Origin: Ruminococcus sp.
Lineage (GTDB): Bacteria > Bacillota > Clostridia > Oscillospirales > Ruminococcaceae
Length of the DNA stretch: 64,000 bases
NCBI GenBank assembly: GCA_017397925.1
Contig: JAFQHO010000037.1
Span: 1-64,000 of the forward strand
Reading direction: 5' to 3'
Below are positions 1 to 64,000 of this stretch, one piece after another. The number at the start of each line of letters is the position of its first letter. Within the stretch, counting starts at the first letter, position 1. The notes beneath the pieces are model-generated. The model was not told the origin of the DNA. It was given only the letters and a program-made list of their open reading frames with translations, and ran no database searches. The position numbers and the translations under genes are program-made.

Positions 1-1
1 A

Positions 2-1546
2 AGCCTGAAATATTCTAAAACGCCCACAAAATTCGGGGAATATATACGCAGGTCGGGGGAAATCTTCACAGGTGCAGGGGATTACAGCCTTTTCGCAGTT
101 ATGCAGCGTGGAATTTACGGCATTACAGCAGACGGACAGGTTTTACAGCTTCTTGATTTTGCAGGCTCACGAGTAACCTCCAATACTCTCTATGATTTCG
201 CCTATGTGGGTGAGGGAAAATTTGCTGCGTTTTATTCGGGAGATATGGGAGAAACAGCACTTCTGCTTATGACCGTCCGCCCCGATGATTACGTTGAAAC
301 CCGTGAAAAAGTTATTCTTGCCGTTGACGGAATAGATTCGGGGGTTGACAGCTATGCAGGAAATTTCAACAAGTCAAGTGACGAATATGAAATTGAAGTA
401 AGACATTATGAACATGGCTCAGATGACCTTCGTGCTGATGTTCTTTCGGATAGCTCTCCGGATATATACTATTATATGGATCTTGACACAGTTCAGAGTT
501 ACACGAATATAGGCGCATTTGCTGATATGTACGAGCTTATGGACAAATACGGCGGTTTGTCCCGTGAGGATATTATGCCTAACGTCCTTGAAGCCTACGA
601 AACAGGCGGGAAGCTTTACTTTATGTCGGATAAATTCTATGCAAACTGCAATGTAGCGTGGAGCGAGGTGCTTGGCAAAGAGTACAGCAACTGGACAATG
701 GATGAATTTTTCGAGGTTGTTGAAAATATGCCCGAAGATATGTACATAGGCGATAAATGGTCGTTTGACAGCAGACACGGATTATTCTCCTATCTCTGTC
801 AGGATAATGTGGAGCAATGGGTGGATTTTGACAATAACACCTGTGATTTCAATTCCGAAAGTTTCATAAAAACTCTTGAATTATGCCGTGATTTGAAGAT
901 TGTACATGAAGAAATTCCCGATTATGAGAATATGACTGATGAAGAAATGCTCGCTCTGGAGGAATGGAATGCGGTGTTGTTAAAAAATAAGGAGGCTTTG
1001 ATTGGTTGGGGTGGCGGTTCAATGAGCACGTATTCTGTTATGATGTTTGCTCAGCTTTATGGCTTGGGTATAAAAGATGTGACTTTGATAGCAAATCCCA
1101 CAAAAAACGGCGGCGGAACTATAAACGGTCAGAATTATTATTCTGTACTCAGCAGCGGAAACTGCACCGAGGGCGGCTGGGCGTATATGTGCTGGCTGCT
1201 TAGTCAGAAACAACAAGAGCAAGTTTCATACTATTTTTTCCCCGTCCGCAAAGAGTCATTTTATAAATGTACTGAGAAGTTCAAGCAACAAGAGAATGAA
1301 TACAATAAAGGTTCCAGTAATGTAAACGGTTACTCTTATGAATATGACCTTATGGGTATAAATGAACAGTATGATTATAATGTCGGATTTATTGAAAAGT
1401 GCAACAGCCTTGGGGGATTTCGCTCAAAGGTGCGTGAAATTCTTGACGATGAATACAAAAGCTTTGCCGCAGGGGAGGTAACCGCCGAGGAATGTGCGAA
1501 GCGTATACAGAGCAGAATGGAGATATATCTCAGCGAAAATTCATAA
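2..1546 (+). CDS. Extracellular solute-binding protein, N-terminally cut by window edge
   Basis: The reading frame is open from base 2, so the true start lies upstream; the first ATG inside the window is at 101 but has no convincing ribosome-binding site. The first ~95 visible residues have short repeats resembling a beta-propeller (IYGITADGQ, then FAYVGEGKF). After that the protein reads like a family 1 solute-binding protein: a FNK helix start, an SPDIYYY segment, and a long alpha/beta region with many Trp, Tyr and acidic residues typical of sugar binding. It would capture a ligand outside the cell and pass it to an ABC importer, but no importer genes are visible in this window. The next gene follows after 38 bp. 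The family is likely; the ligand and the propeller reading are guesses. Confidence 0.75.
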   Translation, partial: SLKYSKTPTKFGEYIRRSGEIFTGAGDYSLFAVMQRGIYGITADGQVLQLLDFAGSRVTSNTLYDFAYVGEGKFAAFYSGDMGETALLLMTVRPDDYVETREKVILAVDGIDSGVDSYAGNFNKSSDEYEIEVRHYEHGSDDLRADVLSDSSPDIYYYMDLDTVQSYTNIGAFADMYELMDKYGGLSREDIMPNVLEAYETGGKLYFMSDKFYANCNVAWSEVLGKEYSNWTMDEFFEVVENMPEDMYIGDKWSFDSRHGLFSYLCQDNVEQWVDFDNNTCDFNSESFIKTLELCRDLKIVHEEIPDYENMTDEEMLALEEWNAVLLKNKEALIGWGGGSMSTYSVMMFAQLYGLGIKDVTLIANPTKNGGGTINGQNYYSVLSSGNCTEGGWAYMCWLLSQKQQEQVSYYFFPVRKESFYKCTEKFKQQENEYNKGSSNVNGYSYEYDLMGINEQYDYNVGFIEKCNSLGGFRSKVREILDDEYKSFAAGEVTAEECAKRIQSRMEIYLSENS

Positions 1547-1584
1547 TTTACAGCCTGCCCGAATAAAATTTATCGGGTGATGTT

Positions 1585-2721
1585 ATGAGAAAAATAATAG
1601 CTGTTTTTATATCATTTTTCGTGTTATTGACAATGGTTAATCCGTTGTATACTATTGCCGATGATACAACAAATTCCGCAAAAGCATATGTTCTTATGGA
1701 GGCTACCACACAGACTGTCCTCGACGGCGAAAATGCCGATTTGCGGCTGAATGTGGGTTATCTGTCAAAGCTTATGACAATTCTGCTTATAGCTGAGGAT
1801 ATCGAAACGGGAAAATATCTTATGTCAACGGAGCTTACCGCATCCTCAACAGTCACAGGCACAAAGGGGGCGGTGGTGTGGCTTGAAGCAGGGGATAAAA
1901 TGACCGTGGAGGAACTTTTGAAAGCGGTGATTATCGGCAATGCCAACGACGCTGTAACTGTCCTTGCGGAAAAATCGGAGCAGACAATTGATAATTTCAT
2001 TATGCGTATGAATACCGAGGCTTTTGACTTGGGATTGCGTAATACAGCCTTTTTCTCTCCTTACGGCTACTACGATGAAAGGGAATACACAACGGCTCAC
2101 GATATGGCGGTAATATGCTCACAGCTGGCAAAATACGAGTTTCTGCGTCCTTATTTCAAGACCTGGCGTGATTTCGTGAAATCGGGGCAGACGGAGCTTG
2201 TCAGCGAAAACAGGCTCGCCAATACATACGAAAGGCATATCGGCTTCAAGGCGGCACATTCCGAGGAAACGGGGTACAACATAGCTGAGGGCGGTATGGA
2301 TGAATCGGGGACTTGTTATATCGCCGTAGTTATGGGTGCAGACAACGAGGACGATATGTACAGACAGGCGAAAAGCCTTATAAGAAGCGGATTTAACGAC
2401 TATAAATTAACGGCAACGATGTTTCCCGATGAAATGCTTATGCCTATGAAGATACGCGGCGGCTGTGATAATGCGGTGGAAATTGCTCTGAGGCAACAGA
2501 GCAGACTTGTTGTGCCGAAAAGCGTGGGGGAGCTTAGTACAGCTGTAGTTTTGCCCGAATATCTGACGGCTCCTGTAAAAAAAGGACAGGTAATAGGCTC
2601 AGCGGCATTTTACAGCGATAAAAATCTTGTCTGCGAAATAGATATTATTGCAGCAGATAACGTTGAAAAACTGTCGTTGTGGTATATATTCAAAAAAACT
2701 TTGTGCAATATTATTAAATAA
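1585..2721 (+). CDS. D-alanyl-D-alanine carboxypeptidase (S11) family protein, apparently inactive
   Basis: A 378-residue protein with a signal peptide (about residues 1-26) and the layout of DacA/DacF penicillin-binding proteins, which trim peptidoglycan stem peptides. The surrounding family sequence is well kept (KLMTILL, then a GD(K/T)xTVEELL-like stretch, then NDAVTVLAE), but all three catalytic motifs differ: SxxK is Y-L-S-K at 59-62, SxN is N-A-N at 119-121, and KTG is K-A-A at 222-224. The nucleophilic serine is therefore missing. The reading frame is intact, so this looks like a pseudoenzyme rather than a pseudogene. It starts 38 bp after the solute-binding gene with GGTGA as ribosome-binding site, so they are probably co-transcribed. 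It may bind peptidoglycan without cutting it (inference). Confidence 0.8.
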   Translation: MRKIIAVFISFFVLLTMVNPLYTIADDTTNSAKAYVLMEATTQTVLDGENADLRLNVGYLSKLMTILLIAEDIETGKYLMSTELTASSTVTGTKGAVVWLEAGDKMTVEELLKAVIIGNANDAVTVLAEKSEQTIDNFIMRMNTEAFDLGLRNTAFFSPYGYYDEREYTTAHDMAVICSQLAKYEFLRPYFKTWRDFVKSGQTELVSENRLANTYERHIGFKAAHSEETGYNIAEGGMDESGTCYIAVVMGADNEDDMYRQAKSLIRSGFNDYKLTATMFPDEMLMPMKIRGGCDNAVEIALRQQSRLVVPKSVGELSTAVVLPEYLTAPVKKGQVIGSAAFYSDKNLVCEIDIIAADNVEKLSLWYIFKKTLCNIIK

Positions 2722-2786
2722 AGGGGATTGTATTTGTACTGTTTTGACAAAAGTTGTTTATTACGGTAAATCATTCTAAAACCCCC

Positions 2787-2815
2787 TTGCAAAAGTTTTG
2801 GAAATATGGTATAAT
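2787..2815 (+). promoter_or_regulatory. Sigma-A promoter of pgi
   Basis: TTGCAA at 2787-2792 and TATAAT at 2810-2815 are 17 bp apart, with a TG one base upstream of the -10 box (extended -10). A weaker pair, TTGACA at 2744-2749 with TAAATC 17 bp later, lies upstream. Confidence 0.85.
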
Positions 2816-2875
2816 TATGTAGATAATTTTATAGTGCGGTTAGGTTTGCTTATCCGCATATTGGAGGTACATACA

Positions 2876-4210
2876 ATGTCATTAAAGCTTAACACAAAAT
2901 ATCTTCAGGATTTTGTAAATGCCGACGAAATGGCAGGCATCAAGGCACAGGTTGAAACTGCTGCTGATATGCTTCACAATAAATCTGGTCTCGGCAACGA
3001 TTTCCTCGGTTGGGTAAATCTTCCCACAGATTATGATAAAGAGGAATTTGCACGTATAAAGGCTGCTGCTGAGAAAATCAAGTCCAATTCCGATATCCTC
3101 ATCGTTATCGGTATCGGCGGTTCATACCTCGGTGCAAGAGCTGCTATCGAGCTTCTCAAATCGCCTTTCTACAACAATATGAAGAAGGATACACCTGACA
3201 TCTACTATGTTGGAAACAGCATCAATCCTACATACCTCAACGAGGTTATCGCTCTTTGTGAGGGTAAGGATTTCTCTGTAAACGTAATTTCAAAGTCAGG
3301 TACAACAACTGAGCCTGCACTTGCTTTCAGAATCTTCAAGAAAATGGTTGAGGATAAGTACGGCAAGGAAGAGGCTAAGAACCGTATTTTTGCTACAACT
3401 GACAAGGCAAGAGGAACACTTAAGAATCTCTCCGACGCTGAGGGTTACGAAACATTTGTAATTCCTGATGATGTTGGCGGACGTTTCTCCGTTCTTACAG
3501 CTGTTGGTCTGCTTCCTATCGCTGTTGCAGGCTGCGATATCGACGCTCTTATGAAGGGCGCTGCAAAGGCTCAGGCTGAGCTTTGCGCTGATTTCGATAA
3601 CAACGACTGCTACAAGTACGCTGCTCTCAGAAATATCCTCTACAGAAAGGGCAAGTCCGTGGAAATGCTCGTTTCCTACGATCCAAGCTTCGTAATGATG
3701 TCTGAGTGGTACAAGCAGCTCTTCGGCGAGAGCGAGGGTAAGGATAACAAGGGTATCTTCCCTGCATCCGTTACATTCTCTACAGACCTTCACTCTATGG
3801 GACAGTATATCCAGGACGGTGCAAGAATTATGTTCGAGACTGTTGTTGATATCAAGACTCCCAAGCAGGATCTTTTCCTTGAAGCTGACGAGGAAAATCT
3901 TGACGGTCTTAACTTCCTCACAAACCAGAATATGTCTGTTGTAAACCGCAAGGCATTTGAGGGTACTGTTCTCGCTCACACAGAGGGCGGCGTACCAAAT
4001 ATGATTCTTGAGCTTGCTGATACAACTGAGGAAAGCGTAGGATATATGATTTACTTCTTCGAGAAGGCTTGTGCAATTTCAGGCTATGTTCTCGGTGTAA
4101 ATCCCTTCAATCAGCCCGGTGTTGAGAGCTACAAGTCAAATATGTTCGCTCTCCTCGGAAAGCCCGGTTATGAGGGCGCAAAGGCTGAGCTGGAGGCTAA
4201 ACTTGGCTAA
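2876..4210 (+). CDS. pgi: Glucose-6-phosphate isomerase
   Basis: Interconverts glucose 6-phosphate and fructose 6-phosphate in the cytoplasm. The 444 residues match the short Firmicute form. Visible signatures are GGSYLGARA near residue 80, SKSGTTTEP (sugar-phosphate binding) and the PGI signature [15 protein letters not shown] chose the ATG at 2876 because GGAGGT lies 7 bases upstream; an upstream in-frame ATG at 2798 falls inside the promoter and would add 26 unrelated residues. It has its own strong promoter. The next gene follows after 90 bp containing a small GCAGC/GCTGC hairpin without a T-tract, so read-through is possible. Confidence 0.96.
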
Positions 4211-4300
4211 GATTGGCTGAGCAGCTAAGCTGCTGTGCTGACTTATATATTCAAGATACAATAAATCTCTCTGCTGAAAGGCGGGGAAAGGAGAAAAAAT

Positions 4301-4708
4301 ATGATTAAGCTTATTACAGGTAAAAAAGGTACAGGAAAAACAAAAATAATCATCGACCAGATCAACGAGGCAGTTAAATCCACAAACGGAAATATTGTTT
4401 GTATTGAAAAAGGCGATAACATCAGACGTTCTATCAGCTACAAGGTAAGATGGTGCGACGTTGAGCAGTTCGGCGTTGAGGGTATGGATTCTTTCTATGG
4501 CTTCGTAGCAGGTATGCTCGCTGGTAACTATGATATTAAGGATATCTTCGTTGACGGTATCTTCAAGATCGTTGGCAGAGATTACGAGGCTTTCGGCAAG
4601 ATGCTCGAAAAGCTTGACAAGCTCACAGGTGATGATTCTGTAATTACATTCACAGTTTCTGCTGATGAGGCTGAGCTTTCTGAGAACGTTAAGCAGTTCA
4701 TCAAGTAA
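4301..4708 (+). CDS. Small P-loop nucleotide-binding protein, function unknown
   Basis: A 135-residue cytoplasmic protein beginning with a P-loop (GKKGTGKT, residues 7-14). A hydrophobic strand ending in Asp (DIFVDGI) is a possible Walker B. The C-terminal half is helical and charged. A good AAGGAG site precedes the ATG. I recall similar short ATP-binding proteins in Clostridia without a known role. It sits between pgi and the DUF177-rpmF operon, which has its own promoter, so it probably shares the pgi transcript. There is no room for lid or sensor domains of larger P-loop families. Nucleotide binding is likely; hydrolysis and partner are unknown. Confidence 0.75.
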   Translation: MIKLITGKKGTGKTKIIIDQINEAVKSTNGNIVCIEKGDNIRRSISYKVRWCDVEQFGVEGMDSFYGFVAGMLAGNYDIKDIFVDGIFKIVGRDYEAFGKMLEKLDKLTGDDSVITFTVSADEAELSENVKQFIK

Positions 4709-4743
4709 TTGTCTGTTTTTGAAGTAAATTTTTCCGATATCTC

Positions 4744-4772
4744 TTGACATACGGAAAAAAATAGTGTATAAT
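4744..4772 (+). promoter_or_regulatory. Consensus sigma-A promoter of the DUF177-rpmF-der-gltX operon
   Basis: TTGACA at 4744-4749 and TATAAT at 4767-4772, both perfect, with a 17-bp spacer. No terminator is seen until 12987, so this may drive eight genes. Confidence 0.9.
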
Positions 4773-4804
4773 ATACTTTGTAATGCTTTGAAGGATTTTT
4801 TAGT

Positions 4805-5260
4805 ATGATAATTAATTTAAAGCAGCTTTTCAGCATCACAGGCGAGTCAAAAGAATTTGACTACAGCATTGAAGCTTCGGAGCTTTCGGATATCAAGGGC
4901 TTTAATTTCAGCTCTCCAATTTCCGTAGGTGGTAAGATTTATAACAAGGCAGGCGTTGTCTACCTTAAATATAATCTTTCCTTTTCTATGCTTTCGGAGT
5001 GTGACAGATGCTTAAAGGAAATGGAAATTCCTTATTCCTTCGACTGTGACCATATTGTAGTTCCCTCTGTAAGCGGCGATAACGATGAGTATATCGTGGC
5101 AGACGGCGAGAACCTTGAGCTGAATGAAATTGCAGTAACCGATATGCTGCTTCAACTGCCCACAAAGGTGCTTTGCAGTGAAGACTGTAAGGGCTTGTGT
5201 ATGGTGTGCGGAGCTGACTTGAATGAGGGCGACTGCGAACATCAAATAACCGAGTCGTGA
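4805..5260 (+). CDS. DUF177 (YceD-type) protein
   Basis: A 151-residue protein of the DUF177/YceD family, which is almost always encoded just before rpmF; family members have been linked to 23S rRNA or large-subunit maturation. The sequence shows two cysteine clusters: C66 and C69 (CDRC), and C124, C128, C132, C135 and C144 near the C-terminus, suggesting bound zinc. The start codon is 33 bp after the -10 box, giving a short leader. L32 follows after 24 bp. Family assignment rests on gene order and the cysteine pattern; molecular function is not visible in the sequence. Confidence 0.9.
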   Translation: MIINLKQLFSITGESKEFDYSIEASELSDIKGFNFSSPISVGGKIYNKAGVVYLKYNLSFSMLSECDRCLKEMEIPYSFDCDHIVVPSVSGDNDEYIVADGENLELNEIAVTDMLLQLPTKVLCSEDCKGLCMVCGADLNEGDCEHQITES

Positions 5261-5284
5261 GACTCTTTATAAGGAGGTGCCAAA

Positions 5285-5470
5285 ATGGCTGTACCAAAGA
5301 GAAAAACTTCTAAGGCAAGACGTGACAAGAGACGTTCTGCTGTTTGGAAGCTCAATACACCTGCAATGTCCAAGTGCGATAACTGCGGTGCTTTAAAGGC
5401 TCCCCACAAGGTTTGCAAGAACTGTGGATTCTACAAGGGCGTTAAGGTTTTAAATCTGGATGAAGAATAA
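5285..5470 (+). CDS. rpmF: 50S ribosomal protein L32
   Basis: A 61-residue basic protein beginning MAVPKRKTSKARRDKRR, the usual L32 start. It has four cysteines, C31-x2-C34 and C44-x2-C47, as in zinc-binding L32 forms; a zinc-independent paralogue would lack these. It has a strong AAGGAGGTG ribosome-binding site and is the second gene of the operon, directly after DUF177. Confidence 0.97.
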   Translation: MAVPKRKTSKARRDKRRSAVWKLNTPAMSKCDNCGALKAPHKVCKNCGFYKGVKVLNLDEE

Positions 5471-5539
5471 TCAATTTCAGATACGAGGAGGAGAGGAGGC
5501 GTAGTCTTCTCTCCTTTTTACTTTACAGGAGGGTTAAGT

Positions 5540-6835
5540 ATGGTTAAAATTAAATCTGTTATAAATGGCTCTCCTGCTTATGAGTGCGGTATTGCAGAGG
5601 GCGACATACTTGTAAGTATCAACGGCAATACTATCAAGGATGTTCTTGATTATATGTACTATGCCGCTGATGTTAATGTAGAAATCGGCATTTTGCGCAA
5701 CGGCGAGGAAATGAAATTTACTGCCCGAAAGGATGAATATGACGATTTAGGCCTTGAATTTGATACATTCCTTATGGACAGCAAACGGAGATGCTCAAAT
5801 AAGTGCGTTTTCTGCTTTATCGACCAGATGCCGCCAGGTATGCGTGAAACCCTCTATTTCAAGGACGATGACGCACGTCTTTCGTTTTTGCAGGGAAATT
5901 ACGTTACGCTTACTAATCTGAAAGACGAAGACATCGACCGCATTATTAAAATGAAGCTGAATATCAACGTATCTGTGCATACCACAAATCCCGAACTTCG
6001 TGTAAAGATGATGGGAAACAGATTTGCAGGGGAGAAGCTGAAATATATCCGCCGCCTTGCAGAAAACGGTATCAGCCTCAATTGTCAGGTTGTATGCTGT
6101 CCCGATTTGAATGACGGGGACGAGCTGAGAAGAACCCTCAGTGATTTAGGCGGGCTTATGCCTAATATCAGCAGTATGGCTGTCGTACCGGTGGGAGTTA
6201 CGAAATACAGGGAAAATCTCTTTCCGCTGAAAACCTTTGATAAAAAGGGGGCAGGGGAGACCATTGATATTATCGAGGAATTTCAGACTGAATTCCTTGA
6301 AAAATACGGTACAAGAGTTGTATTCCCCTCCGATGAATTTTTCCTGACAGCAGAGCGTGAATTGCCGGATATGGCATATTATGAGGATTTCCCTCAGTTT
6401 GAAAACGGCGTTGGTATGCTTCGTTCACTTATTGATGAGTTTGAAAATGCTCTTGAGGATGCGGAATATAACGGCGACGAAAGACATATTACCATAGCCA
6501 CAGGATATTGTCCGTATCCTGTAATAAAACGGCTTTGTGACAGCGTTGAAAATAAATTCAGCAGTATAAAAATTGATGTTGTGCCGATACGGAATGACTT
6601 TTTCGGCAATACTATAACAGTAACTGGACTTATAACCGCAGGGGACCTTATATCTCAGCTGAAAGGCAGAGATAATGGTACAGAGCTGCTTATATCCCAG
6701 TGTATGCTTATGCAGAACAGCAATATTTTCCTTGACGATAAGACTATATCCGATGTGGAAAATGAACTTGATATAAAGATAAAAGCTACTCAGAATGACG
6801 GATATGATTTACTTGACGCTATTCTGGGTGTGTAA
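5540..6835 (+). CDS. PDZ-radical SAM-DUF512 protein
   Basis: A 431-residue protein with three parts: an N-terminal PDZ-like domain (about 1-65, SPAYECGIAEGDILVSING), a radical-SAM-type cluster motif C85-x3-C89-x2-C92, and a C-terminal DUF512 region. Genes of this type are regularly found next to der in Firmicutes, as here (20 bp upstream of der). The CxxxCxxC cluster implies a 4Fe-4S centre and S-adenosylmethionine chemistry, but I know of no established substrate. It follows rpmF by 69 bp, with GGAGG before the ATG. Confidence 0.88.
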   Translation: MVKIKSVINGSPAYECGIAEGDILVSINGNTIKDVLDYMYYAADVNVEIGILRNGEEMKFTARKDEYDDLGLEFDTFLMDSKRRCSNKCVFCFIDQMPPGMRETLYFKDDDARLSFLQGNYVTLTNLKDEDIDRIIKMKLNINVSVHTTNPELRVKMMGNRFAGEKLKYIRRLAENGISLNCQVVCCPDLNDGDELRRTLSDLGGLMPNISSMAVVPVGVTKYRENLFPLKTFDKKGAGETIDIIEEFQTEFLEKYGTRVVFPSDEFFLTAERELPDMAYYEDFPQFENGVGMLRSLIDEFENALEDAEYNGDERHITIATGYCPYPVIKRLCDSVENKFSSIKIDVVPIRNDFFGNTITVTGLITAGDLISQLKGRDNGTELLISQCMLMQNSNIFLDDKTISDVENELDIKIKATQNDGYDLLDAILGV

Positions 6836-6855
6836 CAGAAAGGAGATGTAAATTT

Positions 6856-8184
6856 ATGTCTTTACCCATAGTTGCAGTTGTGGGACGACCTAACGTGGGA
6901 AAATCCACACTGTTCAACAAGCTTATAGGTCAGAGGTTATCTATTGTGGAGGATACCCCGGGTGTAACCCGTGACCGTATATATTCAAAGTGCGAATGGC
7001 GTGATAAGCAGTTTATGGTGGTTGATACAGGCGGTATCGAGCCTGACAGCAACGATGTAATTCTTGCTCAGATGCGCCGCCAGTCACAGCTTGCCATTGA
7101 CAAGGCTGATGTTATTATCCTTGTAACAGATATCCGCTGCGGAGTTACAGCCGATGATTACGCCGTTGCAGATATGCTCCAGAAAAGCGGAAAGCCTGTT
7201 GTTCTCTGCGTTAATAAGGTTGACAGCCTTGGCGAGCCTCCGTTGGAGCTTTACGAGTTCTACAACTTAGGTCTTGGTGAACCATATCCTGTTTCTTCCG
7301 TACACGGTCACGGAACAGGTGATATGCTTGACGAGGTATACAAGCTTCTTCCAAGCGGTGAAACTGAGGATTATGACGATGAATACATCAAGGTTGCAGT
7401 AATCGGCAAGCCTAATGCAGGCAAATCTTCACTTATAAATAAAATTGCAGGTGAGGAGCGTGTTATCGTTTCTGATATTGCAGGTACAACCCGTGATTCA
7501 ACGGATACTGTAATAGAAAATGAGTATGGTAAATTTGTATTCATTGACACCGCAGGAATTCGTAAAAAGTCAAAGGTTACTGAGAAAATCGAGCATTACA
7601 GCGTTCTCCGTGCCTATATGGCCGTTGATCGTTCAGATGTATGCGTTATTATGCTTGACGCTACAGAGGGCTTTACAGAGCAGGACTCCAAGGTTGCAGG
7701 ATATGCCCACGAACAGGGAAAAGCCTGTGTTGTAGCTGTAAATAAGTGGGATTTAGTTGAAAAGGACGACAAGACAATGCAGGAATTCCGCACAAAGCTT
7801 GAAAATGATTTCAGCTTTATGTCCTATGTGCCTTTTGTATTTATTTCCGCAAAGACAGGTCAGCGTATCAATAAGCTCTATGAGCTTATAAAATATACCA
7901 ATGACCAGAACAGTATGAGAATATCAACAGGAATGTTAAACGATGTTCTTGCATATGCTACTACAAGGGTGCAGCCTCCTTCTGATAAGGGTAAGCGTCT
8001 TAAAATATACTATATGACACAGCCCTCTACAAAGCCGCCTACCTTTGTTACATTTGTAAATAAGGCAGACCTTTTCCATTTTTCTTACAGAAGATATATT
8101 GAAAATCAGATCCGTTCAACATTTGGATTAGAAGGAACTCCTGTCCGCTTTGTTGTTCGTGAAAGAGGAGGTAACGATAAATAA
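6856..8184 (+). CDS. der: Ribosome biogenesis GTPase Der (EngA)
   Basis: Has the tandem GTPase architecture unique to Der: first G1 loop GRPNVGKST at residues 10-18 and second GKPNAGKSS near residue 184, each followed by DTxG and NKxD motifs, then a KH-like C-terminal domain (RVQPPSDKGKRLKIYY). The 442-residue length is normal. It acts in assembly of the 50S subunit. AGAAAGGAG lies ahead of the ATG. Its stop codon overlaps the plsY start by one base (TAATG), indicating coupled translation. Confidence 0.98.
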   Translation: MSLPIVAVVGRPNVGKSTLFNKLIGQRLSIVEDTPGVTRDRIYSKCEWRDKQFMVVDTGGIEPDSNDVILAQMRRQSQLAIDKADVIILVTDIRCGVTADDYAVADMLQKSGKPVVLCVNKVDSLGEPPLELYEFYNLGLGEPYPVSSVHGHGTGDMLDEVYKLLPSGETEDYDDEYIKVAVIGKPNAGKSSLINKIAGEERVIVSDIAGTTRDSTDTVIENEYGKFVFIDTAGIRKKSKVTEKIEHYSVLRAYMAVDRSDVCVIMLDATEGFTEQDSKVAGYAHEQGKACVVAVNKWDLVEKDDKTMQEFRTKLENDFSFMSYVPFVFISAKTGQRINKLYELIKYTNDQNSMRISTGMLNDVLAYATTRVQPPSDKGKRLKIYYMTQPSTKPPTFVTFVNKADLFHFSYRRYIENQIRSTFGLEGTPVRFVVRERGGNDK

Positions 8185-8858
8185 TGAAAGTTATATTTGC
8201 ATTGCTTATAGCCGCTGCACTTGGCTATTTCTTGGGAAGTCTTAATTTTTCCATAATTGTTGTAAAGCTTCTTAAAGGCAGGGATATCAGAACTGTCGGA
8301 AGCAGAAACGCTGGTCTTACAAATACCTACCGCTGTTTCGGCCCTCAGTGTGCGGCACTTACTCTTGTGGGTGACCTTCTGAAAGGCGTTGTTGCCGTAC
8401 TTCTTTCACAGCTTTTTGCAAGTATGCTCAAAGTGGGGTTTGCTCCCGATAATGAAGTGAAGTACATCGGATTTATTGCAGGATTTTTTGCAATTCTCGG
8501 TCATGTATTCCCCATATATTATGGTTTCAAGGGCGGTAAAGGCGTTCTTGTCGGAGTTGCTTCGTTTCTTCCCATTGAACCGAGAGTTTTCCTTACACTT
8601 TTAATAATTTTCATAGTTGTTTTTGTAATTTCAAGATACGTTTCCGTTTCTTCCATAATGGGAGCCGCAGCAGCACCTTTTGCCATATTCTTTATGTCTC
8701 TTATCGTAGACGGCGCAGGATTCGGAAGAAGTCTGCTGTATATGCTTCTCTGCATACCTATGGCAGGAATGGTTGTGTATATGCATCGTTCAAATATTGA
8801 GCGTTATATGGAAGGCACTGAATCAAAGTTTACTTTTAAATTTAATAAAAATCAGTAA
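8184..8858 (+). CDS. plsY: Glycerol-3-phosphate acyltransferase PlsY
   Basis: Membrane enzyme that moves an acyl group from acyl-phosphate to glycerol 3-phosphate, the first step of phospholipid synthesis. The 224 residues hold several membrane segments and three conserved PlsY motifs: GSRNAGLTN (family GSxNxGxTN), FKGGKGV, and a C-terminal HRSNIERYMEGTE. GpsA, which makes its glycerol-3-phosphate substrate, is the next gene, 51 bp on. A 12-bp palindrome (8869-8880) lies between them. Confidence 0.96.
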   Translation: MKVIFALLIAAALGYFLGSLNFSIIVVKLLKGRDIRTVGSRNAGLTNTYRCFGPQCAALTLVGDLLKGVVAVLLSQLFASMLKVGFAPDNEVKYIGFIAGFFAILGHVFPIYYGFKGGKGVLVGVASFLPIEPRVFLTLLIIFIVVFVISRYVSVSSIMGAAAAPFAIFFMSLIVDGAGFGRSLLYMLLCIPMAGMVVYMHRSNIERYMEGTESKFTFKFNKNQ

Positions 8859-8868
8859 TCTATTCAGG

Positions 8869-8880
8869 TGAGGATCCTCA
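8869..8880. repeat. 12-bp palindrome between plsY and gpsA
   Basis: TGAGGATCCTCA, flanked by TCTAT and ATAGA, could form a longer imperfect hairpin. There is no T-tract, so it is more likely an mRNA processing or stability hairpin than a terminator. Confidence 0.5.
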
Positions 8881-8909
8881 GATAGATTGACGGAAAGGGA
8901 GGTATATCA

Positions 8910-9908
8910 ATGGCAAATATAGTAATTCTCGGCTCGGGAGGCTTTGGCCTTAGCCTTGCCATTACAGCCTTTAAAACAGGCAGACATAGCGTAACGGTAT
9001 GGTCTAAATTCCAGGAGGAAATTGACGAAATCCGTTTAAAAGGAGAGCATATCCACAAACTTCCCGGAGTTGCAATCCCACCCGAGATACAGCTGACAAG
9101 CGATATTTCCTGCATCAGCGGCTGTGATATTCTTATTTTCGGTATACCTTCAAGCTTCCTGCGCTCCGTTGCACAGCTTGCTAAGCCCTATGTGACTAAG
9201 GATATGATCGTTGTCAATTCGGGCAAGGGCATTGAGGAAGGCAGCTTAAAGCTTCTCAGTCAGGTTATTGAGGATGAGCTTGGTACAGAGAAGCTTGTTG
9301 TTCTTTCTGGACCTTCTCACGCTGAGGAGGTTGCACGTTCAATTCCTACAGCTATTGTTGCCGCTTCACGCAATAAAGAGGCTGCACAGTATATACAGGA
9401 GCAGCTTGGCAGCGATAAGCTGAGAATATACCTCAATGACGATGTTATCGGCTGTGAGCTTGGGGGAGCTTTAAAGAACATTATTGCCCTCTGCTGCGGT
9501 ATATGCCTTGGTATGGGCTACGGTGATAACACAAAGGCGGCGCTTATGACAAGAGGTATGCACGAGATTATGCGTCTTGGAGTTGCCGCAGGAGCTGATC
9601 CTATGACATTCGGCGGTCTTACAGGTCTGGGTGACTTGATAGTTACCTGCACAAGCCTGCACAGCCGAAATGCAAGAGCAGGAAAGCTGATAGGCGAGGG
9701 TATTGCTCCCAATGAGGCTGTTCGTCAGGTTGGTACTGTTGAGGGCTACTGGTGCTGTCATACAGCCTATGAACTGGCTAAAAAGCTTGGAGTTGAAATG
9801 CCTATAACAGAGCAGCTCAACGAGGTTCTTTTCAATGGCGGTAAAATACAGGATGCAATGACAAAGCTTATGGGCCGTCCAATGATAAATGAGCGTGAGG
9901 TATACTAA
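8910..9908 (+). CDS. gpsA: Glycerol-3-phosphate dehydrogenase [NAD(P)+]
   Basis: Reduces dihydroxyacetone phosphate to sn-glycerol 3-phosphate for lipid synthesis. The 332 residues begin with a Rossmann dinucleotide fold (GSGGFGLSLA), followed by NSGKGIE, LSGPSHAEEV and GALKNIIAL, which are typical GpsA segments that include the catalytic lysine. The GGGAGG ribosome-binding site is strong. It is paired with plsY upstream, so the two consecutive steps are encoded together. Confidence 0.97.
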   Translation: MANIVILGSGGFGLSLAITAFKTGRHSVTVWSKFQEEIDEIRLKGEHIHKLPGVAIPPEIQLTSDISCISGCDILIFGIPSSFLRSVAQLAKPYVTKDMIVVNSGKGIEEGSLKLLSQVIEDELGTEKLVVLSGPSHAEEVARSIPTAIVAASRNKEAAQYIQEQLGSDKLRIYLNDDVIGCELGGALKNIIALCCGICLGMGYGDNTKAALMTRGMHEIMRLGVAAGADPMTFGGLTGLGDLIVTCTSLHSRNARAGKLIGEGIAPNEAVRQVGTVEGYWCCHTAYELAKKLGVEMPITEQLNEVLFNGGKIQDAMTKLMGRPMINEREVY

Positions 9909-9925
9909 TTACACTGGAGGAAAAT

Positions 9926-11455
9926 ATGACTGAAATTCGTGAGTACAGAGGACACATCAGAAACTGGAAAGAGCTTTGCGCAGAGCTTGGTATTGACAGC
10001 AATCTCGGCAGAGAGAGCCGTGAAAATGCCATTATTATCGCTGCCTATGAGAAATGGGGCAGGGATATGGGTGAACACCTTTACGGTATGTTTGCATTCT
10101 GCCTGTGGGACGGCGAAAAGCTTTTCGCTATGCGTGACCACTTCGGCACAAAGCCATTTTTCTACTATGTTACCGATGAGGGAAATCTTCTTTGCAGCGG
10201 CTCAATCCGCAATATTATTGCAGGAGAGGGCTTCAAAAAGGAGCTTAACAGGGATATGCTCCAGATTTATATGTCCCTTACCTATGTGGGTGGAGAGGAC
10301 ACATTCTTCAAAGGCGTGAAAAAGCTTATGCCCGGTCATTTCCTTGAATTTGCCGATGGAAAGCTGGAAATCCACCGCTACTGGAAGCCTGAATTCAATC
10401 CCAATCATTCAAAGACATTGAATGAATGGGCGGATGAGATACATTCCACACTTCTTGGAATTATGCCCGAAGTGCTGGACGAAAACGAAACTGCTGAGTC
10501 ATTCCTTTCAGGAGGAGTTGACTCCTCATATGTGCTTGCAGTTTCCGATGTAAAGATGACAAATTCCTGCGGCTATGACGATGAACGCTTTGATGAATCG
10601 TCCCTTGCAAAGCAGACAGCTGATTTACTGGGCAGAGAGAATAACCGCTGCTGTATAACTCCCGAAATGTACTTCGGTATTGTACCCTGGGTTATGGAGA
10701 ATATGGAGCAGCCATTGGCGGACGCTTCTGCTGTCGCTTTTGCTCTCGGATGCCGTGCTACTGCGGAGCATACTAAGATATGCTACTCCGGCGAGGGTTC
10801 TGACGAATTTTTCGGCGGCTATAATATGTACCGAAATGCTGAGAGATACGGCGATAACCTTAAAACATTCTACGTGGGTAACACAAATATTATGAAAGAG
10901 GACGAAAAACAGCGTATCCTCAAAACATATAATCCCGATGTTCTTCCCATAAATATTGCTAAGGATATTTATGCCGAGAATGAGGGCTGTGACCCTCTTA
11001 CAAAGATGTCGGATATTGATATCCGCATATGGCTTGAGGGTGATATTTATCTCAACGTTGACAAGATGAGTACAGCGGCAGGTCTTGAAGTGCGTATGCC
11101 ACTTACAGACAGACGAATTTTCGATATTGCTTCACGTATGCCCTCTGAGCATAAGATAAACGAGGAGGCAAATAAGGCGGCTCTGCGTACTGCGGCAGCA
11201 AAGGTTCTCCCCGAGGAAATTGCATTCCGCAAGAAATTAGGCTTTATCGTGCCTATCAGAATATGGCTTGCTGATGAGCGTTATAATGCCGATGTAAGAG
11301 CTAAATTCGACAGCGATGCAGCTGCTGAATTCTTCAACGTTGATGAAATCAAGGCTATTTTTGCTGACTATATCGGCGGAAACTCCGATAACTGGAGAAA
11401 AATCTGGACAATATACACGTTCCTTTTATGGTACGATATATATTTTAAGAAGTGA
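9926..11455 (+). CDS. Asparagine-synthetase-like protein lacking the glutaminase N-terminus
   Basis: A 509-residue relative of AsnB. The synthetase half is intact: PP-loop SGGVDSS at 195-201, SGEGSDEFFGGY, and the GLEVRMPLTDRRIFD region. The N-terminal class II glutaminase domain starts only at the segment that in AsnB reads NGEIYN, so about 70 residues including the Cys nucleophile at position 2 are absent. GGAGG 6 bases before the ATG and an upstream stop codon show this is the real start, not a truncated reading frame. It cannot use glutamine in the normal way; it may use free ammonia, another amine, or carry out a related adenylate-forming amidation (inference). It lies 17 bp after gpsA and 59 bp before gltX. 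Confidence 0.82.
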   Translation: MTEIREYRGHIRNWKELCAELGIDSNLGRESRENAIIIAAYEKWGRDMGEHLYGMFAFCLWDGEKLFAMRDHFGTKPFFYYVTDEGNLLCSGSIRNIIAGEGFKKELNRDMLQIYMSLTYVGGEDTFFKGVKKLMPGHFLEFADGKLEIHRYWKPEFNPNHSKTLNEWADEIHSTLLGIMPEVLDENETAESFLSGGVDSSYVLAVSDVKMTNSCGYDDERFDESSLAKQTADLLGRENNRCCITPEMYFGIVPWVMENMEQPLADASAVAFALGCRATAEHTKICYSGEGSDEFFGGYNMYRNAERYGDNLKTFYVGNTNIMKEDEKQRILKTYNPDVLPINIAKDIYAENEGCDPLTKMSDIDIRIWLEGDIYLNVDKMSTAAGLEVRMPLTDRRIFDIASRMPSEHKINEEANKAALRTAAAKVLPEEIAFRKKLGFIVPIRIWLADERYNADVRAKFDSDAAAEFFNVDEIKAIFADYIGGNSDNWRKIWTIYTFLLWYDIYFKK

Positions 11456-11514
11456 GATTTATAGGGGAATGGGGCTTGTATGCCCTGTTATCCCCGTATA
11501 AAAGGAGAAAAAAG

Positions 11515-12972
11515 ATGTCAAATAAAGTAACTACACGTTTTGCCCCGTCACCAACGGGATTTATGCACATAGGAAATCTTCGTACAGCCCTTTATTCCTA
11601 TCTGCTTTCAAAGTCACAGGGCGGAAATTTCATCCTGAGAATTGAAGATACAGACCAGGAAAGACTTGTTGAGGGTGCTGTTGATGTTATTCTCGATACT
11701 CTTAAATCAACAGGTATTGAATATGACGAGGGACCTGCAAAGGACGGCGGTCACGGTCCTTATATCCAGAGCGAAAGACTTCCCATATACAAGAAATACG
11801 CTGAAAAGCTTATTGCTGACGGTCACGCTTACTACTGCTTCTGCTCAAAGGAGCGTCTTGATTCCCTTAAGGATGAAAACGGTATCGGCGGTTATGACGG
11901 TTTCTGCCGTGATAAGAATTATACAGCTGAGGATGCGGCTCGCCACAAGGCTGAGGGCGGCAATGTTGTTATTCGTCAGAAAATGCCTACAGAGGGCAAA
12001 ACTGCATATGTTGACGTAGTTTACGGCGAGGTTGAAATTGACAATACTGAGCTTCGTGACCAGATTCTTATTAAGGACGACGGTTATCCGACATATAATT
12101 TCTGCCACATTGTTGATGATTACCTTATGGGTGTAACTCACGTTGTAAGAGGTAACGAATACCTCACATCAACTCCCAAATATTGCCTGCTTTACGATGC
12201 ATTCGGCTGGGAAAGACCGACATATGTACATCTTCCTCTGCTTATGGGCAAGGACGATGAGGGTAAGGTTTCAAAGCTTTCAAAGCGCCACGGTGCTGTA
12301 AGCTTCCACGACCTTGTGAATGACGGCTATCTCCCTGAGGCTATTGTAAACTATATCGCGCTTCTCGGTTGGTGTCCTAAGGATACAAATGAGGAATTCT
12401 TCACAATGGATGAGCTGAAAGCTAATTTCTCCATTGAGGGACTTAGCAAATCTCCTGCTGTATTCGACTATGAGAAACTGAAATGGTTCAATTCCGAGTA
12501 CATCAAGAAGCTTCCAGAAGATGTATACGCTGAAAAGGCGCTTCCTATCCTTGACGGTATCTGCGAAAGCTACATCAATACAAAGAAGCTTGCTTCACTT
12601 CTTCATACAAGAATATCCTATTTCAATGAAATCAAGGATATGATTGGCTTTGTTACATCCCGTCTGCCTATGGAGGGCGATCTGTACACAAATAAGAAGA
12701 ATAAGACAAATCCCGAAAACTGTAAGGAAGTCCTTGTGGATTGTCTGCCTATTCTCGAAGCTGTGGAGAGCTGGGATAATGACACACTTTTCACTGTGCT
12801 GAAAGAGTATGCTGCTTCTAAGGAGAAAAAGGCAGGCGCTGTAATGTGGGCTATCCGTGTGGCTGTAGGTCGTCAGGCAATTACTCCGGGCGGTGCTACT
12901 GAGCTTATGGAAGTATTCGGTAAGGAAGAATCAATCGGACGTATCAAGCAGGCGATTGAAGAACTTGCGTAA
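11515..12972 (+). CDS. gltX: Glutamyl-tRNA synthetase
   Basis: Class I synthetase charging tRNA-Glu (and possibly tRNA-Gln). Signature FAPSPTGFMHIGNLR covers the HIGH motif (HIGN) and KVSKLSKRHG the KMSKS motif. The 485 residues are typical. I chose the ATG at 11515, with AAAAGGAG 6-7 bases upstream, over an in-frame ATG at 11452 that overlaps the previous gene. A G-rich/C-rich hairpin (11463-11496) lies in the short gap before it. It is the last gene of the long operon, followed by a terminator at 12987. Confidence 0.97.
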   Translation: MSNKVTTRFAPSPTGFMHIGNLRTALYSYLLSKSQGGNFILRIEDTDQERLVEGAVDVILDTLKSTGIEYDEGPAKDGGHGPYIQSERLPIYKKYAEKLIADGHAYYCFCSKERLDSLKDENGIGGYDGFCRDKNYTAEDAARHKAEGGNVVIRQKMPTEGKTAYVDVVYGEVEIDNTELRDQILIKDDGYPTYNFCHIVDDYLMGVTHVVRGNEYLTSTPKYCLLYDAFGWERPTYVHLPLLMGKDDEGKVSKLSKRHGAVSFHDLVNDGYLPEAIVNYIALLGWCPKDTNEEFFTMDELKANFSIEGLSKSPAVFDYEKLKWFNSEYIKKLPEDVYAEKALPILDGICESYINTKKLASLLHTRISYFNEIKDMIGFVTSRLPMEGDLYTNKKNKTNPENCKEVLVDCLPILEAVESWDNDTLFTVLKEYAASKEKKAGAVMWAIRVAVGRQAITPGGATELMEVFGKEESIGRIKQAIEELA

Positions 12973-12986
12973 TTAATATATCATTC

Positions 12987-13018
12987 AAAGGGTGTCGGAT
13001 TATTCTGATGCCCTTTTT
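12987..13018 (+). terminator. Rho-independent terminator after gltX
   Basis: AAAGGG...CCCTTT arms extended by wobble pairs to a 12-bp stem, then a run of five T. Confidence 0.85.
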
Positions 13019-13066
13019 CGTTGTGCCGAAAATAAAGATATATTCGTGTAATATTCTTCTACTTGT

Positions 13067-13095
13067 ATTGTACAACATAAAACAACTATTGTCAA
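13067..13095 (-). promoter_or_regulatory. Strong minus-strand promoter with no obvious gene
   Basis: On the minus strand TTGACA (13095-13090) and TACAAT (13072-13067) are 17 bp apart. Transcription would start near 13060 and run toward the 3' end of gltX. No open frame with a ribosome-binding site follows. The region 13019-13191 holds no other gene I can support. Confidence 0.6.
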
Positions 13096-13191
13096 TAGGT
13101 TTTTGCAAGTTTGTATGGTTGCACAAAAAATCATTCGAATTTTTGTTGAATATGATGAAACAAAAAATGTAGAAATGTTGTATCTGTAAAC

Positions 13192-13221
13192 AAAAAACGG
13201 CATCGGAAAAAATCCGATGCC
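13192..13221 (-). terminator. Terminator of the metG-like operon
   Basis: A 9-bp perfect stem (GGCATCGGA/TCCGATGCC, 13199-13207 and 13213-13221), followed on the minus strand by GTTTTTT. Confidence 0.85.
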
Positions 13222-13234
13222 ATTAGTTTTTATA

Positions 13235-13588
13235 TTATTCCACAAAGAAGAAATCCTTTATTATGTTCTTCTTTTCCTTTTTACTTGTGGGATATTCTTC
13301 AATACATGTTACATACTCAGCGTTTATTGCCATAACTCTGTTGTCGGTAGTTTCAAGTATAAGTGTTTTTCCTGAAATTCCTTTAAGAGTACCTGTTTTT
13401 AAATCTTCGTTAATTGTCTTTACGTAACATTTTGTGCCAATGAATTTCTTTGCCGCTTCTAACATAAATGTGCAATCCTTTCTCTTTAAAATCTTAGTTG
13501 CTGTTATACTTCTTATTGTATTCTTTTTTCTGCTTATTGATGTCATCAATACAACAAATAACAGAAAATAAATTGGCAGAAATTCCAT
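13235..13588 (-). CDS. Small membrane-anchored protein with SH3-like/DUF6897-type C-terminus
   Basis: A 117-residue protein with one N-terminal membrane segment (about 3-18), a basic linker, and a compact beta-rich domain (about residues 42-100: KFIGTKCYVKTINEDLKTGTLKGISG...) that resembles small DUF6897-like proteins I recall from Ruminococcaceae. The start at 13588 has GAGGAA 8 bases upstream, overlapping the end of the metG-like gene 5 bp away. An internal ATG at 13465 with AAAGGA would give a soluble 76-residue form, so two products are possible. Function unknown. Confidence 0.65.
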   Translation of the reverse strand: MEFLPIYFLLFVVLMTSISRKKNTIRSITATKILKRKDCTFMLEAAKKFIGTKCYVKTINEDLKTGTLKGISGKTLILETTDNRVMAINAEYVTCIEEYPTSKKEKKNIIKDFFFVE

Positions 13589-13593
13589 TTGTT

Positions 13594-15603
13594 TTATTCC
13601 TCGTCAGCCTTAGCAAACTGTGATTCGTGACGTGTGAAGAAGTCCGTTCTGGGGGGGAGGAATTTCAACCGGTGATTTTCACCTGTGAAGTATGTGAGAG
13701 GCTCAAAAATTGTATCCCATGACCATATTCTCTCGTCAACCTGTAAGTATTCACGTACCTTTTCAGTTCCGAATGGTGCTAATGGGTGGAGAAGTACTGC
13801 TGTTGTACGTATAATGTGGAAAAGGTTTGCAAGAGCCTGCGCTGTCTGTTCCTTATCGGAGGTATCTCCGTTAAGTGCCTTCGCCATATACTTACTGCCG
13901 TTTCTTATATAGCTGTCAAGAACGTAAGTACACTGGTGGAATGCGAATTTTGCCATATAACGCTCATATTCAAGGATAGCTTTTTTAGCGTCTGCAAGGA
14001 TGTTTTCCTCGGGAGCAACAGAAGGGAGTATACCGTCAAATTCTTTCTGTGTTGTGTAGAATGCAGTACGAATCATTCTGTTGTATACATTGGAAAGGAG
14101 CAGACCGTCCTTTACTACGGGATCTGCCTCGTCGGGTTTAGCGTCGGGATTAAATGGCTTAGGCATAAAGCTTACGGAACGTTGGCCAAGGCCAAGTCCC
14201 AGCCAGTGCATACGGAGCTGCTCGGGTGTGTAGTAATCAAGGAGATCGTCAGCCATAGGAGGCTTAACAGCGCCTGAACTTGAAGCCTTTTTGTCAAGGA
14301 AAAGGATGTGGTGATTTGCAACGATAATTGGCATCTGTAACTCACCGTCGGGAACATCGGCAGTCTTTACCTCGGATTCCTGCTGTGCCATCCACATTGC
14401 AGGCTCGGCAATGCCGTAGAAATAGATATTATCCTGACCGATGAACTGATATACAGTTGCGTCCTTGCTGCACCAGTAATCCTTCCATTCATCGCGGCTA
14501 TGGTTGATAGATTCAAGATAAGTCTGAGTAAAGGAGATAGGAGCCCAGAGAGATTCAGGCCATACCCATACTGTAAGACCGTCTACGCCGTCCATAACAG
14601 GTGCAGGAACGCCCCACTCGATATTTCCTGTAAGGCGGAAAGGAACGAGGGTTTTACCTGTTCTGTAGCGTATTCCGTTTTCTGTGAGAATACGGCAGGC
14701 TGTATCGCAGTCGGAGAGCTTGTCAAATTCTATTGTAAATGAGGGCTTTTTCTTTTCCTCAATGTAGTTGTGCTCGGGCATAGATGCCTTGATTTCAAGG
14801 TATTTTTCCTCAAATTCGCGCTTAACGTAAATAACAGGCTTTTTGAGGAATTCGTCAATTGTTTTCCATACTACAGGGCGGACGTCCTTGCGCTTTTTAA
14901 GTTCCTCAATCCAGTTTTTCATAAGCTCTTCATAGTCGCGGAGCTTGAAATACCAGTTTGTAACGGGCTTCATTGAGGGAGTCTTGCCTGTGAGTGTGCT
15001 GACGGGGTTGAGCAGATTTTCGGGCATATACTGATGACCGAGGTCACATTCGTCTGCGTATCCTTTTTCGGAAGTACATCCCTCAACGGGACATTTACCG
15101 ATAACCTGACGTCCGTTGAGGAAACAGCCTGCCTCCTCGTCGTAGAACTGCATTGTTGTAATCTGGTTGAGCTGTCCTTTTTTGTGGAGGGAGCTGATAA
15201 ACCAGTCTGTCACCTCTGCGTGGATTTCCTTGGAGCGGCCAAGTCCCGAAGCTGCATAGAGATTGGGGGAAATTCCGTATTTGCCGAGAGTTGCTTTCTG
15301 TTTGTCGTGGTTGGACTGAACGAAATCAACGAGAGAGCCTTCAAACTCGCCCTTTTCTACTTTAACTCTCCAGCCCTCAGCGATAGGGGAGCCGTAGCAG
15401 TCTGTACCTGTTACGAAAATAACGTTATCCTTGCCAATTCTGTCACGGAGAAAACGTGTATAAGTATCGGCAAAAACGAGCATTCCGCCAACGTGACCGA
15501 AGTGAAGCTCCTTGTTGCCGTAGGGCATACCGCCTGTTACAACAGCTCTTTTCGGGAACTGCGGACGGGGGATTTCAAAATTCTTTTTATTTTTATCGGA
15601 CAT
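13594..15603 (-). CDS. metG: Methionyl-tRNA synthetase-like class I tRNA ligase
   Basis: A 669-residue protein following the MetRS plan: HIGH-type motif HFGH (34-37), a zinc-knuckle-like C-x4-C-x8-C-x3-H segment ending MPENLLNP, GNIEWGVPAP, VWVWPESLWAP, and FIGQDNIYFYG. It would attach methionine to tRNA-Met. Two usually strict motifs are altered: TDEHG is TDCYG (67-71) and KMSKS is KASSS (about 437-441), leaving only the first lysine. The start at 15603 has AAAGGA 9 bases upstream; an in-frame ATG at 15636 has none. It has its own promoter at 15644-15672. It could be the cell's only MetRS or a divergent paralogue. Confidence 0.8.
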   Translation of the reverse strand: MSDKNKKNFEIPRPQFPKRAVVTGGMPYGNKELHFGHVGGMLVFADTYTRFLRDRIGKDNVIFVTGTDCYGSPIAEGWRVKVEKGEFEGSLVDFVQSNHDKQKATLGKYGISPNLYAASGLGRSKEIHAEVTDWFISSLHKKGQLNQITTMQFYDEEAGCFLNGRQVIGKCPVEGCTSEKGYADECDLGHQYMPENLLNPVSTLTGKTPSMKPVTNWYFKLRDYEELMKNWIEELKKRKDVRPVVWKTIDEFLKKPVIYVKREFEEKYLEIKASMPEHNYIEEKKKPSFTIEFDKLSDCDTACRILTENGIRYRTGKTLVPFRLTGNIEWGVPAPVMDGVDGLTVWVWPESLWAPISFTQTYLESINHSRDEWKDYWCSKDATVYQFIGQDNIYFYGIAEPAMWMAQQESEVKTADVPDGELQMPIIVANHHILFLDKKASSSGAVKPPMADDLLDYYTPEQLRMHWLGLGLGQRSVSFMPKPFNPDAKPDEADPVVKDGLLLSNVYNRMIRTAFYTTQKEFDGILPSVAPEENILADAKKAILEYERYMAKFAFHQCTYVLDSYIRNGSKYMAKALNGDTSDKEQTAQALANLFHIIRTTAVLLHPLAPFGTEKVREYLQVDERIWSWDTIFEPLTYFTGENHRLKFLPPRTDFFTRHESQFAKADEE

Positions 15604-15643
15604 AGCAATGTTCCTTTCGTCTTTGGATTTTAACACAACTTAT

Positions 15644-15672
15644 ATTATAGCATAATTATAGCTGTTTTGCAA
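15644..15672 (-). promoter_or_regulatory. Promoter of the metG-like gene
   Basis: Minus-strand TTGCAA (15672-15667) and TATAAT (15649-15644) with 17-bp spacing, about 40 bp before the chosen start. Confidence 0.85.
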
Positions 15673-15719
15673 GGGTTTTGGAGAAAAATGTTAGGAGCTA
15701 AATTTTTTAGCTTTTTCTA

Positions 15720-15748
15720 TTGAAAATATCGGGGGAGTGTGGTATAAT
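15720..15748 (+). promoter_or_regulatory. Extended -10 promoter of the SUKH gene
   Basis: TTGAAA at 15720-15725 and TATAAT at 15743-15748, 17 bp apart, with TGG directly before the -10 box. Confidence 0.8.
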
Positions 15749-15807
15749 ATGGGTAGTTGGATAGAATAAGAATTTGCCGAACCTACTGTAAAGATGAGGG
15801 AATATAA

Positions 15808-16296
15808 ATGAATAAAGGAATTATTGAAAGTTTTGAATTCTTTGTAAAAATTATGAAAACACTCGAAAAACTTGGCGGAGATTGTTCAATTGAAGAACCA
15901 GCTACTGAAGAAGAAATAACAGAGTATGAGCTGAAACTCGGGTACACTCTTCCTGAAGATTTCAAGGACTGGCTCAGAATTACAAAAGGAATCAGTATTT
16001 CTGCCGGAACAATTTGTATCAATATTTATATGCCTGACAATGCTGAAAAGCATGTGGACGGATTTATGGCACTCGTTTTTGGTAATGACTGTGCATTCAG
16101 AACCTATTTTATCAATCTTGAAACAGGGCAGTCATATATTTATGATGATGATTTCGGAACAGAGAAATACGATTCTTTTGAGGACTTACTTGATGACATT
16201 TACTATTCCGATATTGAAGCACATCTTGATGGTAATGAAGAAACGGAAAACTGGTTAAGCGTTTATAATGAGATGTTTCCTGAAGAAAATGAGTAA
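15808..16296 (+). CDS. SMI1/KNR4 (SUKH) family protein
   Basis: A 162-residue acidic cytoplasmic protein. The segment PATEEEITEYELKLGYTLPEDFKDWLRITKG is a clear SUKH-1 start: an acidic helix, then LPEDFKDWL. Bacterial SUKH proteins often act as immunity proteins against contact-dependent or polymorphic toxins, but others are free-standing. No toxin gene is seen next to it, so it may be an orphan immunity gene or have another role. AT-rich base use and its own extended -10 promoter set it apart from the neighbouring housekeeping genes. Confidence 0.8.
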   Translation: MNKGIIESFEFFVKIMKTLEKLGGDCSIEEPATEEEITEYELKLGYTLPEDFKDWLRITKGISISAGTICINIYMPDNAEKHVDGFMALVFGNDCAFRTYFINLETGQSYIYDDDFGTEKYDSFEDLLDDIYYSDIEAHLDGNEETENWLSVYNEMFPEENE

Positions 16297-16363
16297 AGAT
16301 TGCAATTTACACAACAGAATACCATAGCAAACCGCTTATTACTGGGATTTGTGGAGAGTGTGG

Positions 16364-16369
16364 TATAAT
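16364..16369 (+). promoter_or_regulatory. Extended -10 box before the 154-residue membrane protein
   Basis: TATAAT with preceding TGG. The surrounding GAGTGTGGTATAATAT is the same as in the SUKH promoter 621 bp upstream; no good -35 box is visible. Confidence 0.55.
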
Positions 16370-16414
16370 ATAAAAATCAGGTATCTTGATAAATAAGTAT
16401 TTTGGAGGACGATT

Positions 16415-16879
16415 ATGGATACAATTTTGTTATCGACACTGGGTATGTTGTATGTATATGGATATTTAAATCTTGCAATGCGATATATCAAGTTAATTAA
16501 AAATAAAGAAAAAGTCAAAGTGAAGAAAATGGATAAGAATCATTCCATTATACTTTATGTTTTGGTTTTTATTTGGTTGGTCACGAAAGTTATCAGAGAA
16601 TTTGGAGATAGATATTTTGTACTATGGTGTGTTATATTAGTTCTTGAAGCAGTTTATACCATTGTTATTCAGATAAATTCAAAATATACCTATATTTGTA
16701 ATGATTGCATTATATTTGAAGATTGTTCTAAAAAAGCTAAAGATTATAGTTATCAGATTAATGATGATATACTTGAAATTTTACCCGATAAACCTCCAAG
16801 AAATGTATATAAATTCATCATTGAAGAAGATAAGGGATTATTGATTGATATATTGAAGAATTACAAGTTATTTAAATAG
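16415..16879 (+). CDS. Unknown membrane protein with two or three transmembrane segments
   Basis: A 154-residue protein. Hydrophobic stretches are at about 3-22, 45-60 and 68-88, separated by a strongly basic loop (KNKEKVKVKK). The C-terminal 60 residues are soluble and hold two cysteines (ICNDC). The gene is very AT-rich compared with the flanking operons, hinting at recent acquisition. GGAGG precedes the ATG. It follows the SUKH gene by 118 bp under a similar promoter core, so the two may be a co-inherited pair. I do not recognise the family. Confidence 0.6.
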   Translation: MDTILLSTLGMLYVYGYLNLAMRYIKLIKNKEKVKVKKMDKNHSIILYVLVFIWLVTKVIREFGDRYFVLWCVILVLEAVYTIVIQINSKYTYICNDCIIFEDCSKKAKDYSYQINDDILEILPDKPPRNVYKFIIEEDKGLLIDILKNYKLFK

Positions 16880-16943
16880 AGAATTGCTGTTTTCAGAGAT
16901 TAATTGTCGTGAATTAGAATATAACGAATATTATAGAGATTTA

Positions 16944-17109
16944 TTGAGGGAGACCCTTTTGAAACAGGGTCATCCCTCAAACTCCCTCCCTAAAACTTTT
17001 ATCTTAATTTTCTCAACAGGGATTAAATCCCTGTTGAGAAAATTTAAAATTGAAAGTCTTTGGAAAGGGGTCTGGGGAAAAAACTTTCCTCAGAAAGGTT
17101 TTCACCAGT
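16944..17109. repeat. Intergenic palindromic element
   Basis: Three parts: a hairpin at 16944-16980 (TTGAGGGA-GACCC with GGGTC-ATCCCTCAA); a perfect inverted repeat at 17006-17044 with 19-bp arms (AATTTTCTCAACAGGGATT) around a single base; and an A/G-rich tail to 17109 (TTTGGAAAGGGGTCTGGGG...). The tail looks like a dispersed intergenic repeat I associate with Clostridia. No transposase or clear target-site duplication is visible. Confidence 0.65.
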
Positions 17110-17152
17110 AAGTTTCAATGATACTCCGTTAAATTCTTATTTTACACGCTGG

Positions 17153-17180
17153 GCATCGGATTAATTTTCGATGCTTTTTT
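17153..17180 (+). terminator. Terminator-like hairpin after the repeat element
   Basis: GCATCG (17153-17158) and CGATGC (17169-17174), followed by TTTTTT. The next ~260 bp up to 17442 are AT-rich and I see no gene in them. Confidence 0.7.
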
Positions 17181-17442
17181 ATTGTTCAAAAATTGCTATA
17201 AGTATATAAATATAATTATGTATATAAAAATATATTACAATAAATTTCGTATAATATTAACATTTATAATTGTTGATAATTAGTGAAAAAAGAGAAAATA
17301 AAAATTATTTTTCAATAATCAACCATTTTTGGTTGAAAAAAGGGCGATTTTTGCCCTTTAGTGAGAGGGTATGTTGCAGACAGCAAAAAATGATATTGAA
17401 AAATGGTTGTCATTGAAAAAAGGAAAAATTTTCAGAAACCCC

Positions 17443-17471
17443 TTGACAAATTGTATATAAGCGTGTATAAT
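17443..17471 (+). promoter_or_regulatory. Promoter of the GntR-ABC operon
   Basis: Perfect TTGACA (17443-17448) and TATAAT (17466-17471) with a 17-bp spacer. Confidence 0.9.
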
Positions 17472-17472
17472 G

Positions 17473-17491
17473 TGTATATCGAGTATATACA
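17473..17491. promoter_or_regulatory. Putative YtrA-type operator
   Basis: Inverted repeat TGTATAT-5 bp-ATATACA directly after the -10 box; further GTATA half-sites lie between -35 and -10. Its position would block transcription start, as expected for autoregulation by the GntR protein encoded next. Confidence 0.6.
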
Positions 17492-17563
17492 ATATTCAAA
17501 TTTGAATTTTCGGCAGATTTCGCAGAGCTCGCGGAGACTGCCAAAGAATAGGAGTGCACACCT

Positions 17564-17941
17564 ATGGATATTATTATAAGCAATTCATCGGGGGAGCCTA
17601 TCTATAACCAGATAACCTCCCAGGTAAAAGAAATGATTCTCGACGGCAGATTGAAAGAGGGGGACGCCCTTCCGTCAATGAGAGCCTTGGCACAGCAGCT
17701 GAGAATCAGCGTTATCACCACTAAAAGAGCATACGAGGAGCTTGAACGGGATGGCTTTATCGAGTCCTACACGGGCAAGGGCAGCTTTATAAAAGCTAAG
17801 AATAAGGAGCTTTTCCGCGAGGAGCAGCTGCGTCAGATTGAAGATATGCTCATAAATGTATGCGATAAGGCTAAGCTGTGCGGTGTGGAGCTTGATGAGC
17901 TTCGTGAAATATTAGAAATGGTTTATGGAGGTCAGTTATGA
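17564..17941 (+). CDS. GntR/YtrA-family transcriptional regulator
   Basis: A 125-residue protein with an N-terminal winged helix (about 8-75; QITSQVKEMILDGRLKEGDALPSMRALAQQL is a clear GntR start) and only a short C-terminal helical part, the YtrA subtype. Such repressors usually control the ABC transporter genes that follow them, often induced by cell-wall antibiotics. The stop overlaps the start of the ATPase gene by 4 bases. The promoter carries a matching inverted repeat, so self-repression is likely. AGGAG precedes the ATG at 17564. Confidence 0.92.
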   Translation: MDIIISNSSGEPIYNQITSQVKEMILDGRLKEGDALPSMRALAQQLRISVITTKRAYEELERDGFIESYTGKGSFIKAKNKELFREEQLRQIEDMLINVCDKAKLCGVELDELREILEMVYGGQL

Positions 17942-18819
17942 GCAATTCATATGAAAATGCTATTGAGCTGAAAAACGTTACAAAAAAATATGACGGCTTT
18001 ACTCTTGACAATGTAAGCTTTAACGTGCCAAAGGGCAGTATAATGGGCTTTATCGGACAAAACGGTGCAGGCAAGACAACTACTATCCGCGGTTTGCTCA
18101 ATCTCATTCCCATTAACGAGGGAGAAATAAAGCTTATCGGTCTTGACCATAAAAAAGATGAAAGAGAAATAAAAGAGCGTATTGCGGTAGTTTTTGATGA
18201 ACTGCCCTTTCACGATGTTTTCAACGCAAATCATATGGGGAAAATTTTCGGGGGTATATATAAATCATGGGATAACGATAAATATTCAGAATATCTTGAC
18301 CGTTTACAGCTTCCGAGAAAGAAGAAAATCGGAAAATTTTCAAAGGGAATGAAGATGAAATTGCAGATAGCCTGCGCTTTATCCCACAATGCTGAGCTGC
18401 TCGTTATGGACGAGGCTACAACGGGACTTGACCCTGTTGTGCGTAACGAAATTCTGGACATATTCCTTGAATATTTGCAGAATGAAGACCACAGCATTCT
18501 TATGAGCAGCCATATCACCAGCGACCTTGAAAAAATTGCCGACAGTGTAACTTTCATCGACAGGGGAAAAATACTTATAAGCGGCTACAAGGACGATATT
18601 CTCAACAATCACAGCGTTATTAAATGCACAAAGAAGGACTACACGGAGATTGACCCCGAGGATATAATAAGCGCCCGTCTTAACGATTTCGGGGCTGAGG
18701 TTATGGTGAATAACCGCGATGAAATGAGCCGTAAATACTCAGGACTTGTATTCGACCGCACTACTCTTGAAGAAATTATGGTATACTATGTAAACAAAAG
18801 CAAGAAAGAATGGCGGTGA
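17938..18819 (+). CDS. ABC exporter ATP-binding protein
   Basis: A 293-residue ATPase: Walker A GQNGAGKTT at 40-48, signature KFSKGMKMKLQIA (a variant of LSGGQ), Walker B LLVMDEATTGLDP, and switch His in SSHIT. It resembles the ATPases of bacitracin/lantibiotic-type ABC-2 exporters. It is translationally coupled to the GntR gene (4-base overlap) and followed by two permease genes. The substrate cannot be read from the sequence. Confidence 0.93.
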   Translation: MSNSYENAIELKNVTKKYDGFTLDNVSFNVPKGSIMGFIGQNGAGKTTTIRGLLNLIPINEGEIKLIGLDHKKDEREIKERIAVVFDELPFHDVFNANHMGKIFGGIYKSWDNDKYSEYLDRLQLPRKKKIGKFSKGMKMKLQIACALSHNAELLVMDEATTGLDPVVRNEILDIFLEYLQNEDHSILMSSHITSDLEKIADSVTFIDRGKILISGYKDDILNNHSVIKCTKKDYTEIDPEDIISARLNDFGAEVMVNNRDEMSRKYSGLVFDRTTLEEIMVYYVNKSKKEWR

Positions 18820-18823
18820 TTAT

Positions 18824-19672
18824 ATGTCGAAATATAAGGCTTTATTTTACAGAGAATTTATCGTATCAAAAAAGCTGATTTTAACGCAGACAATTGCAAT
18901 GATTGGCATTATGATTTTTTTCTGGCTGATTGCTATGAGTATGGAATTCGGAAATCTGAAATCTGCTATGTTTATTTCATATGGATCAGGCGCCGTAGAT
19001 TACATTATGAATAAAGAAATGAAAATGCTTGTAATGTACTTTTTGGGATTTATAGTGGCATTTGGTACCACTCTTATAAAACTGGGAGATTCGGCAAATG
19101 CGGATATTAATACAAACTGGCGTATGTATGCATTTACTCTGCCTGTAAGCAGTACAGAAAAAGCATTAGTTGAATTGGTTTTAAATATACTCAGTGTAAT
19201 GATTTCTTTTGTGCTTTCAATTTTAAATTTTGCAGTATTAGGCGGAATTTACAATATAAAGGTTGATTTCGGATTTGTAGTAAAAATCTGGTCGATTTTT
19301 ATTCTTGCTGCTCTTATAATGAATTTTTTCCAAAAGATTATAATAAATCGTGCAAGGACGAAAAAAGAGGCATATCTCAGCAATTTTTCTTCTATAATTT
19401 GTTGGATTGTTATGATAGTAGCTTTTATTGTAAAATTAAAAATGCCCAACAGCGGAAGCTATTATTTCAATATTGATATGGATATGCTGAATATACCTGA
19501 AAAGTATCGTTTGCCTGCGGATATGGTGGATTATCCCATTCAGGAGCCTGTGCTGGTCAATCTTGTTGAAGCAGTGGATTTGTTGGGTATGTTGGCATTT
19601 CCCCTTATGATTTTGATTCTTATGGCAGGATTTTTCATAAACAGAAGAATGATGGAAAGGAGGTATGACTGA
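18824..19672 (+). CDS. ABC-2 type permease
   Basis: A 282-residue membrane protein with about six hydrophobic segments (first at about 17-40, last at 260-275), in the position of an ABC-2 exporter permease, 4 bp after the ATPase gene. It contains ALVELVLNILSVMISFVLS, typical of such permeases. Its stop overlaps the next start (TGATGA). It probably forms a heterodimeric channel with the next gene product. Confidence 0.82.
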   Translation: MSKYKALFYREFIVSKKLILTQTIAMIGIMIFFWLIAMSMEFGNLKSAMFISYGSGAVDYIMNKEMKMLVMYFLGFIVAFGTTLIKLGDSANADINTNWRMYAFTLPVSSTEKALVELVLNILSVMISFVLSILNFAVLGGIYNIKVDFGFVVKIWSIFILAALIMNFFQKIIINRARTKKEAYLSNFSSIICWIVMIVAFIVKLKMPNSGSYYFNIDMDMLNIPEKYRLPADMVDYPIQEPVLVNLVEAVDLLGMLAFPLMILILMAGFFINRRMMERRYD

Positions 19673-20448
19673 TGAAAGGTATGATTTATAAAGAATTACG
19701 GCAGAGTAGAATAGCCTATATTTTTGCCGCTCTTATGACACCTTTGTTTTTTACTTTGTTTATTTTTGTATTTTCATTTATTGACGGTAAATTTGAATCC
19801 TTGGAGTATGGCTTGAAAATGCTATATGACAGCGATTCAATTGCTACACTTGTTTTTATGTACATAATGGGTATGGCAATGGTTGACGCTGTATCACTTA
19901 CAATGTTCAAGGCTGATGAAACAAAGAAATGGGCATATTTTATCAGTTCTACCCCTGTACTTCCAAGAGGAGTTGTTTTCGTAAAGTATTTATCAGCATT
20001 AGTAATGGCAGTAATAATGCTTGTTTCCTTTTTTATGACAAATGCTGTAATTAGTTTTTGTGCTGAAAACTGCGGAATTGAAATACTTTTTGATGTCAAA
20101 AAGCTTTTTATTCCCCTGTTTTTAGCTGAAATCTTTTTAAAAGTCGTTGATATTCCATTTTTAGTGCGTTTCAGCAGCGATAATGGCGGAAAGGTAAAAG
20201 CAGCAGCACTTCTTGTTTTAATACTTGTTTTGGGAATATATGCTCTATTTGGTCCGCTGCCTGCGAGTAGCGAAGAATTTACCAATGCAATTATTAAATT
20301 TGCTTTGAATTTCGCTAAAGGTGTATACGACCATTTATTCAACAGAATAAAGCTGATTTCAGCAGGTGTTGTGGCTGTATTGTCTGTGCTTTCATATTTT
20401 ATTTCTACAAAGCTTTATCTTAAAGGTATTGAAACATATGATAAATAA
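19672..20448 (+). CDS. Second ABC-2 type permease
   Basis: A 258-residue protein with about six membrane segments. It resembles ABC-2 permeases with a cytoplasmic start (MIYKELRQSR) and a paired TM1-TM2. It overlaps the preceding permease gene by one base and has GGAGG in that gene's last codons, so it is coupled. It is the last gene of the GntR operon; no terminator follows, and the next gene has its own promoter. Confidence 0.82.
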   Translation: MKGMIYKELRQSRIAYIFAALMTPLFFTLFIFVFSFIDGKFESLEYGLKMLYDSDSIATLVFMYIMGMAMVDAVSLTMFKADETKKWAYFISSTPVLPRGVVFVKYLSALVMAVIMLVSFFMTNAVISFCAENCGIEILFDVKKLFIPLFLAEIFLKVVDIPFLVRFSSDNGGKVKAAALLVLILVLGIYALFGPLPASSEEFTNAIIKFALNFAKGVYDHLFNRIKLISAGVVAVLSVLSYFISTKLYLKGIETYDK

Positions 20449-20453
20449 ATTCA

Positions 20454-20482
20454 TTGACATCCGGTGTAAAATATGTTAGACT
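20454..20482 (+). promoter_or_regulatory. Promoter of the serine hydrolase gene
   Basis: TTGACA (20454-20459), 17 bp, TAGACT (20477-20482), with TG one base before the -10 box. Confidence 0.75.
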
Positions 20483-20518
20483 ATAGATGTATTATATGTT
20501 GATTTAAAGGAGTTTTAT

Positions 20519-22372
20519 ATGAAAAATTATTTCAAACGGATTATTTCCGCCGTTATGTCAGCAGCTCTATGCCTGCAATGCGGAATAATGAATACATCTG
20601 CCACAGAAGAAACGCCTTCCGGAATTGCAGTTACTGATATTCAGTCTGCAATTGAAGAACACGTAAAGGATATTCCTTACTCATCATTTGCTGTGTCCGT
20701 TTTTCACGGTGATGAAACGGTTTACACGGGATATTACGGAGAAATCGACAGGAACAATAAAATTGCTGCCGATGAAAATTCCGTCTATGAATGGGGTAGT
20801 ATCACAAAAACTCTTACATGGGTAAGTGTTCTGCAATTGTATGAGCAGGGAAAAATTGACCTCAACGAAGATATACGTACATATCTTCCCGAGGGTTATT
20901 TGAAAAATCTGAAATATGATGATAAAATCACAATGCTCAATCTGATGAATCACAATGCAGGCTGGTGCGAGAGTACGTACAATATATTTGTAACGGATGA
21001 AAATCAGCTTACAACTCTTGAAGAAATGGTACAGGATGTGGAGCCGGCACAGATATGGCGTCCGGGAGAGGTTACATCATATTCCAACTATGGTGCGGCT
21101 TTGGCAGGATTAATCGTGGAGCGCGTCAGCGGCGAGAGCTATATTGACTATGTAAATAAGCATATTTTTGACAAGCTTGGAATGGAGCAGACTTCTGTTG
21201 CTCCCGATTTCAACGATAATCCCTGGGTGCGTACTCAGCGTGAAAAGCTGAAAGCTTATGCGGTGTTGGGCGATAATATTATGCCCGGTGGTCTTGATAT
21301 GGGATTTATCCCGATTTACCCTGCAGGTTCAGCTTGCGGTACAATTGAGGATATAACAAAATACGGCAAGGCACTTACGGATGAATCTGCACCGCTGTTT
21401 AAAAATCCCGAAACACAGGCAATAATTTTCGAGGGCAGCAGCTTTTATGGTGATACTGACACAGTTAAATGTAATTACGGTTTCTGGCCAATGGAGCATT
21501 CTGCAATGTGCTACGGTCACGACGGAGGTACTCTGGCTTGTATAAGTAACTTTGCCTTTGATCCCGAGTCCGATTGGGGAGTTGCTGTATTTACTAATAC
21601 AAGAACAGCAATTAATATTACACAGGGACTCACACAGCTCATAATGGGTGAAGCCGAAACAGAAAATAAAGCTGCTTCTGATGACGGAAAAATGATTGAT
21701 TTAAGCGGAATATATATGCCTTCACGTGCAAATCACAAGGGAATTTTAAAAGTGTACGGTCTGCTTTCAGTATTGCCTGTTTCACGTATTGATGACGATA
21801 AATTCGGAGTTGCAGGTCTGATTGATATTGAATATAAAGGTAACGGTTTCTATTCCGTTAAACAAGAGGGGGTAGACGGTTCATATATAATGTATCCGCA
21901 TACTCTTGATGACGGTACGACGATAGTAGATATGGGGGCTATGTCTTATATCAAGGATGATACAGTTATCCCGAAAATAGTACTTTTTATTGTATTCCTT
22001 CTTATGGCTGTTGTTTCGGCTGTAATTGTTTTTGTAAAGTTTATACTTATACTTGCCAAAAAACGTAAGACATATAAAGGTTCAAAGATTATATCTATTG
22101 CGCAGCTTTTCAAAATATGGGCTGTAGCAGCGGCTGTTCCTATGCTGATTTCTACCATAGGTCCTACAAAGATGACGGGTATTCTCTTTGCAGTAGCAGC
22201 AGCTTTGTGTGCTTTATTTGCGGCAGCTGCCATTGTTTCCGATATTATGGCTCTCTGTTCAAAGGCTGAAAATAAAGCCAAGCCCTGGCGTTATATTTTC
22301 AATATAATCTTTAACTCCGTTGCAATTGCAACAGTTCTGGTACTCGAAATTTATCAGTTCTGGGGATGTTAA
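20519..22372 (+). CDS. Beta-lactamase-related serine hydrolase with C-terminal membrane domain
   Basis: A 617-residue protein with a signal peptide (about 1-28), an extracellular class C beta-lactamase/esterase fold and four C-terminal membrane segments (about 480-510, 535-555, 560-585, 595-612). The catalytic SxxK is S94-I-T-K97, the YxN motif is Y-S-N near residue 188, and an HDGG stands in the third-motif position, so it is likely active. Such proteins act on peptidoglycan, D-amino-acid peptides or esters; the exact substrate is unclear. It is a single gene between its own promoter and a terminator at 22381, downstream of an antibiotic-type exporter. Confidence 0.85.
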   Translation: MKNYFKRIISAVMSAALCLQCGIMNTSATEETPSGIAVTDIQSAIEEHVKDIPYSSFAVSVFHGDETVYTGYYGEIDRNNKIAADENSVYEWGSITKTLTWVSVLQLYEQGKIDLNEDIRTYLPEGYLKNLKYDDKITMLNLMNHNAGWCESTYNIFVTDENQLTTLEEMVQDVEPAQIWRPGEVTSYSNYGAALAGLIVERVSGESYIDYVNKHIFDKLGMEQTSVAPDFNDNPWVRTQREKLKAYAVLGDNIMPGGLDMGFIPIYPAGSACGTIEDITKYGKALTDESAPLFKNPETQAIIFEGSSFYGDTDTVKCNYGFWPMEHSAMCYGHDGGTLACISNFAFDPESDWGVAVFTNTRTAINITQGLTQLIMGEAETENKAASDDGKMIDLSGIYMPSRANHKGILKVYGLLSVLPVSRIDDDKFGVAGLIDIEYKGNGFYSVKQEGVDGSYIMYPHTLDDGTTIVDMGAMSYIKDDTVIPKIVLFIVFLLMAVVSAVIVFVKFILILAKKRKTYKGSKIISIAQLFKIWAVAAAVPMLISTIGPTKMTGILFAVAAALCALFAAAAIVSDIMALCSKAENKAKPWRYIFNIIFNSVAIATVLVLEIYQFWGC

Positions 22373-22380
22373 TATTTCAA

Positions 22381-22414
22381 GGCGTTCTGAAAAAATTTTC
22401 GGAACGTCTTTTTT
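22381..22414 (+). terminator. Terminator after the serine hydrolase gene
   Basis: GGCGTTC/GAACGTC stem with inner pairs and six T. Confidence 0.8.
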
Positions 22415-22453
22415 CTTGTCACAAAACAATAACATCAAAACGTTATAATATAT

Positions 22454-22463
22454 GAAACGTTTC
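22454..22463. promoter_or_regulatory. Palindrome upstream of ECF sigma gene
   Basis: GAAACGTTTC lies 17 bp before the start codon. Upstream, TGTCAC and AACGTT about 16 bp apart have ECF-like spacing and may be an autoregulated promoter. Confidence 0.4.
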
Positions 22464-22480
22464 AAAAATGAGGTGATGCA

Positions 22481-22999
22481 ATGACTAATGCTGAAACGGA
22501 AAAGCTCAAAAAGCTGTATGAAATCTACGAACAGCCAATGTACCGTATCGCTTTTTCCGTTCTTAAAAATTCCTCTGATGCCGAGGATGCCGTATCTGAC
22601 GCATTTATGAGCATTATAAAGAAAATCGGCAGTATCGGTGAGCCGTATTCCACGAAAACCAAAAACTATATAGTGAAAACGATAAAAAGCTCTGCAATTG
22701 ACATCTACAGAAAAAACAAGCGGAATTATGAAAGAATACAGTCCATTGATGACAGTATTAACTCAATTCCCGATACAGCTTTGGTAGTTGAAAATGACAT
22801 CGGTGATAATGACGGAATACTGGACAAACTTAATGAAACTGACAGAAAAATCATTACGCTTCGGTGCAGGGACGAGCTTCAATGGCGTGAAATTGCACAG
22901 CAAATGAATATGACAGAATCAAACGTGCGTAAACGATTTGAAAGGGCAAGAAAAAAGCTTATTTCTCAGAGAGGAGATGCAGGTAATGAATATAAATAA
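22481..22999 (+). CDS. ECF RNA polymerase sigma factor
   Basis: A 172-residue sigma-70 family protein with only regions 2 and 4. Region 2 shows YRIAFSVLKNSSDAEDAVSDAFMSI; region 4 shows LNETDRKIITLRCRDELQWREIAQQMNMTESNVRKRFERARKKL. The start has AGGTGATG upstream. It overlaps the next gene by 14 bases, and that gene's product is a likely membrane regulator. It would direct polymerase to a small regulon in response to an envelope or environmental signal. Confidence 0.92.
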   Translation: MTNAETEKLKKLYEIYEQPMYRIAFSVLKNSSDAEDAVSDAFMSIIKKIGSIGEPYSTKTKNYIVKTIKSSAIDIYRKNKRNYERIQSIDDSINSIPDTALVVENDIGDNDGILDKLNETDRKIITLRCRDELQWREIAQQMNMTESNVRKRFERARKKLISQRGDAGNEYK

Positions 23000-24386
23000 T
23001 TTTCCAGATGAAAAAGAATGGAAAAAAATTGTTGAGGATGCTTTTTCCTCCGATGAGGAGCACATTTTTTCCGAACATTACAAACTGAATAAACAGCAGA
23101 TGCTGAGGAGGGTTACTATGACAAAAAAGACTTTCAACAAAAAGCGTGGATTGGCAGTTATTGCGGCGGCTGTAGCTGTTACGGCAGCTATTCCCCTTTC
23201 GGTTTTCGCCTATGAAAAGCTGACAGCAAAAATTGAAAAAACAGGAAACTATGAAAATACAATTTTAATTCAGACACCTGTGGCTGATACGGAAAATACT
23301 GAGGCTCCAAAGTATATGTTTTATGAATTCGGCTGGATTCCTGAGGGATATGTTCCTCACGAGGAAAATTCAGGTTTTAAAAATCCCGAAAATGGCGGCA
23401 GAATTGCTCCTGACCTGTATAAACTGCCCGATGATACAAATGTTGAACTGAAACTTCCCTATTCGGAAAATTGCGAAACTTATGAATCCGAGGGCAAAAC
23501 CGCCCTTATAAATTATCGTAGTCCCAATGTTTACAATAAAGGTACAATAAGCATTGACAGGTCTGTTTACATCTGCTTTGAGGGTACAACTTACGTTCTG
23601 ACGCTTCTTATAAGCGAGGATGTTTCAGAAGCTGATATGAAGAAAATCATTGATGAAATCACTCTTTATCCCACAGAGGAAAAGCTTCACGGAGATTATA
23701 TTCCGTGGCTTGACAAGAGTAATTATCAGTCCGCTTCTTATTCACCTAAAAAATTCTATGCCTACGAGGAAAATGTAAGAACTATCGGTGATACCGCAAG
23801 TAACCCGTACACTGGAAACGGAGTTGACGGATATGACGTTACTCTCAACAGCTTTGAGCTTACAGACAGCTTTGACGGAATAACAACAGACGGCTGTGGA
23901 GATGAAACCGATTTCAGCCACCTTATGGACGAAAACGGAAATATCATTGAAAACATTCGTACAACAATTAAGCTTGGTGACGGTGTTAATACGATTGATG
24001 AAATTATATCCGAAGAAGTTGTGCCTATGCACATTCTCAAAATGAATGTAACAATTACAAATACAGCCGATATTGAAAATGATATATGTATCTGTCCGAC
24101 TATGTTTATTATTGAGGACGGTGAGCCAAAAGCAGACTGGGTAAACAATAAGGCGGGATATTCCTGCTTTGACTCGTTAGTTGGCTATGACGTACAGCGT
24201 ATGTGGTTCTCGTTGGCAATGGACAGCGACCAAAAGGGCGGCAAAAACCACTTGATTCTTGCCCCTAACGAATCCGCTGATGTACAGATTGCATTTTTTG
24301 TTGATGATAACGTAAAGGATAAGGTTTATGTTTCCTTTGACGTAAGCGGCAATAATTTCGGCGAATATTTTGATGTGAATGGATAA
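22986..24386 (+). CDS. Probable membrane anti-sigma factor/sensor
   Basis: A 466-residue protein: a cytoplasmic N-terminus (about 1-50), one membrane segment (about 55-75, LAVIAAAVAVTAAIPLSVFAY), and a long extracellular region of two beta-rich parts (one with GWIPEGYVPHEE, resembling DUF4367-type domains). I chose the ATG at 22986, inside the sigma gene, with GAGGAG and AGG upstream, over an in-frame ATG at 22938. The overlap with the sigma gene and the topology are what an anti-sigma factor would show, but there is no zinc HxxxCxxC motif. A terminator follows. Confidence 0.7.
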   Translation: MNINNFPDEKEWKKIVEDAFSSDEEHIFSEHYKLNKQQMLRRVTMTKKTFNKKRGLAVIAAAVAVTAAIPLSVFAYEKLTAKIEKTGNYENTILIQTPVADTENTEAPKYMFYEFGWIPEGYVPHEENSGFKNPENGGRIAPDLYKLPDDTNVELKLPYSENCETYESEGKTALINYRSPNVYNKGTISIDRSVYICFEGTTYVLTLLISEDVSEADMKKIIDEITLYPTEEKLHGDYIPWLDKSNYQSASYSPKKFYAYEENVRTIGDTASNPYTGNGVDGYDVTLNSFELTDSFDGITTDGCGDETDFSHLMDENGNIIENIRTTIKLGDGVNTIDEIISEEVVPMHILKMNVTITNTADIENDICICPTMFIIEDGEPKADWVNNKAGYSCFDSLVGYDVQRMWFSLAMDSDQKGGKNHLILAPNESADVQIAFFVDDNVKDKVYVSFDVSGNNFGEYFDVNG

Positions 24387-24393
24387 AATAATA

Positions 24394-24423
24394 ATCCCCG
24401 ATGAGTTTTTTTCATCGGGGATT
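24394..24423. terminator. Bidirectional terminator between convergent genes
   Basis: AATCCCCGATGA/TCATCGGGGATT, a 12-bp perfect stem with a T-rich loop, placed between the convergent anti-sigma gene and SDR gene. Confidence 0.85.
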
Positions 24424-24427
24424 TGCA

Positions 24428-25444
24428 TTAGTCGTTTATAATTTTCTTTGCATTTTCAAGTGCGTCAATTACCTTATCGCACCATTCGTCAAATTCGGGA
24501 TCTTCAAGCTGGCATTCGGGGTGGGAGAGAACGTATTCCACAGTATTGCGTATTCCCTGCTCAACGTGGACAGTTGCCTTGAATTCGGGGACAATACGCT
24601 TTATCTTGGAGTTGTCAAATACTACTGTCTGTGCCTTATCTCCTGTAAGGCTGCCTGTGAGGTCGTAATCGCTTACATCGGCAAGGAACTCAGATGAAAC
24701 GTGGTAAGGTTTAAGCTCAACGCCTAAAGCGTCGGCAATTGCTTGATATATCTGATTCCAGGTTACGGATTCATCTGATGTGATGTGAAAAGCCTCGCCT
24801 ATAGCGTGGGGATTTCCCATAAGGCCTGTAAATCCAATGGCGAAATCAGAATTATGTGTGATTGTCCAGAGAGTTGTGCCGTCACCGTGAATAATAACAG
24901 GTTTGCCCTCCATAATGCGCTTTATAACCTGATAGCTGCCTTTTTTGCCGTGAACTCCCAGAGGGACACTTCTTTCATCGTAGGTATGGCTTGGACGGAC
25001 AATTGTCACAGGGAAGCCCTCCTTGCGGTAGTGCTTCATAAGAAGCTCCTCAATAGCTATCTTATTGCGTGAGTATTCCCAGTACTTGTTAGCAAGGGTT
25101 GTGCCTTCTGTTATTATATAATCGCAGACAGGCTTGTGATATGCAGAGGCAGAGCTGATGAATATAAACTGCTTTGTTCTGCCGTTGAACAGGCGGTAAT
25201 CTCTTTCAGCCTGCTCGGGTACGAAGCATATGAAATCGCAGACAACGTCAAATGTCATATCTGCAAGGGCTTCTTTTGCCTCCGTTTCATTGTTGATGTC
25301 GGCTGTGATAATCTTCACATTTTCGGGGAGATTACCGTTTCTGTTTCCGCGGTTGAGTAGGTATACCTCCCAGCCTGTTTCAGCCAATCTGCGTGTGATT
25401 GCGGAGCTTATAGTGCCTGTTCCGCCAATGAGTAATGCTTTCAT
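24428..25444 (-). CDS. NAD-dependent epimerase/dehydratase (extended SDR)
   Basis: A 338-residue Rossmann protein: N-terminal GGTGTISSAI (NAD(P) binding) and ISSASAY for the catalytic Ser. The Y-x3-K is most likely YSRNK in the KYWEYSRNK segment. VRPSHTYDER follows, as in UDP-sugar epimerases. It should act on a nucleotide sugar in the cytoplasm; the exact sugar is not readable. Its start codon overlaps the end of the upstream dockerin gene by 4 bases (AATGA), so a cytoplasmic sugar enzyme is translated together with a secreted dockerin protein, an unusual pairing. Confidence 0.87.
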   Translation of the reverse strand: MKALLIGGTGTISSAITRRLAETGWEVYLLNRGNRNGNLPENVKIITADINNETEAKEALADMTFDVVCDFICFVPEQAERDYRLFNGRTKQFIFISSASAYHKPVCDYIITEGTTLANKYWEYSRNKIAIEELLMKHYRKEGFPVTIVRPSHTYDERSVPLGVHGKKGSYQVIKRIMEGKPVIIHGDGTTLWTITHNSDFAIGFTGLMGNPHAIGEAFHITSDESVTWNQIYQAIADALGVELKPYHVSSEFLADVSDYDLTGSLTGDKAQTVVFDNSKIKRIVPEFKATVHVEQGIRNTVEYVLSHPECQLEDPEFDEWCDKVIDALENAKKIIND

Positions 25445-27345
25445 TTTAAATTCCCTCTCTTTATAATTTCTTTTCGCATTAAAATAAAGTCGAAGACGGT
25501 TACAGAATTGTCACCGTCAAAATTGCCGTTTTCCAATCTCGCGGGAATATCACCTCCAAGCAGATATTTTTCCATTGAAACAGCATCGGCAACGTTGACA
25601 ATTCCGTCACCATTAAGGTCGCCTTTAGTGCTGATTTCGGCTTTTATGGGTTCGTGACAGATAAATTCATCTGTTGTAAAGCAATAGCTCCAGATTGTAT
25701 TATCGGTACGCATGAAGTAGCAGGTAAGAATATCATCCTCAAAGTAATCACACAGAAACTCTGCAACATCATTTACAGCCACTTCCTTGCCGTTATATTC
25801 AAGTGTAAGAACATTATCATAATCAATGTAATACTCGTGGGGAGTAAGCTGACTGCTCATTATTTCTCCGTGGGGTATTCCGAAATATCCCGATGTTCTG
25901 TAGATTTTTCCCTGTGATATAGGGGTGTACAGTGATACTTCTGTTGTAGTACCTATTAAATATGCTGTACCGTCGCTTTTAATATGGACATCTCCTGTTA
26001 CTATGCCGTTATCGTAAGTAAGAAATCCGACTTTTACAACGTCCTCGGCTTTTTTTGTTGCAACAGGGGGAGTTTTTCTTGTGTTTATTTCCCATAATAC
26101 ATTATTTTCATCTACAAAAAAGTCGTGGGTAGTACTGATTGGATTCATTATGCCTGTGGGATATGGAGTGCATAAGCGTTTATTATTCTCGGTATAATTG
26201 TCAAGATAGAGCAGTTCGCCCTCAGTGGAAATGCAGTAGCTGCGAAAGCTGTTCTCCGAAAATGAAGCTATATTATCGCAGACATAATCGGCTGTGCAGA
26301 CGCTGTTATCATAATTGAGTATGTATAATTCATTGTTCTCCGAAATGAGATATGAGCCGTTTATATCGCGGAATTTCACTCCCTCCGGAGCAGTTACGGG
26401 AATATTGTTTATATATGCCTTTCCTTCAGATGTAAGAATGAGATCATCACCCATAAGATTAATTGTCAGATATGAATTATCATATTTTTCAACGTTTTCG
26501 TGGTGAAGTATAACCTCACCGTCTTTCACTCCGTAAAGTCTGCCGTCAGAAATTATTGACTTTTTGTCAAAGTAAAAGTATGAACTGTAAACCTCTGAGT
26601 TGTATTCTACATCAGCGGCAGGTGGAATGTTGGCATACTGTGGTTCTTCAACTTTTATTTTCCCAGTGAAAAGCACTTCGCCGTCAAATTCTATGGTATA
26701 TGATGTTTCTCCGCAATTTTTTCCGTAAACAGCTGCAATTTCTTTGTAACGATAAAAACCTTTTTCATCTTCGCCGCTTACATCGCTGTTGAAAGAAGCA
26801 ACATTAAGGTCGTCAATACGGAATTTTATTTCATCTGCTTCAATGAGTCCGATCGGAAAGCAGCCTGCTGCGGAGGCAAATCCCTTTTTTACTGTAATAT
26901 CTTCACAGCGGATGATCTCCATACGCTGTGAAGGAGTTATCTGCTCCATATTGGTCAGCATTAAGTAATCAAGCTCCATATTCTTTGCAAAGTTGATGTC
27001 TGTAATTGGAACAGAAGTCAGGAAAACATTTTTCAGATTCGGCAGCTGTGAAAGAATAGAAAGATCGGTTATATTTCCATTTCGCAGATTTATATGGTAT
27101 AAATTTTTCATTCTTGAAATCCACGAAATATCCTGAACCTCTGTAAGGTCAAGATTGAGCCATTGGGAAGAAGCGAGTTCTTCTTCGGTAAAAACACCGT
27201 CACCGTTTTCATCGTGGTGTAAAAGCTGTTCGTATGCGGATTTGTCTACGTCAGCAGGTATAGCTGTTTCATCAGCGGCAGCGCTGAGAGGAATTGCTGA
27301 TATTGTCAAAGCTAATGATAAAATAATTGCGGATATTTTTTTCAT
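25441..27345 (-). CDS. Secreted dockerin protein with leucine-rich and RCC1-like repeats
   Basis: A 634-residue protein. In order: signal peptide (about 1-24); an EF-hand-like DENGDGVFTEEEL (45-57); a short leucine-rich stretch (about 70-140; MKNLYHINLRNGNITDLSILSQLPNLKNVFL); a mid region with an Ig-like piece; five or six loose RCC1/propeller-like repeats (YLISENNELYIL, FFVDENNVLWEI, IKSDGTAYLIG, YIDYDNVLTLEY); and a C-terminal type I dockerin (about 573-631) with two calcium loops, DLNGDGIVNVAD and NFDGDNSVTVFD. No glycosidase motif is seen, so it may bind or scaffold substrate on the cellulosome. Transcribed from a promoter embedded in a hairpin (27404-27432). Confidence 0.83.
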   Translation of the reverse strand: MKKISAIILSLALTISAIPLSAAADETAIPADVDKSAYEQLLHHDENGDGVFTEEELASSQWLNLDLTEVQDISWISRMKNLYHINLRNGNITDLSILSQLPNLKNVFLTSVPITDINFAKNMELDYLMLTNMEQITPSQRMEIIRCEDITVKKGFASAAGCFPIGLIEADEIKFRIDDLNVASFNSDVSGEDEKGFYRYKEIAAVYGKNCGETSYTIEFDGEVLFTGKIKVEEPQYANIPPAADVEYNSEVYSSYFYFDKKSIISDGRLYGVKDGEVILHHENVEKYDNSYLTINLMGDDLILTSEGKAYINNIPVTAPEGVKFRDINGSYLISENNELYILNYDNSVCTADYVCDNIASFSENSFRSYCISTEGELLYLDNYTENNKRLCTPYPTGIMNPISTTHDFFVDENNVLWEINTRKTPPVATKKAEDVVKVGFLTYDNGIVTGDVHIKSDGTAYLIGTTTEVSLYTPISQGKIYRTSGYFGIPHGEIMSSQLTPHEYYIDYDNVLTLEYNGKEVAVNDVAEFLCDYFEDDILTCYFMRTDNTIWSYCFTTDEFICHEPIKAEISTKGDLNGDGIVNVADAVSMEKYLLGGDIPARLENGNFDGDNSVTVFDFILMRKEIIKRGNLK

Positions 27346-27359
27346 TTAATTCACCTTCT

Positions 27360-27406
27360 AAAAAAATATTGGCAGAGAATGGAAAAATCCAAACTCTGCC
27401 AATATT
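27360..27406 (-). terminator. Terminator of the minus-strand ECF operon, overlapping the next promoter
   Basis: AATATTGGCAGAG/CTCTGCCAATATT, a 13-bp perfect stem followed on the minus strand by seven T. Confidence 0.85.
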
Positions 27407-27432
27407 ATATCATATTTATTTTAATAATGCAA
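27404..27432 (-). promoter_or_regulatory. Promoter of the dockerin-SDR operon
   Basis: Minus-strand TTGCAT (27432-27427), 17 bp, TATAAT (27409-27404) with TGA before the -10 box. The -10 box shares bases with the terminator arm, so the hairpin falls at the very 5' end of this transcript. Confidence 0.7.
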
Positions 27433-27460
27433 TATATTTATGATTTTTGTACAGATTTAC

Positions 27461-27703
27461 TTACATAGGTAAGAATAAATTGGTGTAGAACATAAGCAAA
27501 AAGAATATTCCTGTAATTATTGCAACTACTGACAGAAACACAGGCAGCTTTACAAGGTGTGTTTCTCTCTTTTTTATGGAAATGACAATTGCGATTATGC
27601 CGAATACAAATGCAGGTATGCTGAACAGTACTCCTGACCAACCTGCAATCAAAGCAAGTGCCGAAATAATAATTGCGGCTTTATTGAATTTTCTCTCTAT
27701 CAT
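27461..27703 (-). CDS. Small membrane protein (DUF4190-like)
   Basis: An 80-residue protein with two or three hydrophobic segments (about 9-40 with a short break, and 53-75). Gly/Ala-rich helices separated by a KKRETH loop resemble small DUF4190-type proteins. I chose the ATG at 27703 (GAGG 6-7 bases upstream) over a TTG at 27721. It follows the anti-sigma gene directly (2 bp), so it is the third gene of the ECF operon. Function unknown. Confidence 0.7.
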   Translation of the reverse strand: MIERKFNKAAIIISALALIAGWSGVLFSIPAFVFGIIAIVISIKKRETHLVKLPVFLSVVAIITGIFFLLMFYTNLFLPM

Positions 27704-27705
27704 AA

Positions 27706-28350
27706 TTAACCTCTTTCCCAAAGTACATACTCAGTATCTGTTTTTTCGTCATAATATTTTACAGATTTGAAATCCTTTTCGTTTATGTTGAATAGTGGTG
27801 TGCGTTTTTCATTTCCGTAGAACATAATCATTGCAAGTTCATTGACCCTTCGATGGCAAAGTGTTACATCATAGCTTCCTTTGTTGTTTTTGTCAAATCC
27901 TTCTTCGCCTACTTTTATACCGTTTGCATCCACAAGTGTTGGCCATATATAGTCGTAGCATGCGGCTTCGTCATTCACACAAAGCCAAAGCATACCGTCA
28001 TCGTCAACTTCAACAGTTACATTTTCTGCCAGATTATATTTTTCGTAGTCCATAGTGCAGTCTGTATTAATAAGAAAAAATTGTGCATACCACAAAGCAG
28101 ACAATACAAATACGATACTTACAATTGAAATAACAACTTTTTCAATCCGCGCACGTTTTTTTATACGCTTGAACATTGATACATCGGAATCAGCCTGAAT
28201 GGCAACATCGGTATTTATTTTTTTCAGTTCATTGCGGCAGCTTTCACATTCAGCGATATGCTCCGCTACAGCCTGCCTGCTGTCATTGCTGCACATATTT
28301 TCAGCATAGAGAGGGAGCAGGTCTTTTATTATGTCACATTTATTATTCAT
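27706..28350 (-). CDS. Zinc-finger anti-sigma factor
   Basis: A 214-residue protein with an N-terminal zf-HC2 domain: C5, then H32, C36 and C39 in the HIAECESC segment, the zinc site that typifies ZAS anti-sigma factors. One membrane segment follows at about 77-98, then an extracellular sensor-like domain (~110 residues) of unknown family. The ATG at 28350 has AGGAGGAAAA upstream and overlaps the sigma gene by 8 bases. It would hold the ECF sigma factor inactive at the membrane. Confidence 0.88.
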   Translation of the reverse strand: MNNKCDIIKDLLPLYAENMCSNDSRQAVAEHIAECESCRNELKKINTDVAIQADSDVSMFKRIKKRARIEKVVISIVSIVFVLSALWYAQFFLINTDCTMDYEKYNLAENVTVEVDDDGMLWLCVNDEAACYDYIWPTLVDANGIKVGEEGFDKNNKGSYDVTLCHRRVNELAMIMFYGNEKRTPLFNINEKDFKSVKYYDEKTDTEYVLWERG

Positions 28351-28837
28351 AATTTTCCTCCTGTTTTTCAATAGTGTCGATTATTTTGAGCTTTGCGCGG
28401 TGGAATGTCACCGCTGCCCAGTTTTCGGTCTTGCCAAATAATTTTGCAATCTGCTTAAAAGAAAGTTCTCCGAATACTCTCAAAGTGAATACCTCTTTGT
28501 AAGGCTCTTTCATATCGTGGAGTATCTGATGTATCAACTCCGCTGTTCCCTCGTCTTCAAGGGCATTTTCAATAGAAACACCGGTGTCAACGGTTTCTTC
28601 GGGGAATTCCTCGAAGTCGTGGAGTTTGTTTTTGCGGCAGTAGTCATAAAACGTATATTTCGCAATCTGACACAGCCACACTCTTACATCGCAGTCGCCT
28701 TTGAATTTATCAATGGATTTTAGCGCCTTGAAAAAGGTTTCCTGAGTTAGTTCCTCAGCAAGATTGTCTTCTCTGCAAAGAGATTTTGAATATAGAAATA
28801 TATCGTGGAAGTATTTTTTGTAGAGCTCTTCAAACAC
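28343..28837 (-). CDS. ECF RNA polymerase sigma factor
   Basis: A 164-residue ECF sigma with region 2 (EDNLAEELTQETFFKALKSIDKFKG, then VWLCQIAKYTFYDYCRK) and region 4 (KEPYKEVFTLRVFGELSFKQIAKLFGKTENWAAVTFHRAKLKI). It starts with GTG at 28837; GAGGAA lies 7 bases upstream. It is followed by its zinc anti-sigma gene. An ECF-type promoter (28863-28888) directly upstream suggests that it activates its own operon. Confidence 0.93.
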   Translation of the reverse strand: MFEELYKKYFHDIFLYSKSLCREDNLAEELTQETFFKALKSIDKFKGDCDVRVWLCQIAKYTFYDYCRKNKLHDFEEFPEETVDTGVSIENALEDEGTAELIHQILHDMKEPYKEVFTLRVFGELSFKQIAKLFGKTENWAAVTFHRAKLKIIDTIEKQEENYE

Positions 28838-28862
28838 TGTATTTCCTCGTTTCTGTCTATAA

Positions 28863-28888
28863 GACGTATGACATTCGGAAACATTACA
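28863..28888 (-). promoter_or_regulatory. ECF-type promoter of the sigma/anti-sigma operon
   Basis: Minus-strand TGTAAT (28888-28883) and CGTC (28866-28863), 16 bp apart. A CGTC -10 core is typical of many Firmicute ECF promoters. Confidence 0.6.
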
Positions 28889-28976
28889 AGATTTTTCAAA
28901 AAAATTTTGGATTTTTTTACAGGGACAATTATATCACAAAAACCGACATAATTCAATGATTTTTCTTCAAAAACAC

Positions 28977-29005
28977 TTGACATTTTCAGCGAAATATGAT
29001 ATAGT
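28977..29005 (+). promoter_or_regulatory. Promoter of the symporter gene
   Basis: TTGACA (28977-28982), 17 bp, TATAGT (29000-29005), with an extended -10 TGA. Confidence 0.85.
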
Positions 29006-29069
29006 ATTACTTGAACACTTTATTGATTTAAAGCTTTTAAGCTTTACACATTTGAAAGGACGTGATTTT

Positions 29070-30653
29070 ATGAGTTCAAAAACTGCCACCTTTATAATAC
29101 TTGCAATTTATGTTGCTGTAATGGTTGGTATAGGTTTTTACACCTCGGGAAAAACAAAATCAGCAAAGGATTTTATGCTTGGCGGACGTAATGTCGGATC
29201 CTGGCTGACAGCATTTTCCTATGGTACTACATATTTTTCAGCGGTGGTATTCATAGGTTATGCGGGACAATTCGGCTGGAGCTATGGTGTATCTGCTGCC
29301 TGGGTTGGTATAGGAAACGCGATAATCGGCAGTCTTATACCATTTTTCCTCATAGGACGCAGAACTCGACTTATGTCAAAACAGCTCAGATCAAAAACAA
29401 TGCCTGAATTCTTCGGAAAAAGATTTAATTCCGATATGCTTAAAACAATAACATCACTTATAGTATTTGTATTTCTCATTCCCTACACAGCTTCCGTTTA
29501 TAATGGTCTTTCAAGACTTTTTGGTATGGTTTTCGATTTAGGAGAACACGGTGGCACAATCATAATTATTCTTATGGCACTGCTTTCAGCTATATATGTT
29601 ATTCTTGGCGGATATAAAGCGACAGCTATCAATGATTTTATTCAGGGAATTATTATGCTTGTGGGCATTGCAACTGTTGTAGTGCTTACAGTTCAGAAAA
29701 AAGACGGTCTTGCAATGGCAATTGACTCTCTTAATGCCATTTCTGATAATAGTACACCTGCAAATACACTTGGTTCACTTTTCGGACCTGATCCGTTTAA
29801 CCTTCTTGGAGTTGTGATACTTACATCGCTCGGAACCTGGGGACTTCCTCAGATGGTGCAGAAATTCTATGCCATTAAGGATGAAGACGCTATAAAGAAA
29901 GGCGCAATTATCTCCACATTATTTGCTCTTGTTGTAGCAGGCGGTTCTTATTTTATGGGTGGTTTTGTTCGTCTTTACTGTACAACTGATCCATCGGTTA
30001 CAGACAAAGCGCTTATTGATGTTGTAAACGGCAAGCCTGTTTATGATACAATGGTACCTGCTCTTATTCATCAGGCGCTTCCAAATATGCTTATAGGTCT
30101 TGTGGTTGTGCTTGTTCTTTCTGCATCTCTTTCAACTCTTTCTTCTCTCGTTCTTACATCAAGTTCAACTCTTACAAACGATCTTATAAAGCCAAGGGTA
30201 AAGAATTTTGATGATAAAAAGCAGATGCTTTGTATACGTGTGTTTATCGCTGTATTCCTTGTTATTTCTGTAATTATTGCATGCAATAAGAATGCTTCAA
30301 TTTCAACTCTTATGTCATATTCTTGGGGTGCATTATCAGGAGCATTCCTTGGTCCATTCCTCTATGGCTTATTTATGAAAAAAGCTTCAATTGCAGCTGT
30401 TATTGCAAGTTTTGTAACAGGTCTTGGAATTACTGTAGGACATATGATTCTTTTCAGCCTCAATATTCCGGCATTTGACAGTTTGAAGCAGGCAGTGATT
30501 GAACTTAACTGTCCTTTGAATCTTCTTTCACCTGTAAATGCAGGAGCTATAGCAATGATTGTTTCGCTTATAGTGGTACCTGTAGTCAGCAGCTTTACAA
30601 AAGCACCTGATGAAAAGGTAGTAACGGAAGCATTTGACTGTCTCACAAAATAA
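29070..30653 (+). CDS. Sodium:solute symporter (SSS family)
   Basis: A 527-residue membrane protein with about 13 hydrophobic segments. SSS/PutP-type features are SAKDFMLGGRNVGSW near the N-terminus, SYGTTYFSAVVFIGYAGQ (sodium-site helix 1), ILGGYKATAINDFIQGIIM and LGTWGLPQMVQKFYAIKD. It would import an organic solute (amino acid, sugar or vitamin) with sodium; the substrate is not deducible. I chose the ATG at 29070 with AAAGGA upstream over an in-frame ATG at 28956 that lies before the promoter. Single gene, with its own promoter and terminator. Confidence 0.92.
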   Translation: MSSKTATFIILAIYVAVMVGIGFYTSGKTKSAKDFMLGGRNVGSWLTAFSYGTTYFSAVVFIGYAGQFGWSYGVSAAWVGIGNAIIGSLIPFFLIGRRTRLMSKQLRSKTMPEFFGKRFNSDMLKTITSLIVFVFLIPYTASVYNGLSRLFGMVFDLGEHGGTIIIILMALLSAIYVILGGYKATAINDFIQGIIMLVGIATVVVLTVQKKDGLAMAIDSLNAISDNSTPANTLGSLFGPDPFNLLGVVILTSLGTWGLPQMVQKFYAIKDEDAIKKGAIISTLFALVVAGGSYFMGGFVRLYCTTDPSVTDKALIDVVNGKPVYDTMVPALIHQALPNMLIGLVVVLVLSASLSTLSSLVLTSSSTLTNDLIKPRVKNFDDKKQMLCIRVFIAVFLVISVIIACNKNASISTLMSYSWGALSGAFLGPFLYGLFMKKASIAAVIASFVTGLGITVGHMILFSLNIPAFDSLKQAVIELNCPLNLLSPVNAGAIAMIVSLIVVPVVSSFTKAPDEKVVTEAFDCLTK

Positions 30654-30664
30654 TAAATAATGGA

Positions 30665-30699
30665 AAATCCGCAGAGAAAATTATACTCTGCGGATTTTT
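30665..30699 (+). terminator. Terminator after the symporter gene
   Basis: AAATCCGCAGAG/CTCTGCGGATTT stem, then T-rich sequence. Confidence 0.9.
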
Positions 30700-30738
30700 A
30701 TTTCTTATTATTATCAAATATCAATAGTTTTGTTCACT

Positions 30739-30752
30739 TATCGTTAACGATA
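30739..30752. promoter_or_regulatory. 14-bp palindrome upstream of the diguanylate cyclase gene
   Basis: TATCGTTAACGATA, perfect, about 50 bp upstream of the -35 box; a plausible binding site for a dimeric regulator. Confidence 0.5.
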
Positions 30753-30800
30753 TGTATAATATATACAAAAAAGATAGTTATATTTCTTGTATAATGTTAA

Positions 30801-30829
30801 TTGAAAAATATGTGTATTTTTGCTATAAT
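30801..30829 (+). promoter_or_regulatory. Promoter of the diguanylate cyclase gene
   Basis: TTGAAA (30801-30806), 17 bp, TATAAT (30824-30829), preceded by TGC (extended -10). Confidence 0.85.
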
Positions 30830-30875
30830 ATAATTGTAAAATACTATCGGAGAAATCTGAGCAGGAGGGATATGA

Positions 30876-32522
30876 ATGAAAAAGTACTACAGATATTTTA
30901 TTACTTTAATGGTAACATCAATTCTTATGTTTATATCTGTTCCTTTCTGTAGTTTGGCGGCTGATGACTACAAAGCTCTTGTGGATACGGGATTTGAATC
31001 GGGGGAATACGAAGGCTGGTCATCTTTTGGAAGTAAATCAGAGCTGACTATTACAACTGAAAAGGCATACGGCGGTTTTTCCAGTTTGAAATCATACAAC
31101 AGAAGTGAGAATTGGAGTGGTCCGTCACTGAATATAACAGATATTGTAACACCCGGAAAAGAATATCTTTTCAGAGTGTATGTTATTAGCGACACTGCCG
31201 AAGAAATGGACGTACTTCTTACCCTGAAATATGTTGATGACAGTGGTGCTGAGTCTTATAATAATATGATAACTGCAACTGTAGGTAATGATGAGTGGGT
31301 ATTTGTTGAATGTTCAGCGGCTATTCCAGAAAATATAACTGATGCTATATTTTATATTGAAAGCGGAACAGGAACAGAAAACTTTTTTATAGATGATGTT
31401 TCTATATACGGTTCTGAATTTCCGAAAAAAGATGTTATTTTCGAAGAAAACAAGAGCTCTCTTGAGTTTGATTTTGAAAATGGAGTAGAGGGCTGGATAC
31501 CAAGAGGCATACTTTCAATGAGTATTTCTGAGGATTTCAGTTATTCCGGAAATAATTCCCTTATTGTTTCTGATAAAACCGAGAATTGGAATGCACCTAT
31601 GGTCAGAATTGCAAGTGTATCTCCGGGAGTTAATTACACATATTCTGCTTATGTTATGTATATTGACAGAGAATGCGATGAAAATCATTATTTTTCTATC
31701 AGACTGCAATACAATCTTAATGGAGAGGAAATCTATTCGACAATAAAAAGTAAAATGCTTGAAAATGGTACCTGGTCAAAGATTTCAGGAGATTTCATTT
31801 TACCTCTGAACGCAACAGATGTATATTTCTATGTTCGTGAAGACTCTGATGATGAAGAAGAACTTCTTGAGAATATTACTTTTTATGTTGATAACGTAAA
31901 AATTGTTGACAGTACAGCTGCTGTCAGGCTGCGCAGACGCAATATGATTTTAATGGCTGTCGCTGCGTTTGTTGTTATTATAGGATTATTCTTCCTTCTG
32001 AGGTATTTTATCAGAAAAAATAATGAAACAAAGGCAGCTCTCCGAGCTTCTACAATTGATTCGATGACAGGTGCCAGCAATAGAAATACTTACGAGGAAT
32101 ATGTTGCAGAACTTGAAAAAAATCCTGAAAAATGCGAGAAGCTGTATGTAATGGCCTGTGATGTCAACTTCCTTAAATATATCAACGATAATTACGGACA
32201 TGATAGCGGAGATAAGGCAATTATCCGTTGCGCCGGAGTTCTCCTTCGTGTATTCGGAAAAAAAGGAACGGTATATCGAATTGGCGGCGATGAATTTATG
32301 TGCTTCTCAACAGTTGATTTGTCTGACGCTGTAAATGTTGAATTTGCACGGGAAAATATCGATTACAAGGGCTATCCTTTCTCTGCAGCTGTTGGTACAG
32401 CACATTATGACCCCTTGATTGACCTTGGTGGGCCTGATATAAAGGCTCTTATAGCACGAAGTGATAAAGCTATGTACAACCACAAGGTTGAAATTAAGAA
32501 GAGCGTTGATTTTATTGATTAG
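30876..32522 (+). CDS. CBM22-like x2 - transmembrane - GGDEF diguanylate cyclase
   Basis: A 548-residue sensor. Signal/anchor at 1-29; carbohydrate-binding domain A at about 31-178; domain B at about 195-345; membrane helix at about 356-377; GGDEF domain at about 392-545. Each extracellular domain opens with an FE(S/N)G..GW strand and carries an ENW motif (SENWSGP, TENWNAP) like the TESWNGA of the CBM22 in the next gene's xylanase. The cyclase half looks active: DVNFLKYINDNYGHDSGDKA and a perfect GGDEF at 470-474. The inhibitory RxxD site is replaced by GKKG. It would make cyclic-di-GMP when xylan-type sugars bind outside (inference). GGAGG precedes the ATG; the xylanase gene starts 134 bp downstream under its own promoter. 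Confidence 0.88.
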   Translation: MKKYYRYFITLMVTSILMFISVPFCSLAADDYKALVDTGFESGEYEGWSSFGSKSELTITTEKAYGGFSSLKSYNRSENWSGPSLNITDIVTPGKEYLFRVYVISDTAEEMDVLLTLKYVDDSGAESYNNMITATVGNDEWVFVECSAAIPENITDAIFYIESGTGTENFFIDDVSIYGSEFPKKDVIFEENKSSLEFDFENGVEGWIPRGILSMSISEDFSYSGNNSLIVSDKTENWNAPMVRIASVSPGVNYTYSAYVMYIDRECDENHYFSIRLQYNLNGEEIYSTIKSKMLENGTWSKISGDFILPLNATDVYFYVREDSDDEEELLENITFYVDNVKIVDSTAAVRLRRRNMILMAVAAFVVIIGLFFLLRYFIRKNNETKAALRASTIDSMTGASNRNTYEEYVAELEKNPEKCEKLYVMACDVNFLKYINDNYGHDSGDKAIIRCAGVLLRVFGKKGTVYRIGGDEFMCFSTVDLSDAVNVEFARENIDYKGYPFSAAVGTAHYDPLIDLGGPDIKALIARSDKAMYNHKVEIKKSVDFID

Positions 32523-32559
32523 TTACAGCAATATTTGGTCAGCGAAAGCAATAAATGAC

Positions 32560-32588
32560 TTGAATTATTAATTATTTGTTAATATAAT
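32560..32588 (+). promoter_or_regulatory. Promoter of the xylanase/esterase gene
   Basis: TTGAAT (32560-32565), 17 bp, TATAAT (32583-32588). Confidence 0.8.
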
Positions 32589-32656
32589 ATGTATTAGGGG
32601 AATTATATGGATTATTAATGTATATCATTACTTTTTTTAGAAAGTGGGGTTTTTTA

Positions 32657-35047
32657 ATGAACAAATTCATCAGAAAAACTGCCTGTGGTCTGCTAAGTGT
32701 TGTGGTCAGCGCAACAATGCTGCCTGCTGCTTTAACAGCAAGTGCTTATCAGGAAACGGGCAAAAAAGACGGCTATGACTGGGAGCTGTGGAATCAGGAC
32801 GGTAAGGGTACTGTTAGTATGGATGTAGGGGATAACGGTTCGTTTACCTGCAGCTGGAGCGGTATTGAGAACTGTTTATTCCGAACAGGTCAGAAGCTTG
32901 GAAGTACAAAGACATACGATATGTATGACGGTATTTATCTGGATTACGATGTTGACTACTTCCCTAAGGGCAATTCCTATATGTGCGTTTACGGCTGGAC
33001 AGAAAACGGCAAGGATGCCACACATCCTACTGTTGAATATTATATTGTAGACGCGTGGGGTTCCTGGCGTCCACCCGGAGCAAATAATCCTCTGGGAACA
33101 GTAGAGGCAAACGGTCATAAATATGATATCTACAGAACAGAGAGAGTAAATCAGCCGTCAATTCACGGTACAGAAACATTCTATCAGTATTGGAGCGTGC
33201 GTCAGGACAATCCTGCGCGAAATAACGCAGAAACGAATATCAGCGGACGTATCAGTATTTCCAAGCACTTTGAAGCGTGGGAAGATGCAGGTATGGATAT
33301 GAGCGGTGTTATGTACGAGGTTGCTCTCAACGTTGAGGGTTACCAGTCAAACGGTTCTGCTAAGGTTAATTCAAATATTGTAACATACGGAGAAGGTCAC
33401 GGCGATGAGGGTGCAGTTATAAAGCCTACAGAGCCTAAGGAACCTGATGCAAGCGGCTATTACTACAATGATACATTTGAAAAAGGTGTAGGTGAATGGT
33501 CCGGCAGAGGTTCTGCTTCTGTAGAAGCAAGCGGCGGCACACTTGCAGTAACAGGCAGAACTGAATCTTGGAATGGAGCAATTACTTATCTTGACCCTGC
33601 TGCATTCAGAGCAGGGGAGACATACAGCTTTGGTGCTGATGTAATGCAGAATGAAACTTCTTCTGAGGATTTCAAGCTTACATTACAGTGTACTCTTGAC
33701 GGTGAGGAACAGTATCTCACGGTTGCGGAGGGTAAAGGCTCCAAGGGTGAGTGGGTAACACTTTCCAACAGTGCATACACAATCCCTGAAGGTGCGTTGA
33801 ACTGCTATCTTTACGTTGAAACTGTTGATACAACTACAAATTTCTTCGTAGATAATGCAGCAGGAGCACTAAAGGGGGTGATTACCGACAACGGAGGGAC
33901 TCCCCCAAGTACTCTGGGTGGTACTGTCGGTGATCTTAATGGCGACAGTACTATTGACGTTTTCGATCTTATTCTTGAAAGGGAAGCGATCGTAAATACT
34001 TTCGCGGGTTCTGCTACAAATAAGGCTGCTGATATTGACGGAAACGGAACAGTTAATGTGAATGATCTTGTTCTTCTTTCAAAGTTCCTTCTCGGTCAGA
34101 TTGATAAGTTCCCGCAGGTTACAACTACAAAGCCTCCTGTAACTACAACTACAACAAAGAAGCCGGAAGTTATTACAACTACTACAAAGGCTCCATCAGG
34201 CGGCAATGTTGACGGTGCAGCATATATGGATTCACTCAGAAATTCCATAACAGCAAATGTACCTTCAAATATTACATCCAATTCGAATAACGGTTGTAAG
34301 GAAGAAAAGATTTCTTACTATTCTTCAATTGCGAAGAAGAATAAGAATGCAGTGGTAATTCTTCCTCCGAACTACAGCACAAGCAAGAAGTATCCCGTTG
34401 TTTATGTAAATCACGGTATCTTTGGCTCAGAAAATGATATGGTAGGCTACTGTAAGTCTATTGGCGGAAACCTTATGGCAGCAGGTGAGGCAGAGGAGAT
34501 GATTCTTGTAAGCTGTGCTATGTACACAAGTGCTACTTCAGATCAGTGTATGGGTATGACTGCTGAGGAATGTGCGAAGTATGACGCATTCAGAGAGGAC
34601 CTTATCGAGTGCCTTATGCCTTATATGGAGGAGCATTACTCCGTAGCAACAGGCAGAGAGAATACAGGTATCTGTGGCTTCTCAATGGGCGGCAGAGAGT
34701 CACTCTATATCGGTATCACAAGACCGCAGTATTTTGGCTATATCGGTGCAGCTTCTCCTGCACCCGGAATTACTCCCGCAAGTGATATGTTTATGACTCA
34801 TCCGGGAAATATGCAGCCTTCTGAATTCAAGGTTCAGGATCACACATATGATCCGTATTTCCTTATGATTACAGGCGGTACAAATGATACTGTTGTTGGT
34901 ACATTCCCCAAGCAGTATCACGAAATGCTTACAACAAACGGACAGCCTCATATCTGGCAGGAAATCCAGGGCGGTGGACACGATGCAAGTTGTGTAAATC
35001 CCCTTATGTATAATTTCCTTAAGAATGCTTTCAAGGCTGGTAAATAA
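32657..35047 (+). CDS. Bifunctional cellulosomal xylanase-esterase: GH11-CBM22-dockerin-CE1
   Basis: A 796-residue secreted enzyme. Order: signal peptide (1-30); GH11 xylanase (about 32-248) with nucleophile E127 in TVEYYIVDAWG and acid/base E227 in VEGYQSNGSA; CBM22 (about 268-405); type I dockerin (about 424-482) with loops DLNGDSTIDVFD and DIDGNGTVNVND; a Thr/Pro/Lys linker (about 488-515); CE1-type esterase (about 520-796) with nucleophile S676 in GFSMGG and His775. It would cut xylan and remove acetyl or feruloyl groups while held on the cellulosome by an internal dockerin. The ATG at 32657 starts a proper signal peptide; the in-frame ATG at 32618 would not. The ribosome-binding site is weak (GTGGGG). 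Confidence 0.94.
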   Translation: MNKFIRKTACGLLSVVVSATMLPAALTASAYQETGKKDGYDWELWNQDGKGTVSMDVGDNGSFTCSWSGIENCLFRTGQKLGSTKTYDMYDGIYLDYDVDYFPKGNSYMCVYGWTENGKDATHPTVEYYIVDAWGSWRPPGANNPLGTVEANGHKYDIYRTERVNQPSIHGTETFYQYWSVRQDNPARNNAETNISGRISISKHFEAWEDAGMDMSGVMYEVALNVEGYQSNGSAKVNSNIVTYGEGHGDEGAVIKPTEPKEPDASGYYYNDTFEKGVGEWSGRGSASVEASGGTLAVTGRTESWNGAITYLDPAAFRAGETYSFGADVMQNETSSEDFKLTLQCTLDGEEQYLTVAEGKGSKGEWVTLSNSAYTIPEGALNCYLYVETVDTTTNFFVDNAAGALKGVITDNGGTPPSTLGGTVGDLNGDSTIDVFDLILEREAIVNTFAGSATNKAADIDGNGTVNVNDLVLLSKFLLGQIDKFPQVTTTKPPVTTTTTKKPEVITTTTKAPSGGNVDGAAYMDSLRNSITANVPSNITSNSNNGCKEEKISYYSSIAKKNKNAVVILPPNYSTSKKYPVVYVNHGIFGSENDMVGYCKSIGGNLMAAGEAEEMILVSCAMYTSATSDQCMGMTAEECAKYDAFREDLIECLMPYMEEHYSVATGRENTGICGFSMGGRESLYIGITRPQYFGYIGAASPAPGITPASDMFMTHPGNMQPSEFKVQDHTYDPYFLMITGGTNDTVVGTFPKQYHEMLTTNGQPHIWQEIQGGGHDASCVNPLMYNFLKNAFKAGK

Positions 35048-35064
35048 TAACGAATAAATAGCAA

Positions 35065-35104
35065 AAAATCGGCACAGAGATAAATAACTCTGTGCCGATT
35101 TTAT
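35065..35104. terminator. Bidirectional terminator between xylanase and lyase genes
   Basis: AAAATCGGCACAGAG/CTCTGTGCCGATTTT, a 15-bp stem, between convergent genes; T/A-rich on both sides. Confidence 0.9.
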
Positions 35105-35143
35105 CTGGAGGGAGTAATTGATAATTAAGGGGACATTCAATTA

Positions 35144-37861
35144 TTATTCTCTGACAGGAAGCTGATTTGCTGTATAGATTCCTGCGTTTACCTTCTGAAT
35201 TGTGATAGCATCTGATGTTGTGATACCATCACCGTTGTTGAATACATCTGCATTCTTTTTACCCTGTTCTGAAAGGGCATATTTGTCAGAATTTCCGAGG
35301 AACTGGAATATAGCGGCAGCGTCTGCCATACTTATCTGTCCGTCGCAGTTTGCGTCACCATAAGCAATATTGCTCTGAGGAGCCTGTGTTGGCTGTGTCT
35401 GAGGAGCTTGTGTGGGTGCCTGAGTAGGTGCTTGTGTAGGAGCCTGTGTTGCAGGCTGCTCATTAGCTGCTGCTGCGAATACTGTGTAGTTTACAACATT
35501 TCCTGTCATATTGTTGTTGCCGAGAACAATTTTTTCACCCTGGTTTACAGTTTTAGTATATACAGAGAATGCAACATCATTGCTTGTTTCTGCTGTCATA
35601 TCTGTCTTTTTCCAGCTTCCAAGCCATGAGGGAACATTGTTTTCTGTTTCGACTCTTGTATCAAGGAATACATAAACATCTGTCTTTGCACCTGCTGTAA
35701 ACTCAGCGAGGTCGCCTGTTGCATTCTTTGAATCGCAAGCTGTAAGGAGTGATTCTGCACCATTGAGCTGTGCGGGGAACTTTGTATAAGTGTAATCTCT
35801 GTCGCCGAATACAAGACCGCCCTGTGAAGCTGTAACTATCTTCCAATCAGCAGCGTTGTCAGTATCCTTAACACTCATATTTGTAATGAATTTACCCTGC
35901 TGAACGGGAGGATTTGTAGGAGCCTGTGTAGGAGCCTGTGTAGGTGCCTGAGTTGGAGCCTGTGTAGGCTGCTCAGCAGGTGGATTTGTTGATGGCTGTG
36001 AGGGAGGAGTTGTAGAACCGTTGATTGTTACAGCTGGTCTCTCAGGAAGTTTTTCGTCAGAACCAAGGTAGAAGCTTGGATGTGCAGGCTGGTTGTAGCA
36101 GTTCTGCTCACCTGCTGCCTGACAACGATACTGAGGATCGTGCATAAGAGTTGTAAGACGAGTATTTGTTGTATACTTTGTATTGTAAACTCTGAGGTAC
36201 TTGCTGTCAGTTGTTTTTACAACAAGTTCTTCACGCCAGTCACCCATGATATCTGCTGCAAGACCTGGGTTGTTCTTTGAACCGTTATTAGCAGAACATC
36301 CGTCAGCTGTAAGAAGTCTGTTAAGCTTTCCGCTGTCTGTAAAGTCATCAATCTTTGTACCGTCGAGAATTTCGCGCTCAAGGTCGCCGTCCCAGTAAAT
36401 CATAAAGTTCTGAGCAGGCTTAGTTGTGGAAATAGTCTTACCTGTGCCGTCGAAAATATCATTGCCTGTAGCACCCCAGAATTCAGCACCGGGATTCTTT
36501 GAGTAGATATTGCCGCAGCAAGCACGTCCTGTATCCTTTGTGTGGTTTTTGTGGAAGATATTCTTACCTGTCTTAGCATCTATAAGAGATACGCCCCAGG
36601 GCTTTTCCTCGTGACACATCCACAGTTCAAGACCGTCTCTGTTAGGGAGGAAATCACCGAGGTGCATAGCGTCACCGTGTCCTTGTCCGTTACACCAGAG
36701 AAGCTTTCCGTTGTCGTCAATACAAGTTGAACCGAGTACAAGTTCCTGTTTGCCGTCATTATCAACATCGGCAGGCATACAGTTGTGATTACCGTTGTGG
36801 TAGCCCTTTTTAGCGTCGTTGCCTGAGTCGTACTTCCAACGCTCAACGAGTTTTTTATCAACAACATCATATGCAACAACTGTCATTCTTGTGTAGTAAC
36901 CTCTGTTTGAAACCGCTGAAGGCTTCTGACCGTCAAGATATACAACAGCACCATTGAAACGGTCAACGCGGTTACCGTAGTTATCGCCCCAATCGCTTAC
37001 CTTGCCTCTGGGGAATGCGTAGTTGACAGTATCAAGTGCCTTACCTGTAGCACCCTCGAAAAGAGTGTAGTACTCAGGACCGCTGAGGACGTAACCGTCA
37101 CCGTTACGGTAGTTCTTGCTTCCGTCACCGATAACCTTGCCGGTACCGTCCTTAGTACCGTCAGCTGTCTTACAAGTCATTTCAGCCTTACCGTCGCAGT
37201 CGAAGTCAGCAACGAGGAACTGAGTATAGTGAGCGCCTGCACGGATATTTCTTCCGAGGTCAATTCTCCAAAGCTGCTTTCCTGAAAGAGTGTAGCAGTC
37301 GATGTAAACATTGCCTGTGTCGCCGTCCTGTGAGTTATCCTTCTGGTTTGAAGGATCCCATTTTACGAAAATTTCGTATGTGCCGTCACCGTCAACGTCA
37401 CCAACGGAGCAGTCGTTTGCACTGTATGTGCAGCCTGAACCCTTTGGAATGTTGAGGGGAATATCGAAGTAATCTTTATTTGAAACAAGACTGCAATTCT
37501 CGGAGTTTACTACCTTGCCGCCTGCAATATAGTCAACTCTGTACTTTGAACTGCTGCTGCCGCCCTTGTCGAGATAGCAGGTAGCCTGTCCTGTTTTACT
37601 TGTATAGATAAGCTCGTTGCCGCGGTAGAGTTTGAACTCTGCATCGTCAGCATCGTTAGCAAGGAATCTCCAGCTTACGAGCATACCGTTGCCTGTGTTG
37701 ATAGCGGAAATACCTCTGTTAAGGTTTTCCATAATGTTTTTTCCTGTTCCGTATTTTGCAGCAGCAGACATTGTCTGTGATGCAGCAGGAACAATCAGGC
37801 TTGTTGCAGCTGTCAGTGCGGACAGAGCTGCAGCGGCTGTGCGCTTGAATTTGTTGTTCAT
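35144..37861 (-). CDS. PL11 rhamnogalacturonan lyase with C-terminal dockerin
   Basis: A 905-residue secreted pectinase. Signal peptide (about 1-34); PL11 eight-bladed propeller (about 40-620) with repeated calcium-type loops (DVDGDGTYEIF, DFDCDGKAEMT, DVDNDGKQELV) and the conserved AGAHYTQF and HNGNHNC segments; a Thr/Gln/Ala/Pro linker; a beta-rich module (about 655-795) of unknown class resembling accessory domains of pectate lyases; a second TQAP linker; a type I dockerin (about 829-900, DANCDGQISMAD and a looser second loop VFNNGDGITTSD). It cleaves the rhamnose-galacturonate backbone by beta-elimination. GGGAGG precedes the ATG. The leader carries a long hairpin at 37890-37950, and an AraC regulator is divergently encoded. 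Confidence 0.94.
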   Translation of the reverse strand: MNNKFKRTAAAALSALTAATSLIVPAASQTMSAAAKYGTGKNIMENLNRGISAINTGNGMLVSWRFLANDADDAEFKLYRGNELIYTSKTGQATCYLDKGGSSSSKYRVDYIAGGKVVNSENCSLVSNKDYFDIPLNIPKGSGCTYSANDCSVGDVDGDGTYEIFVKWDPSNQKDNSQDGDTGNVYIDCYTLSGKQLWRIDLGRNIRAGAHYTQFLVADFDCDGKAEMTCKTADGTKDGTGKVIGDGSKNYRNGDGYVLSGPEYYTLFEGATGKALDTVNYAFPRGKVSDWGDNYGNRVDRFNGAVVYLDGQKPSAVSNRGYYTRMTVVAYDVVDKKLVERWKYDSGNDAKKGYHNGNHNCMPADVDNDGKQELVLGSTCIDDNGKLLWCNGQGHGDAMHLGDFLPNRDGLELWMCHEEKPWGVSLIDAKTGKNIFHKNHTKDTGRACCGNIYSKNPGAEFWGATGNDIFDGTGKTISTTKPAQNFMIYWDGDLEREILDGTKIDDFTDSGKLNRLLTADGCSANNGSKNNPGLAADIMGDWREELVVKTTDSKYLRVYNTKYTTNTRLTTLMHDPQYRCQAAGEQNCYNQPAHPSFYLGSDEKLPERPAVTINGSTTPPSQPSTNPPAEQPTQAPTQAPTQAPTQAPTNPPVQQGKFITNMSVKDTDNAADWKIVTASQGGLVFGDRDYTYTKFPAQLNGAESLLTACDSKNATGDLAEFTAGAKTDVYVFLDTRVETENNVPSWLGSWKKTDMTAETSNDVAFSVYTKTVNQGEKIVLGNNNMTGNVVNYTVFAAAANEQPATQAPTQAPTQAPTQAPQTQPTQAPQSNIAYGDANCDGQISMADAAAIFQFLGNSDKYALSEQGKKNADVFNNGDGITTSDAITIQKVNAGIYTANQLPVRE
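35380..35455 (-). repeat. TQAP linker repeat, distal copy
   Basis: 12-bp coding repeats giving Thr-Gln-Ala-Pro units just before the dockerin. Confidence 0.85.
35910..35975 (-). repeat. TQAP linker repeat, proximal copy
   Basis: 12-bp coding repeats giving Thr-Gln-Ala-Pro units after the lyase domain; same unit as at 35380-35455. Confidence 0.85.
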
Positions 37862-37889
37862 AAAAATGACCTCCCAAAATGATTTTCTT

Positions 37890-37950
37890 CATCATAAAGT
37901 ACATAAAAGGCGTTTTCTCCGTTCATCAAATCTTTTATGTACTTTTGATG
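37890..37950 (-). promoter_or_regulatory. Long hairpin in the PL11 mRNA leader
   Basis: Arms 37890-37909 and 37932-37950 share CATCA plus AAAGTACATAAAAG (19 paired bases with one bulged T) around a ~22-base loop. It lies between the promoter and the ribosome-binding site and has no T-tract. Confidence 0.7.
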
Positions 37951-38001
37951 AAAGGTTGATTGATATAATTCCTTCATCTTTCGTTCATGTTTTCTGTCTA
38001 T

Positions 38002-38030
38002 ATTATACATTTTCTGTTCATAAATAGCAA
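38002..38030 (-). promoter_or_regulatory. Promoter of the PL11 gene
   Basis: Minus-strand TTGCTA (38030-38025), 17 bp, TATAAT (38007-38002). Confidence 0.7.
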
Positions 38031-38074
38031 TGATGTTTTTTTATCTGTTTATGATAAATTTCATTATATTTTTG

Positions 38075-38103
38075 TTGACAAAATAGAAAAATTAAGTTAT
38101 AAT
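38075..38103 (+). promoter_or_regulatory. Promoter of the AraC-family gene
   Basis: Perfect TTGACA (38075-38080) and TATAAT (38098-38103), 17 bp apart, back to back with the PL11 promoter. Confidence 0.9.
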
Positions 38104-38143
38104 TAAAGTATCAGATAATTAATAATAACAAAGGAGGCTTTTT

Positions 38144-38932
38144 ATGTATATTTCACTTGCAGGATATCACTGGAAACACGATGGAGATTTCCGTATTGAC
38201 AGGAAAGACGGTTACAATGGTATGCAGCTTTTGCTTATACAGACCCGTGCTAAGGTTTCTGTAGCAGGTATAAGCTACGATATATTGCCGAATACAGCTG
38301 TTCTGATTGACAACAGCGTACCTCATAGTCTTTGTGCTGTTGATGATGAATATATGGATGACTGGGTGCGTTTTCAGCTTTCTCGGGAAGAAAGACAGGA
38401 AATGGAAGAATTGAAAATACCCTTTAATATTCCGATTTATCTTAAAGAGGACGATACTCTTGAATTGCTTGTAAAATCAGCCTGTCAGATGTTTGACAAT
38501 GAAAACCTTGATAAAAAGCGGATACAACATAATCTTCTTATGGCTATGCTGCTGTATATCGGCGGTGTAGGCAAGAATAGCCGTTCAGAAAAGAAGATAC
38601 CCTATGAAGCTGAATTGAAAAAATTACGCAAGGAAATATATGAAAATCCGGGTGTTGAAAGGTCGGCACCTCAGATTGCAAAGGAGCTTAATTTATCTGT
38701 AGGATACTTAAATAAAATATACAACGAACTGTTCGGTACGTCCTATATGAAAGATGTTTTTTCAAGCCGTATGGAGCACGCACAGACGCTTCTTGCGAAT
38801 TCTGATAAAACAGTAAACGAAATTGCTGAGCTTTGCGGTTACAATTCCTCTGAGCATTTCTCGCGTTCATTTAAAAAATACAGCTGTATGTCACCGTTAC
38901 AATATAGAAATACTGGTGGAAAACAGAAATAA
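38144..38932 (+). CDS. AraC-family transcriptional regulator
   Basis: A 262-residue regulator. The N-terminal half looks like a cupin/AraC ligand domain (VSVAGISYDILPNTAVLIDNSVPHSL). The C-terminal ~100 residues hold two helix-turn-helices: APQIAKELNLSVGYLNKIYNELFG and VNEIAELCGYNSSEHFSRSFKKYSCMSPLQYR, the classic AraC signature. It is transcribed away from the PL11 lyase gene with 282 bp between them, so control of the lyase by a pectin-derived sugar is the natural guess. AAAGGAGG precedes the ATG. Confidence 0.92.
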   Translation: MYISLAGYHWKHDGDFRIDRKDGYNGMQLLLIQTRAKVSVAGISYDILPNTAVLIDNSVPHSLCAVDDEYMDDWVRFQLSREERQEMEELKIPFNIPIYLKEDDTLELLVKSACQMFDNENLDKKRIQHNLLMAMLLYIGGVGKNSRSEKKIPYEAELKKLRKEIYENPGVERSAPQIAKELNLSVGYLNKIYNELFGTSYMKDVFSSRMEHAQTLLANSDKTVNEIAELCGYNSSEHFSRSFKKYSCMSPLQYRNTGGKQK

Positions 38933-38935
38933 TGC

Positions 38936-38964
38936 TTGACAAAATCAATTTTATACTGTATAAT
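38936..38964 (+). promoter_or_regulatory. Promoter of valS
   Basis: Perfect TTGACA (38936-38941) and TATAAT (38959-38964), 17 bp apart, overlapping the end of the AraC gene region. Confidence 0.9.
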
Positions 38965-38970
38965 AACAGT

Positions 38971-39236
38971 ATATCATAAAGGCTGAGATGAAGAGGAGTA
39001 GGTATATTTCCGCTTTCAGAGAGCTGTCGGCAGGTGTGAGACAGCAGCAGGGGATATATTGAAGTAGCTTCGGAGCTGTATGGGCGAAAGCGTACAGGCT
39101 GTGTAGTTCATAACGTGTTTCTCACGTTACAGGGAAAGAAGTTGCATGACTTCGCAGAGTGCGGGATATTTTCCCGAATTCAGGTGGTAACACGGACTAT
39201 GTTCGCCCTGAACCTATTTTACGGTTCGGGGCTTTT
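38971..39236 (+). promoter_or_regulatory. T-box leader of valS
   Basis: The leader shows Stem I features (GATGAAGAGGAGTAGG..., AGAGAG and a GTGTGAGACAGCAG distal part) and the conserved T-box AGGTGGTAACACGG at 39182-39195, just before a terminator (39205-39236). Uncharged tRNA-Val would stabilise the antiterminator. GTA at 39064-39066 in GAAGTAGC is my candidate valine specifier codon. Confidence 0.93.
39205..39236 (+). terminator. Regulated terminator of the valS T-box
   Basis: GCCCTGAACC/GGTTCGGGGC stem followed by TTTT; competes with the antiterminator formed by the T-box sequence. Confidence 0.9.
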
Positions 39237-39279
39237 CTATACCCGAATCAATATTTTATTGTTAAAGGAGAAATTTAAA

Positions 39280-41901
39280 ATGGCAAAAGAACTTGCAAAG
39301 TCCTATAATCCCAAGGATTTTGAGGACAGAATTTACGCTGCATGGAATGACAAGGGATGTTTCCGTGCTGAGGTTGACGAAAAGAAAACACCCTATACAA
39401 TTGTAATCCCCCCTCCGAACATCACAGGACAGCTCCACATGGGACACGCTCTTGATGAAACATTGCAGGATATTCTTATCCGTTGGAAGCGTATGAGCGG
39501 CTATTCCGCACTTTGGCTCCCCGGTACTGACCACGCTGCAATTGCAACTGAGGCAAAAATCGTTGAGGCTATGCGCAAAGAGGGCGTTACAAAGGAAGAT
39601 CTCGGACGTGACGGCTTTATGGAACGCGCATGGGAGTGGAAAAAGCAGTACGGCGGACGTATCTGCGAGCAGCTGAAAAAGCTTGGTTCATCATGTGACT
39701 GGTCAAGAGAGCGTTTCACAATGGACGAGGGTTGTTCAAAGGCTGTTAAGGAAGTTTTCGTAAAATACTACGAAAAGGGACTTATCTACCGTGGCGAGAG
39801 AATTATCAACTGGTGTCCAAAATGTAAGACATCTCTTTCCGATGCCGAGGTTACATACGAGGATCAGGCAGGTCATTTCTGGCATCTTCGCTATAAGATA
39901 AAGGACGCTGACGGCTATCTTGAGCTTGCTACAACACGTCCTGAAACACTTCTGGGCGATACTGCTGTAGCTGTAAACCCAAATGATGAGCGTTACAAGG
40001 ATTTAGTAGGCAAGACAGTTATTCTCCCTCTCGTTCACCGTGAAATCCCAATCGTTGCCGATGATTACGTAGAAATGGACTTCGGAACAGGCGTAGTTAA
40101 AATTACACCTGCTCATGACCCTAACGACTTCGAGGTTGGACTCCGTCACAATCTCCCTGTAATCAACGTAATGAACGACGATGCAACTATTGTTGACGAT
40201 TATCCCAAGTATGCAGGTATGGACAGATTCGAGGCAAGAAAGGCTATCGTAGCTGACCTTGAAGCTGAGGGGGCACTTGTTAAAATCGAGGATTACAGCC
40301 ATAATGTTGGTACTTGCTACCGTTGCGGTACAACTGTTGAGCCTAAGGTTTCAACACAGTGGTTTGTAAAGATGAAGCCCCTTGCACAGCCTGCAATTGA
40401 CGCTGTGAAGAACGGCGATACAAAGTTCGTTCCCGAAAGATTTGACAAGATTTATTTCCATTGGCTTGACAATATCCGTGACTGGTGTATCTCCCGTCAG
40501 ATCTGGTGGGGACATCAGATTCCTGCATTCTACTGCGATTGCTGCGGTGAAATGGTAGTAACTAAGGAAGATAGTGCAGTTTGTCCTAAGTGCGGCAAGC
40601 CTATGCGTCAGGATCCCGATACTCTTGATACATGGTTCAGCTCTGCTCTCTGGCCATTCTCCACACTTGGCTGGCCTGAGAATACAGAGGATCTGAACTA
40701 CTTCTACCCCACAAATACACTTGTTACAGGCTACGATATCATTTTCTTCTGGGTAATCAGAATGATGTTCAGCGGTCTTGAAAATATGGGTAAAGTTCCT
40801 TTTGATACTGTTCTCATTCACGGTCTTGTACGTGACGCACAGGGACGCAAAATGTCCAAATCCCTCGGCAATGGTATTGACCCCCTTGAAGTTATCAACG
40901 AATACGGTGCAGACGCTCTCCGCTTTATGCTTGCTACAGGTAACTCACCCGGAAACGATATGCGTTACATTGACGATAAGGTTAAGGCAGCACGTAACTT
41001 CGCAAATAAGCTTTGGAATGCATCACGTTTCATTATGATGAATCTCCCTGATGATTTTGAGTTCACAGGACTTCCTGCTGACCTTGAAACAGAGGATAAG
41101 TGGCTCATTAACAAGTTCAATAAGCTTGCTAAGGAAGTTGGCGAAAACCTGGATAAATTCGAGCTTGGCGTTGCATCACAGAAGATTTACGACTTCATCT
41201 GGGATGTTTACTGCGATTGGTACATTGAAATCACAAAGCCAAGAATTCAGGCTGGCGGCGAAACAATGGCAAAGGCACAGGCTGTCCTTGTATGGGCAAT
41301 GCAGGGTATGCTGAAGCTTCTCCACCCATTTATGCCATTCATCACAGAAGAAATCTGGCAGGTTCTCACAAATGAGAAGTCAATGATTATCCTTGAAACA
41401 TATCCCACATACGACAGCACAATTGATTATTCTGCAGAGGAAAAGGCATTTGAGAAGATTATTTCAGCTATCAAGGCTGTAAGAAATACACGTACAGAAA
41501 TGAACGTACCGCCCTCGGTAAAGGCAAAGCTTATCATTGAAACTGACGAGCCCGAGCTTTATACATCATGTGCGGCATTCTTTGAGAAGCTTGCATCTGC
41601 ATCCTCTGTTGAGGCTGGTGCAGCTGTGGAGCATGAAAACTGTGCAAATGCAGTTACAGATTCCGCAAGAATTTTCATTCCTATGGACGAGCTTGTTGAC
41701 AAGGAAAAGGAAATTGCACGTCTTGAAAAGGAAAAGGCGAAGGTTCAGAAGGATATTGACTTCCTCAGCGGAAAGCTGAACAATCAGGGCTTTATTGCTA
41801 AGGCTCCCGAAAAGCTTATTGAAGCTGAAAAGGCAAAGCTTGCAGTAGCAGAGGAAAAAATGGCTAAGATTGAGCAGTCAATCGCTGCATTCAAGGCATA
41901 A
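39280..41901 (+). CDS. valS: Valyl-tRNA synthetase
   Basis: Charges tRNA-Val with editing of threonine. The 873 residues include HMGH in [16 protein letters not shown], an editing domain ([15 protein letters not shown]), [15 protein letters not shown], a zinc-type CDCCGE...CPKCG segment, KMSKS in [16 protein letters not shown], and a C-terminal coiled coil. I chose the ATG at 39280 with AAAGGAG upstream; an ORF start at 39115 would place 55 residues inside the T-box leader. Transcription depends on the T-box. Confidence 0.98.
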
Positions 41902-41902
41902 A

Positions 41903-42259
41903 ATGAAAATCGACAGGGAAGAAATCTTCCGCTATGTCAAGGAAAAATACAACACCTCTCCCGATTACCCTTGGGAGAGGGATGTTTTATCAGCCGTTCT
42001 ACGCAAGAGCAATAAAAAGTGGTACGGACTTGTGATGAACGTCCGCAGAAGCGTTATTGACGAAAAAGGGGAGGGGAGTGTTGATATTCTCAACGTGAAA
42101 GCATCTCCTCTTGTCCGTGAAATTCTCATAGGCGAGGGCAAGGCAATTCCTGCTTATCATATGAACAAGCGGCTGTGGATAAGTATTCCCCTTGACGGAG
42201 GAATATCATTTGCTGAAATCTGCGGTGTAATTGACGAAAGCTATGAACTTGTAAAATGA
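41903..42259 (+). CDS. MmcQ/YjbR family protein
   Basis: A 118-residue protein matching the YjbR fold: YNTSPDYPWERDVLSAVLRKSNKKWYGLVMNV and SPLVREILIGEGKAIPAYHMNKRLWISI are typical. Family members have a CyaY-like fold and are sometimes called DNA-binding; the role is not settled. The ATG is two bases after the valS stop, so the two genes are co-transcribed and share T-box control. An in-frame ATG at 41870 inside valS is less likely. Confidence 0.88.
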   Translation: MKIDREEIFRYVKEKYNTSPDYPWERDVLSAVLRKSNKKWYGLVMNVRRSVIDEKGEGSVDILNVKASPLVREILIGEGKAIPAYHMNKRLWISIPLDGGISFAEICGVIDESYELVK

Positions 42260-42268
42260 GGTGACGAA

Positions 42269-42802
42269 ATGGAATTTACAGTACCAACAATTGAAACAGA
42301 AAGACTTATTCTCCGTCCGCTGACGATTGACGACGCAGAAGCCGCTTTTGAGTGGACAGGTGATGAACGAGTTGCAAAGTATATGATATACTCAACTCAC
42401 GAAAGCATTGAAACTACAAAAGAATGGCTGAATACCGTTGAAAATCTTGAAAATGAGTATTCATGGGGATTTGTCCGCAAGTCTGATAATAAGCTTATCG
42501 GAGCAGGAAGTATGAGATACCGCACCGATGAAAAAAAGTGGAGTTTCGGCTATAATATGCGGTATGACTGCTGGAATATGGGTTATACTACCGAAGCAAC
42601 ACTTGCAATGATGAACTACGTCCGTGAAAAGCACAATGCACACCGTTTTATAGCAGAATGTGCACAGGAAAATATTGGTTCTGCAAGAGTTATGGAAAAA
42701 TGCGGACTTCATTTTACTGGCAACGGCGAATATCAGAGCTACGACGGAAAGAAAACCTTTATTTCTAAGATTTACGAACTGGAGGACAAGGTAAATGATT
42801 AA
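42269..42802 (+). CDS. GNAT acetyltransferase (RimJ/RimL-like)
   Basis: A 177-residue acetyltransferase. ETERLILRPLTIDDAEAAFEWTGDERVAKYM is the usual start of the RimJ/RimL-type group, and FIAECAQENIGSARVMEKCGLHF contains the acetyl-CoA region and the NxxSxxxxEKxGF signature. The acceptor could be an amino group of a protein or small molecule. It has AGGTGA upstream, starts 9 bp after the YjbR gene, and overlaps the next gene by 8 bases. Confidence 0.92.
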   Translation: MEFTVPTIETERLILRPLTIDDAEAAFEWTGDERVAKYMIYSTHESIETTKEWLNTVENLENEYSWGFVRKSDNKLIGAGSMRYRTDEKKWSFGYNMRYDCWNMGYTTEATLAMMNYVREKHNAHRFIAECAQENIGSARVMEKCGLHFTGNGEYQSYDGKKTFISKIYELEDKVND

Positions 42803-43097
42803 GCACATAGTAATGTTCAAACTCAAAGCCACAGAGGGAATGAGCGAATACGACAATGCACTTGAAGCGAAAAAGCGTTTCGATGACGTAATTGCAAAGG
42901 TTGAGGAGCTTAAAAAGGGGGAGCTTGTTATCAACTCCGCTGACGCTCCCGAAAGCAATTACACAATTGCTCTTATCTGCGATTTTGACGATATAGAGGG
43001 ACTTAACGCATATCAGGTACACCCTGCACACGTTGAGTTTGCGAAATTCATAGGCACAGTAAAGACAGAACGTGCCTGCATAGATTATGAATTTTAA
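42795..43097 (+). CDS. Dabb (stress-responsive alpha/beta barrel) protein
   Basis: A 100-residue dimeric ferredoxin-like Dabb domain: starts MIKHIVMFKLK and ends with HPAHVEFAKFIG, both conserved. Dabb proteins serve as small oxygenase-like or stress proteins; no exact role can be given. The start lies inside the acetyltransferase gene (8-base overlap, GGAGG upstream), indicating coupled translation. A 10-bp inverted repeat (43102-43125) follows. Confidence 0.9.
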   Translation: MIKHIVMFKLKATEGMSEYDNALEAKKRFDDVIAKVEELKKGELVINSADAPESNYTIALICDFDDIEGLNAYQVHPAHVEFAKFIGTVKTERACIDYEF

Positions 43098-43101
43098 AAG
43101 A

Positions 43102-43125
43102 AATAATATATAGAAATATATTATT
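43102..43125. repeat. AT-rich inverted repeat
   Basis: AATAATATAT-AGAA-ATATATTATT, 10-bp arms, between the Dabb and SDR genes; role unknown. Confidence 0.5.
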
Positions 43126-43175
43126 ATAAATTATTTCGCCGTTGGCACTGACGGCAGAAAATGGAGGGAAAAACA

Positions 43176-43919
43176 ATGACAAACGTAAAAGGAAAATGGG
43201 CGCTTCTCACAGGCGCAAGCAGAGGAATCGGCTATCTTTCGGCTATTTTTATGGCTGAGCAGGGCTGTAATCTGGTACTCCACAGCAGAAAGGCTGAGCA
43301 TTGCGATAAGGTTCTTGCTGAGGTAAAGGCTCTTGGAGTTGAGGCTTATGTGGTTGAGGCTGAACTTTCCGACCTTGATTCCGTTGAGAAAATGCTGAAA
43401 GAAATCGACGCAAAGGGAACTCAGATTGACATTATCCTTAACAATGCAGGCTTGCAGATTGCATACAGAACGGAGTATCTCACAACTCCCGTGTCAGACT
43501 ATGACATCAGCTTCAAGGTAAACACAACCGCACCTATGATGATTTGCTACCACTTCCTCCCCGGAATGCAGGAGAGAGGATTCGGCAGAATTGTCAACAC
43601 AACAAGCGGCATTGCACTTGAACCCGAACAGGCAGGATATTCAGCTGCAAAAGCTGCACTCAACAAGGTAACAATTGACCTCGGCTCAAAGTATCAGGGC
43701 AGCGATATAGTTCTCAACCTTGCTGATCCGGGCTGGTGCAGAACAGAACTTGGCGGCCCTAACGCTCCAAACTCTCCCGAAAGCGCACTCCCAGGCGTAC
43801 TTGTTGGCGCATTTGTAGACGATAAGAAGTCAGGACGTATCTACTCTGCACAGGAATTTTCAGGAATGAGCCTTGAAGAAGCTGTTGCAAAGGCTGAATC
43901 TCAGGCATCTCCATATTAA
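43176..43919 (+). CDS. Short-chain dehydrogenase/reductase
   Basis: A 247-residue classical SDR: TGASRGIG cofactor loop, NNAG motif, catalytic Ser in TTSGIAL, and YSAAK for Y-x3-K. It would oxidise or reduce an alcohol/ketone with NAD(P); the substrate is unknown. I chose the ATG at 43176: the upstream in-frame ATG at 43161 overlaps the GGAGGG ribosome-binding site. FolC follows after 3 bp. Confidence 0.9.
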   Translation: MTNVKGKWALLTGASRGIGYLSAIFMAEQGCNLVLHSRKAEHCDKVLAEVKALGVEAYVVEAELSDLDSVEKMLKEIDAKGTQIDIILNNAGLQIAYRTEYLTTPVSDYDISFKVNTTAPMMICYHFLPGMQERGFGRIVNTTSGIALEPEQAGYSAAKAALNKVTIDLGSKYQGSDIVLNLADPGWCRTELGGPNAPNSPESALPGVLVGAFVDDKKSGRIYSAQEFSGMSLEEAVAKAESQASPY

Positions 43920-43922
43920 TCT

Positions 43923-45182
43923 ATGAATTACAATGAAGCAATGAGCTTTGTGAACTCCTACAGCAAATCGGGAAAGGCAGTTACTGACCTTTCCCGAGCA
44001 AGGGAGCTGATGAAGCGTATAGGAAATCCCGAAAAACAGCTGAAATTCGTACACGTTGCAGGCACAAACGGCAAAGGCTCAACAGTTGAATATATCTCAA
44101 ATGCTTTGATTTATTCGGGGTATAAGACAGGACAATTTACATCTCCTTATATTATCCATTATGCCGACAGAATTCGTATAAACGGGCAGGAAATAGACGA
44201 AAATTCCCTCTGCGAAATAGCTGAAAAAGTGAAAAATTCCGTTGCAGATGCGGAGTATTCCCAGTTTGAAATCACTATGGCAATTGCCCTGTTGTGGTAT
44301 GTCCGTGAAAAGTGCGATATTGTTGTGCTTGAAGCAGGCATAGGCGGACTTCTTGACTGCACAAACGTAATACCGTCACCTTTGGTTGCCGTAATTACGT
44401 CAATTTCCCTTGACCATACGGCGATTTTAGGCGATACCGTGGAGAAAATCGCAGCTCAGAAAGCAGGAATAATCAAGGAAAATTCCGCAGTTGTGCTTTC
44501 TTGCGATAACAGCCATGAAACATATGAAATTGTAAAAAAAGCGGCAGATAAAGTAGGTTCTGAGTTAATTACAATGGAGCATTTTGATTTTGAAATGCTT
44601 CCTGTTGAACCTGAAGGTCAGCCTTTTATATATTTAAGAAAAAAGTATAAAACAGCAATGTTCGGCAATGCACAGCCAATAAATGCAGTTACAGCTATTG
44701 AAGTATGTCATTTTCTACGTAAAAAAGGATTTGACATTTCAGAAGAAAATATTAAAAAATCCGTTGAAACCTCGCAGATAAAGGCAAGATGTCAGTATAT
44801 TGACGGCGAGCCGCCATTTATTATAGACGGCGGACATAATCCGGAGGGTATTGCGAATTTTGTCGGTGTTCTCGATAAAATTAACCGACCTGTATACGCT
44901 GTTCTTGGTATGGTTGATACAAAGGATTACGAACAGGGAGCGACACGAATTGCCCATTATGCTAAGAAAATTTATACTGTTGACAGTTTTGCATACAATG
45001 CGGTAAATGCTGATAAATTGGCTGAAATTGCATCTGAATTTACATATGCGGAGTCCTGCGGCACCCTTGAAGAAGCTGTAGGAAAAGCAACGGGGGATGC
45101 TTTAATGAATGATGGTATAGTTGCCGTCTGCGGTTCACTTTACCTTGCAAGCGAGCATCTCAATAATTGTGAAAATCAATGA
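43923..45182 (+). CDS. folC: Folylpolyglutamate synthase/dihydrofolate synthase
   Basis: A 419-residue Mur-ligase-like enzyme adding glutamates to folates. Visible are the P-loop HVAGTNGKGSTVEYIS, FTSPYIIHYADRIRING, EAGIGGLLDCTNVI, SLDHTAILG and DGGHNPEG. It may also make dihydrofolate from dihydropteroate. Immediately downstream of the SDR (3 bp), ending at a terminator. No other folate genes are near, so the link with the neighbours is unclear. Confidence 0.95.
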   Translation: MNYNEAMSFVNSYSKSGKAVTDLSRARELMKRIGNPEKQLKFVHVAGTNGKGSTVEYISNALIYSGYKTGQFTSPYIIHYADRIRINGQEIDENSLCEIAEKVKNSVADAEYSQFEITMAIALLWYVREKCDIVVLEAGIGGLLDCTNVIPSPLVAVITSISLDHTAILGDTVEKIAAQKAGIIKENSAVVLSCDNSHETYEIVKKAADKVGSELITMEHFDFEMLPVEPEGQPFIYLRKKYKTAMFGNAQPINAVTAIEVCHFLRKKGFDISEENIKKSVETSQIKARCQYIDGEPPFIIDGGHNPEGIANFVGVLDKINRPVYAVLGMVDTKDYEQGATRIAHYAKKIYTVDSFAYNAVNADKLAEIASEFTYAESCGTLEEAVGKATGDALMNDGIVAVCGSLYLASEHLNNCENQ

Positions 45183-45196
45183 AAATTATTCAAGAT

Positions 45197-45237
45197 ATCG
45201 GGTAGGATTGTACAACCATACAAATCTGCCCGATTTT
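45197..45237 (+). terminator. Terminator after folC
   Basis: ATCGGGTAG/CTGCCCGAT stem with a long loop, then TTTTT. Confidence 0.8.
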
Positions 45238-45259
45238 TAAATTTAGGTGTAATAACCCC

Positions 45260-45288
45260 TTGAAAAAATTGTCAGAAATTGGTATAAT
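45260..45288 (+). promoter_or_regulatory. Promoter of gdhA
   Basis: TTGAAA (45260-45265), 17 bp, TATAAT (45283-45288). Confidence 0.85.
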
Positions 45289-45354
45289 TTAATTAGCTGC
45301 AGAAGTCGTTATATATGGCGATTGCAGAAAATTTATAAAGGAGGTTTTTTAACA

Positions 45355-46707
45355 ATGGCGTTAAAGAATCAGTATCTTATTGACTTACTTGAAAGAGTTA
45401 AACAGAGAAATCAGGGCGAGCCTGAGTTCATTCAGACTGTAACAGAAGTTCTTGAAACTCTTGAGCCTGTTGCTGAAAAGAGACAGGATTATATTGATGC
45501 AGGCGTATTCGAGAGAATCGTAGAGCCTGAGAGACAGATTATCTTCCGTGTACCGTGGGTTGACGACAACGGCAAGACACAGGTAAACAGAGGTTTCAGA
45601 GTACAGTTCAACTCTGCAATCGGACCTTACAAGGGCGGTCTTAGATTCCACCCATCCGTATATCTTGGAATTATCAAGTTCCTTGGTTTTGAGCAGACAT
45701 TCAAGAACAGCCTTACATCCCTTCCTATGGGCGGCGGTAAGGGCGGTTCCGACTTCGACCCACAGGGCAAGTCAGACGCTGAGGTTATGCGTTTCTGCCA
45801 GAGCTTCATGACAGAGCTTTCAAGACACATCGGTCCTGACCTCGACGTTCCCGCTGGTGACATCGGTGTAGGCGCACGTGAAGTTGGCTACTTATTCGGC
45901 CAGTACAAGAGACTCCGCAACGAGTTCACAGGCGTACTTACAGGTAAGGGCATTCAGTTCGGCGGATCACTTATCCGTCCTGAGGCTACAGGCTACGGCG
46001 CTGTATACTACACAGTAGAGATGCTCAAGCACTTCGGTGACAGCATCGAGGGCAAGACATTTGCAATTTCAGGCTTCGGTAACGTTGCTTGGGGTACTGT
46101 TAAGAAGGTTAACGAGCTTGGCGGTAAGGTTGTAACAATTTCCGGTCCTGACGGATACATCTACGATCCCGACGGTATCAGCACACCTGAGAAGGTTGAC
46201 TTCCTCCTCGAGATGCGTGCTTCATGCCGCAACAGAGTACAGGATTACGCAGACAAGTTCGGCGTAGAGTTCTTCCCTGGCCAGAAGCCTTGGGGAACAA
46301 AGGCAGACATCATTATGCCTTGTGCTACACAGAACGAGGTTGATGTTAAGGAAGCTGAGCAGATCGTTGCTAACGGTGTTAAGTACTACGTTGAAGTTTC
46401 AAATATGCCTACAACAAACGAGGCTGTTGCATACCTCAAGGAGAACGGCGTAATCGTAGCACCTTCCAAGGCTGTTAACGCTGGCGGTGTTGCTGTATCT
46501 GGTCTTGAAATGTCACAGAACTCTATGAGATATTCTTGGACAGCTGAAGAAGTTGACGAGAAGCTCAAGGGCATCATGAAGAACATCTTTGATGCTTCAC
46601 TTGCTGCTGCTAATGAGTACGGCTTTGGCGATGACCTCGTTGCAGGTGCAAATATCGCAGGCTTCCTCAAGGTTGCTGAGGCAATGAAGGCACAGGGCTG
46701 TGTTTGA
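45355..46707 (+). CDS. gdhA: Glutamate dehydrogenase (NADP-type, hexameric)
   Basis: Forms glutamate from 2-oxoglutarate and ammonia, the main ammonia entry point in rumen and gut bacteria. The 450 residues are typical. Visible are PMGGGKGGSDFDP with the catalytic lysine, VPAGDIGVGAREVGYLFGQYK, TGYGAVYY and the Rossmann loop SGFGNVAWG. The ATG at 45355 follows GGAGG; an ATG at 45322 would add 11 poor residues. Codon use is strongly biased, suggesting high expression. Monocistronic. Confidence 0.97.
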   Translation: MALKNQYLIDLLERVKQRNQGEPEFIQTVTEVLETLEPVAEKRQDYIDAGVFERIVEPERQIIFRVPWVDDNGKTQVNRGFRVQFNSAIGPYKGGLRFHPSVYLGIIKFLGFEQTFKNSLTSLPMGGGKGGSDFDPQGKSDAEVMRFCQSFMTELSRHIGPDLDVPAGDIGVGAREVGYLFGQYKRLRNEFTGVLTGKGIQFGGSLIRPEATGYGAVYYTVEMLKHFGDSIEGKTFAISGFGNVAWGTVKKVNELGGKVVTISGPDGYIYDPDGISTPEKVDFLLEMRASCRNRVQDYADKFGVEFFPGQKPWGTKADIIMPCATQNEVDVKEAEQIVANGVKYYVEVSNMPTTNEAVAYLKENGVIVAPSKAVNAGGVAVSGLEMSQNSMRYSWTAEEVDEKLKGIMKNIFDASLAAANEYGFGDDLVAGANIAGFLKVAEAMKAQGCV

Positions 46708-46726
46708 TTAATCAAATAGTATAAAA

Positions 46727-46761
46727 CAAGGGTATCGGTTTCGGCTGATACCCTTTTGTTT
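46727..46761 (+). terminator. Terminator after gdhA
   Basis: AAGGGTATC/GATACCCTT stem followed by TTGTTT. Confidence 0.88.
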
Positions 46762-46809
46762 GCCAGATATACTTATTATGGTAAAATAATAATATTTTTG
46801 TTTTTTCAT

Positions 46810-46868
46810 AAAAACGTGTCCTTTTTTTGTAAGTTTACTCGAATGTATTATATAGAGGGGTAAATAAT
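46810..46868 (+). promoter_or_regulatory. ECF-type promoter repeat, copy 1
   Basis: A 59-bp unit with GTGTCC, 16 bp including a T-run, then CTCGAA, followed by TATTATATAGAGGGG. The spacing and T-run suit an ECF promoter. It matches copy 2 at 56 of 59 positions. Confidence 0.75.
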
Positions 46869-46923
46869 ACATTGAAAAAACCACTCGTATAAGTTAAAAT
46901 AAAAAAATATATCAAAAATCAAG

Positions 46924-46982
46924 AAAAACGTGTCCGTTTTTTTCAAGTTTACTCGAATGTATTATATAGAGGGGTAAATAAT
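46924..46982 (+). promoter_or_regulatory. ECF-type promoter repeat, copy 2
   Basis: The same 59-bp unit, 114 bp downstream of copy 1 and 32 bp before the first gene of the sigma operon. The three differences from copy 1 all lie in the T-rich spacer. Confidence 0.75.
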
Positions 46983-47014
46983 TCCTCCGAAAAAATATAA
47001 AAGGAGTCGATTTT

Positions 47015-47494
47015 ATGAAAAAACATAAGAAAGCAATTATACGAGCAGCGTCAGTACTTTTGATAGGAGCAGTAACGGTAGTGTGTCTTTTCTACTATCC
47101 CATATGCCCACGTATTTACTTTGGAAACAGAATTAAAGGCGATGTAACCATTACCTGTGACGGAAAGCCCTATGCCCTTAATCCTGATCGTTTGAAATCC
47201 GCTGCAAAAGTCAGGGAAACAGGAAACGGCAGATATTACATAGAAGTAAAAGGGGGAGAATACGGAAGCAATCCCTTTGAGATTGAACTCACTCACCATA
47301 GGATAGTAGAAGTGAATATTTTTCATTCAAACTGGTGGTATGTGACAGACTTCAATCTTGATATAAATATTGACAGCAGCAAAAAAGAGATAACATACAA
47401 AGGGTGGTATACCTCATCAGAAGACAGCGCTGCAATTGAAAGAAAGCAGATAATAGGCAAAGAAAAACTTGAAGTGAAACTTGGTACTGTATGA
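47015..47494 (+). CDS. Unknown membrane-anchored protein of an ECF operon
   Basis: A 159-residue protein with one N-terminal membrane segment (about 8-28) and a compact beta-rich extracellular domain (about 35-150) containing DVTITCDGKPYAL and KGGEYGSNPFEIEL. I do not recognise the family. It is the first gene after the tandem promoter repeats, with AAAGGAG upstream, 18 bp ahead of the sigma gene. A first-position target of the sigma factor that also senses the envelope is possible (inference). Confidence 0.7.
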   Translation: MKKHKKAIIRAASVLLIGAVTVVCLFYYPICPRIYFGNRIKGDVTITCDGKPYALNPDRLKSAAKVRETGNGRYYIEVKGGEYGSNPFEIELTHHRIVEVNIFHSNWWYVTDFNLDINIDSSKKEITYKGWYTSSEDSAAIERKQIIGKEKLEVKLGTV

Positions 47495-47512
47495 TAAAAA
47501 GGAGATGAATGG

Positions 47513-48061
47513 ATGTTAAAAGAAGAAAAGAAGAAAGCTGAATTTGCAAGAAAAATTTTCGATGAATATTGTAATTACGTCTATATAATTGTTATGAATA
47601 AAATCAAGGAATACGGCACAAAGGAAGACGCAGAGGAATGCGTCAGCGATGTATTTGCCGAAGTATTCCGCCATATGGATAAAATCATAGACTTTGAAGG
47701 TGACCTTAAGGGATATATAGGTACGGTTGCCAAAAGACGAGCTATAGATAAATACCGTCGTTTAAGCGACGTTTACGGCAGAGAACAGCCGATAGATGAT
47801 GAAATAGCGGAGCAGACAGCTTCTGACGAGGATATAGAGGAGTCCTACGATACAGCAAGCCGCAACGCCTATATACTTGATATAGTCAAGTCATTAGGCG
47901 AGCCTGACACAACGATTATAATAAATCAGTTTTATTACAATATGAAAGTCGCGGAAATTGCAAAGTCAATTTCCATGACGACTGCCGCAGTCCAGAAACG
48001 AAGCAAAAGGGCAAGAGAGCGGCTTCGGGCTATGCTTATGGAAGCAGATATAACTTTATAA
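47513..48061 (+). CDS. ECF RNA polymerase sigma factor
   Basis: A 182-residue ECF sigma: region 2 (YGTKEDAEECVSDVFAEVFRHMDKI, then LKGYIGTVAKRRAIDKYRR) and region 4 (GEPDTTIIINQFYYNMKVAEIAKSISMTTAAVQKRSKRARERL). AAGGAG precedes the ATG. The next gene, 14 bp on, encodes a membrane protein with anti-sigma topology. The two ECF-like promoter repeats upstream of the operon suggest autoactivation. Confidence 0.93.
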   Translation: MLKEEKKKAEFARKIFDEYCNYVYIIVMNKIKEYGTKEDAEECVSDVFAEVFRHMDKIIDFEGDLKGYIGTVAKRRAIDKYRRLSDVYGREQPIDDEIAEQTASDEDIEESYDTASRNAYILDIVKSLGEPDTTIIINQFYYNMKVAEIAKSISMTTAAVQKRSKRARERLRAMLMEADITL

Positions 48062-48075
48062 GGATATTGATAGAT

Positions 48076-49143
48076 ATGAGAAAGAATTTACTTGAAAATA
48101 TTGATTTTGAAACAGCTAAAAAAGTAGCTGATGAATTCCCTGCGCTTTCAAAAAGGGATATGGACAGGATGTTTTCAGCGTCAATGAAAAAGGCGAAGAA
48201 AATTTCCGTTGAAGATGACAGACGGGAGCAAATATTTGCATCTGCAATGGAAAAGGCATCATCTGAGGGATTTAACGATGTAGAGGTGCTTAAAATCGAG
48301 AAGTACAAAAAGCCTGCAATCAGCCGATATATCGGACTTGCTGCCTCATTGGCACTTGTGGGAGCAGTAATATTCGGTATGGGTACGCTTATCAGCAAAA
48401 GTCCCGATAAATCTGATAGCCCGGCCATTAAGCCGGCAACGCAGATTCCCACAGAGCAGCCAACAGAGGTACACGCTGATAAACAGGACTACGAAGGTGC
48501 CGCCTACAGAATAACCGACGAATATTTCACATTGGGCAGATATATATATGCAGGCGGCTTTGAATACAAGGAAAACAACGGCTTACCGCCAAAGGAAAGC
48601 GTAGTTGAAATCAGCTATATGGATGGCGGAGAGCTTAAAATCCAGGAATATTATCCCGTAATTGACGAAAAGTTCCCCGATATGGCGGCATTAAAAGCGT
48701 ATTATTATTCCTACAGGGCAGAAGGCTATACCGTATATGGAGAAATAACAGAAGATGAAAAGCAGCTGGAGCTTACAGATACATTATTCGGCGGAGATAT
48801 TACCGATGAAGATATGAAATCTCCCGAAACAATAACAGAAAAGCTGTGCAGCAAGGACGGCACATTTTACGAGTATATCAACATAAACGGCAATCTTTAT
48901 ATGCTGCAATACCCTGTTATTGAAGGCATTGAGGCTATAAGCGTAATGAATTGGACAAACGAGCCTGTTATATCTGATGTAAACGAAAACAGATTTACAG
49001 TGACAAGAAAATTTGTGTCTGTTGAAGAAGTCCTTATGGCGGAGGTTACAGTTGCTTTTGAAATGGTATGGGACGAAGTGGCACAGGATTGGCGTGCAGC
49101 ATCAGAAAACATAACAGGTAAGCCAATCGGACAGGGTGACTGA
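48076..49143 (+). CDS. Probable membrane anti-sigma factor
   Basis: A 355-residue protein: a charged cytoplasmic N-terminus (about 1-75, including NIDFETAKKVADEFPALSKRDMDRMF), one membrane helix (about 85-105, IGLAASLALVGAVIFGMGTLI), a Pro/Thr-rich stretch, and an extracellular region of about 220 residues with no family I know. I chose the ATG at 48076 rather than a TTG at 48067, which lies too close to the AAGGA site. Its position after an ECF gene suggests the role. Confidence 0.72.
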   Translation: MRKNLLENIDFETAKKVADEFPALSKRDMDRMFSASMKKAKKISVEDDRREQIFASAMEKASSEGFNDVEVLKIEKYKKPAISRYIGLAASLALVGAVIFGMGTLISKSPDKSDSPAIKPATQIPTEQPTEVHADKQDYEGAAYRITDEYFTLGRYIYAGGFEYKENNGLPPKESVVEISYMDGGELKIQEYYPVIDEKFPDMAALKAYYYSYRAEGYTVYGEITEDEKQLELTDTLFGGDITDEDMKSPETITEKLCSKDGTFYEYININGNLYMLQYPVIEGIEAISVMNWTNEPVISDVNENRFTVTRKFVSVEEVLMAEVTVAFEMVWDEVAQDWRAASENITGKPIGQGD

Positions 49144-49188
49144 ATTTTTGAAGCAATAAAATCAGAATAGGCAGAAAAGAGGATTATT

Positions 49189-50103
49189 ATGAATAAGATA
49201 GCATCAACTTCCCATAAAAATGGAAAAAAACGCGTTATTGTACTGTTCATTTTTATTGCGGCAGTTTTAATTGTACTATATTTTCGTGTAAATCCGAAAT
49301 GGAAAGCTGCCGACCTTAAAATTGAAACAACAAGAACGGTTTATGACATACAGTGTGTAAATTCAGAGGGAATGACAGTTGAAAGCCGAATAACTCCCCC
49401 TGACGGTTACAGCCGTGTTGCGGTTGAAAGGGGTAGTTTTGCTGAATATCTGCGAAAATACCCTCTGCACCCAGTTAACATAAAGCTTCCTGTATACAAC
49501 GGAAAAACACGGAATACAGATTCTCCTGCAATTTTTGATATAAGCCTTGGCGACGAAGGATATCAGCAATGTGCAGACAGCATTATAAGACTTTACAGTG
49601 ATTATTTCTACGAAAACAAGCAGTATGACAAGATTTCCTTTGAATTTTCCAACGGCGATATCTGCGATTATAACCGTTGGCGACAAGGTAAAAGAATGCT
49701 GGCACTGGGCAGTTTTTCCTGTGAAATTCCCGCGGCATTACCTGATGACAGTCAACAGGGATACAGAAATTATCTCAAAACTGTTATGAATTATGCAGGC
49801 ACACTTTCCCTGCTCAATGAATCTGAGCAGATTTCCCCCGATGAAATCCGTATTGGCGATATTATTTGTAATAAAGACCACGTTGTTCTTATAGTTGATG
49901 AGGCTGTCAATGAAAAGGGCGAAAAAACCTATCTCATAGGGCAAAGCTATATCCCTGCCGTATGTTTTCATTTAGTAACAACTTCCTATGGTGATGTTGA
50001 TTCACCGTGGTTTACACAGGAGCAGCTTGAAAAACAAGATTTTATTATCGACAGTGTGGGATTCACCCCAAATAATATACGCCGTTGGAAAGACGGTTTT
50101 TAA
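49189..50103 (+). CDS. DUF4846 family protein
   Basis: A 304-residue protein with an N-terminal membrane anchor (about 15-34) and an extracellular domain matching what I recall of DUF4846: ECADSIIRLYSDYFY-like helix (here QQCADSIIRLYSDY), FEFSNGDICDYNRWRQGKRM, then DEIRIGDIICNKDHVVLIVDEA and IGQSYIPAV. The last part resembles the core of NlpC/CHAP-like hydrolases, but no full catalytic triad can be assigned from reading. AGAGG lies upstream. Fourth gene of the ECF operon. Confidence 0.8.
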   Translation: MNKIASTSHKNGKKRVIVLFIFIAAVLIVLYFRVNPKWKAADLKIETTRTVYDIQCVNSEGMTVESRITPPDGYSRVAVERGSFAEYLRKYPLHPVNIKLPVYNGKTRNTDSPAIFDISLGDEGYQQCADSIIRLYSDYFYENKQYDKISFEFSNGDICDYNRWRQGKRMLALGSFSCEIPAALPDDSQQGYRNYLKTVMNYAGTLSLLNESEQISPDEIRIGDIICNKDHVVLIVDEAVNEKGEKTYLIGQSYIPAVCFHLVTTSYGDVDSPWFTQEQLEKQDFIIDSVGFTPNNIRRWKDGF

Positions 50104-50133
50104 AGGCATAAAAATATCATAAGGAGTGACATT

Positions 50134-50811
50134 ATGAAAAAACTTACAGTATTTCTTACAATAATTATCACATCAATAATAATGATGTGCGGCGGTATGA
50201 GCGCTTTTGCAGGTGATGTTCCTGAGAGCTTAACAGAGAGCAAGGCACAGGTTTATTTTGGCAGAATTGAAGAAATAGGCGATTTATCAGAAGAAAACGG
50301 CTTTGAAGTATATGATTATATTGAAGTTATGCCTGTTGAAGCGATTAAAGATAATGTAACACAGGGTGAAAAAATCAGATACAATATGGTTGAGTATAAT
50401 TTCCATTATAAGGGAAAACCGCAAAGTGACGAAATATATCTCTTTGCATACTATGACGAAAATAATCCTCTTGAATGTTTTTGTGTCACTGCCTATGATA
50501 CGGATACACTCAGAATTGTTGGAGTTAACCCGAATGATGAAAATAATATGTGGTTCAGATTTCAAAAGTATCTCAATGAGGGTAAATATGGCAAAGCAAA
50601 GATAGAAGGAATAACTCCAAAATCTTATGAAGCTTATGAAGATAAAATGAATGCTGAAAGAAAAAGAAGTGAGTTTTTCAACAATTCTGAAAAGCTTTTA
50701 TTTGAGAAATCGTCCATTATATTACGTTTCTGGTGGATTGGTGTTATTATTATCACTGCCGTTATCGTTTTAGCAGTAAAAACAATAAGAAAACGCCATA
50801 AGAAATCATAA
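50134..50811 (+). CDS. Unknown secreted, C-terminally anchored protein
   Basis: A 225-residue protein with a signal peptide (about 1-27), an extracellular domain (about 30-190; SKAQVYFGRIEEIGDLSEENGFEVYDYIEV hints at an OB-like beta barrel), a C-terminal membrane helix (about 197-215) and a basic tail. No known family is recognised. AAGGAG precedes the ATG. Last gene of the ECF operon; the spacing of 30 bp to the DUF4846 gene supports co-transcription. Confidence 0.72.
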   Translation: MKKLTVFLTIIITSIIMMCGGMSAFAGDVPESLTESKAQVYFGRIEEIGDLSEENGFEVYDYIEVMPVEAIKDNVTQGEKIRYNMVEYNFHYKGKPQSDEIYLFAYYDENNPLECFCVTAYDTDTLRIVGVNPNDENNMWFRFQKYLNEGKYGKAKIEGITPKSYEAYEDKMNAERKRSEFFNNSEKLLFEKSSIILRFWWIGVIIITAVIVLAVKTIRKRHKKS

Positions 50812-50850
50812 ATCAGTTATATATTGCATTTTTTCACCTTTGTCCGCATA

Positions 50851-50875
50851 TCCTTTACAGATAAAACGTAAAGGA
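50851..50875 (+). promoter_or_regulatory. Hairpin covering the ribosome-binding site of the P-type ATPase
   Basis: TCCTTTAC (50851-50858) pairs perfectly with GTAAAGGA (50868-50875) across a 9-base loop. The second arm contains the AAAGGAG site 11 bases before the ATG. Confidence 0.6.
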
Positions 50876-50885
50876 GTGTTTCAAT

Positions 50886-53522
50886 ATGGGACTTACGGAA
50901 AAGGAAGCCGCCGAAAGACTAAAAAAAGACGGCGAAAATGTACTTGAGGACAAGAAAAAGACATCGGCTGTAAAAATATTTGCAGGGCAGTTCAGAGATG
51001 TTATGGTTATGATTTTATTGTGTGCTACCGTTATTTCCGTCCTTCTGGGCGAGGTTACGGACGCAATAACCATTATACTCATCGTGCTGATTAACGCAAT
51101 TTTAGGCTTTATTCAGGAGTACCGCACGGAGCATACCCTTGAAGCCTTAAAGTCTATGACTGCCCCCACCGCCAAATGCTACCGTGACGGCAGACTGCGG
51201 CAGATTGAGGCTTCACAGCTTGTTGTGGGGGATGTTGTGGAGCTTGAAGCAGGTGACAGAGTGCCTGCGGACTGTGTTATTCTCTCCTGTACAGGATTTT
51301 ATACCGATGAAGCCGTACTTACGGGAGAATCTGAGCCTGCGGCGAAAAAAATAGGCTCTCCCGATGACGAGGATAACAGCATTAACAAAGAAAACATCGT
51401 CTACTGCGGTACATCTGCTGTCAAGGGCGTATGCCGCGGCAGGGTTATTGCAACGGCAAAAAATACGCAAATGGGTAAAATTTCGAAGCTGCTTGCGGAT
51501 ATTGACAACGAGCCTACCCCTCTGCAAAAACGTCTTGGGGAGCTTGGTAAAATAGTTGCAATTATCTGCCTTATTGTATGCGTTGCTGTTTTCGGAGCAG
51601 GAGTACTCCGCGGCGAGGATATCTTTGATATGCTTATGACCGGTATTACAATCGCCATTGCCGCAATTCCCGAGGGATTGCCTGCAACGGTTACAATTGC
51701 CCTTGCTCTTGCTGTTAACCGTATGATGAAGCATAAAGCCCTTGTGAATAAGCTTCACAGCGTTGAAACCCTTGGCTGTGCTTCTGTTATATGCTCCGAT
51801 AAAACAGGAACGATAACCGAAAATAAAATGACCGTTACTGAGCTTTCAACGGTTGATTCAGACTATTATTTCAGCGGCTCCGGATATAAAATCAGCGGTG
51901 AAATTACAAAGGGTGAGGATAATATTGCTGTCAATCCCAAAACTGAAAAGGCTCTTACGGAATCCCTCAAATGCGGCGTTATATGCTCCACAGCGGATAT
52001 TTTCACCGATAAGGCTGGTTTAAGCCGCCGTCGTGGTTCTCTCAAAGGAAAGGGAGAATGGAACGTTACAGGGGACCCTACAGAGGTTGCGCTCCTTGTG
52101 GCGGCTTCAAAAGGCGGCATAACAAAAGAGGTATTAGGAAAATATGCTGAAAAGCTTGATGAGCTGCCCTTTGACAGTGAAACGAGATTTATGGCTGTAT
52201 ACTGCCGTGAGGGCGGTACAAAGCGGATATATTTCAAGGGTGCTGAGGAGGTTATGCTGTCACGCTGCTCCCGATATCTTGACGATAATGGGAATACAGC
52301 GGCTTTAACTTCTGCTGTGAAAAACAGTATACATAAAAAAGTCCTTGAAATGTCCGATAAGGCTCTCAGAGTTCTTGTGCTTGCTTACTCAGAAAGCGAC
52401 GAATTTTCGCCCCATATGGGAAATCTTGTATTTCTCGGTGTGGCAGGTATGCTTGACCCTCCCCGTGAGGAGGCAAAGACTGCAATAAAGAAATGTGCAG
52501 CCGCTTCGGTTAAGACTGTAATGATAACAGGCGACCACAAAAATACAGCCGTTGCAATTGCAAAGAAGGCAGGACTGCTGAAAAACGGAAAAGCTGCTAC
52601 AGGTGCTGAGCTTGACGCAATGAGCGATGAGGAGCTTGACCGCAGAATAGGGGAGTATACTGTTTTTGCCCGTGTTGAGCCTGCTCACAAGCTGCGTATT
52701 GTGCGGAGCTTCAAGCGTAAAGGCGAAATCGTCACAATGACAGGTGACGGTGTAAACGATGCTCCTGCCATTAAAGAAGCTGATGTGGGCGTAGCTATGG
52801 GTATAACAGGTACTGACGTTACAAAGCAGGCGGCAGATGTTATTCTCCTTGATGATAATCTTGCAACCCTTGTGAATGCCGTTGAACAGGGACGGTGCGT
52901 TTATGCCAATATACGCAAGTTTGTGCGGTATCTGCTCTCCTGCAACATTGGTGAAGTGCTGACGATGTTTCTCGGTATTATTATGGGAATGCCTGTGGTA
53001 CTTCTCCCGGTGCAGATACTCCTTGTAAATCTTGTAACTGACGGGCTTCCTGCCATAGCGTTAGGACTTGAACCTCCTGAAAAGGACATTATGAGCCGTC
53101 CGCCGAGAAAATCCACTGAGGGATTTTTTGCAGGGGGACTTATGTGGAAAATCGTTATAAGAGGCATACTCATAGGTCTATCAACTCTTGCCTCTTTCAC
53201 TTCTGTAATGCATATGGGCGGCAGTCTTGAAGCCTGCCGTACAGCGGCACTTATAACCCTTGTAGCGTCACAGCTTATTCACGTTTTCGAGTGTAAAAGC
53301 GAAAGAGGAGGTATCTTTTCGATTAACCTTTTCAGCAATATAAAGCTGATACTTGCTGTTTTGGTTTCTGCGGCGGCACTTGTTGCAGCTGTTATGATTA
53401 CGCCTTTGCAGGGAATTTTTGCAACAGTTCCCCTCACAAACGAGCAGCTTTTTGCAGCTCTTGGATTTAGTGTGGTTATTCCCTTTGTCAGTGGGATTTT
53501 TGGCGGTAAAAAAGCCAAATGA
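50886..53522 (+). CDS. P-type (calcium-type, P2) cation ATPase
   Basis: An 878-residue ion pump: actuator LTGESEPAAKK, phosphorylation site SDKTGTITENKMTV, nucleotide-binding KGAEEVML, hinge MTGDGVNDAPAIKEADVGVAMG, and 8-10 membrane helices. PEGLPATVTIALA in helix 4 and NLVTDGLPAIALGLEPPE in helix 6 are the pattern of calcium/SERCA-like P2A pumps. It exports calcium (possibly manganese). The ribosome-binding site lies in a hairpin. It ends against a bidirectional terminator. Confidence 0.94.
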   Translation: MGLTEKEAAERLKKDGENVLEDKKKTSAVKIFAGQFRDVMVMILLCATVISVLLGEVTDAITIILIVLINAILGFIQEYRTEHTLEALKSMTAPTAKCYRDGRLRQIEASQLVVGDVVELEAGDRVPADCVILSCTGFYTDEAVLTGESEPAAKKIGSPDDEDNSINKENIVYCGTSAVKGVCRGRVIATAKNTQMGKISKLLADIDNEPTPLQKRLGELGKIVAIICLIVCVAVFGAGVLRGEDIFDMLMTGITIAIAAIPEGLPATVTIALALAVNRMMKHKALVNKLHSVETLGCASVICSDKTGTITENKMTVTELSTVDSDYYFSGSGYKISGEITKGEDNIAVNPKTEKALTESLKCGVICSTADIFTDKAGLSRRRGSLKGKGEWNVTGDPTEVALLVAASKGGITKEVLGKYAEKLDELPFDSETRFMAVYCREGGTKRIYFKGAEEVMLSRCSRYLDDNGNTAALTSAVKNSIHKKVLEMSDKALRVLVLAYSESDEFSPHMGNLVFLGVAGMLDPPREEAKTAIKKCAAASVKTVMITGDHKNTAVAIAKKAGLLKNGKAATGAELDAMSDEELDRRIGEYTVFARVEPAHKLRIVRSFKRKGEIVTMTGDGVNDAPAIKEADVGVAMGITGTDVTKQAADVILLDDNLATLVNAVEQGRCVYANIRKFVRYLLSCNIGEVLTMFLGIIMGMPVVLLPVQILLVNLVTDGLPAIALGLEPPEKDIMSRPPRKSTEGFFAGGLMWKIVIRGILIGLSTLASFTSVMHMGGSLEACRTAALITLVASQLIHVFECKSERGGIFSINLFSNIKLILAVLVSAAALVAAVMITPLQGIFATVPLTNEQLFAALGFSVVIPFVSGIFGGKKAK

Positions 53523-53528
53523 TAAAAC

Positions 53529-53554
53529 AAAGGGTACCGAATCCGGTACCCTTT
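53529..53554. terminator. Bidirectional terminator between ATPase and flotillin genes
   Basis: AAAGGGTACCG/CGGTACCCTTT, a perfect 11-bp stem with a 4-base loop. Confidence 0.85.
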
Positions 53555-53562
53555 AATACTAA

Positions 53563-55119
53563 TTATTCGATTGTTGTGTCTGTTTCGTCTGTTGTGTAGT
53601 CTGTGTATTCCGAACGGTCAATGATGTAATCTCCGGGAGCTACTTCCTCGTAAGGATTAGCTGATGTTTCAGCTTCTTTTTCAGCAGCTGCAGGAGTTTC
53701 TGCCTGTGCAGATGCAATTCTTCCGCCTAAGAAGCCTGAAAGGATAGACTTGATATCTACGCCTGTAGCCTCTGTAAGACCGTCTGTGATTTTTACTGTG
53801 GAATTGATGATGTCCCCTACAAGACGGCTGGAATTGCCCTCACCGTACATTGTAATCTTATCAACATTTTCAAGAGGAGCAGCAGCATTGCGTACAACTT
53901 CGGGGAGTGCCTTGAAGTACATTTCGAGTACAGCAGCTTCGCCGTACTTCTTCATAGCCTCAGCCTTAGCGTTGATACCCTCAGCCTCGGCAAGACCCTT
54001 AGCTCTGATAGCGTCAGCCTCAGCCTGACCTACGGCAGCAATACCTTCAGCTTCCTGCATTCTTGCAAACTTCTGAGCTTCAGCCTCAGCCTTCTGAGCC
54101 TCAGCCTCCTGCTCGCGCTGGAAACGATCAGCCTCAGCTTCTTTCTTCAGCTGGTAAAGCTTAGCGTCAGCTTCCTGCTGTGCCTTATAGCGCTCAGCCT
54201 CAGCCTTTTTCTTGATTTCAGCATCGAGAGATTTTTCCTTAACCTCTGCTTCTTTAGTTTTAAGCTCAACATCCTTTTCAGATGCAGCGATGTTAGCGTT
54301 AGCCTTTGTGATTTCGATTGTCTTACGCTGTTCTTCCTTCTGGATTTCGTAAGCAGCATCGGCAATAGCCATCTGTGTATCTGATTCTTTTTTCAGTTCA
54401 GCCTGACGGATAGCAAGTTCGTTATTCTTCTTTGCGATTTCAGTTTCAGCAAGAACCTTAGCATCGTTAGCTTCTTTCTTAGCCTGTGCCTTTGCAATTT
54501 CGATTTCCTTTTCAGATTCAGCCCGTGCAATAGCCGCCTTCTTCTGAATCTTTGTGGTGTTGTCAATACCGAGGTTTTCGATAAGGTTCTGGTCGTCTGT
54601 AAAGTTCTGTACGTTGAATGAAACGATTTCAAGACCCATTCTGTTAAGGTCGGGAGCCGCATTCTCCTGTACCTTTTCAGCAAATGCCTTACGGTCGTTT
54701 ACCATTGCTTCGAGGGACATCTGACCAACGATTTCACGCATATTACCTTCGAGAACCTCACGGGCAACCTTTGCAACATATATAGGTTCCTTATTGAGGA
54801 AGTTCTCTGCAGCAAGCTTGATAAGCAGCGGATCACTGCTGACTTTAACGTTTACGTTAGCGTCAACGTTGATGTTGATGTAATCAGCGGTGGGAACTGC
54901 ACTTGAAGTCTTTACGTCAACGGCGATGAGCTGGAGTTTCAGCTTATCCACACGCTCAAAGAAAGGAATTCTGATGCTTGCCTTTCCGATGATGATTTTC
55001 TTTCTCAGACCTGAGATGATGTAGGCTGTATCGGGCGGAGCCTTGATGTAACCCATTGATACTATAATAATCAACAGGATTATGACGATTCCTCCGATAA
55101 TGAGTGCCATTTTGTCCAT
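53563..55119 (-). CDS. Flotillin-like SPFH protein
   Basis: A 518-residue membrane-associated protein: N-terminal hydrophobic anchor (about 3-24), SPFH domain (about 30-200, GKASIRIPFFERVDKLKLQLIAVDVKT), a long Ala/Glu/Lys coiled coil (about 205-395) and a C-terminal region with an acidic end. Flotillins organise membrane microdomains with signalling and transport proteins. I chose the ATG at 55119 with TGGAGGA upstream; an ATG at 55140 overlaps that site. Monocistronic, with its own promoter. Confidence 0.93.
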   Translation of the reverse strand: MDKMALIIGGIVIILLIIIVSMGYIKAPPDTAYIISGLRKKIIIGKASIRIPFFERVDKLKLQLIAVDVKTSSAVPTADYININVDANVNVKVSSDPLLIKLAAENFLNKEPIYVAKVAREVLEGNMREIVGQMSLEAMVNDRKAFAEKVQENAAPDLNRMGLEIVSFNVQNFTDDQNLIENLGIDNTTKIQKKAAIARAESEKEIEIAKAQAKKEANDAKVLAETEIAKKNNELAIRQAELKKESDTQMAIADAAYEIQKEEQRKTIEITKANANIAASEKDVELKTKEAEVKEKSLDAEIKKKAEAERYKAQQEADAKLYQLKKEAEADRFQREQEAEAQKAEAEAQKFARMQEAEGIAAVGQAEADAIRAKGLAEAEGINAKAEAMKKYGEAAVLEMYFKALPEVVRNAAAPLENVDKITMYGEGNSSRLVGDIINSTVKITDGLTEATGVDIKSILSGFLGGRIASAQAETPAAAEKEAETSANPYEEVAPGDYIIDRSEYTDYTTDETDTTIE

Positions 55120-55197
55120 AGTGTTAATCCTCCATATCATAAATCATTTTTGCAGCTTGCGGATGCTGCATACGTTGTGCTTTACAACGTTGTATTT

Positions 55198-55226
55198 ATT
55201 ATACTACATTTTTCCTTAAATGTCAA
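55198..55226 (-). promoter_or_regulatory. Promoter of the flotillin gene
   Basis: Minus-strand TTGACA (55226-55221) and TATAAT (55203-55198), 17 bp apart. The ~75-base leader holds two small hairpins. Confidence 0.9.
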
Positions 55227-55292
55227 GAGATGATGCAAAAAATTTGTTAATAATAGGTAAAATTTATTTGTCTTTAATGATGTTTATTCCCC

Positions 55293-55321
55293 TTGACTTT
55301 TTTCGACTAATGTGATAAAAT
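55293..55321 (+). promoter_or_regulatory. Promoter of the VWA operon
   Basis: TTGACT (55293-55298), 17 bp, TAAAAT (55316-55321) with extended -10 TGA; divergent from the flotillin promoter. Confidence 0.75.
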
Positions 55322-55351
55322 AATATTATATTTATTTGAGGGGTTGATTGG

Positions 55352-56008
55352 ATGAATACACAAAAGCTGCCGTTGCTTATTGGTTTTAATCTGATACTTG
55401 CTGCTGTGGATGTTATACTTTTATCACGAGGAATTACATCTTTAAGCAGTGTGGTAAGAATTATAATTATTATCGCAAGCGTGGTTATTTTCCTTGCAGG
55501 TAACTATTTTATACTGTCTGTGGCATATAAAAAGCCTGTGGTAAAGGACAGGGAAAATGCTGATTATGATGATTTTGAAGAAGCTTTCAAGGGCTGGAAG
55601 GGTATGAATACACCCTATAACAGACAGATTGACAAAGCCCTCAGACAGCTTAATCAGTTCAACACAAGAAGGGAAAAGCTTAAGGCACTTTCTGAGGATA
55701 GTACGTTTGATGCGGCAATTGATGAGGTTCAGGCACATATGTTCAGCAACTTCAACCGTATTATCAACAGACTTCTGATTTTTGACAAAAATGACAACAA
55801 TGATATAAACAGAAACGGAAATTATATAAATAAGCTTCTCATGACAAATGAGCAGTATCTTGATGTATTCCGTAAGTTTATTGATGAAATATCTTTGATT
55901 GGCGATTCCTCAGACGGCAGCAAAACTCTCAGCTTACAGACTATTACTGAGTCATTGAGAGAAATCCGCACAAACGGGGAAGCTGATAAATTTGATGATA
56001 TAGGCTGA
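55352..56008 (+). CDS. Unknown membrane protein upstream of the VWA fusion
   Basis: A 218-residue protein with two N-terminal membrane helices (about 8-27 and 33-57) and a cytoplasmic helical domain (about 70-210), probably coiled coil (IDKALRQLNQFNTRREKLKALSED). Gly and Pro are sparse in this part. No family is recognised. GAGGGG precedes the ATG. It is 26 bp ahead of the VWA gene, and the pair faces away from the flotillin gene, so a membrane complex is plausible. Confidence 0.7.
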   Translation: MNTQKLPLLIGFNLILAAVDVILLSRGITSLSSVVRIIIIIASVVIFLAGNYFILSVAYKKPVVKDRENADYDDFEEAFKGWKGMNTPYNRQIDKALRQLNQFNTRREKLKALSEDSTFDAAIDEVQAHMFSNFNRIINRLLIFDKNDNNDINRNGNYINKLLMTNEQYLDVFRKFIDEISLIGDSSDGSKTLSLQTITESLREIRTNGEADKFDDIG

Positions 56009-56034
56009 TAAGCCGCGAAAGGGTAGGGATTTTT

Positions 56035-57723
56035 ATGAACGAAAACAAAAAGAAAATTGCAGGTACTATGGCACTTATGGCGGTACTTGTGTCCGGTGTT
56101 GTAGGCGGAGGTATTTTTCTTACAAAAAACATCGGCAAAAGTGCAAGGGAAATTTCAAAGGAAGAAGCTATGGAGGACTTGCCTAAGCTTCTGAAAAAAA
56201 TCAATGTTACCGAGGTTGCGGCAAGAAAAGCACAGGTACAGATTGGTACTTCTTCTCTTATCGATGAATTGCCCGATATATCTAAATATCCTCTCAGTGT
56301 AGACGGAAACGGTGATATTGATATTGAAATTTTCTCATCTACTGAAAAATCAAGCAAGGGCACAGACGGCTGGCTCAATGAGGTTGCAGAAAACTTCAAT
56401 AGTGAATATTTTGAAATTGACGGCTATAGAGTATCTGTTTCAGTTCGTCCTGTGGCATCGGGACTTTCTGTTGATTATATCAAATCAGGAAAGTATGTCC
56501 CCGAGGTATTCACTCCCTCAAATGAGCTGTGGGGTGATATGATTGAGGCAGAGGGTGTTGATATTAAACTTGTTGATGAGAGTATAGTAAGCAACACGGC
56601 AGGTATTCTTGTTGATAAAGATACTTTTTCTGAAATTGAGTCAAAATATGGTTCTGTTTCAATCAATACAGTAATTCAGGCAACTATTGACGGCGAAATA
56701 GCTATGGGATATACTAACCCTTACGCTTCTTCAACCGGACTTAATTTCCTTGTGTCTGCCCTCAATTGCTTTGATAATACAGATATTCTCAGTACAAAGG
56801 CTGTTGAGTCATTTGTTGATTTCCAGGCAAATGTTCCATTTGTGGCTTATACAACCCTCCAGATGAGAGAGGCTGCCGAATCAGGTGCCCTTGACGCGTT
56901 TATTATGGAAAATCAGACGGTATACAATGACCCGTCACTTAAAAACTATAAGTTTATTCCTTTCGGTGTAAAGCATAACAATCCTGTGTATGCCCTTGGT
57001 GACCTTACTCCTGCACAGGAGGAAGTTCTTGATATGTTTGTGGATTACTGTAAAAACGGTGAATCACAGAAGCTTGCTGATAAGTACGGATTTAATCAGA
57101 TAAAGGATTATAAGTCTGATATTCCTGAAATTCCAGGCACATCTCTTATTTCCGCACAGAAACTGTGGAAAGAGGAAAAGGACGCTGGCAGACCTGTTGT
57201 GGCTGTATTCGTTGCTGATACTTCGGGAAGTATGGACGGTGAGCCTATTGCACAGCTGAAACGTTCACTTATAAACGCTTCGCAGTATATCGGAGAGGAT
57301 AACAGTATCGGTCTTGTTACATATAACAATGACGTTCAGATAAATCTTCCCATTGGCAAGTTTGACATTAACCATCGCGCATATTTCACAGGTGCCGTTG
57401 AGGACATATCTCCCTTTGGCAGTACAGCAACTTTTGACGGTGTCGCTGTTGCCGCTGATATGCTTATAAAGGCACGTGAAGCAAATCCCGATGCTAAGAT
57501 AATGATGTTTGTTCTCAGTGACGGTGAAACAAATGTGGGATGTTCTCTTAAGGATATTTCCGGTATAATCCAGGCGCTTGAAATACCAATATATACTATC
57601 GGTTACAATGCAAATCTCGATGAGCTTGGCAAGCTTTCAGCTATAAACGAGGCCGCAAGCGTAAATGCCGATTCTGATGACGTTGTATATGCTCTGAAAA
57701 ACCTCTTTAATGCACAGGTATAA
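56035..57723 (+). CDS. Solute-binding-like domain fused to VWA domain
   Basis: A 562-residue protein: N-terminal membrane anchor (about 8-30), a linker, a type II solute-binding-like domain (about 95-365; IEIFSSTEKSSKGTDGWLNEVAENFN, then EVFTPSNELWGD, and AMGYTNPYASSTGLNFL, as in molybdate/phosphate-type binders), and a von Willebrand A domain (about 385-560). The metal site is complete: DTSGS near residue 394, a Thr in STATFDG, and LSDGET. It probably binds a ligand or partner protein outside the cell through magnesium. Co-transcribed with the preceding gene; ends at a terminator. Confidence 0.87.
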   Translation: MNENKKKIAGTMALMAVLVSGVVGGGIFLTKNIGKSAREISKEEAMEDLPKLLKKINVTEVAARKAQVQIGTSSLIDELPDISKYPLSVDGNGDIDIEIFSSTEKSSKGTDGWLNEVAENFNSEYFEIDGYRVSVSVRPVASGLSVDYIKSGKYVPEVFTPSNELWGDMIEAEGVDIKLVDESIVSNTAGILVDKDTFSEIESKYGSVSINTVIQATIDGEIAMGYTNPYASSTGLNFLVSALNCFDNTDILSTKAVESFVDFQANVPFVAYTTLQMREAAESGALDAFIMENQTVYNDPSLKNYKFIPFGVKHNNPVYALGDLTPAQEEVLDMFVDYCKNGESQKLADKYGFNQIKDYKSDIPEIPGTSLISAQKLWKEEKDAGRPVVAVFVADTSGSMDGEPIAQLKRSLINASQYIGEDNSIGLVTYNNDVQINLPIGKFDINHRAYFTGAVEDISPFGSTATFDGVAVAADMLIKAREANPDAKIMMFVLSDGETNVGCSLKDISGIIQALEIPIYTIGYNANLDELGKLSAINEAASVNADSDDVVYALKNLFNAQV

Positions 57724-57730
57724 TTATCAG

Positions 57731-57762
57731 CCGCACAGTTCATTATGAACTGTGCGGTTTTG
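57731..57762 (+). terminator. Terminator of the VWA operon
   Basis: CCGCACAGTTCAT/ATGAACTGTGCGG, a 13-bp perfect stem, then TTTT. Confidence 0.92.
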
Positions 57763-57856
57763 TCGTTTAGACAAGGGGAATGTATTTTCCTGACACTGAA
57801 ACGGTATATTTTTCACTGAAATATCCTATGCGACATAAATCGCCCTAAAATAGTGT

Positions 57857-57862
57857 TATAAT
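57857..57862 (+). promoter_or_regulatory. -10 box before the spoIIE gene
   Basis: TATAAT, 34 bp before the start codon. The matching -35 position (CATAAA) is poor, which suits a promoter needing an activator. Confidence 0.5.
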
Positions 57863-57896
57863 CAGAATATCACTGATAAAACGGGGGACGATAAAG

Positions 57897-60080
57897 ATGA
57901 AAAAAATAACGGATGGAAAAATTTTCGGAAAGGCAGTGGGAATGCTCCTGTCTTTTGGCGGAGGTTTTATGCTTTCGGGGACAACCATAGCAGGTGTGGC
58001 TTCTTTTGCGGATATATCCCTTGCAGGAGCGGTTAGCCTGCCATATACCGCGGCAGCTTTTGCGGGAGCTGTAGTGAGATGTGTGTTGACTGATTCTGTT
58101 GGAAAATGCATTGTAAAGCTTGCTGCAATGGCTGTTATACTCACTGCGAAAATGTTTTCGCGGATTTTCAGTCAGCCTGTAGGCTGCGGAGCTGTAACTG
58201 CTGCTGCTATCATACTATCGGGGTGCGGTATATCAGCACTTATCGGAGAATTTCCCGAAAAGCTTCTTTTTTATGGCTTGTACGGTGTTATATCGGGTTT
58301 TACAGCCTATTCCGCGGCAGCTCTTTATGATAACCTTTCAGCTGGAAAATCTCTTGAAATTTATGGAAAAAGCGGCTATATGACGGGAGTGGTGTATATA
58401 GTTGCGGCTGCCTCAATTTGCTCTGCAGAGCTGCCTTTTATAAATATCGGACTTGCTCTTATATCTGTTATAACTGCGGCAGGCGCCTATATATATGGAG
58501 GATTTGGCGGCGTTATTTGCGGCGCATTGGGGGCAAGCGGAGCTTTTCTTGCCTCAGCAGAAATCGGTACAGCGGCGGCTATTCTTCCGACCGCAGGACT
58601 TGTTACAGGTTTTATTGGCAGAGAAAAGCTGTTGCTGTCTACAGTATTTTATACCTTTTCCTGCCTCTTGTTAAGTTTGCTTATGGCGGATTCCTATAAT
58701 TTTGGTTATACAGTCAGCATTCTCAGCGGCGGAGGTGTCTTTCTTGCTGCTGCTCCTTATTTCAAGGAAAAACGATTTGTTATGCCCATCGGTAAAAAAG
58801 AAAATTCGGCAGACGTTAAAGTTGAAAAAAATGCTTTTCTTTCTGATGTTATTGAGGCTGTCAGATGTGATTCAGGGAAGATTTCAGCGGCTCTTATTGC
58901 GTCACAGCGGAAAAACAGCGTAAAAGAGGAGTACAGCAATAAAGTCTGTGATGTATGTTACCGCAGGGGTGTATGTGGGTGCGGTCAGCTTGAAACGTCA
59001 GGTGAGCTTATACCTGTCTTACCCGATGACTGCGTCCGCAGAAAAGAGGCTTCCGATGAATTTGAAAGGCTTTACAAGCTTCGTACAGCACATCATATTA
59101 TGGAACTGCGTTTTTCAGGAGAAAGACGTTTTCTTTCGGAGCAATTCAGAATTATATCGGATATTATACGTGATATGGGAGAAAGTAATGATATAAGCTA
59201 TTCCTCGGCAATGGGACAGCGGATAGAAAACGCCCTGAAAAATCACGAAATAAAGTATCTTCGTGTTATGGCGGGCTATACACCTTCCAAAAGGCTTACA
59301 GCAGAAATATTTTTCAGCTCGGGAGAAATTGCGGAATCTGCTGAAAGAATCTGCGGTATATTGTCAGATGCGCTTGGTATAAGACTGATTTCCTCAGCCT
59401 CTGTAAGCTCTGTGAATGAGCTGAAATTAGGCTTATATCAGCCACCTGTATATGAACTTGAAATCCATTCAGCTGCTAAATGTGCCGCAGGTTGTGAAAT
59501 AAGCGGCGATAGCTCGTCTGTATTCGCAGACAGCAGCGGAGTACAGTATGTGGTACTTTCCGACGGTATGGGCAGCGGAAAAAATGCCGCTGTGGACTCT
59601 CATATGGTAATTGGTATGTTCCGCAGGCTTGTATGCGGCGGAATGAAGCCTGAATCGGCGGTAAGAGTGGTTAATTCCGTTATGGTGACGAAATCCCGTG
59701 AGGAATCATTTGCAACTCTTGACGCGGCAATTATAGACCTTGACAGCTGCACTATGACTTCCGTGAAATCGGGGGCAGCTCCTACGATTATCCGCAGGGG
59801 AAACGACGTGATAAAGCTTTCTTCTCCTGTCTTTCCAATCGGAATTGTGGAGGAAGCAGAGCTTTTCGTTTCCGAACAGAAGCTTGATGAAGGCGATATA
59901 ATTATTATGTTCTCCGACGGTATAACAGAAAATGCCTATCTTTTTATAAAAGAGCTTCTTCTCGGGGGAGGGGAGATAAGTGAAATAGTCAGAGAGATTG
60001 CTGTTAAGGCGGAGGTTTTCAATCCATCTGTCCGTTCCGACGATGTAACTGTTATCGGAATGAAAATTGTGAAGAAATAA
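57897..60080 (+). CDS. spoIIE: SpoIIE-type membrane serine phosphatase
   Basis: A 727-residue protein: about ten N-terminal membrane helices (about 10-285), a central cytoplasmic region, and a C-terminal PP2C-like phosphatase. The phosphatase shows VVLSDGMGSGKNAA (metal-binding Asp), ATLDAAIIDLDSCTMTSVKSGAAP, IIIMFSDGITENA and SDDVTVIG. Length and order match SpoIIE of endospore formers, which dephosphorylates SpoIIAA to release sigma-F at the septum. The middle region has a Cys-rich stretch (CDVCYRRGVCGCGQ). Monocistronic; GGGGGA lies before the ATG. Confidence 0.88.
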   Translation: MKKITDGKIFGKAVGMLLSFGGGFMLSGTTIAGVASFADISLAGAVSLPYTAAAFAGAVVRCVLTDSVGKCIVKLAAMAVILTAKMFSRIFSQPVGCGAVTAAAIILSGCGISALIGEFPEKLLFYGLYGVISGFTAYSAAALYDNLSAGKSLEIYGKSGYMTGVVYIVAAASICSAELPFINIGLALISVITAAGAYIYGGFGGVICGALGASGAFLASAEIGTAAAILPTAGLVTGFIGREKLLLSTVFYTFSCLLLSLLMADSYNFGYTVSILSGGGVFLAAAPYFKEKRFVMPIGKKENSADVKVEKNAFLSDVIEAVRCDSGKISAALIASQRKNSVKEEYSNKVCDVCYRRGVCGCGQLETSGELIPVLPDDCVRRKEASDEFERLYKLRTAHHIMELRFSGERRFLSEQFRIISDIIRDMGESNDISYSSAMGQRIENALKNHEIKYLRVMAGYTPSKRLTAEIFFSSGEIAESAERICGILSDALGIRLISSASVSSVNELKLGLYQPPVYELEIHSAAKCAAGCEISGDSSSVFADSSGVQYVVLSDGMGSGKNAAVDSHMVIGMFRRLVCGGMKPESAVRVVNSVMVTKSREESFATLDAAIIDLDSCTMTSVKSGAAPTIIRRGNDVIKLSSPVFPIGIVEEAELFVSEQKLDEGDIIIMFSDGITENAYLFIKELLLGGGEISEIVREIAVKAEVFNPSVRSDDVTVIGMKIVKK

Positions 60081-60418
60081 TATGAACGACATTTGTTTTA
60101 TTGTGTTGCATAATAGGTATTATTAACAAATCTTAACAGGATACAGAATATTGACATTTGACAGCAAACAATTTAACTGTAAATAACTTAAAAGTATGGC
60201 AAAATGCACAGAAAACACTACAAATATTTATACTATTATCTGAATTATTGTGCAAATTTGCAAAAAAACTTGATAATTTGCATATTTTCTGATATAATAT
60301 TTATGGGTTTAAACTGTACCTTTATGTCTTTTGCAGTTACTTATTTGCAGTTTGCCCGAAATCGATATTATTTGAAGTTTTTGGATTAATATCGGTCATT
60401 AGCAAAGGGGGCTGAATT
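60081..60418. other. Non-coding gap between spoIIE and glgB
   Basis: 338 bp, very AT-rich. Apart from the glgB promoter at 60270-60298, I see no gene, tRNA or clear terminator. The glgB leader from about 60305 to 60418 has no convincing riboswitch. Confidence 0.6.
60270..60298 (+). promoter_or_regulatory. Promoter of the glg operon
   Basis: TTGATA (60270-60275), 17 bp, TATAAT (60293-60298), with TGA before the -10 box. Confidence 0.85.
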
Positions 60419-62407
60419 ATGTCAGTTAATAATAACAATAATCCTAATGATTTTCCGCTATACCTATATTATCAGGGCAAAAATTTTGAAGCTTGGAAAT
60501 TCTTCGGGGTACATTCACGTAAAAAGGGCCGCGGTAAATACTATACATTCAGAGTATGGGCTCCTAATGCAGTAAGCGTTTCGGTTGTCGGCGATTTCAA
60601 CGAATGGAACCGCTTAAAGAATCCCATGAAACTTATATCCGATGGAGTGTGGGAAACAGAGATTTCAAAGCTGGAACGTTTCGATATCTATAAGTACAGT
60701 ATAGAAACGAAAGATGGACGTATTCTTCTTAAATCAGATCCATATGGCATCCATTTTGAAACACGTCCCGGTACTGCTTCAAAAATTTATGAAAGCGAGT
60801 ACGAATGGCAGGATGCACCTTGGTTTGAGGAAAAGAAAAAACATTCTATATACAAAAGTCCGATGAATGTGTATGAAGCACATCTCAATTCCTGGAATAA
60901 TACAGGCGAGGAGGAGGTTTTCACTTCCTACATCAACTTTGCCAATCAGATAATTCCATATCTGAAAAAAATGTCATATACTCACGTTGAGCTTATGCCT
61001 CTCACTGAATTTCCCTTTGATGGTTCCTGGGGTTATCAGGTAACAGGTTATTATGCACCTACTTCAAGATACGGAACTCCCGATGATTTCCGCCGTATGG
61101 TTGATATGTTCCATCAGGCAGGCATTGGCGTTATTCTTGACTGGGTACCGGCTCACTTCCCTAAGGATGCACCGGGACTTTATGAATTTGACGGCACTTG
61201 CTGTTATGAGTATACAGACTCACGAAAAAAAGAACATAAAGCCTGGGGAACACACGTATTTGACTATGGAAAGCCCGAAGTATGTTCGTTCCTCATTTCA
61301 AGTGCAAACTACTGGTTTACTGAAATGCACGTAGACGGTCTTAGAGTTGACGCTGTAGCGTCTATGCTCTACCTTGACTATGACAGACGGGATGGAGAAT
61401 GGGCAGCAAATATCCACGGCGGCAATGAAAATCTTGAGGCTGTGGAATTCCTGAGAAGGCTCAATGAGGCTATTTTCTCACTGCATCCCGATGCTCTTAT
61501 GATTGCTGAGGAATCAACAGCCTGGCCGATGGTTACAAAGCCTACAAGCAGCGGCGGACTTGGCTTTAATTTCAAGTGGAATATGGGCTGGATGAACGAT
61601 ATGCTCAGCTATATGTCCCTTGATCCGATATATCGTTCTTTCAATCACGATAAGGTAACATTTTCTTTCTTCTATGCTTTTTCAGAGAATTATATTCTTC
61701 CCATTTCTCACGATGAGGTTGTCTACGGCAAATGCTCAATGATTGAGAAAATGCCCGGAGAGGGTGAGCAGAAATTCTCCTCATACCGTGCATTTTTAGC
61801 CTATATGATGGCTCATCCAGGAAAGAAACTGCTGTTTATGGGACAGGAATTCGCTCAGTATAACGAATGGAACTATAAGACAAGACTTGACTGGGAGCTT
61901 CCTAAAAAGAATCCATATAACAAGAGAATACAGGAATTCACAAAGAAACTCAATAAATTCTATCTGGATAATTCGCCGTTTTGGCAGAATGACGATAGCT
62001 GGGGCGGTTTCAGCTGGATATCCAACGATGACTACAAGCAGAGTGTAATCGCATTCAGACGAATAGATGATGAGGGTAATGAGATTATTGCTGTATGCAA
62101 CTTTGTACCTGTTCAGCGTAATGATTATCGTATAGGCGTGCCTAAGCGCGGCACATATAAGGTTGTGTTCAATACCGATGCTGAGGAGTTCGGCGGCACA
62201 GGTGTTTCTGCGAAATCCTACAAATCTGAGAAGATACCTATGCACGGCTTTGAAAACAGTATTTCGATGACACTGCCGCCTCTTTCTGTTATGTATCTTA
62301 AGACATCTACAAGGAAAAAGGCTGCAAATACCGAGGAAAAGGTGAATACCGAGCCTGTTAAAAGTAAAAGAACAGCAGCAAAGAAAAAGACAGCTGCGGA
62401 TAAATAA
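60419..62407 (+). CDS. glgB: 1,4-alpha-glucan branching enzyme
   Basis: Introduces alpha-1,6 branches in glycogen. The 662 residues show an N-terminal CBM48 (about 30-125, FRVWAPNAVSVSVVGDFNEWN), the GH13 barrel with WGYQVTGYYAPTSRYGTP, VILDWVPAHFP, nucleophile Asp near residue 311 in DGLRVDAVASMLY, Glu near 364 in IAEEST, and SHDEV. The C-terminus ends in a Lys/Ala/Thr-rich tail of about 30 residues that is unusual. AAAGGGGG lies before the ATG. First gene of the glg cluster. Confidence 0.96.
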   Translation: MSVNNNNNPNDFPLYLYYQGKNFEAWKFFGVHSRKKGRGKYYTFRVWAPNAVSVSVVGDFNEWNRLKNPMKLISDGVWETEISKLERFDIYKYSIETKDGRILLKSDPYGIHFETRPGTASKIYESEYEWQDAPWFEEKKKHSIYKSPMNVYEAHLNSWNNTGEEEVFTSYINFANQIIPYLKKMSYTHVELMPLTEFPFDGSWGYQVTGYYAPTSRYGTPDDFRRMVDMFHQAGIGVILDWVPAHFPKDAPGLYEFDGTCCYEYTDSRKKEHKAWGTHVFDYGKPEVCSFLISSANYWFTEMHVDGLRVDAVASMLYLDYDRRDGEWAANIHGGNENLEAVEFLRRLNEAIFSLHPDALMIAEESTAWPMVTKPTSSGGLGFNFKWNMGWMNDMLSYMSLDPIYRSFNHDKVTFSFFYAFSENYILPISHDEVVYGKCSMIEKMPGEGEQKFSSYRAFLAYMMAHPGKKLLFMGQEFAQYNEWNYKTRLDWELPKKNPYNKRIQEFTKKLNKFYLDNSPFWQNDDSWGGFSWISNDDYKQSVIAFRRIDDEGNEIIAVCNFVPVQRNDYRIGVPKRGTYKVVFNTDAEEFGGTGVSAKSYKSEKIPMHGFENSISMTLPPLSVMYLKTSTRKKAANTEEKVNTEPVKSKRTAAKKKTAADK

Positions 62408-62473
62408 ATGATAACAGCCATTTTCTGACAGGAGTTTTTTACGGAAAAAGGTTGAAATGGAGGATAATATATT

Positions 62474-63700
62474 ATGTACACAAAGAAAAAAGTAGTGGCA
62501 ATGCTCCTTGCAGGAGGTCAGGGAAGCAGATTGTACGCTCTTACAAAAAATGTAGCCAAGCCTGCCGTTCCCTACGGTGGAAAATACAGGCTCATTGACT
62601 TCCCTCTCTCAAACTGTACCAATTCGGGAATTGATACTGTAGGTGTTCTCACGCAGTATCAGCCCCTCGTACTTAATGAGTATATAGGCAACGGACAGCC
62701 CTGGGACCTTGACAAGATGAATGGCGGAGTTCACGTTCTGCCTCCTTATGAGTCACAGAAGGGTGCTTCCTGGTATGAGGGTACAGCTAATGCTATCTAT
62801 CAGAATATGAACTTCATCAGACGCTACGACCCTGAGTATGTAGTTGTACTGGGCGGCGATCATATATATAAAATGGACTATTCCAAAATGGTGGATTTCC
62901 ATATTGCAAATGAAGCTGATTGTACTATTTCCGTAATTGATGTACCTCTTGCTGAGGCTTCAAGATTCGGTATAATGATATGTGATGAAAACAACAAGGT
63001 AACTGATTTCGTTGAAAAGCCCAAGGAACCTAAGTCTACTCTTGCTTCAATGGGTATATACGTGTTCAGCTGGAAGAAGCTTGAAAAGTATCTTATTGAA
63101 AACGAGGAAGATGCTAATGCTAAGCGCGAAAGAGGCGAAAGCTGGTCCAAGGATTTTGGTAAGGATATTATCACATCAATGCTTCGCGACAATCAGAGGC
63201 TCTTTGCATACGAATTTGAGGGCTACTGGAAGGATGTAGGAACTCTTGATTCACTCTGGGAGGCTAATATGGACCTTCTCAGTCCTGCACTTCCTCTTGA
63301 TCTTCACGACAAGAGCTGGAAAATCTACTCCAGAAGCAGTTACGTTCCACCGCAGTATATAGGCAATAATGCAAAGGTTGAAAATTCTATGATTGCTGAA
63401 GGCTGTGACGTTGACGGTTCTGTTGATTTCTCTGTACTCTTTGCGGGAGTAACCGTTGAGGAGGGTGCTGTTGTAAATTACAGTATCATTATGCCCGGTG
63501 CAGTAATAAAATCAGGTGCTGTTGTTGAATACGCTATTGTCGGAAGCGACAGCGTAATCGAGAGCGACGCTCATATAGGCAAAAGTCCTGAAAGCGCAGA
63601 AAAATCCGATAACTGGGGAATTGCAGTTGTTGGTCACAATGTAACGGTATCAAGCGGTAAATCTGTAGAGCCTAAGCAGATTATCGGCGAGAATATCTGA
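62474..63700 (+). CDS. glgC: Glucose-1-phosphate adenylyltransferase, GlgC subunit
   Basis: Makes ADP-glucose for glycogen. The 408 residues start with [38 protein letters not shown], the nucleotide-binding and catalytic start, followed by [29 protein letters not shown]-like segments and a C-terminal left-handed beta-helix of hexapeptide repeats. GGAGG precedes the ATG. GlgD follows in the same operon; in Firmicutes GlgC and GlgD form a mixed tetramer. Confidence 0.97.
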
Positions 63701-63719
63701 TTTCGGGAGGTTTGAAAAT

Positions 63720-64000
63720 ATGAGTGTTAATTATAATTTACTCGGACTTATTTTTGCAAGTATGCACGATTCTTTTGTAAGCGATCTGACAGAGCATAGA
63801 ACAATGGGTTCTATACCTTTTGGCGGACGTTACAGACTTATAGATTTCCCTCTGTCAAACTATGTTAATTCAGGCGTTTCTGAAGTGGGTGTAATTACAA
63901 AGGCTAACTATGGCTCACTTCTTGATCACTTAGGTTCAGGACGTGACTGGGATCTTGCACGTAAAAAAGGCGGACTTCATCTTCTGCCTCCTTACAGTCA
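63720..64000 (+). CDS. glgD: GlgD subunit of glucose-1-phosphate adenylyltransferase, cut by window edge
   Basis: Starts with ATG at 63720, with GGGAGG upstream, 19 bp after glgC. The first 93 residues show the adenylyltransferase fold ([22 protein letters not shown]), but the catalytic start is degenerate (LLGLIFASMHDSFVSDLTEHR in place of LAGGQGSRL), as expected for regulatory GlgD. It runs past the end of the window. Confidence 0.93.
   Translation, partial: MSVNYNLLGLIFASMHDSFVSDLTEHRTMGSIPFGGRYRLIDFPLSNYVNSGVSEVGVITKANYGSLLDHLGSGRDWDLARKKGGLHLLPPYS

Follow-up and report, generated by a model that had tools for sequence, protein, structure and literature searches.

The locus described here raises the question of whether a module that enzymes use to bind plant cell wall polysaccharides can serve as the extracellular input of a second-messenger enzyme in Ruminococcus. 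Our window, a 64,000-nucleotide stretch from the genome of Ruminococcus sp., a gut bacterium that digests fibre, contains on its forward strand an ORF of 548 residues (positions 30876-32522) that starts with ATG and has a ribosome-binding-site-like GGAGGG 6 bases 5' of that codon. Based on matches from Pfam, NCBIfam and phmmer, its product is a putative receptor diguanylate cyclase of CBM22-CBM22-TM-GGDEF architecture. From the N terminus onward, and all on the forward strand, the gene encodes a predicted Sec signal peptide (residues 1-28, 30876-30959; cleavage site, S-L-A then A, placed by eye), a first CBM22 module (residues 35-180, 30978-31415) and a second (residues 196-346, 31461-31913), both delimited by Pfam and phmmer, a single transmembrane helix (residues 357-375, 31944-32000) and a GGDEF domain (residues 389-543, 32040-32504). 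Hydropathy analysis gave just two peaks, at residues 9-27 and 357-375, bearing out the signal or anchor and the one membrane helix proposed in a preliminary description of this DNA.

Pfam returned two CBM_4_9 stretches (E 1.6e-39) and a GGDEF match at residues 393-538 (E 1.5e-20). Because CBM_4_9 is a joint model that lumps CBM families together, assignment to CBM22 needs matches to solved chains. Run against such chains, phmmer matched residues 34-345 to the Endo-1,4-beta-xylanase C tandem (4xup, E 7.2e-28); module 1 alone matched 4xuo over residues 34-176 (E 5.2e-13) and 1dyo over 43-175 (E 2.6e-14), and module 2 alone matched 4xun over 194-347 (E 3.3e-11). We take these four solved xylanase modules to be CBM22 and, by homology to them, each of the outer modules of the window receptor is a CBM22 module, in agreement with the two CBM22-like outer domains suggested earlier. 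The inner domain retains the GGDEF motif (residues 470-474) together with D429, N437, D446 and K537; the first three of these additional residues are presumably equivalent to PleD D327, N335 and D344, which contact metal or guanine. The RxxD inhibitory site is absent from the window's GGDEF domain, positions 461 and 464 both being G, so the intact loop without RxxD had been read correctly at the outset. Many active cyclases lack RxxD, and the domain is apparently catalytically competent as judged from its residues. No RsgI_N domain was among the Pfam matches of the receptor, whose inner domain is GGDEF.

To assess the binding surfaces, we used R25, W53, Y103, Y136 and E138 (1dyo numbering), which we take to be the xylan-site residues defined by mutagenesis; the solved entry 1h6x has A at the R25 position, as expected of a site mutant. 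The equivalents of R25, W53, Y103, Y134, Y136 and E138 are F51, W80, Y128, I158, Y160 and E162 in module 1 and R210, W238, Y287, Y317, Y319 and R321 in module 2. Both ENW motifs reported in the preliminary description are present, and their tryptophans (W80 and W238) align with W53 of 1dyo. At the five mutagenesis-defined positions the sequence is thus F,W,Y,Y,E in module 1 and R,W,Y,Y,R in module 2. Each module keeps four of the five and departs once, module 1 having F51 in place of R25 and module 2 having R321 in place of E138. Six of six orthologues keep FWY-YE as the pattern of the first module and RWYYY- as that of the second; at the E138 position of the latter, four of them have R, one has G and one has Q, the residue usual elsewhere. 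Because this position is R, G or Q, the second module may bind weakly or may bind another ligand. Judged from these residues, the first module is probably functional and the second altered.

The preliminary description had proposed a search for the CBM22-TM-GGDEF architecture in other Ruminococcus genomes, and this search uncovered an expanded family. CBM22 and GGDEF occur together in 62 distinct ORFs of the loci examined, 51 of them with whole domains; the other 11, broken or cut by a locus end, were excluded from residue counts, and two of the 51 (L050 1-1725 and L057 3-1739) are 5'-open yet have all domains. A further 116 GGDEF ORFs in the loci examined, some cut at locus ends, lack CBM22. 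Counting the window's own genome where it was drawn, the full-length architecture was present in 9 of 100 genomes of the window's genus, in 10 of 11 genomes of a second genus and, with the best three candidates per genome scored, in at least 8 of 396 genomes of the window's family. Wider draws took in 394 genomes of the order, 391 of its class and 398 of its phylum. They were scored in the same way and overlap one another and the family draw, so that sums across them are invalid; the architecture was found in them in the window's own genome alone, and two genomes of the class draw matched in GGDEF alone. Within a named collection the architecture occurs in 8 among the 80 loci listed, all labelled Ruminococcus and one of them R. 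flavefaciens; these named carriers are Ruminococcus MAGs. Among the genomes sampled, therefore, the family is seen in two Ruminococcus-like genera. Its members have one, two or three CBM22 modules. All 51 proteins have a hydrophobic segment separating GGDEF from the last CBM, and 46 have another ahead of the CBM; the GGDEF motif is intact in 45 of 51, and RxxD was found in none of the 51.

Site residues across this family follow module position. Among first and middle modules (n = 45, non-redundant), the W53 position is W in 28, Y in 10, F in 6 and N in 1; the Y103 position is Y in 34 and F in 11; the Y136 position is Y in all 45; and the E138 position is E in 41, Q in 3 and D in 1, while the R25 position is F or L in 31. 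In last modules (n = 39) the R25 position is R in 34 and the E138 position is Q in 28, a residue that seven of the eight non-redundant second modules of GH10 enzymes also have there. Only 17 of 20000 random column sets from first modules had a mean entropy as low as that of the four core site columns. For last modules 299 of 20000 sets were as low, a weaker conservation, and the core mean entropy (0.83) shows these columns to be hardly more conserved than aromatic columns generally (0.94). These statistics suggest that the core xylan-site positions are constrained across the cyclase family, more weakly in last modules. In some array members the second site is clearly destroyed (for example, YMENLA and IASTAY at the six positions).

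Such arrays occur in the second genus, where groEL and a LacI-type regulator flank the tandem receptor genes (some of the flanking genes were identified by eye). They comprise three genes at L049 and L155, four at L053, L055 and L154, and eight at L054 and L153; at L049, L054 and L153 one or two other genes separate groEL from the array. All six broken GGDEF motifs belong to the two 8-gene arrays, whose last three genes (L054:1782-5845 and L153:3742-7751) each encode one CBM22 and a degenerate GGDEF domain (for example, NGGQF, DANRF or NNNEF); their motifs make these products possible pseudo-cyclases. Seven related array members have the CBM22 pair and the membrane helix with a low-complexity tail in place of GGDEF (L049:4291-5964, L053:7732-9486, L055:10073-11809, L051:1-1739, L061:6042-7607, L154:8915-10753 and L155:6997-8871). 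In six of the seven, the end of this tail has a common motif, [VI]F[GN]IETFSY[DE]...PF[DE]GF; the remaining one, L051, is truncated by a contig end. Contig ends of genome G334 (L050:1-60 and L051:1-30) have reading frames with the peptides SEMCIRDR and CLLYTSP, presumably translated sequencing-adapter residue left in assemblies. The window's own genome has a second receptor copy, 38% identical and divergently oriented from a GGDEF-EAL gene. At the corresponding locus of relatives, a PocR sensory-domain gene (L048:9382-10404 by Pfam; L156:8861-9988 and L149:9836-10906 by BLAST) stands beside the GGDEF-EAL gene, divergent from the receptor; it is absent beside the window genome's own copy. The second copy of genome G841 is split by a stop (L149:7695-8786 and 8859-9368) and is apparently a pseudogene or an assembly error.

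Close relatives of the outer pair outside the cyclases are GH10 xylanases with CBM22 pairs from the same bacterial family. All eight such enzymes scanned by Pfam have two CBM_4_9 matches and GH10, two of them with a dockerin within the stretch examined. A tree of 123 CBM22 domains was built by quick search, with SH-aLRT support only and a midpoint root, after 22 of 145 domain rows had been removed as at least 80% identical to a retained row. In it, the last modules of cyclases cluster with eight of eight GH10 second modules (SH-aLRT 93), and cyclase first modules cluster with 3 of 11 GH10 first modules (SH-aLRT 94), the other eight lying outside. In this tree, the second module thus shows clear kinship with the GH10 enzyme pair, and the first module shows it in part. 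The window modules are at most 31% and 33% identical to their best GH10 counterparts. Compared with the tandem CBM22-1/CBM22-2 of GH10 xylanases (4xup), the receptor has the same pair in the same order, last modules that cluster together and similar site residues, with Q as the usual letter in the second modules of each. The two differ in that the GH10 tandem is joined to a xylanase and the receptor pair to a membrane helix and GGDEF, and in position 25 of cyclase module 1, which is mostly F or L. The simplest history would have the pair taken over from a GH10 xylanase, a direction that we infer. The GH11 xylanase adjoining the receptor gene was also considered as the source of the sensor modules and rejected, its CBM22 falling outside the sensor groups of the tree. 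This CBM22 shares 25% and 29% identity with the two receptor modules of the window, and a few other cyclase modules are nearer to it (up to 40%, L059); since the GH10 identities are little higher than these, rejection of the GH11 source rests on the tree.

This adjoining gene (32618-35047, forward strand; likely true start 32657) encodes, by Pfam, a GH11-CBM22-dockerin-esterase cellulosomal xylanase whose six CBM22 site positions read R,W,Y,Y,Y,E. The preliminary description had named a CBM22 xylanase as the next gene and argued from it for a link to xylan. The adjacency stands, but its conservation does not: the xylanase lies directly 3' of the cyclase on the same strand in three of seven orthologous loci (the window, L145 and L056/L146, the last with the cyclase-xylanase block inverted relative to its flanks) and does not adjoin it in L047, L147, L148 or L150. 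We therefore rejected a conserved cyclase-xylanase operon as a general feature. The xylanase also has a promoter-like site of its own (32560-32588, from a promoter scan) and, with its CBM22 outside the sensor groups, the neighbour argument for a xylan link is weak; the receptor family provides stronger support. Upstream of the cyclase lies a promoter-like site (TTGAAA-17-TATAAT, 30801-30829, forward strand; 11/12, with TG before the second hexamer), but the scan picked up 15 sites in this region, where shuffled sequence gave 8.6 on average, which makes this site weak on its own. A terminator-like hairpin recognized by eye (30664-30698, forward strand) follows a symporter gene and separates it from the cyclase; it is missing from the hairpin scan, which had a loop limit of 8.

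The window cyclase is 57-75% identical to its orthologues, compared with 85-99% for most flanking genes; exceptions at 64-72%, in one locus each, are a zinc-finger gene, w43923 and w38144. Among the five closest orthologues, identity is 77-88% over GGDEF and 60-75% over the CBM modules. Elsewhere in the window, positions 25441-27345 encode a secreted leucine-rich-repeat protein with a dockerin by Pfam, probably a non-enzyme attached to the cellulosome, and a T-box leader (38976-39213) precedes a valyl-tRNA synthetase-like gene named by eye. Locus L046 contains a gene (3508-4734) for a CobW-like GTPase, identified by eye, with five long His-rich repeats.

What such a receptor might control was approached through the c-di-GMP proteins of the window's own genome, which has 15 GGDEF and 4 EAL matches. 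Eight of its 13 other GGDEF proteins were scanned by Pfam, and four of the eight have an N-terminal LacI-type sugar-binding domain (Peripla_BP_3; L001:1-1986, L002:1477-3402, L003:1489-3408 and L005:1495-3447). Since three of these four lack a hydrophobic segment (L005 has one at 422), most are probably cytoplasmic sugar-sensing cyclases. Taken with the CBM22 receptors, they make c-di-GMP look wired to carbohydrates, perhaps with input from both sides of the membrane. PilZ was not found in this genome, and a PilZ-mediated output was set aside. Its one MshEN domain belongs to a PilB-like ATPase, which is encoded in a type IV pilus cluster together with a further ATPase that is PilT-like, a prepilin peptidase and three proteins with a pilin-type N_methyl motif. 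The first residues of PilB fit RIGxxLVxxGLLxxxxLxxxLxxQ, which we take to be the MshEN signature; a second motif copy (KFGDVVVELGF...) is imperfect. At the Rfam gathering score, the window, L046 and L162 yielded T-box alone and no c-di-GMP riboswitch, and a search of the window's own genome for the c-di-GMP-I riboswitch gave no match, where the control gave none either. In published work, c-di-GMP is reported to be higher on cellulose in Fibrobacter, a type IV pilin-like protein of R. flavefaciens 007 is increased on Avicel (PMC3672088), and pilin-like genes of R. albus 7 are without differential expression on cellulose (PMC4300822). The missing PilZ, the imperfect second MshEN motif and the unchanged R. 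albus 7 genes are counterpoints to any output proposed below.

To our knowledge, the sigma-I/RsgI route of C. thermocellum is the best-described form of biomass sensing in cellulosome-forming bacteria. The RsgI proteins of that species have, on the outside, modules with affinity for cellulose, xylan or pectin (PMC4711584). Like the receptor, RsgI (CBM, PA14 or GH10 outside, anti-sigma inside) is described there as membrane-spanning, with an outer polysaccharide-binding module and an inner regulator, and both systems have several paralogues, those of RsgI having different ligands (PMC4711584). They differ in output, RsgI controlling sigma-I factors where the receptor has GGDEF, and their topology is reversed, the CBM being C-terminal in RsgI and N-terminal in the receptor. 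The window's own genome has one RsgI_N match only, below cut-off. Among cyclases, a 2022 review of c-di-GMP sensing describes dCACHE as an extracytoplasmic input of receptor diguanylate cyclases and 7TMR-DISMED2 as a predicted carbohydrate-sensing jelly roll (PMC8846402). On that description, both resemble the CBM22 receptor in coupling an extracytoplasmic ligand domain across the membrane to GGDEF, and 7TMR-DISMED2 also in being a predicted carbohydrate sensor. The CBM22 receptor differs in its input, a module of plant-polysaccharide enzymes, and in having, by hydropathy, one helix plus a signal peptide, whereas 7TMR-DISM receptors have seven helices.

The terms CBM, carbohydrate-binding and lectin are absent from the main text of that review (PMC8846402), and by term search a comparative cellulosomics paper on ruminococci mentions CBM22 without GGDEF. 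PMC5457731 was considered as a precedent for a CBM receptor and rejected, since it describes a HAMP-GGDEF protein with reported glucosidase activity. A CBM22-GGDEF receptor was not found in the open-licence literature covered (among the titles and abstract openings listed). Single-pass receptor cyclases are known already, as is RsgI as a precedent for a CBM sensor; the apparently new element is CBM22 as the input of a cyclase.

The analysis as a whole supports the proposal, already made in the preliminary description, that a wall-polysaccharide module may act as the input of a second-messenger enzyme. We favour, with moderate confidence, the reading that binding of plant beta-glycan outside the cell regulates c-di-GMP inside it through a single-pass receptor cyclase. 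The two CBM22 modules would bind xylan or a related plant beta-glycan outside the membrane, and binding would alter dimerisation of the cytoplasmic GGDEF domains and hence the rate of c-di-GMP synthesis. Because GGDEF domains act as dimers and a polymer with many sites could gather receptors, the simplest route would be polymer-induced pairing, in which one chain draws together two or more receptors; an equally open route is a helix shift within a preformed dimer that would carry a conformational signal. The resulting c-di-GMP would favour sessile, fibre-attached behaviour, for which type IV pili driven by the MshEN-bearing PilB would be the best candidate output. We infer the ligand, the response sign, the dimerisation mechanism and the output alike, and the proposed sign could run either way. 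Counterpoints to this reading are the replacement of R25 by F51 and of E138 by R321 in sites recognized by alignment, the position of 8 of 11 GH10 first modules outside the cyclase first-module group, and GH10 identities of 31-33% at best.

The same substitutions could mean that binding has been lost altogether, the outer modules persisting as a folded spacer or a protein-protein interface and the cyclase being constitutive or otherwise controlled. The array members with destroyed second sites fit such a history, but the window receptor retains W80, Y128, Y160, E162, W238, Y287 and Y319, and its orthologues keep both site patterns without exception; we consider loss of binding quite improbable. 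Binding might instead be directed at bacterial glycans, with CBM22 recognizing polysaccharide of the cell's own wall, its exopolysaccharide or the matrix of a neighbour, and with the cyclase reporting crowding or the biofilm state. The modules do also face the cell's own wall, and Mep72, named as a biofilm-associated metzincin protease, is the top NCBIfam hit for the CBM region, although its score of 96.7 bits (E 1.3e-27) lies below the cut-off of 645. CBM22 domains are reported in enterococcal phages, where they may target bacterial glycans (PMC11269942). In the tree, however, the receptor modules stand closer to those of GH10 xylanases from the same bacterial family, the first module keeps core xylan-site residues, and the named carriers (8 among the 80 loci listed) are all Ruminococcus MAGs, the wider draws having yielded no other carrier. 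We regard a sensor of self-glycan or matrix as unlikely.

To a mainly mechanical role we assign a slightly lower probability still: the modules would be chiefly a membrane-bound adhesin, and the cyclase would answer clustering or pull on insoluble fibre, soluble oligosaccharides not being agonists. One to three CBM22 modules per family member would suit avidity, and in a different tandem enzyme CBM22 modules have been found to bind xylan and cellulose in insoluble form (PMC8280721). The approximately 320 outer residues, on the other hand, may not span a Gram-positive wall, and steric constraints may therefore limit how well the receptor reaches insoluble fibre.

Returning to regulation of c-di-GMP by plant beta-glycan, a broader version, which we offer only tentatively and consider doubtful, is that Ruminococcus-like bacteria that degrade fibre have a multi-receptor system. 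In it, arrays of up to eight receptors with diverging sites, together with pseudo-cyclase and GGDEF-less modulators, would be integrated into one c-di-GMP signal of fibre composition that sets pilus attachment. The arrays in any case provide a natural series of diverged binding sites, and the window receptor is a concrete, testable candidate. If our preferred reading is true, the CBM22 receptor cyclase would link plant-polysaccharide recognition to c-di-GMP, and Ruminococcus would have a second-messenger pathway through which contact with fibre could shape its behaviour.
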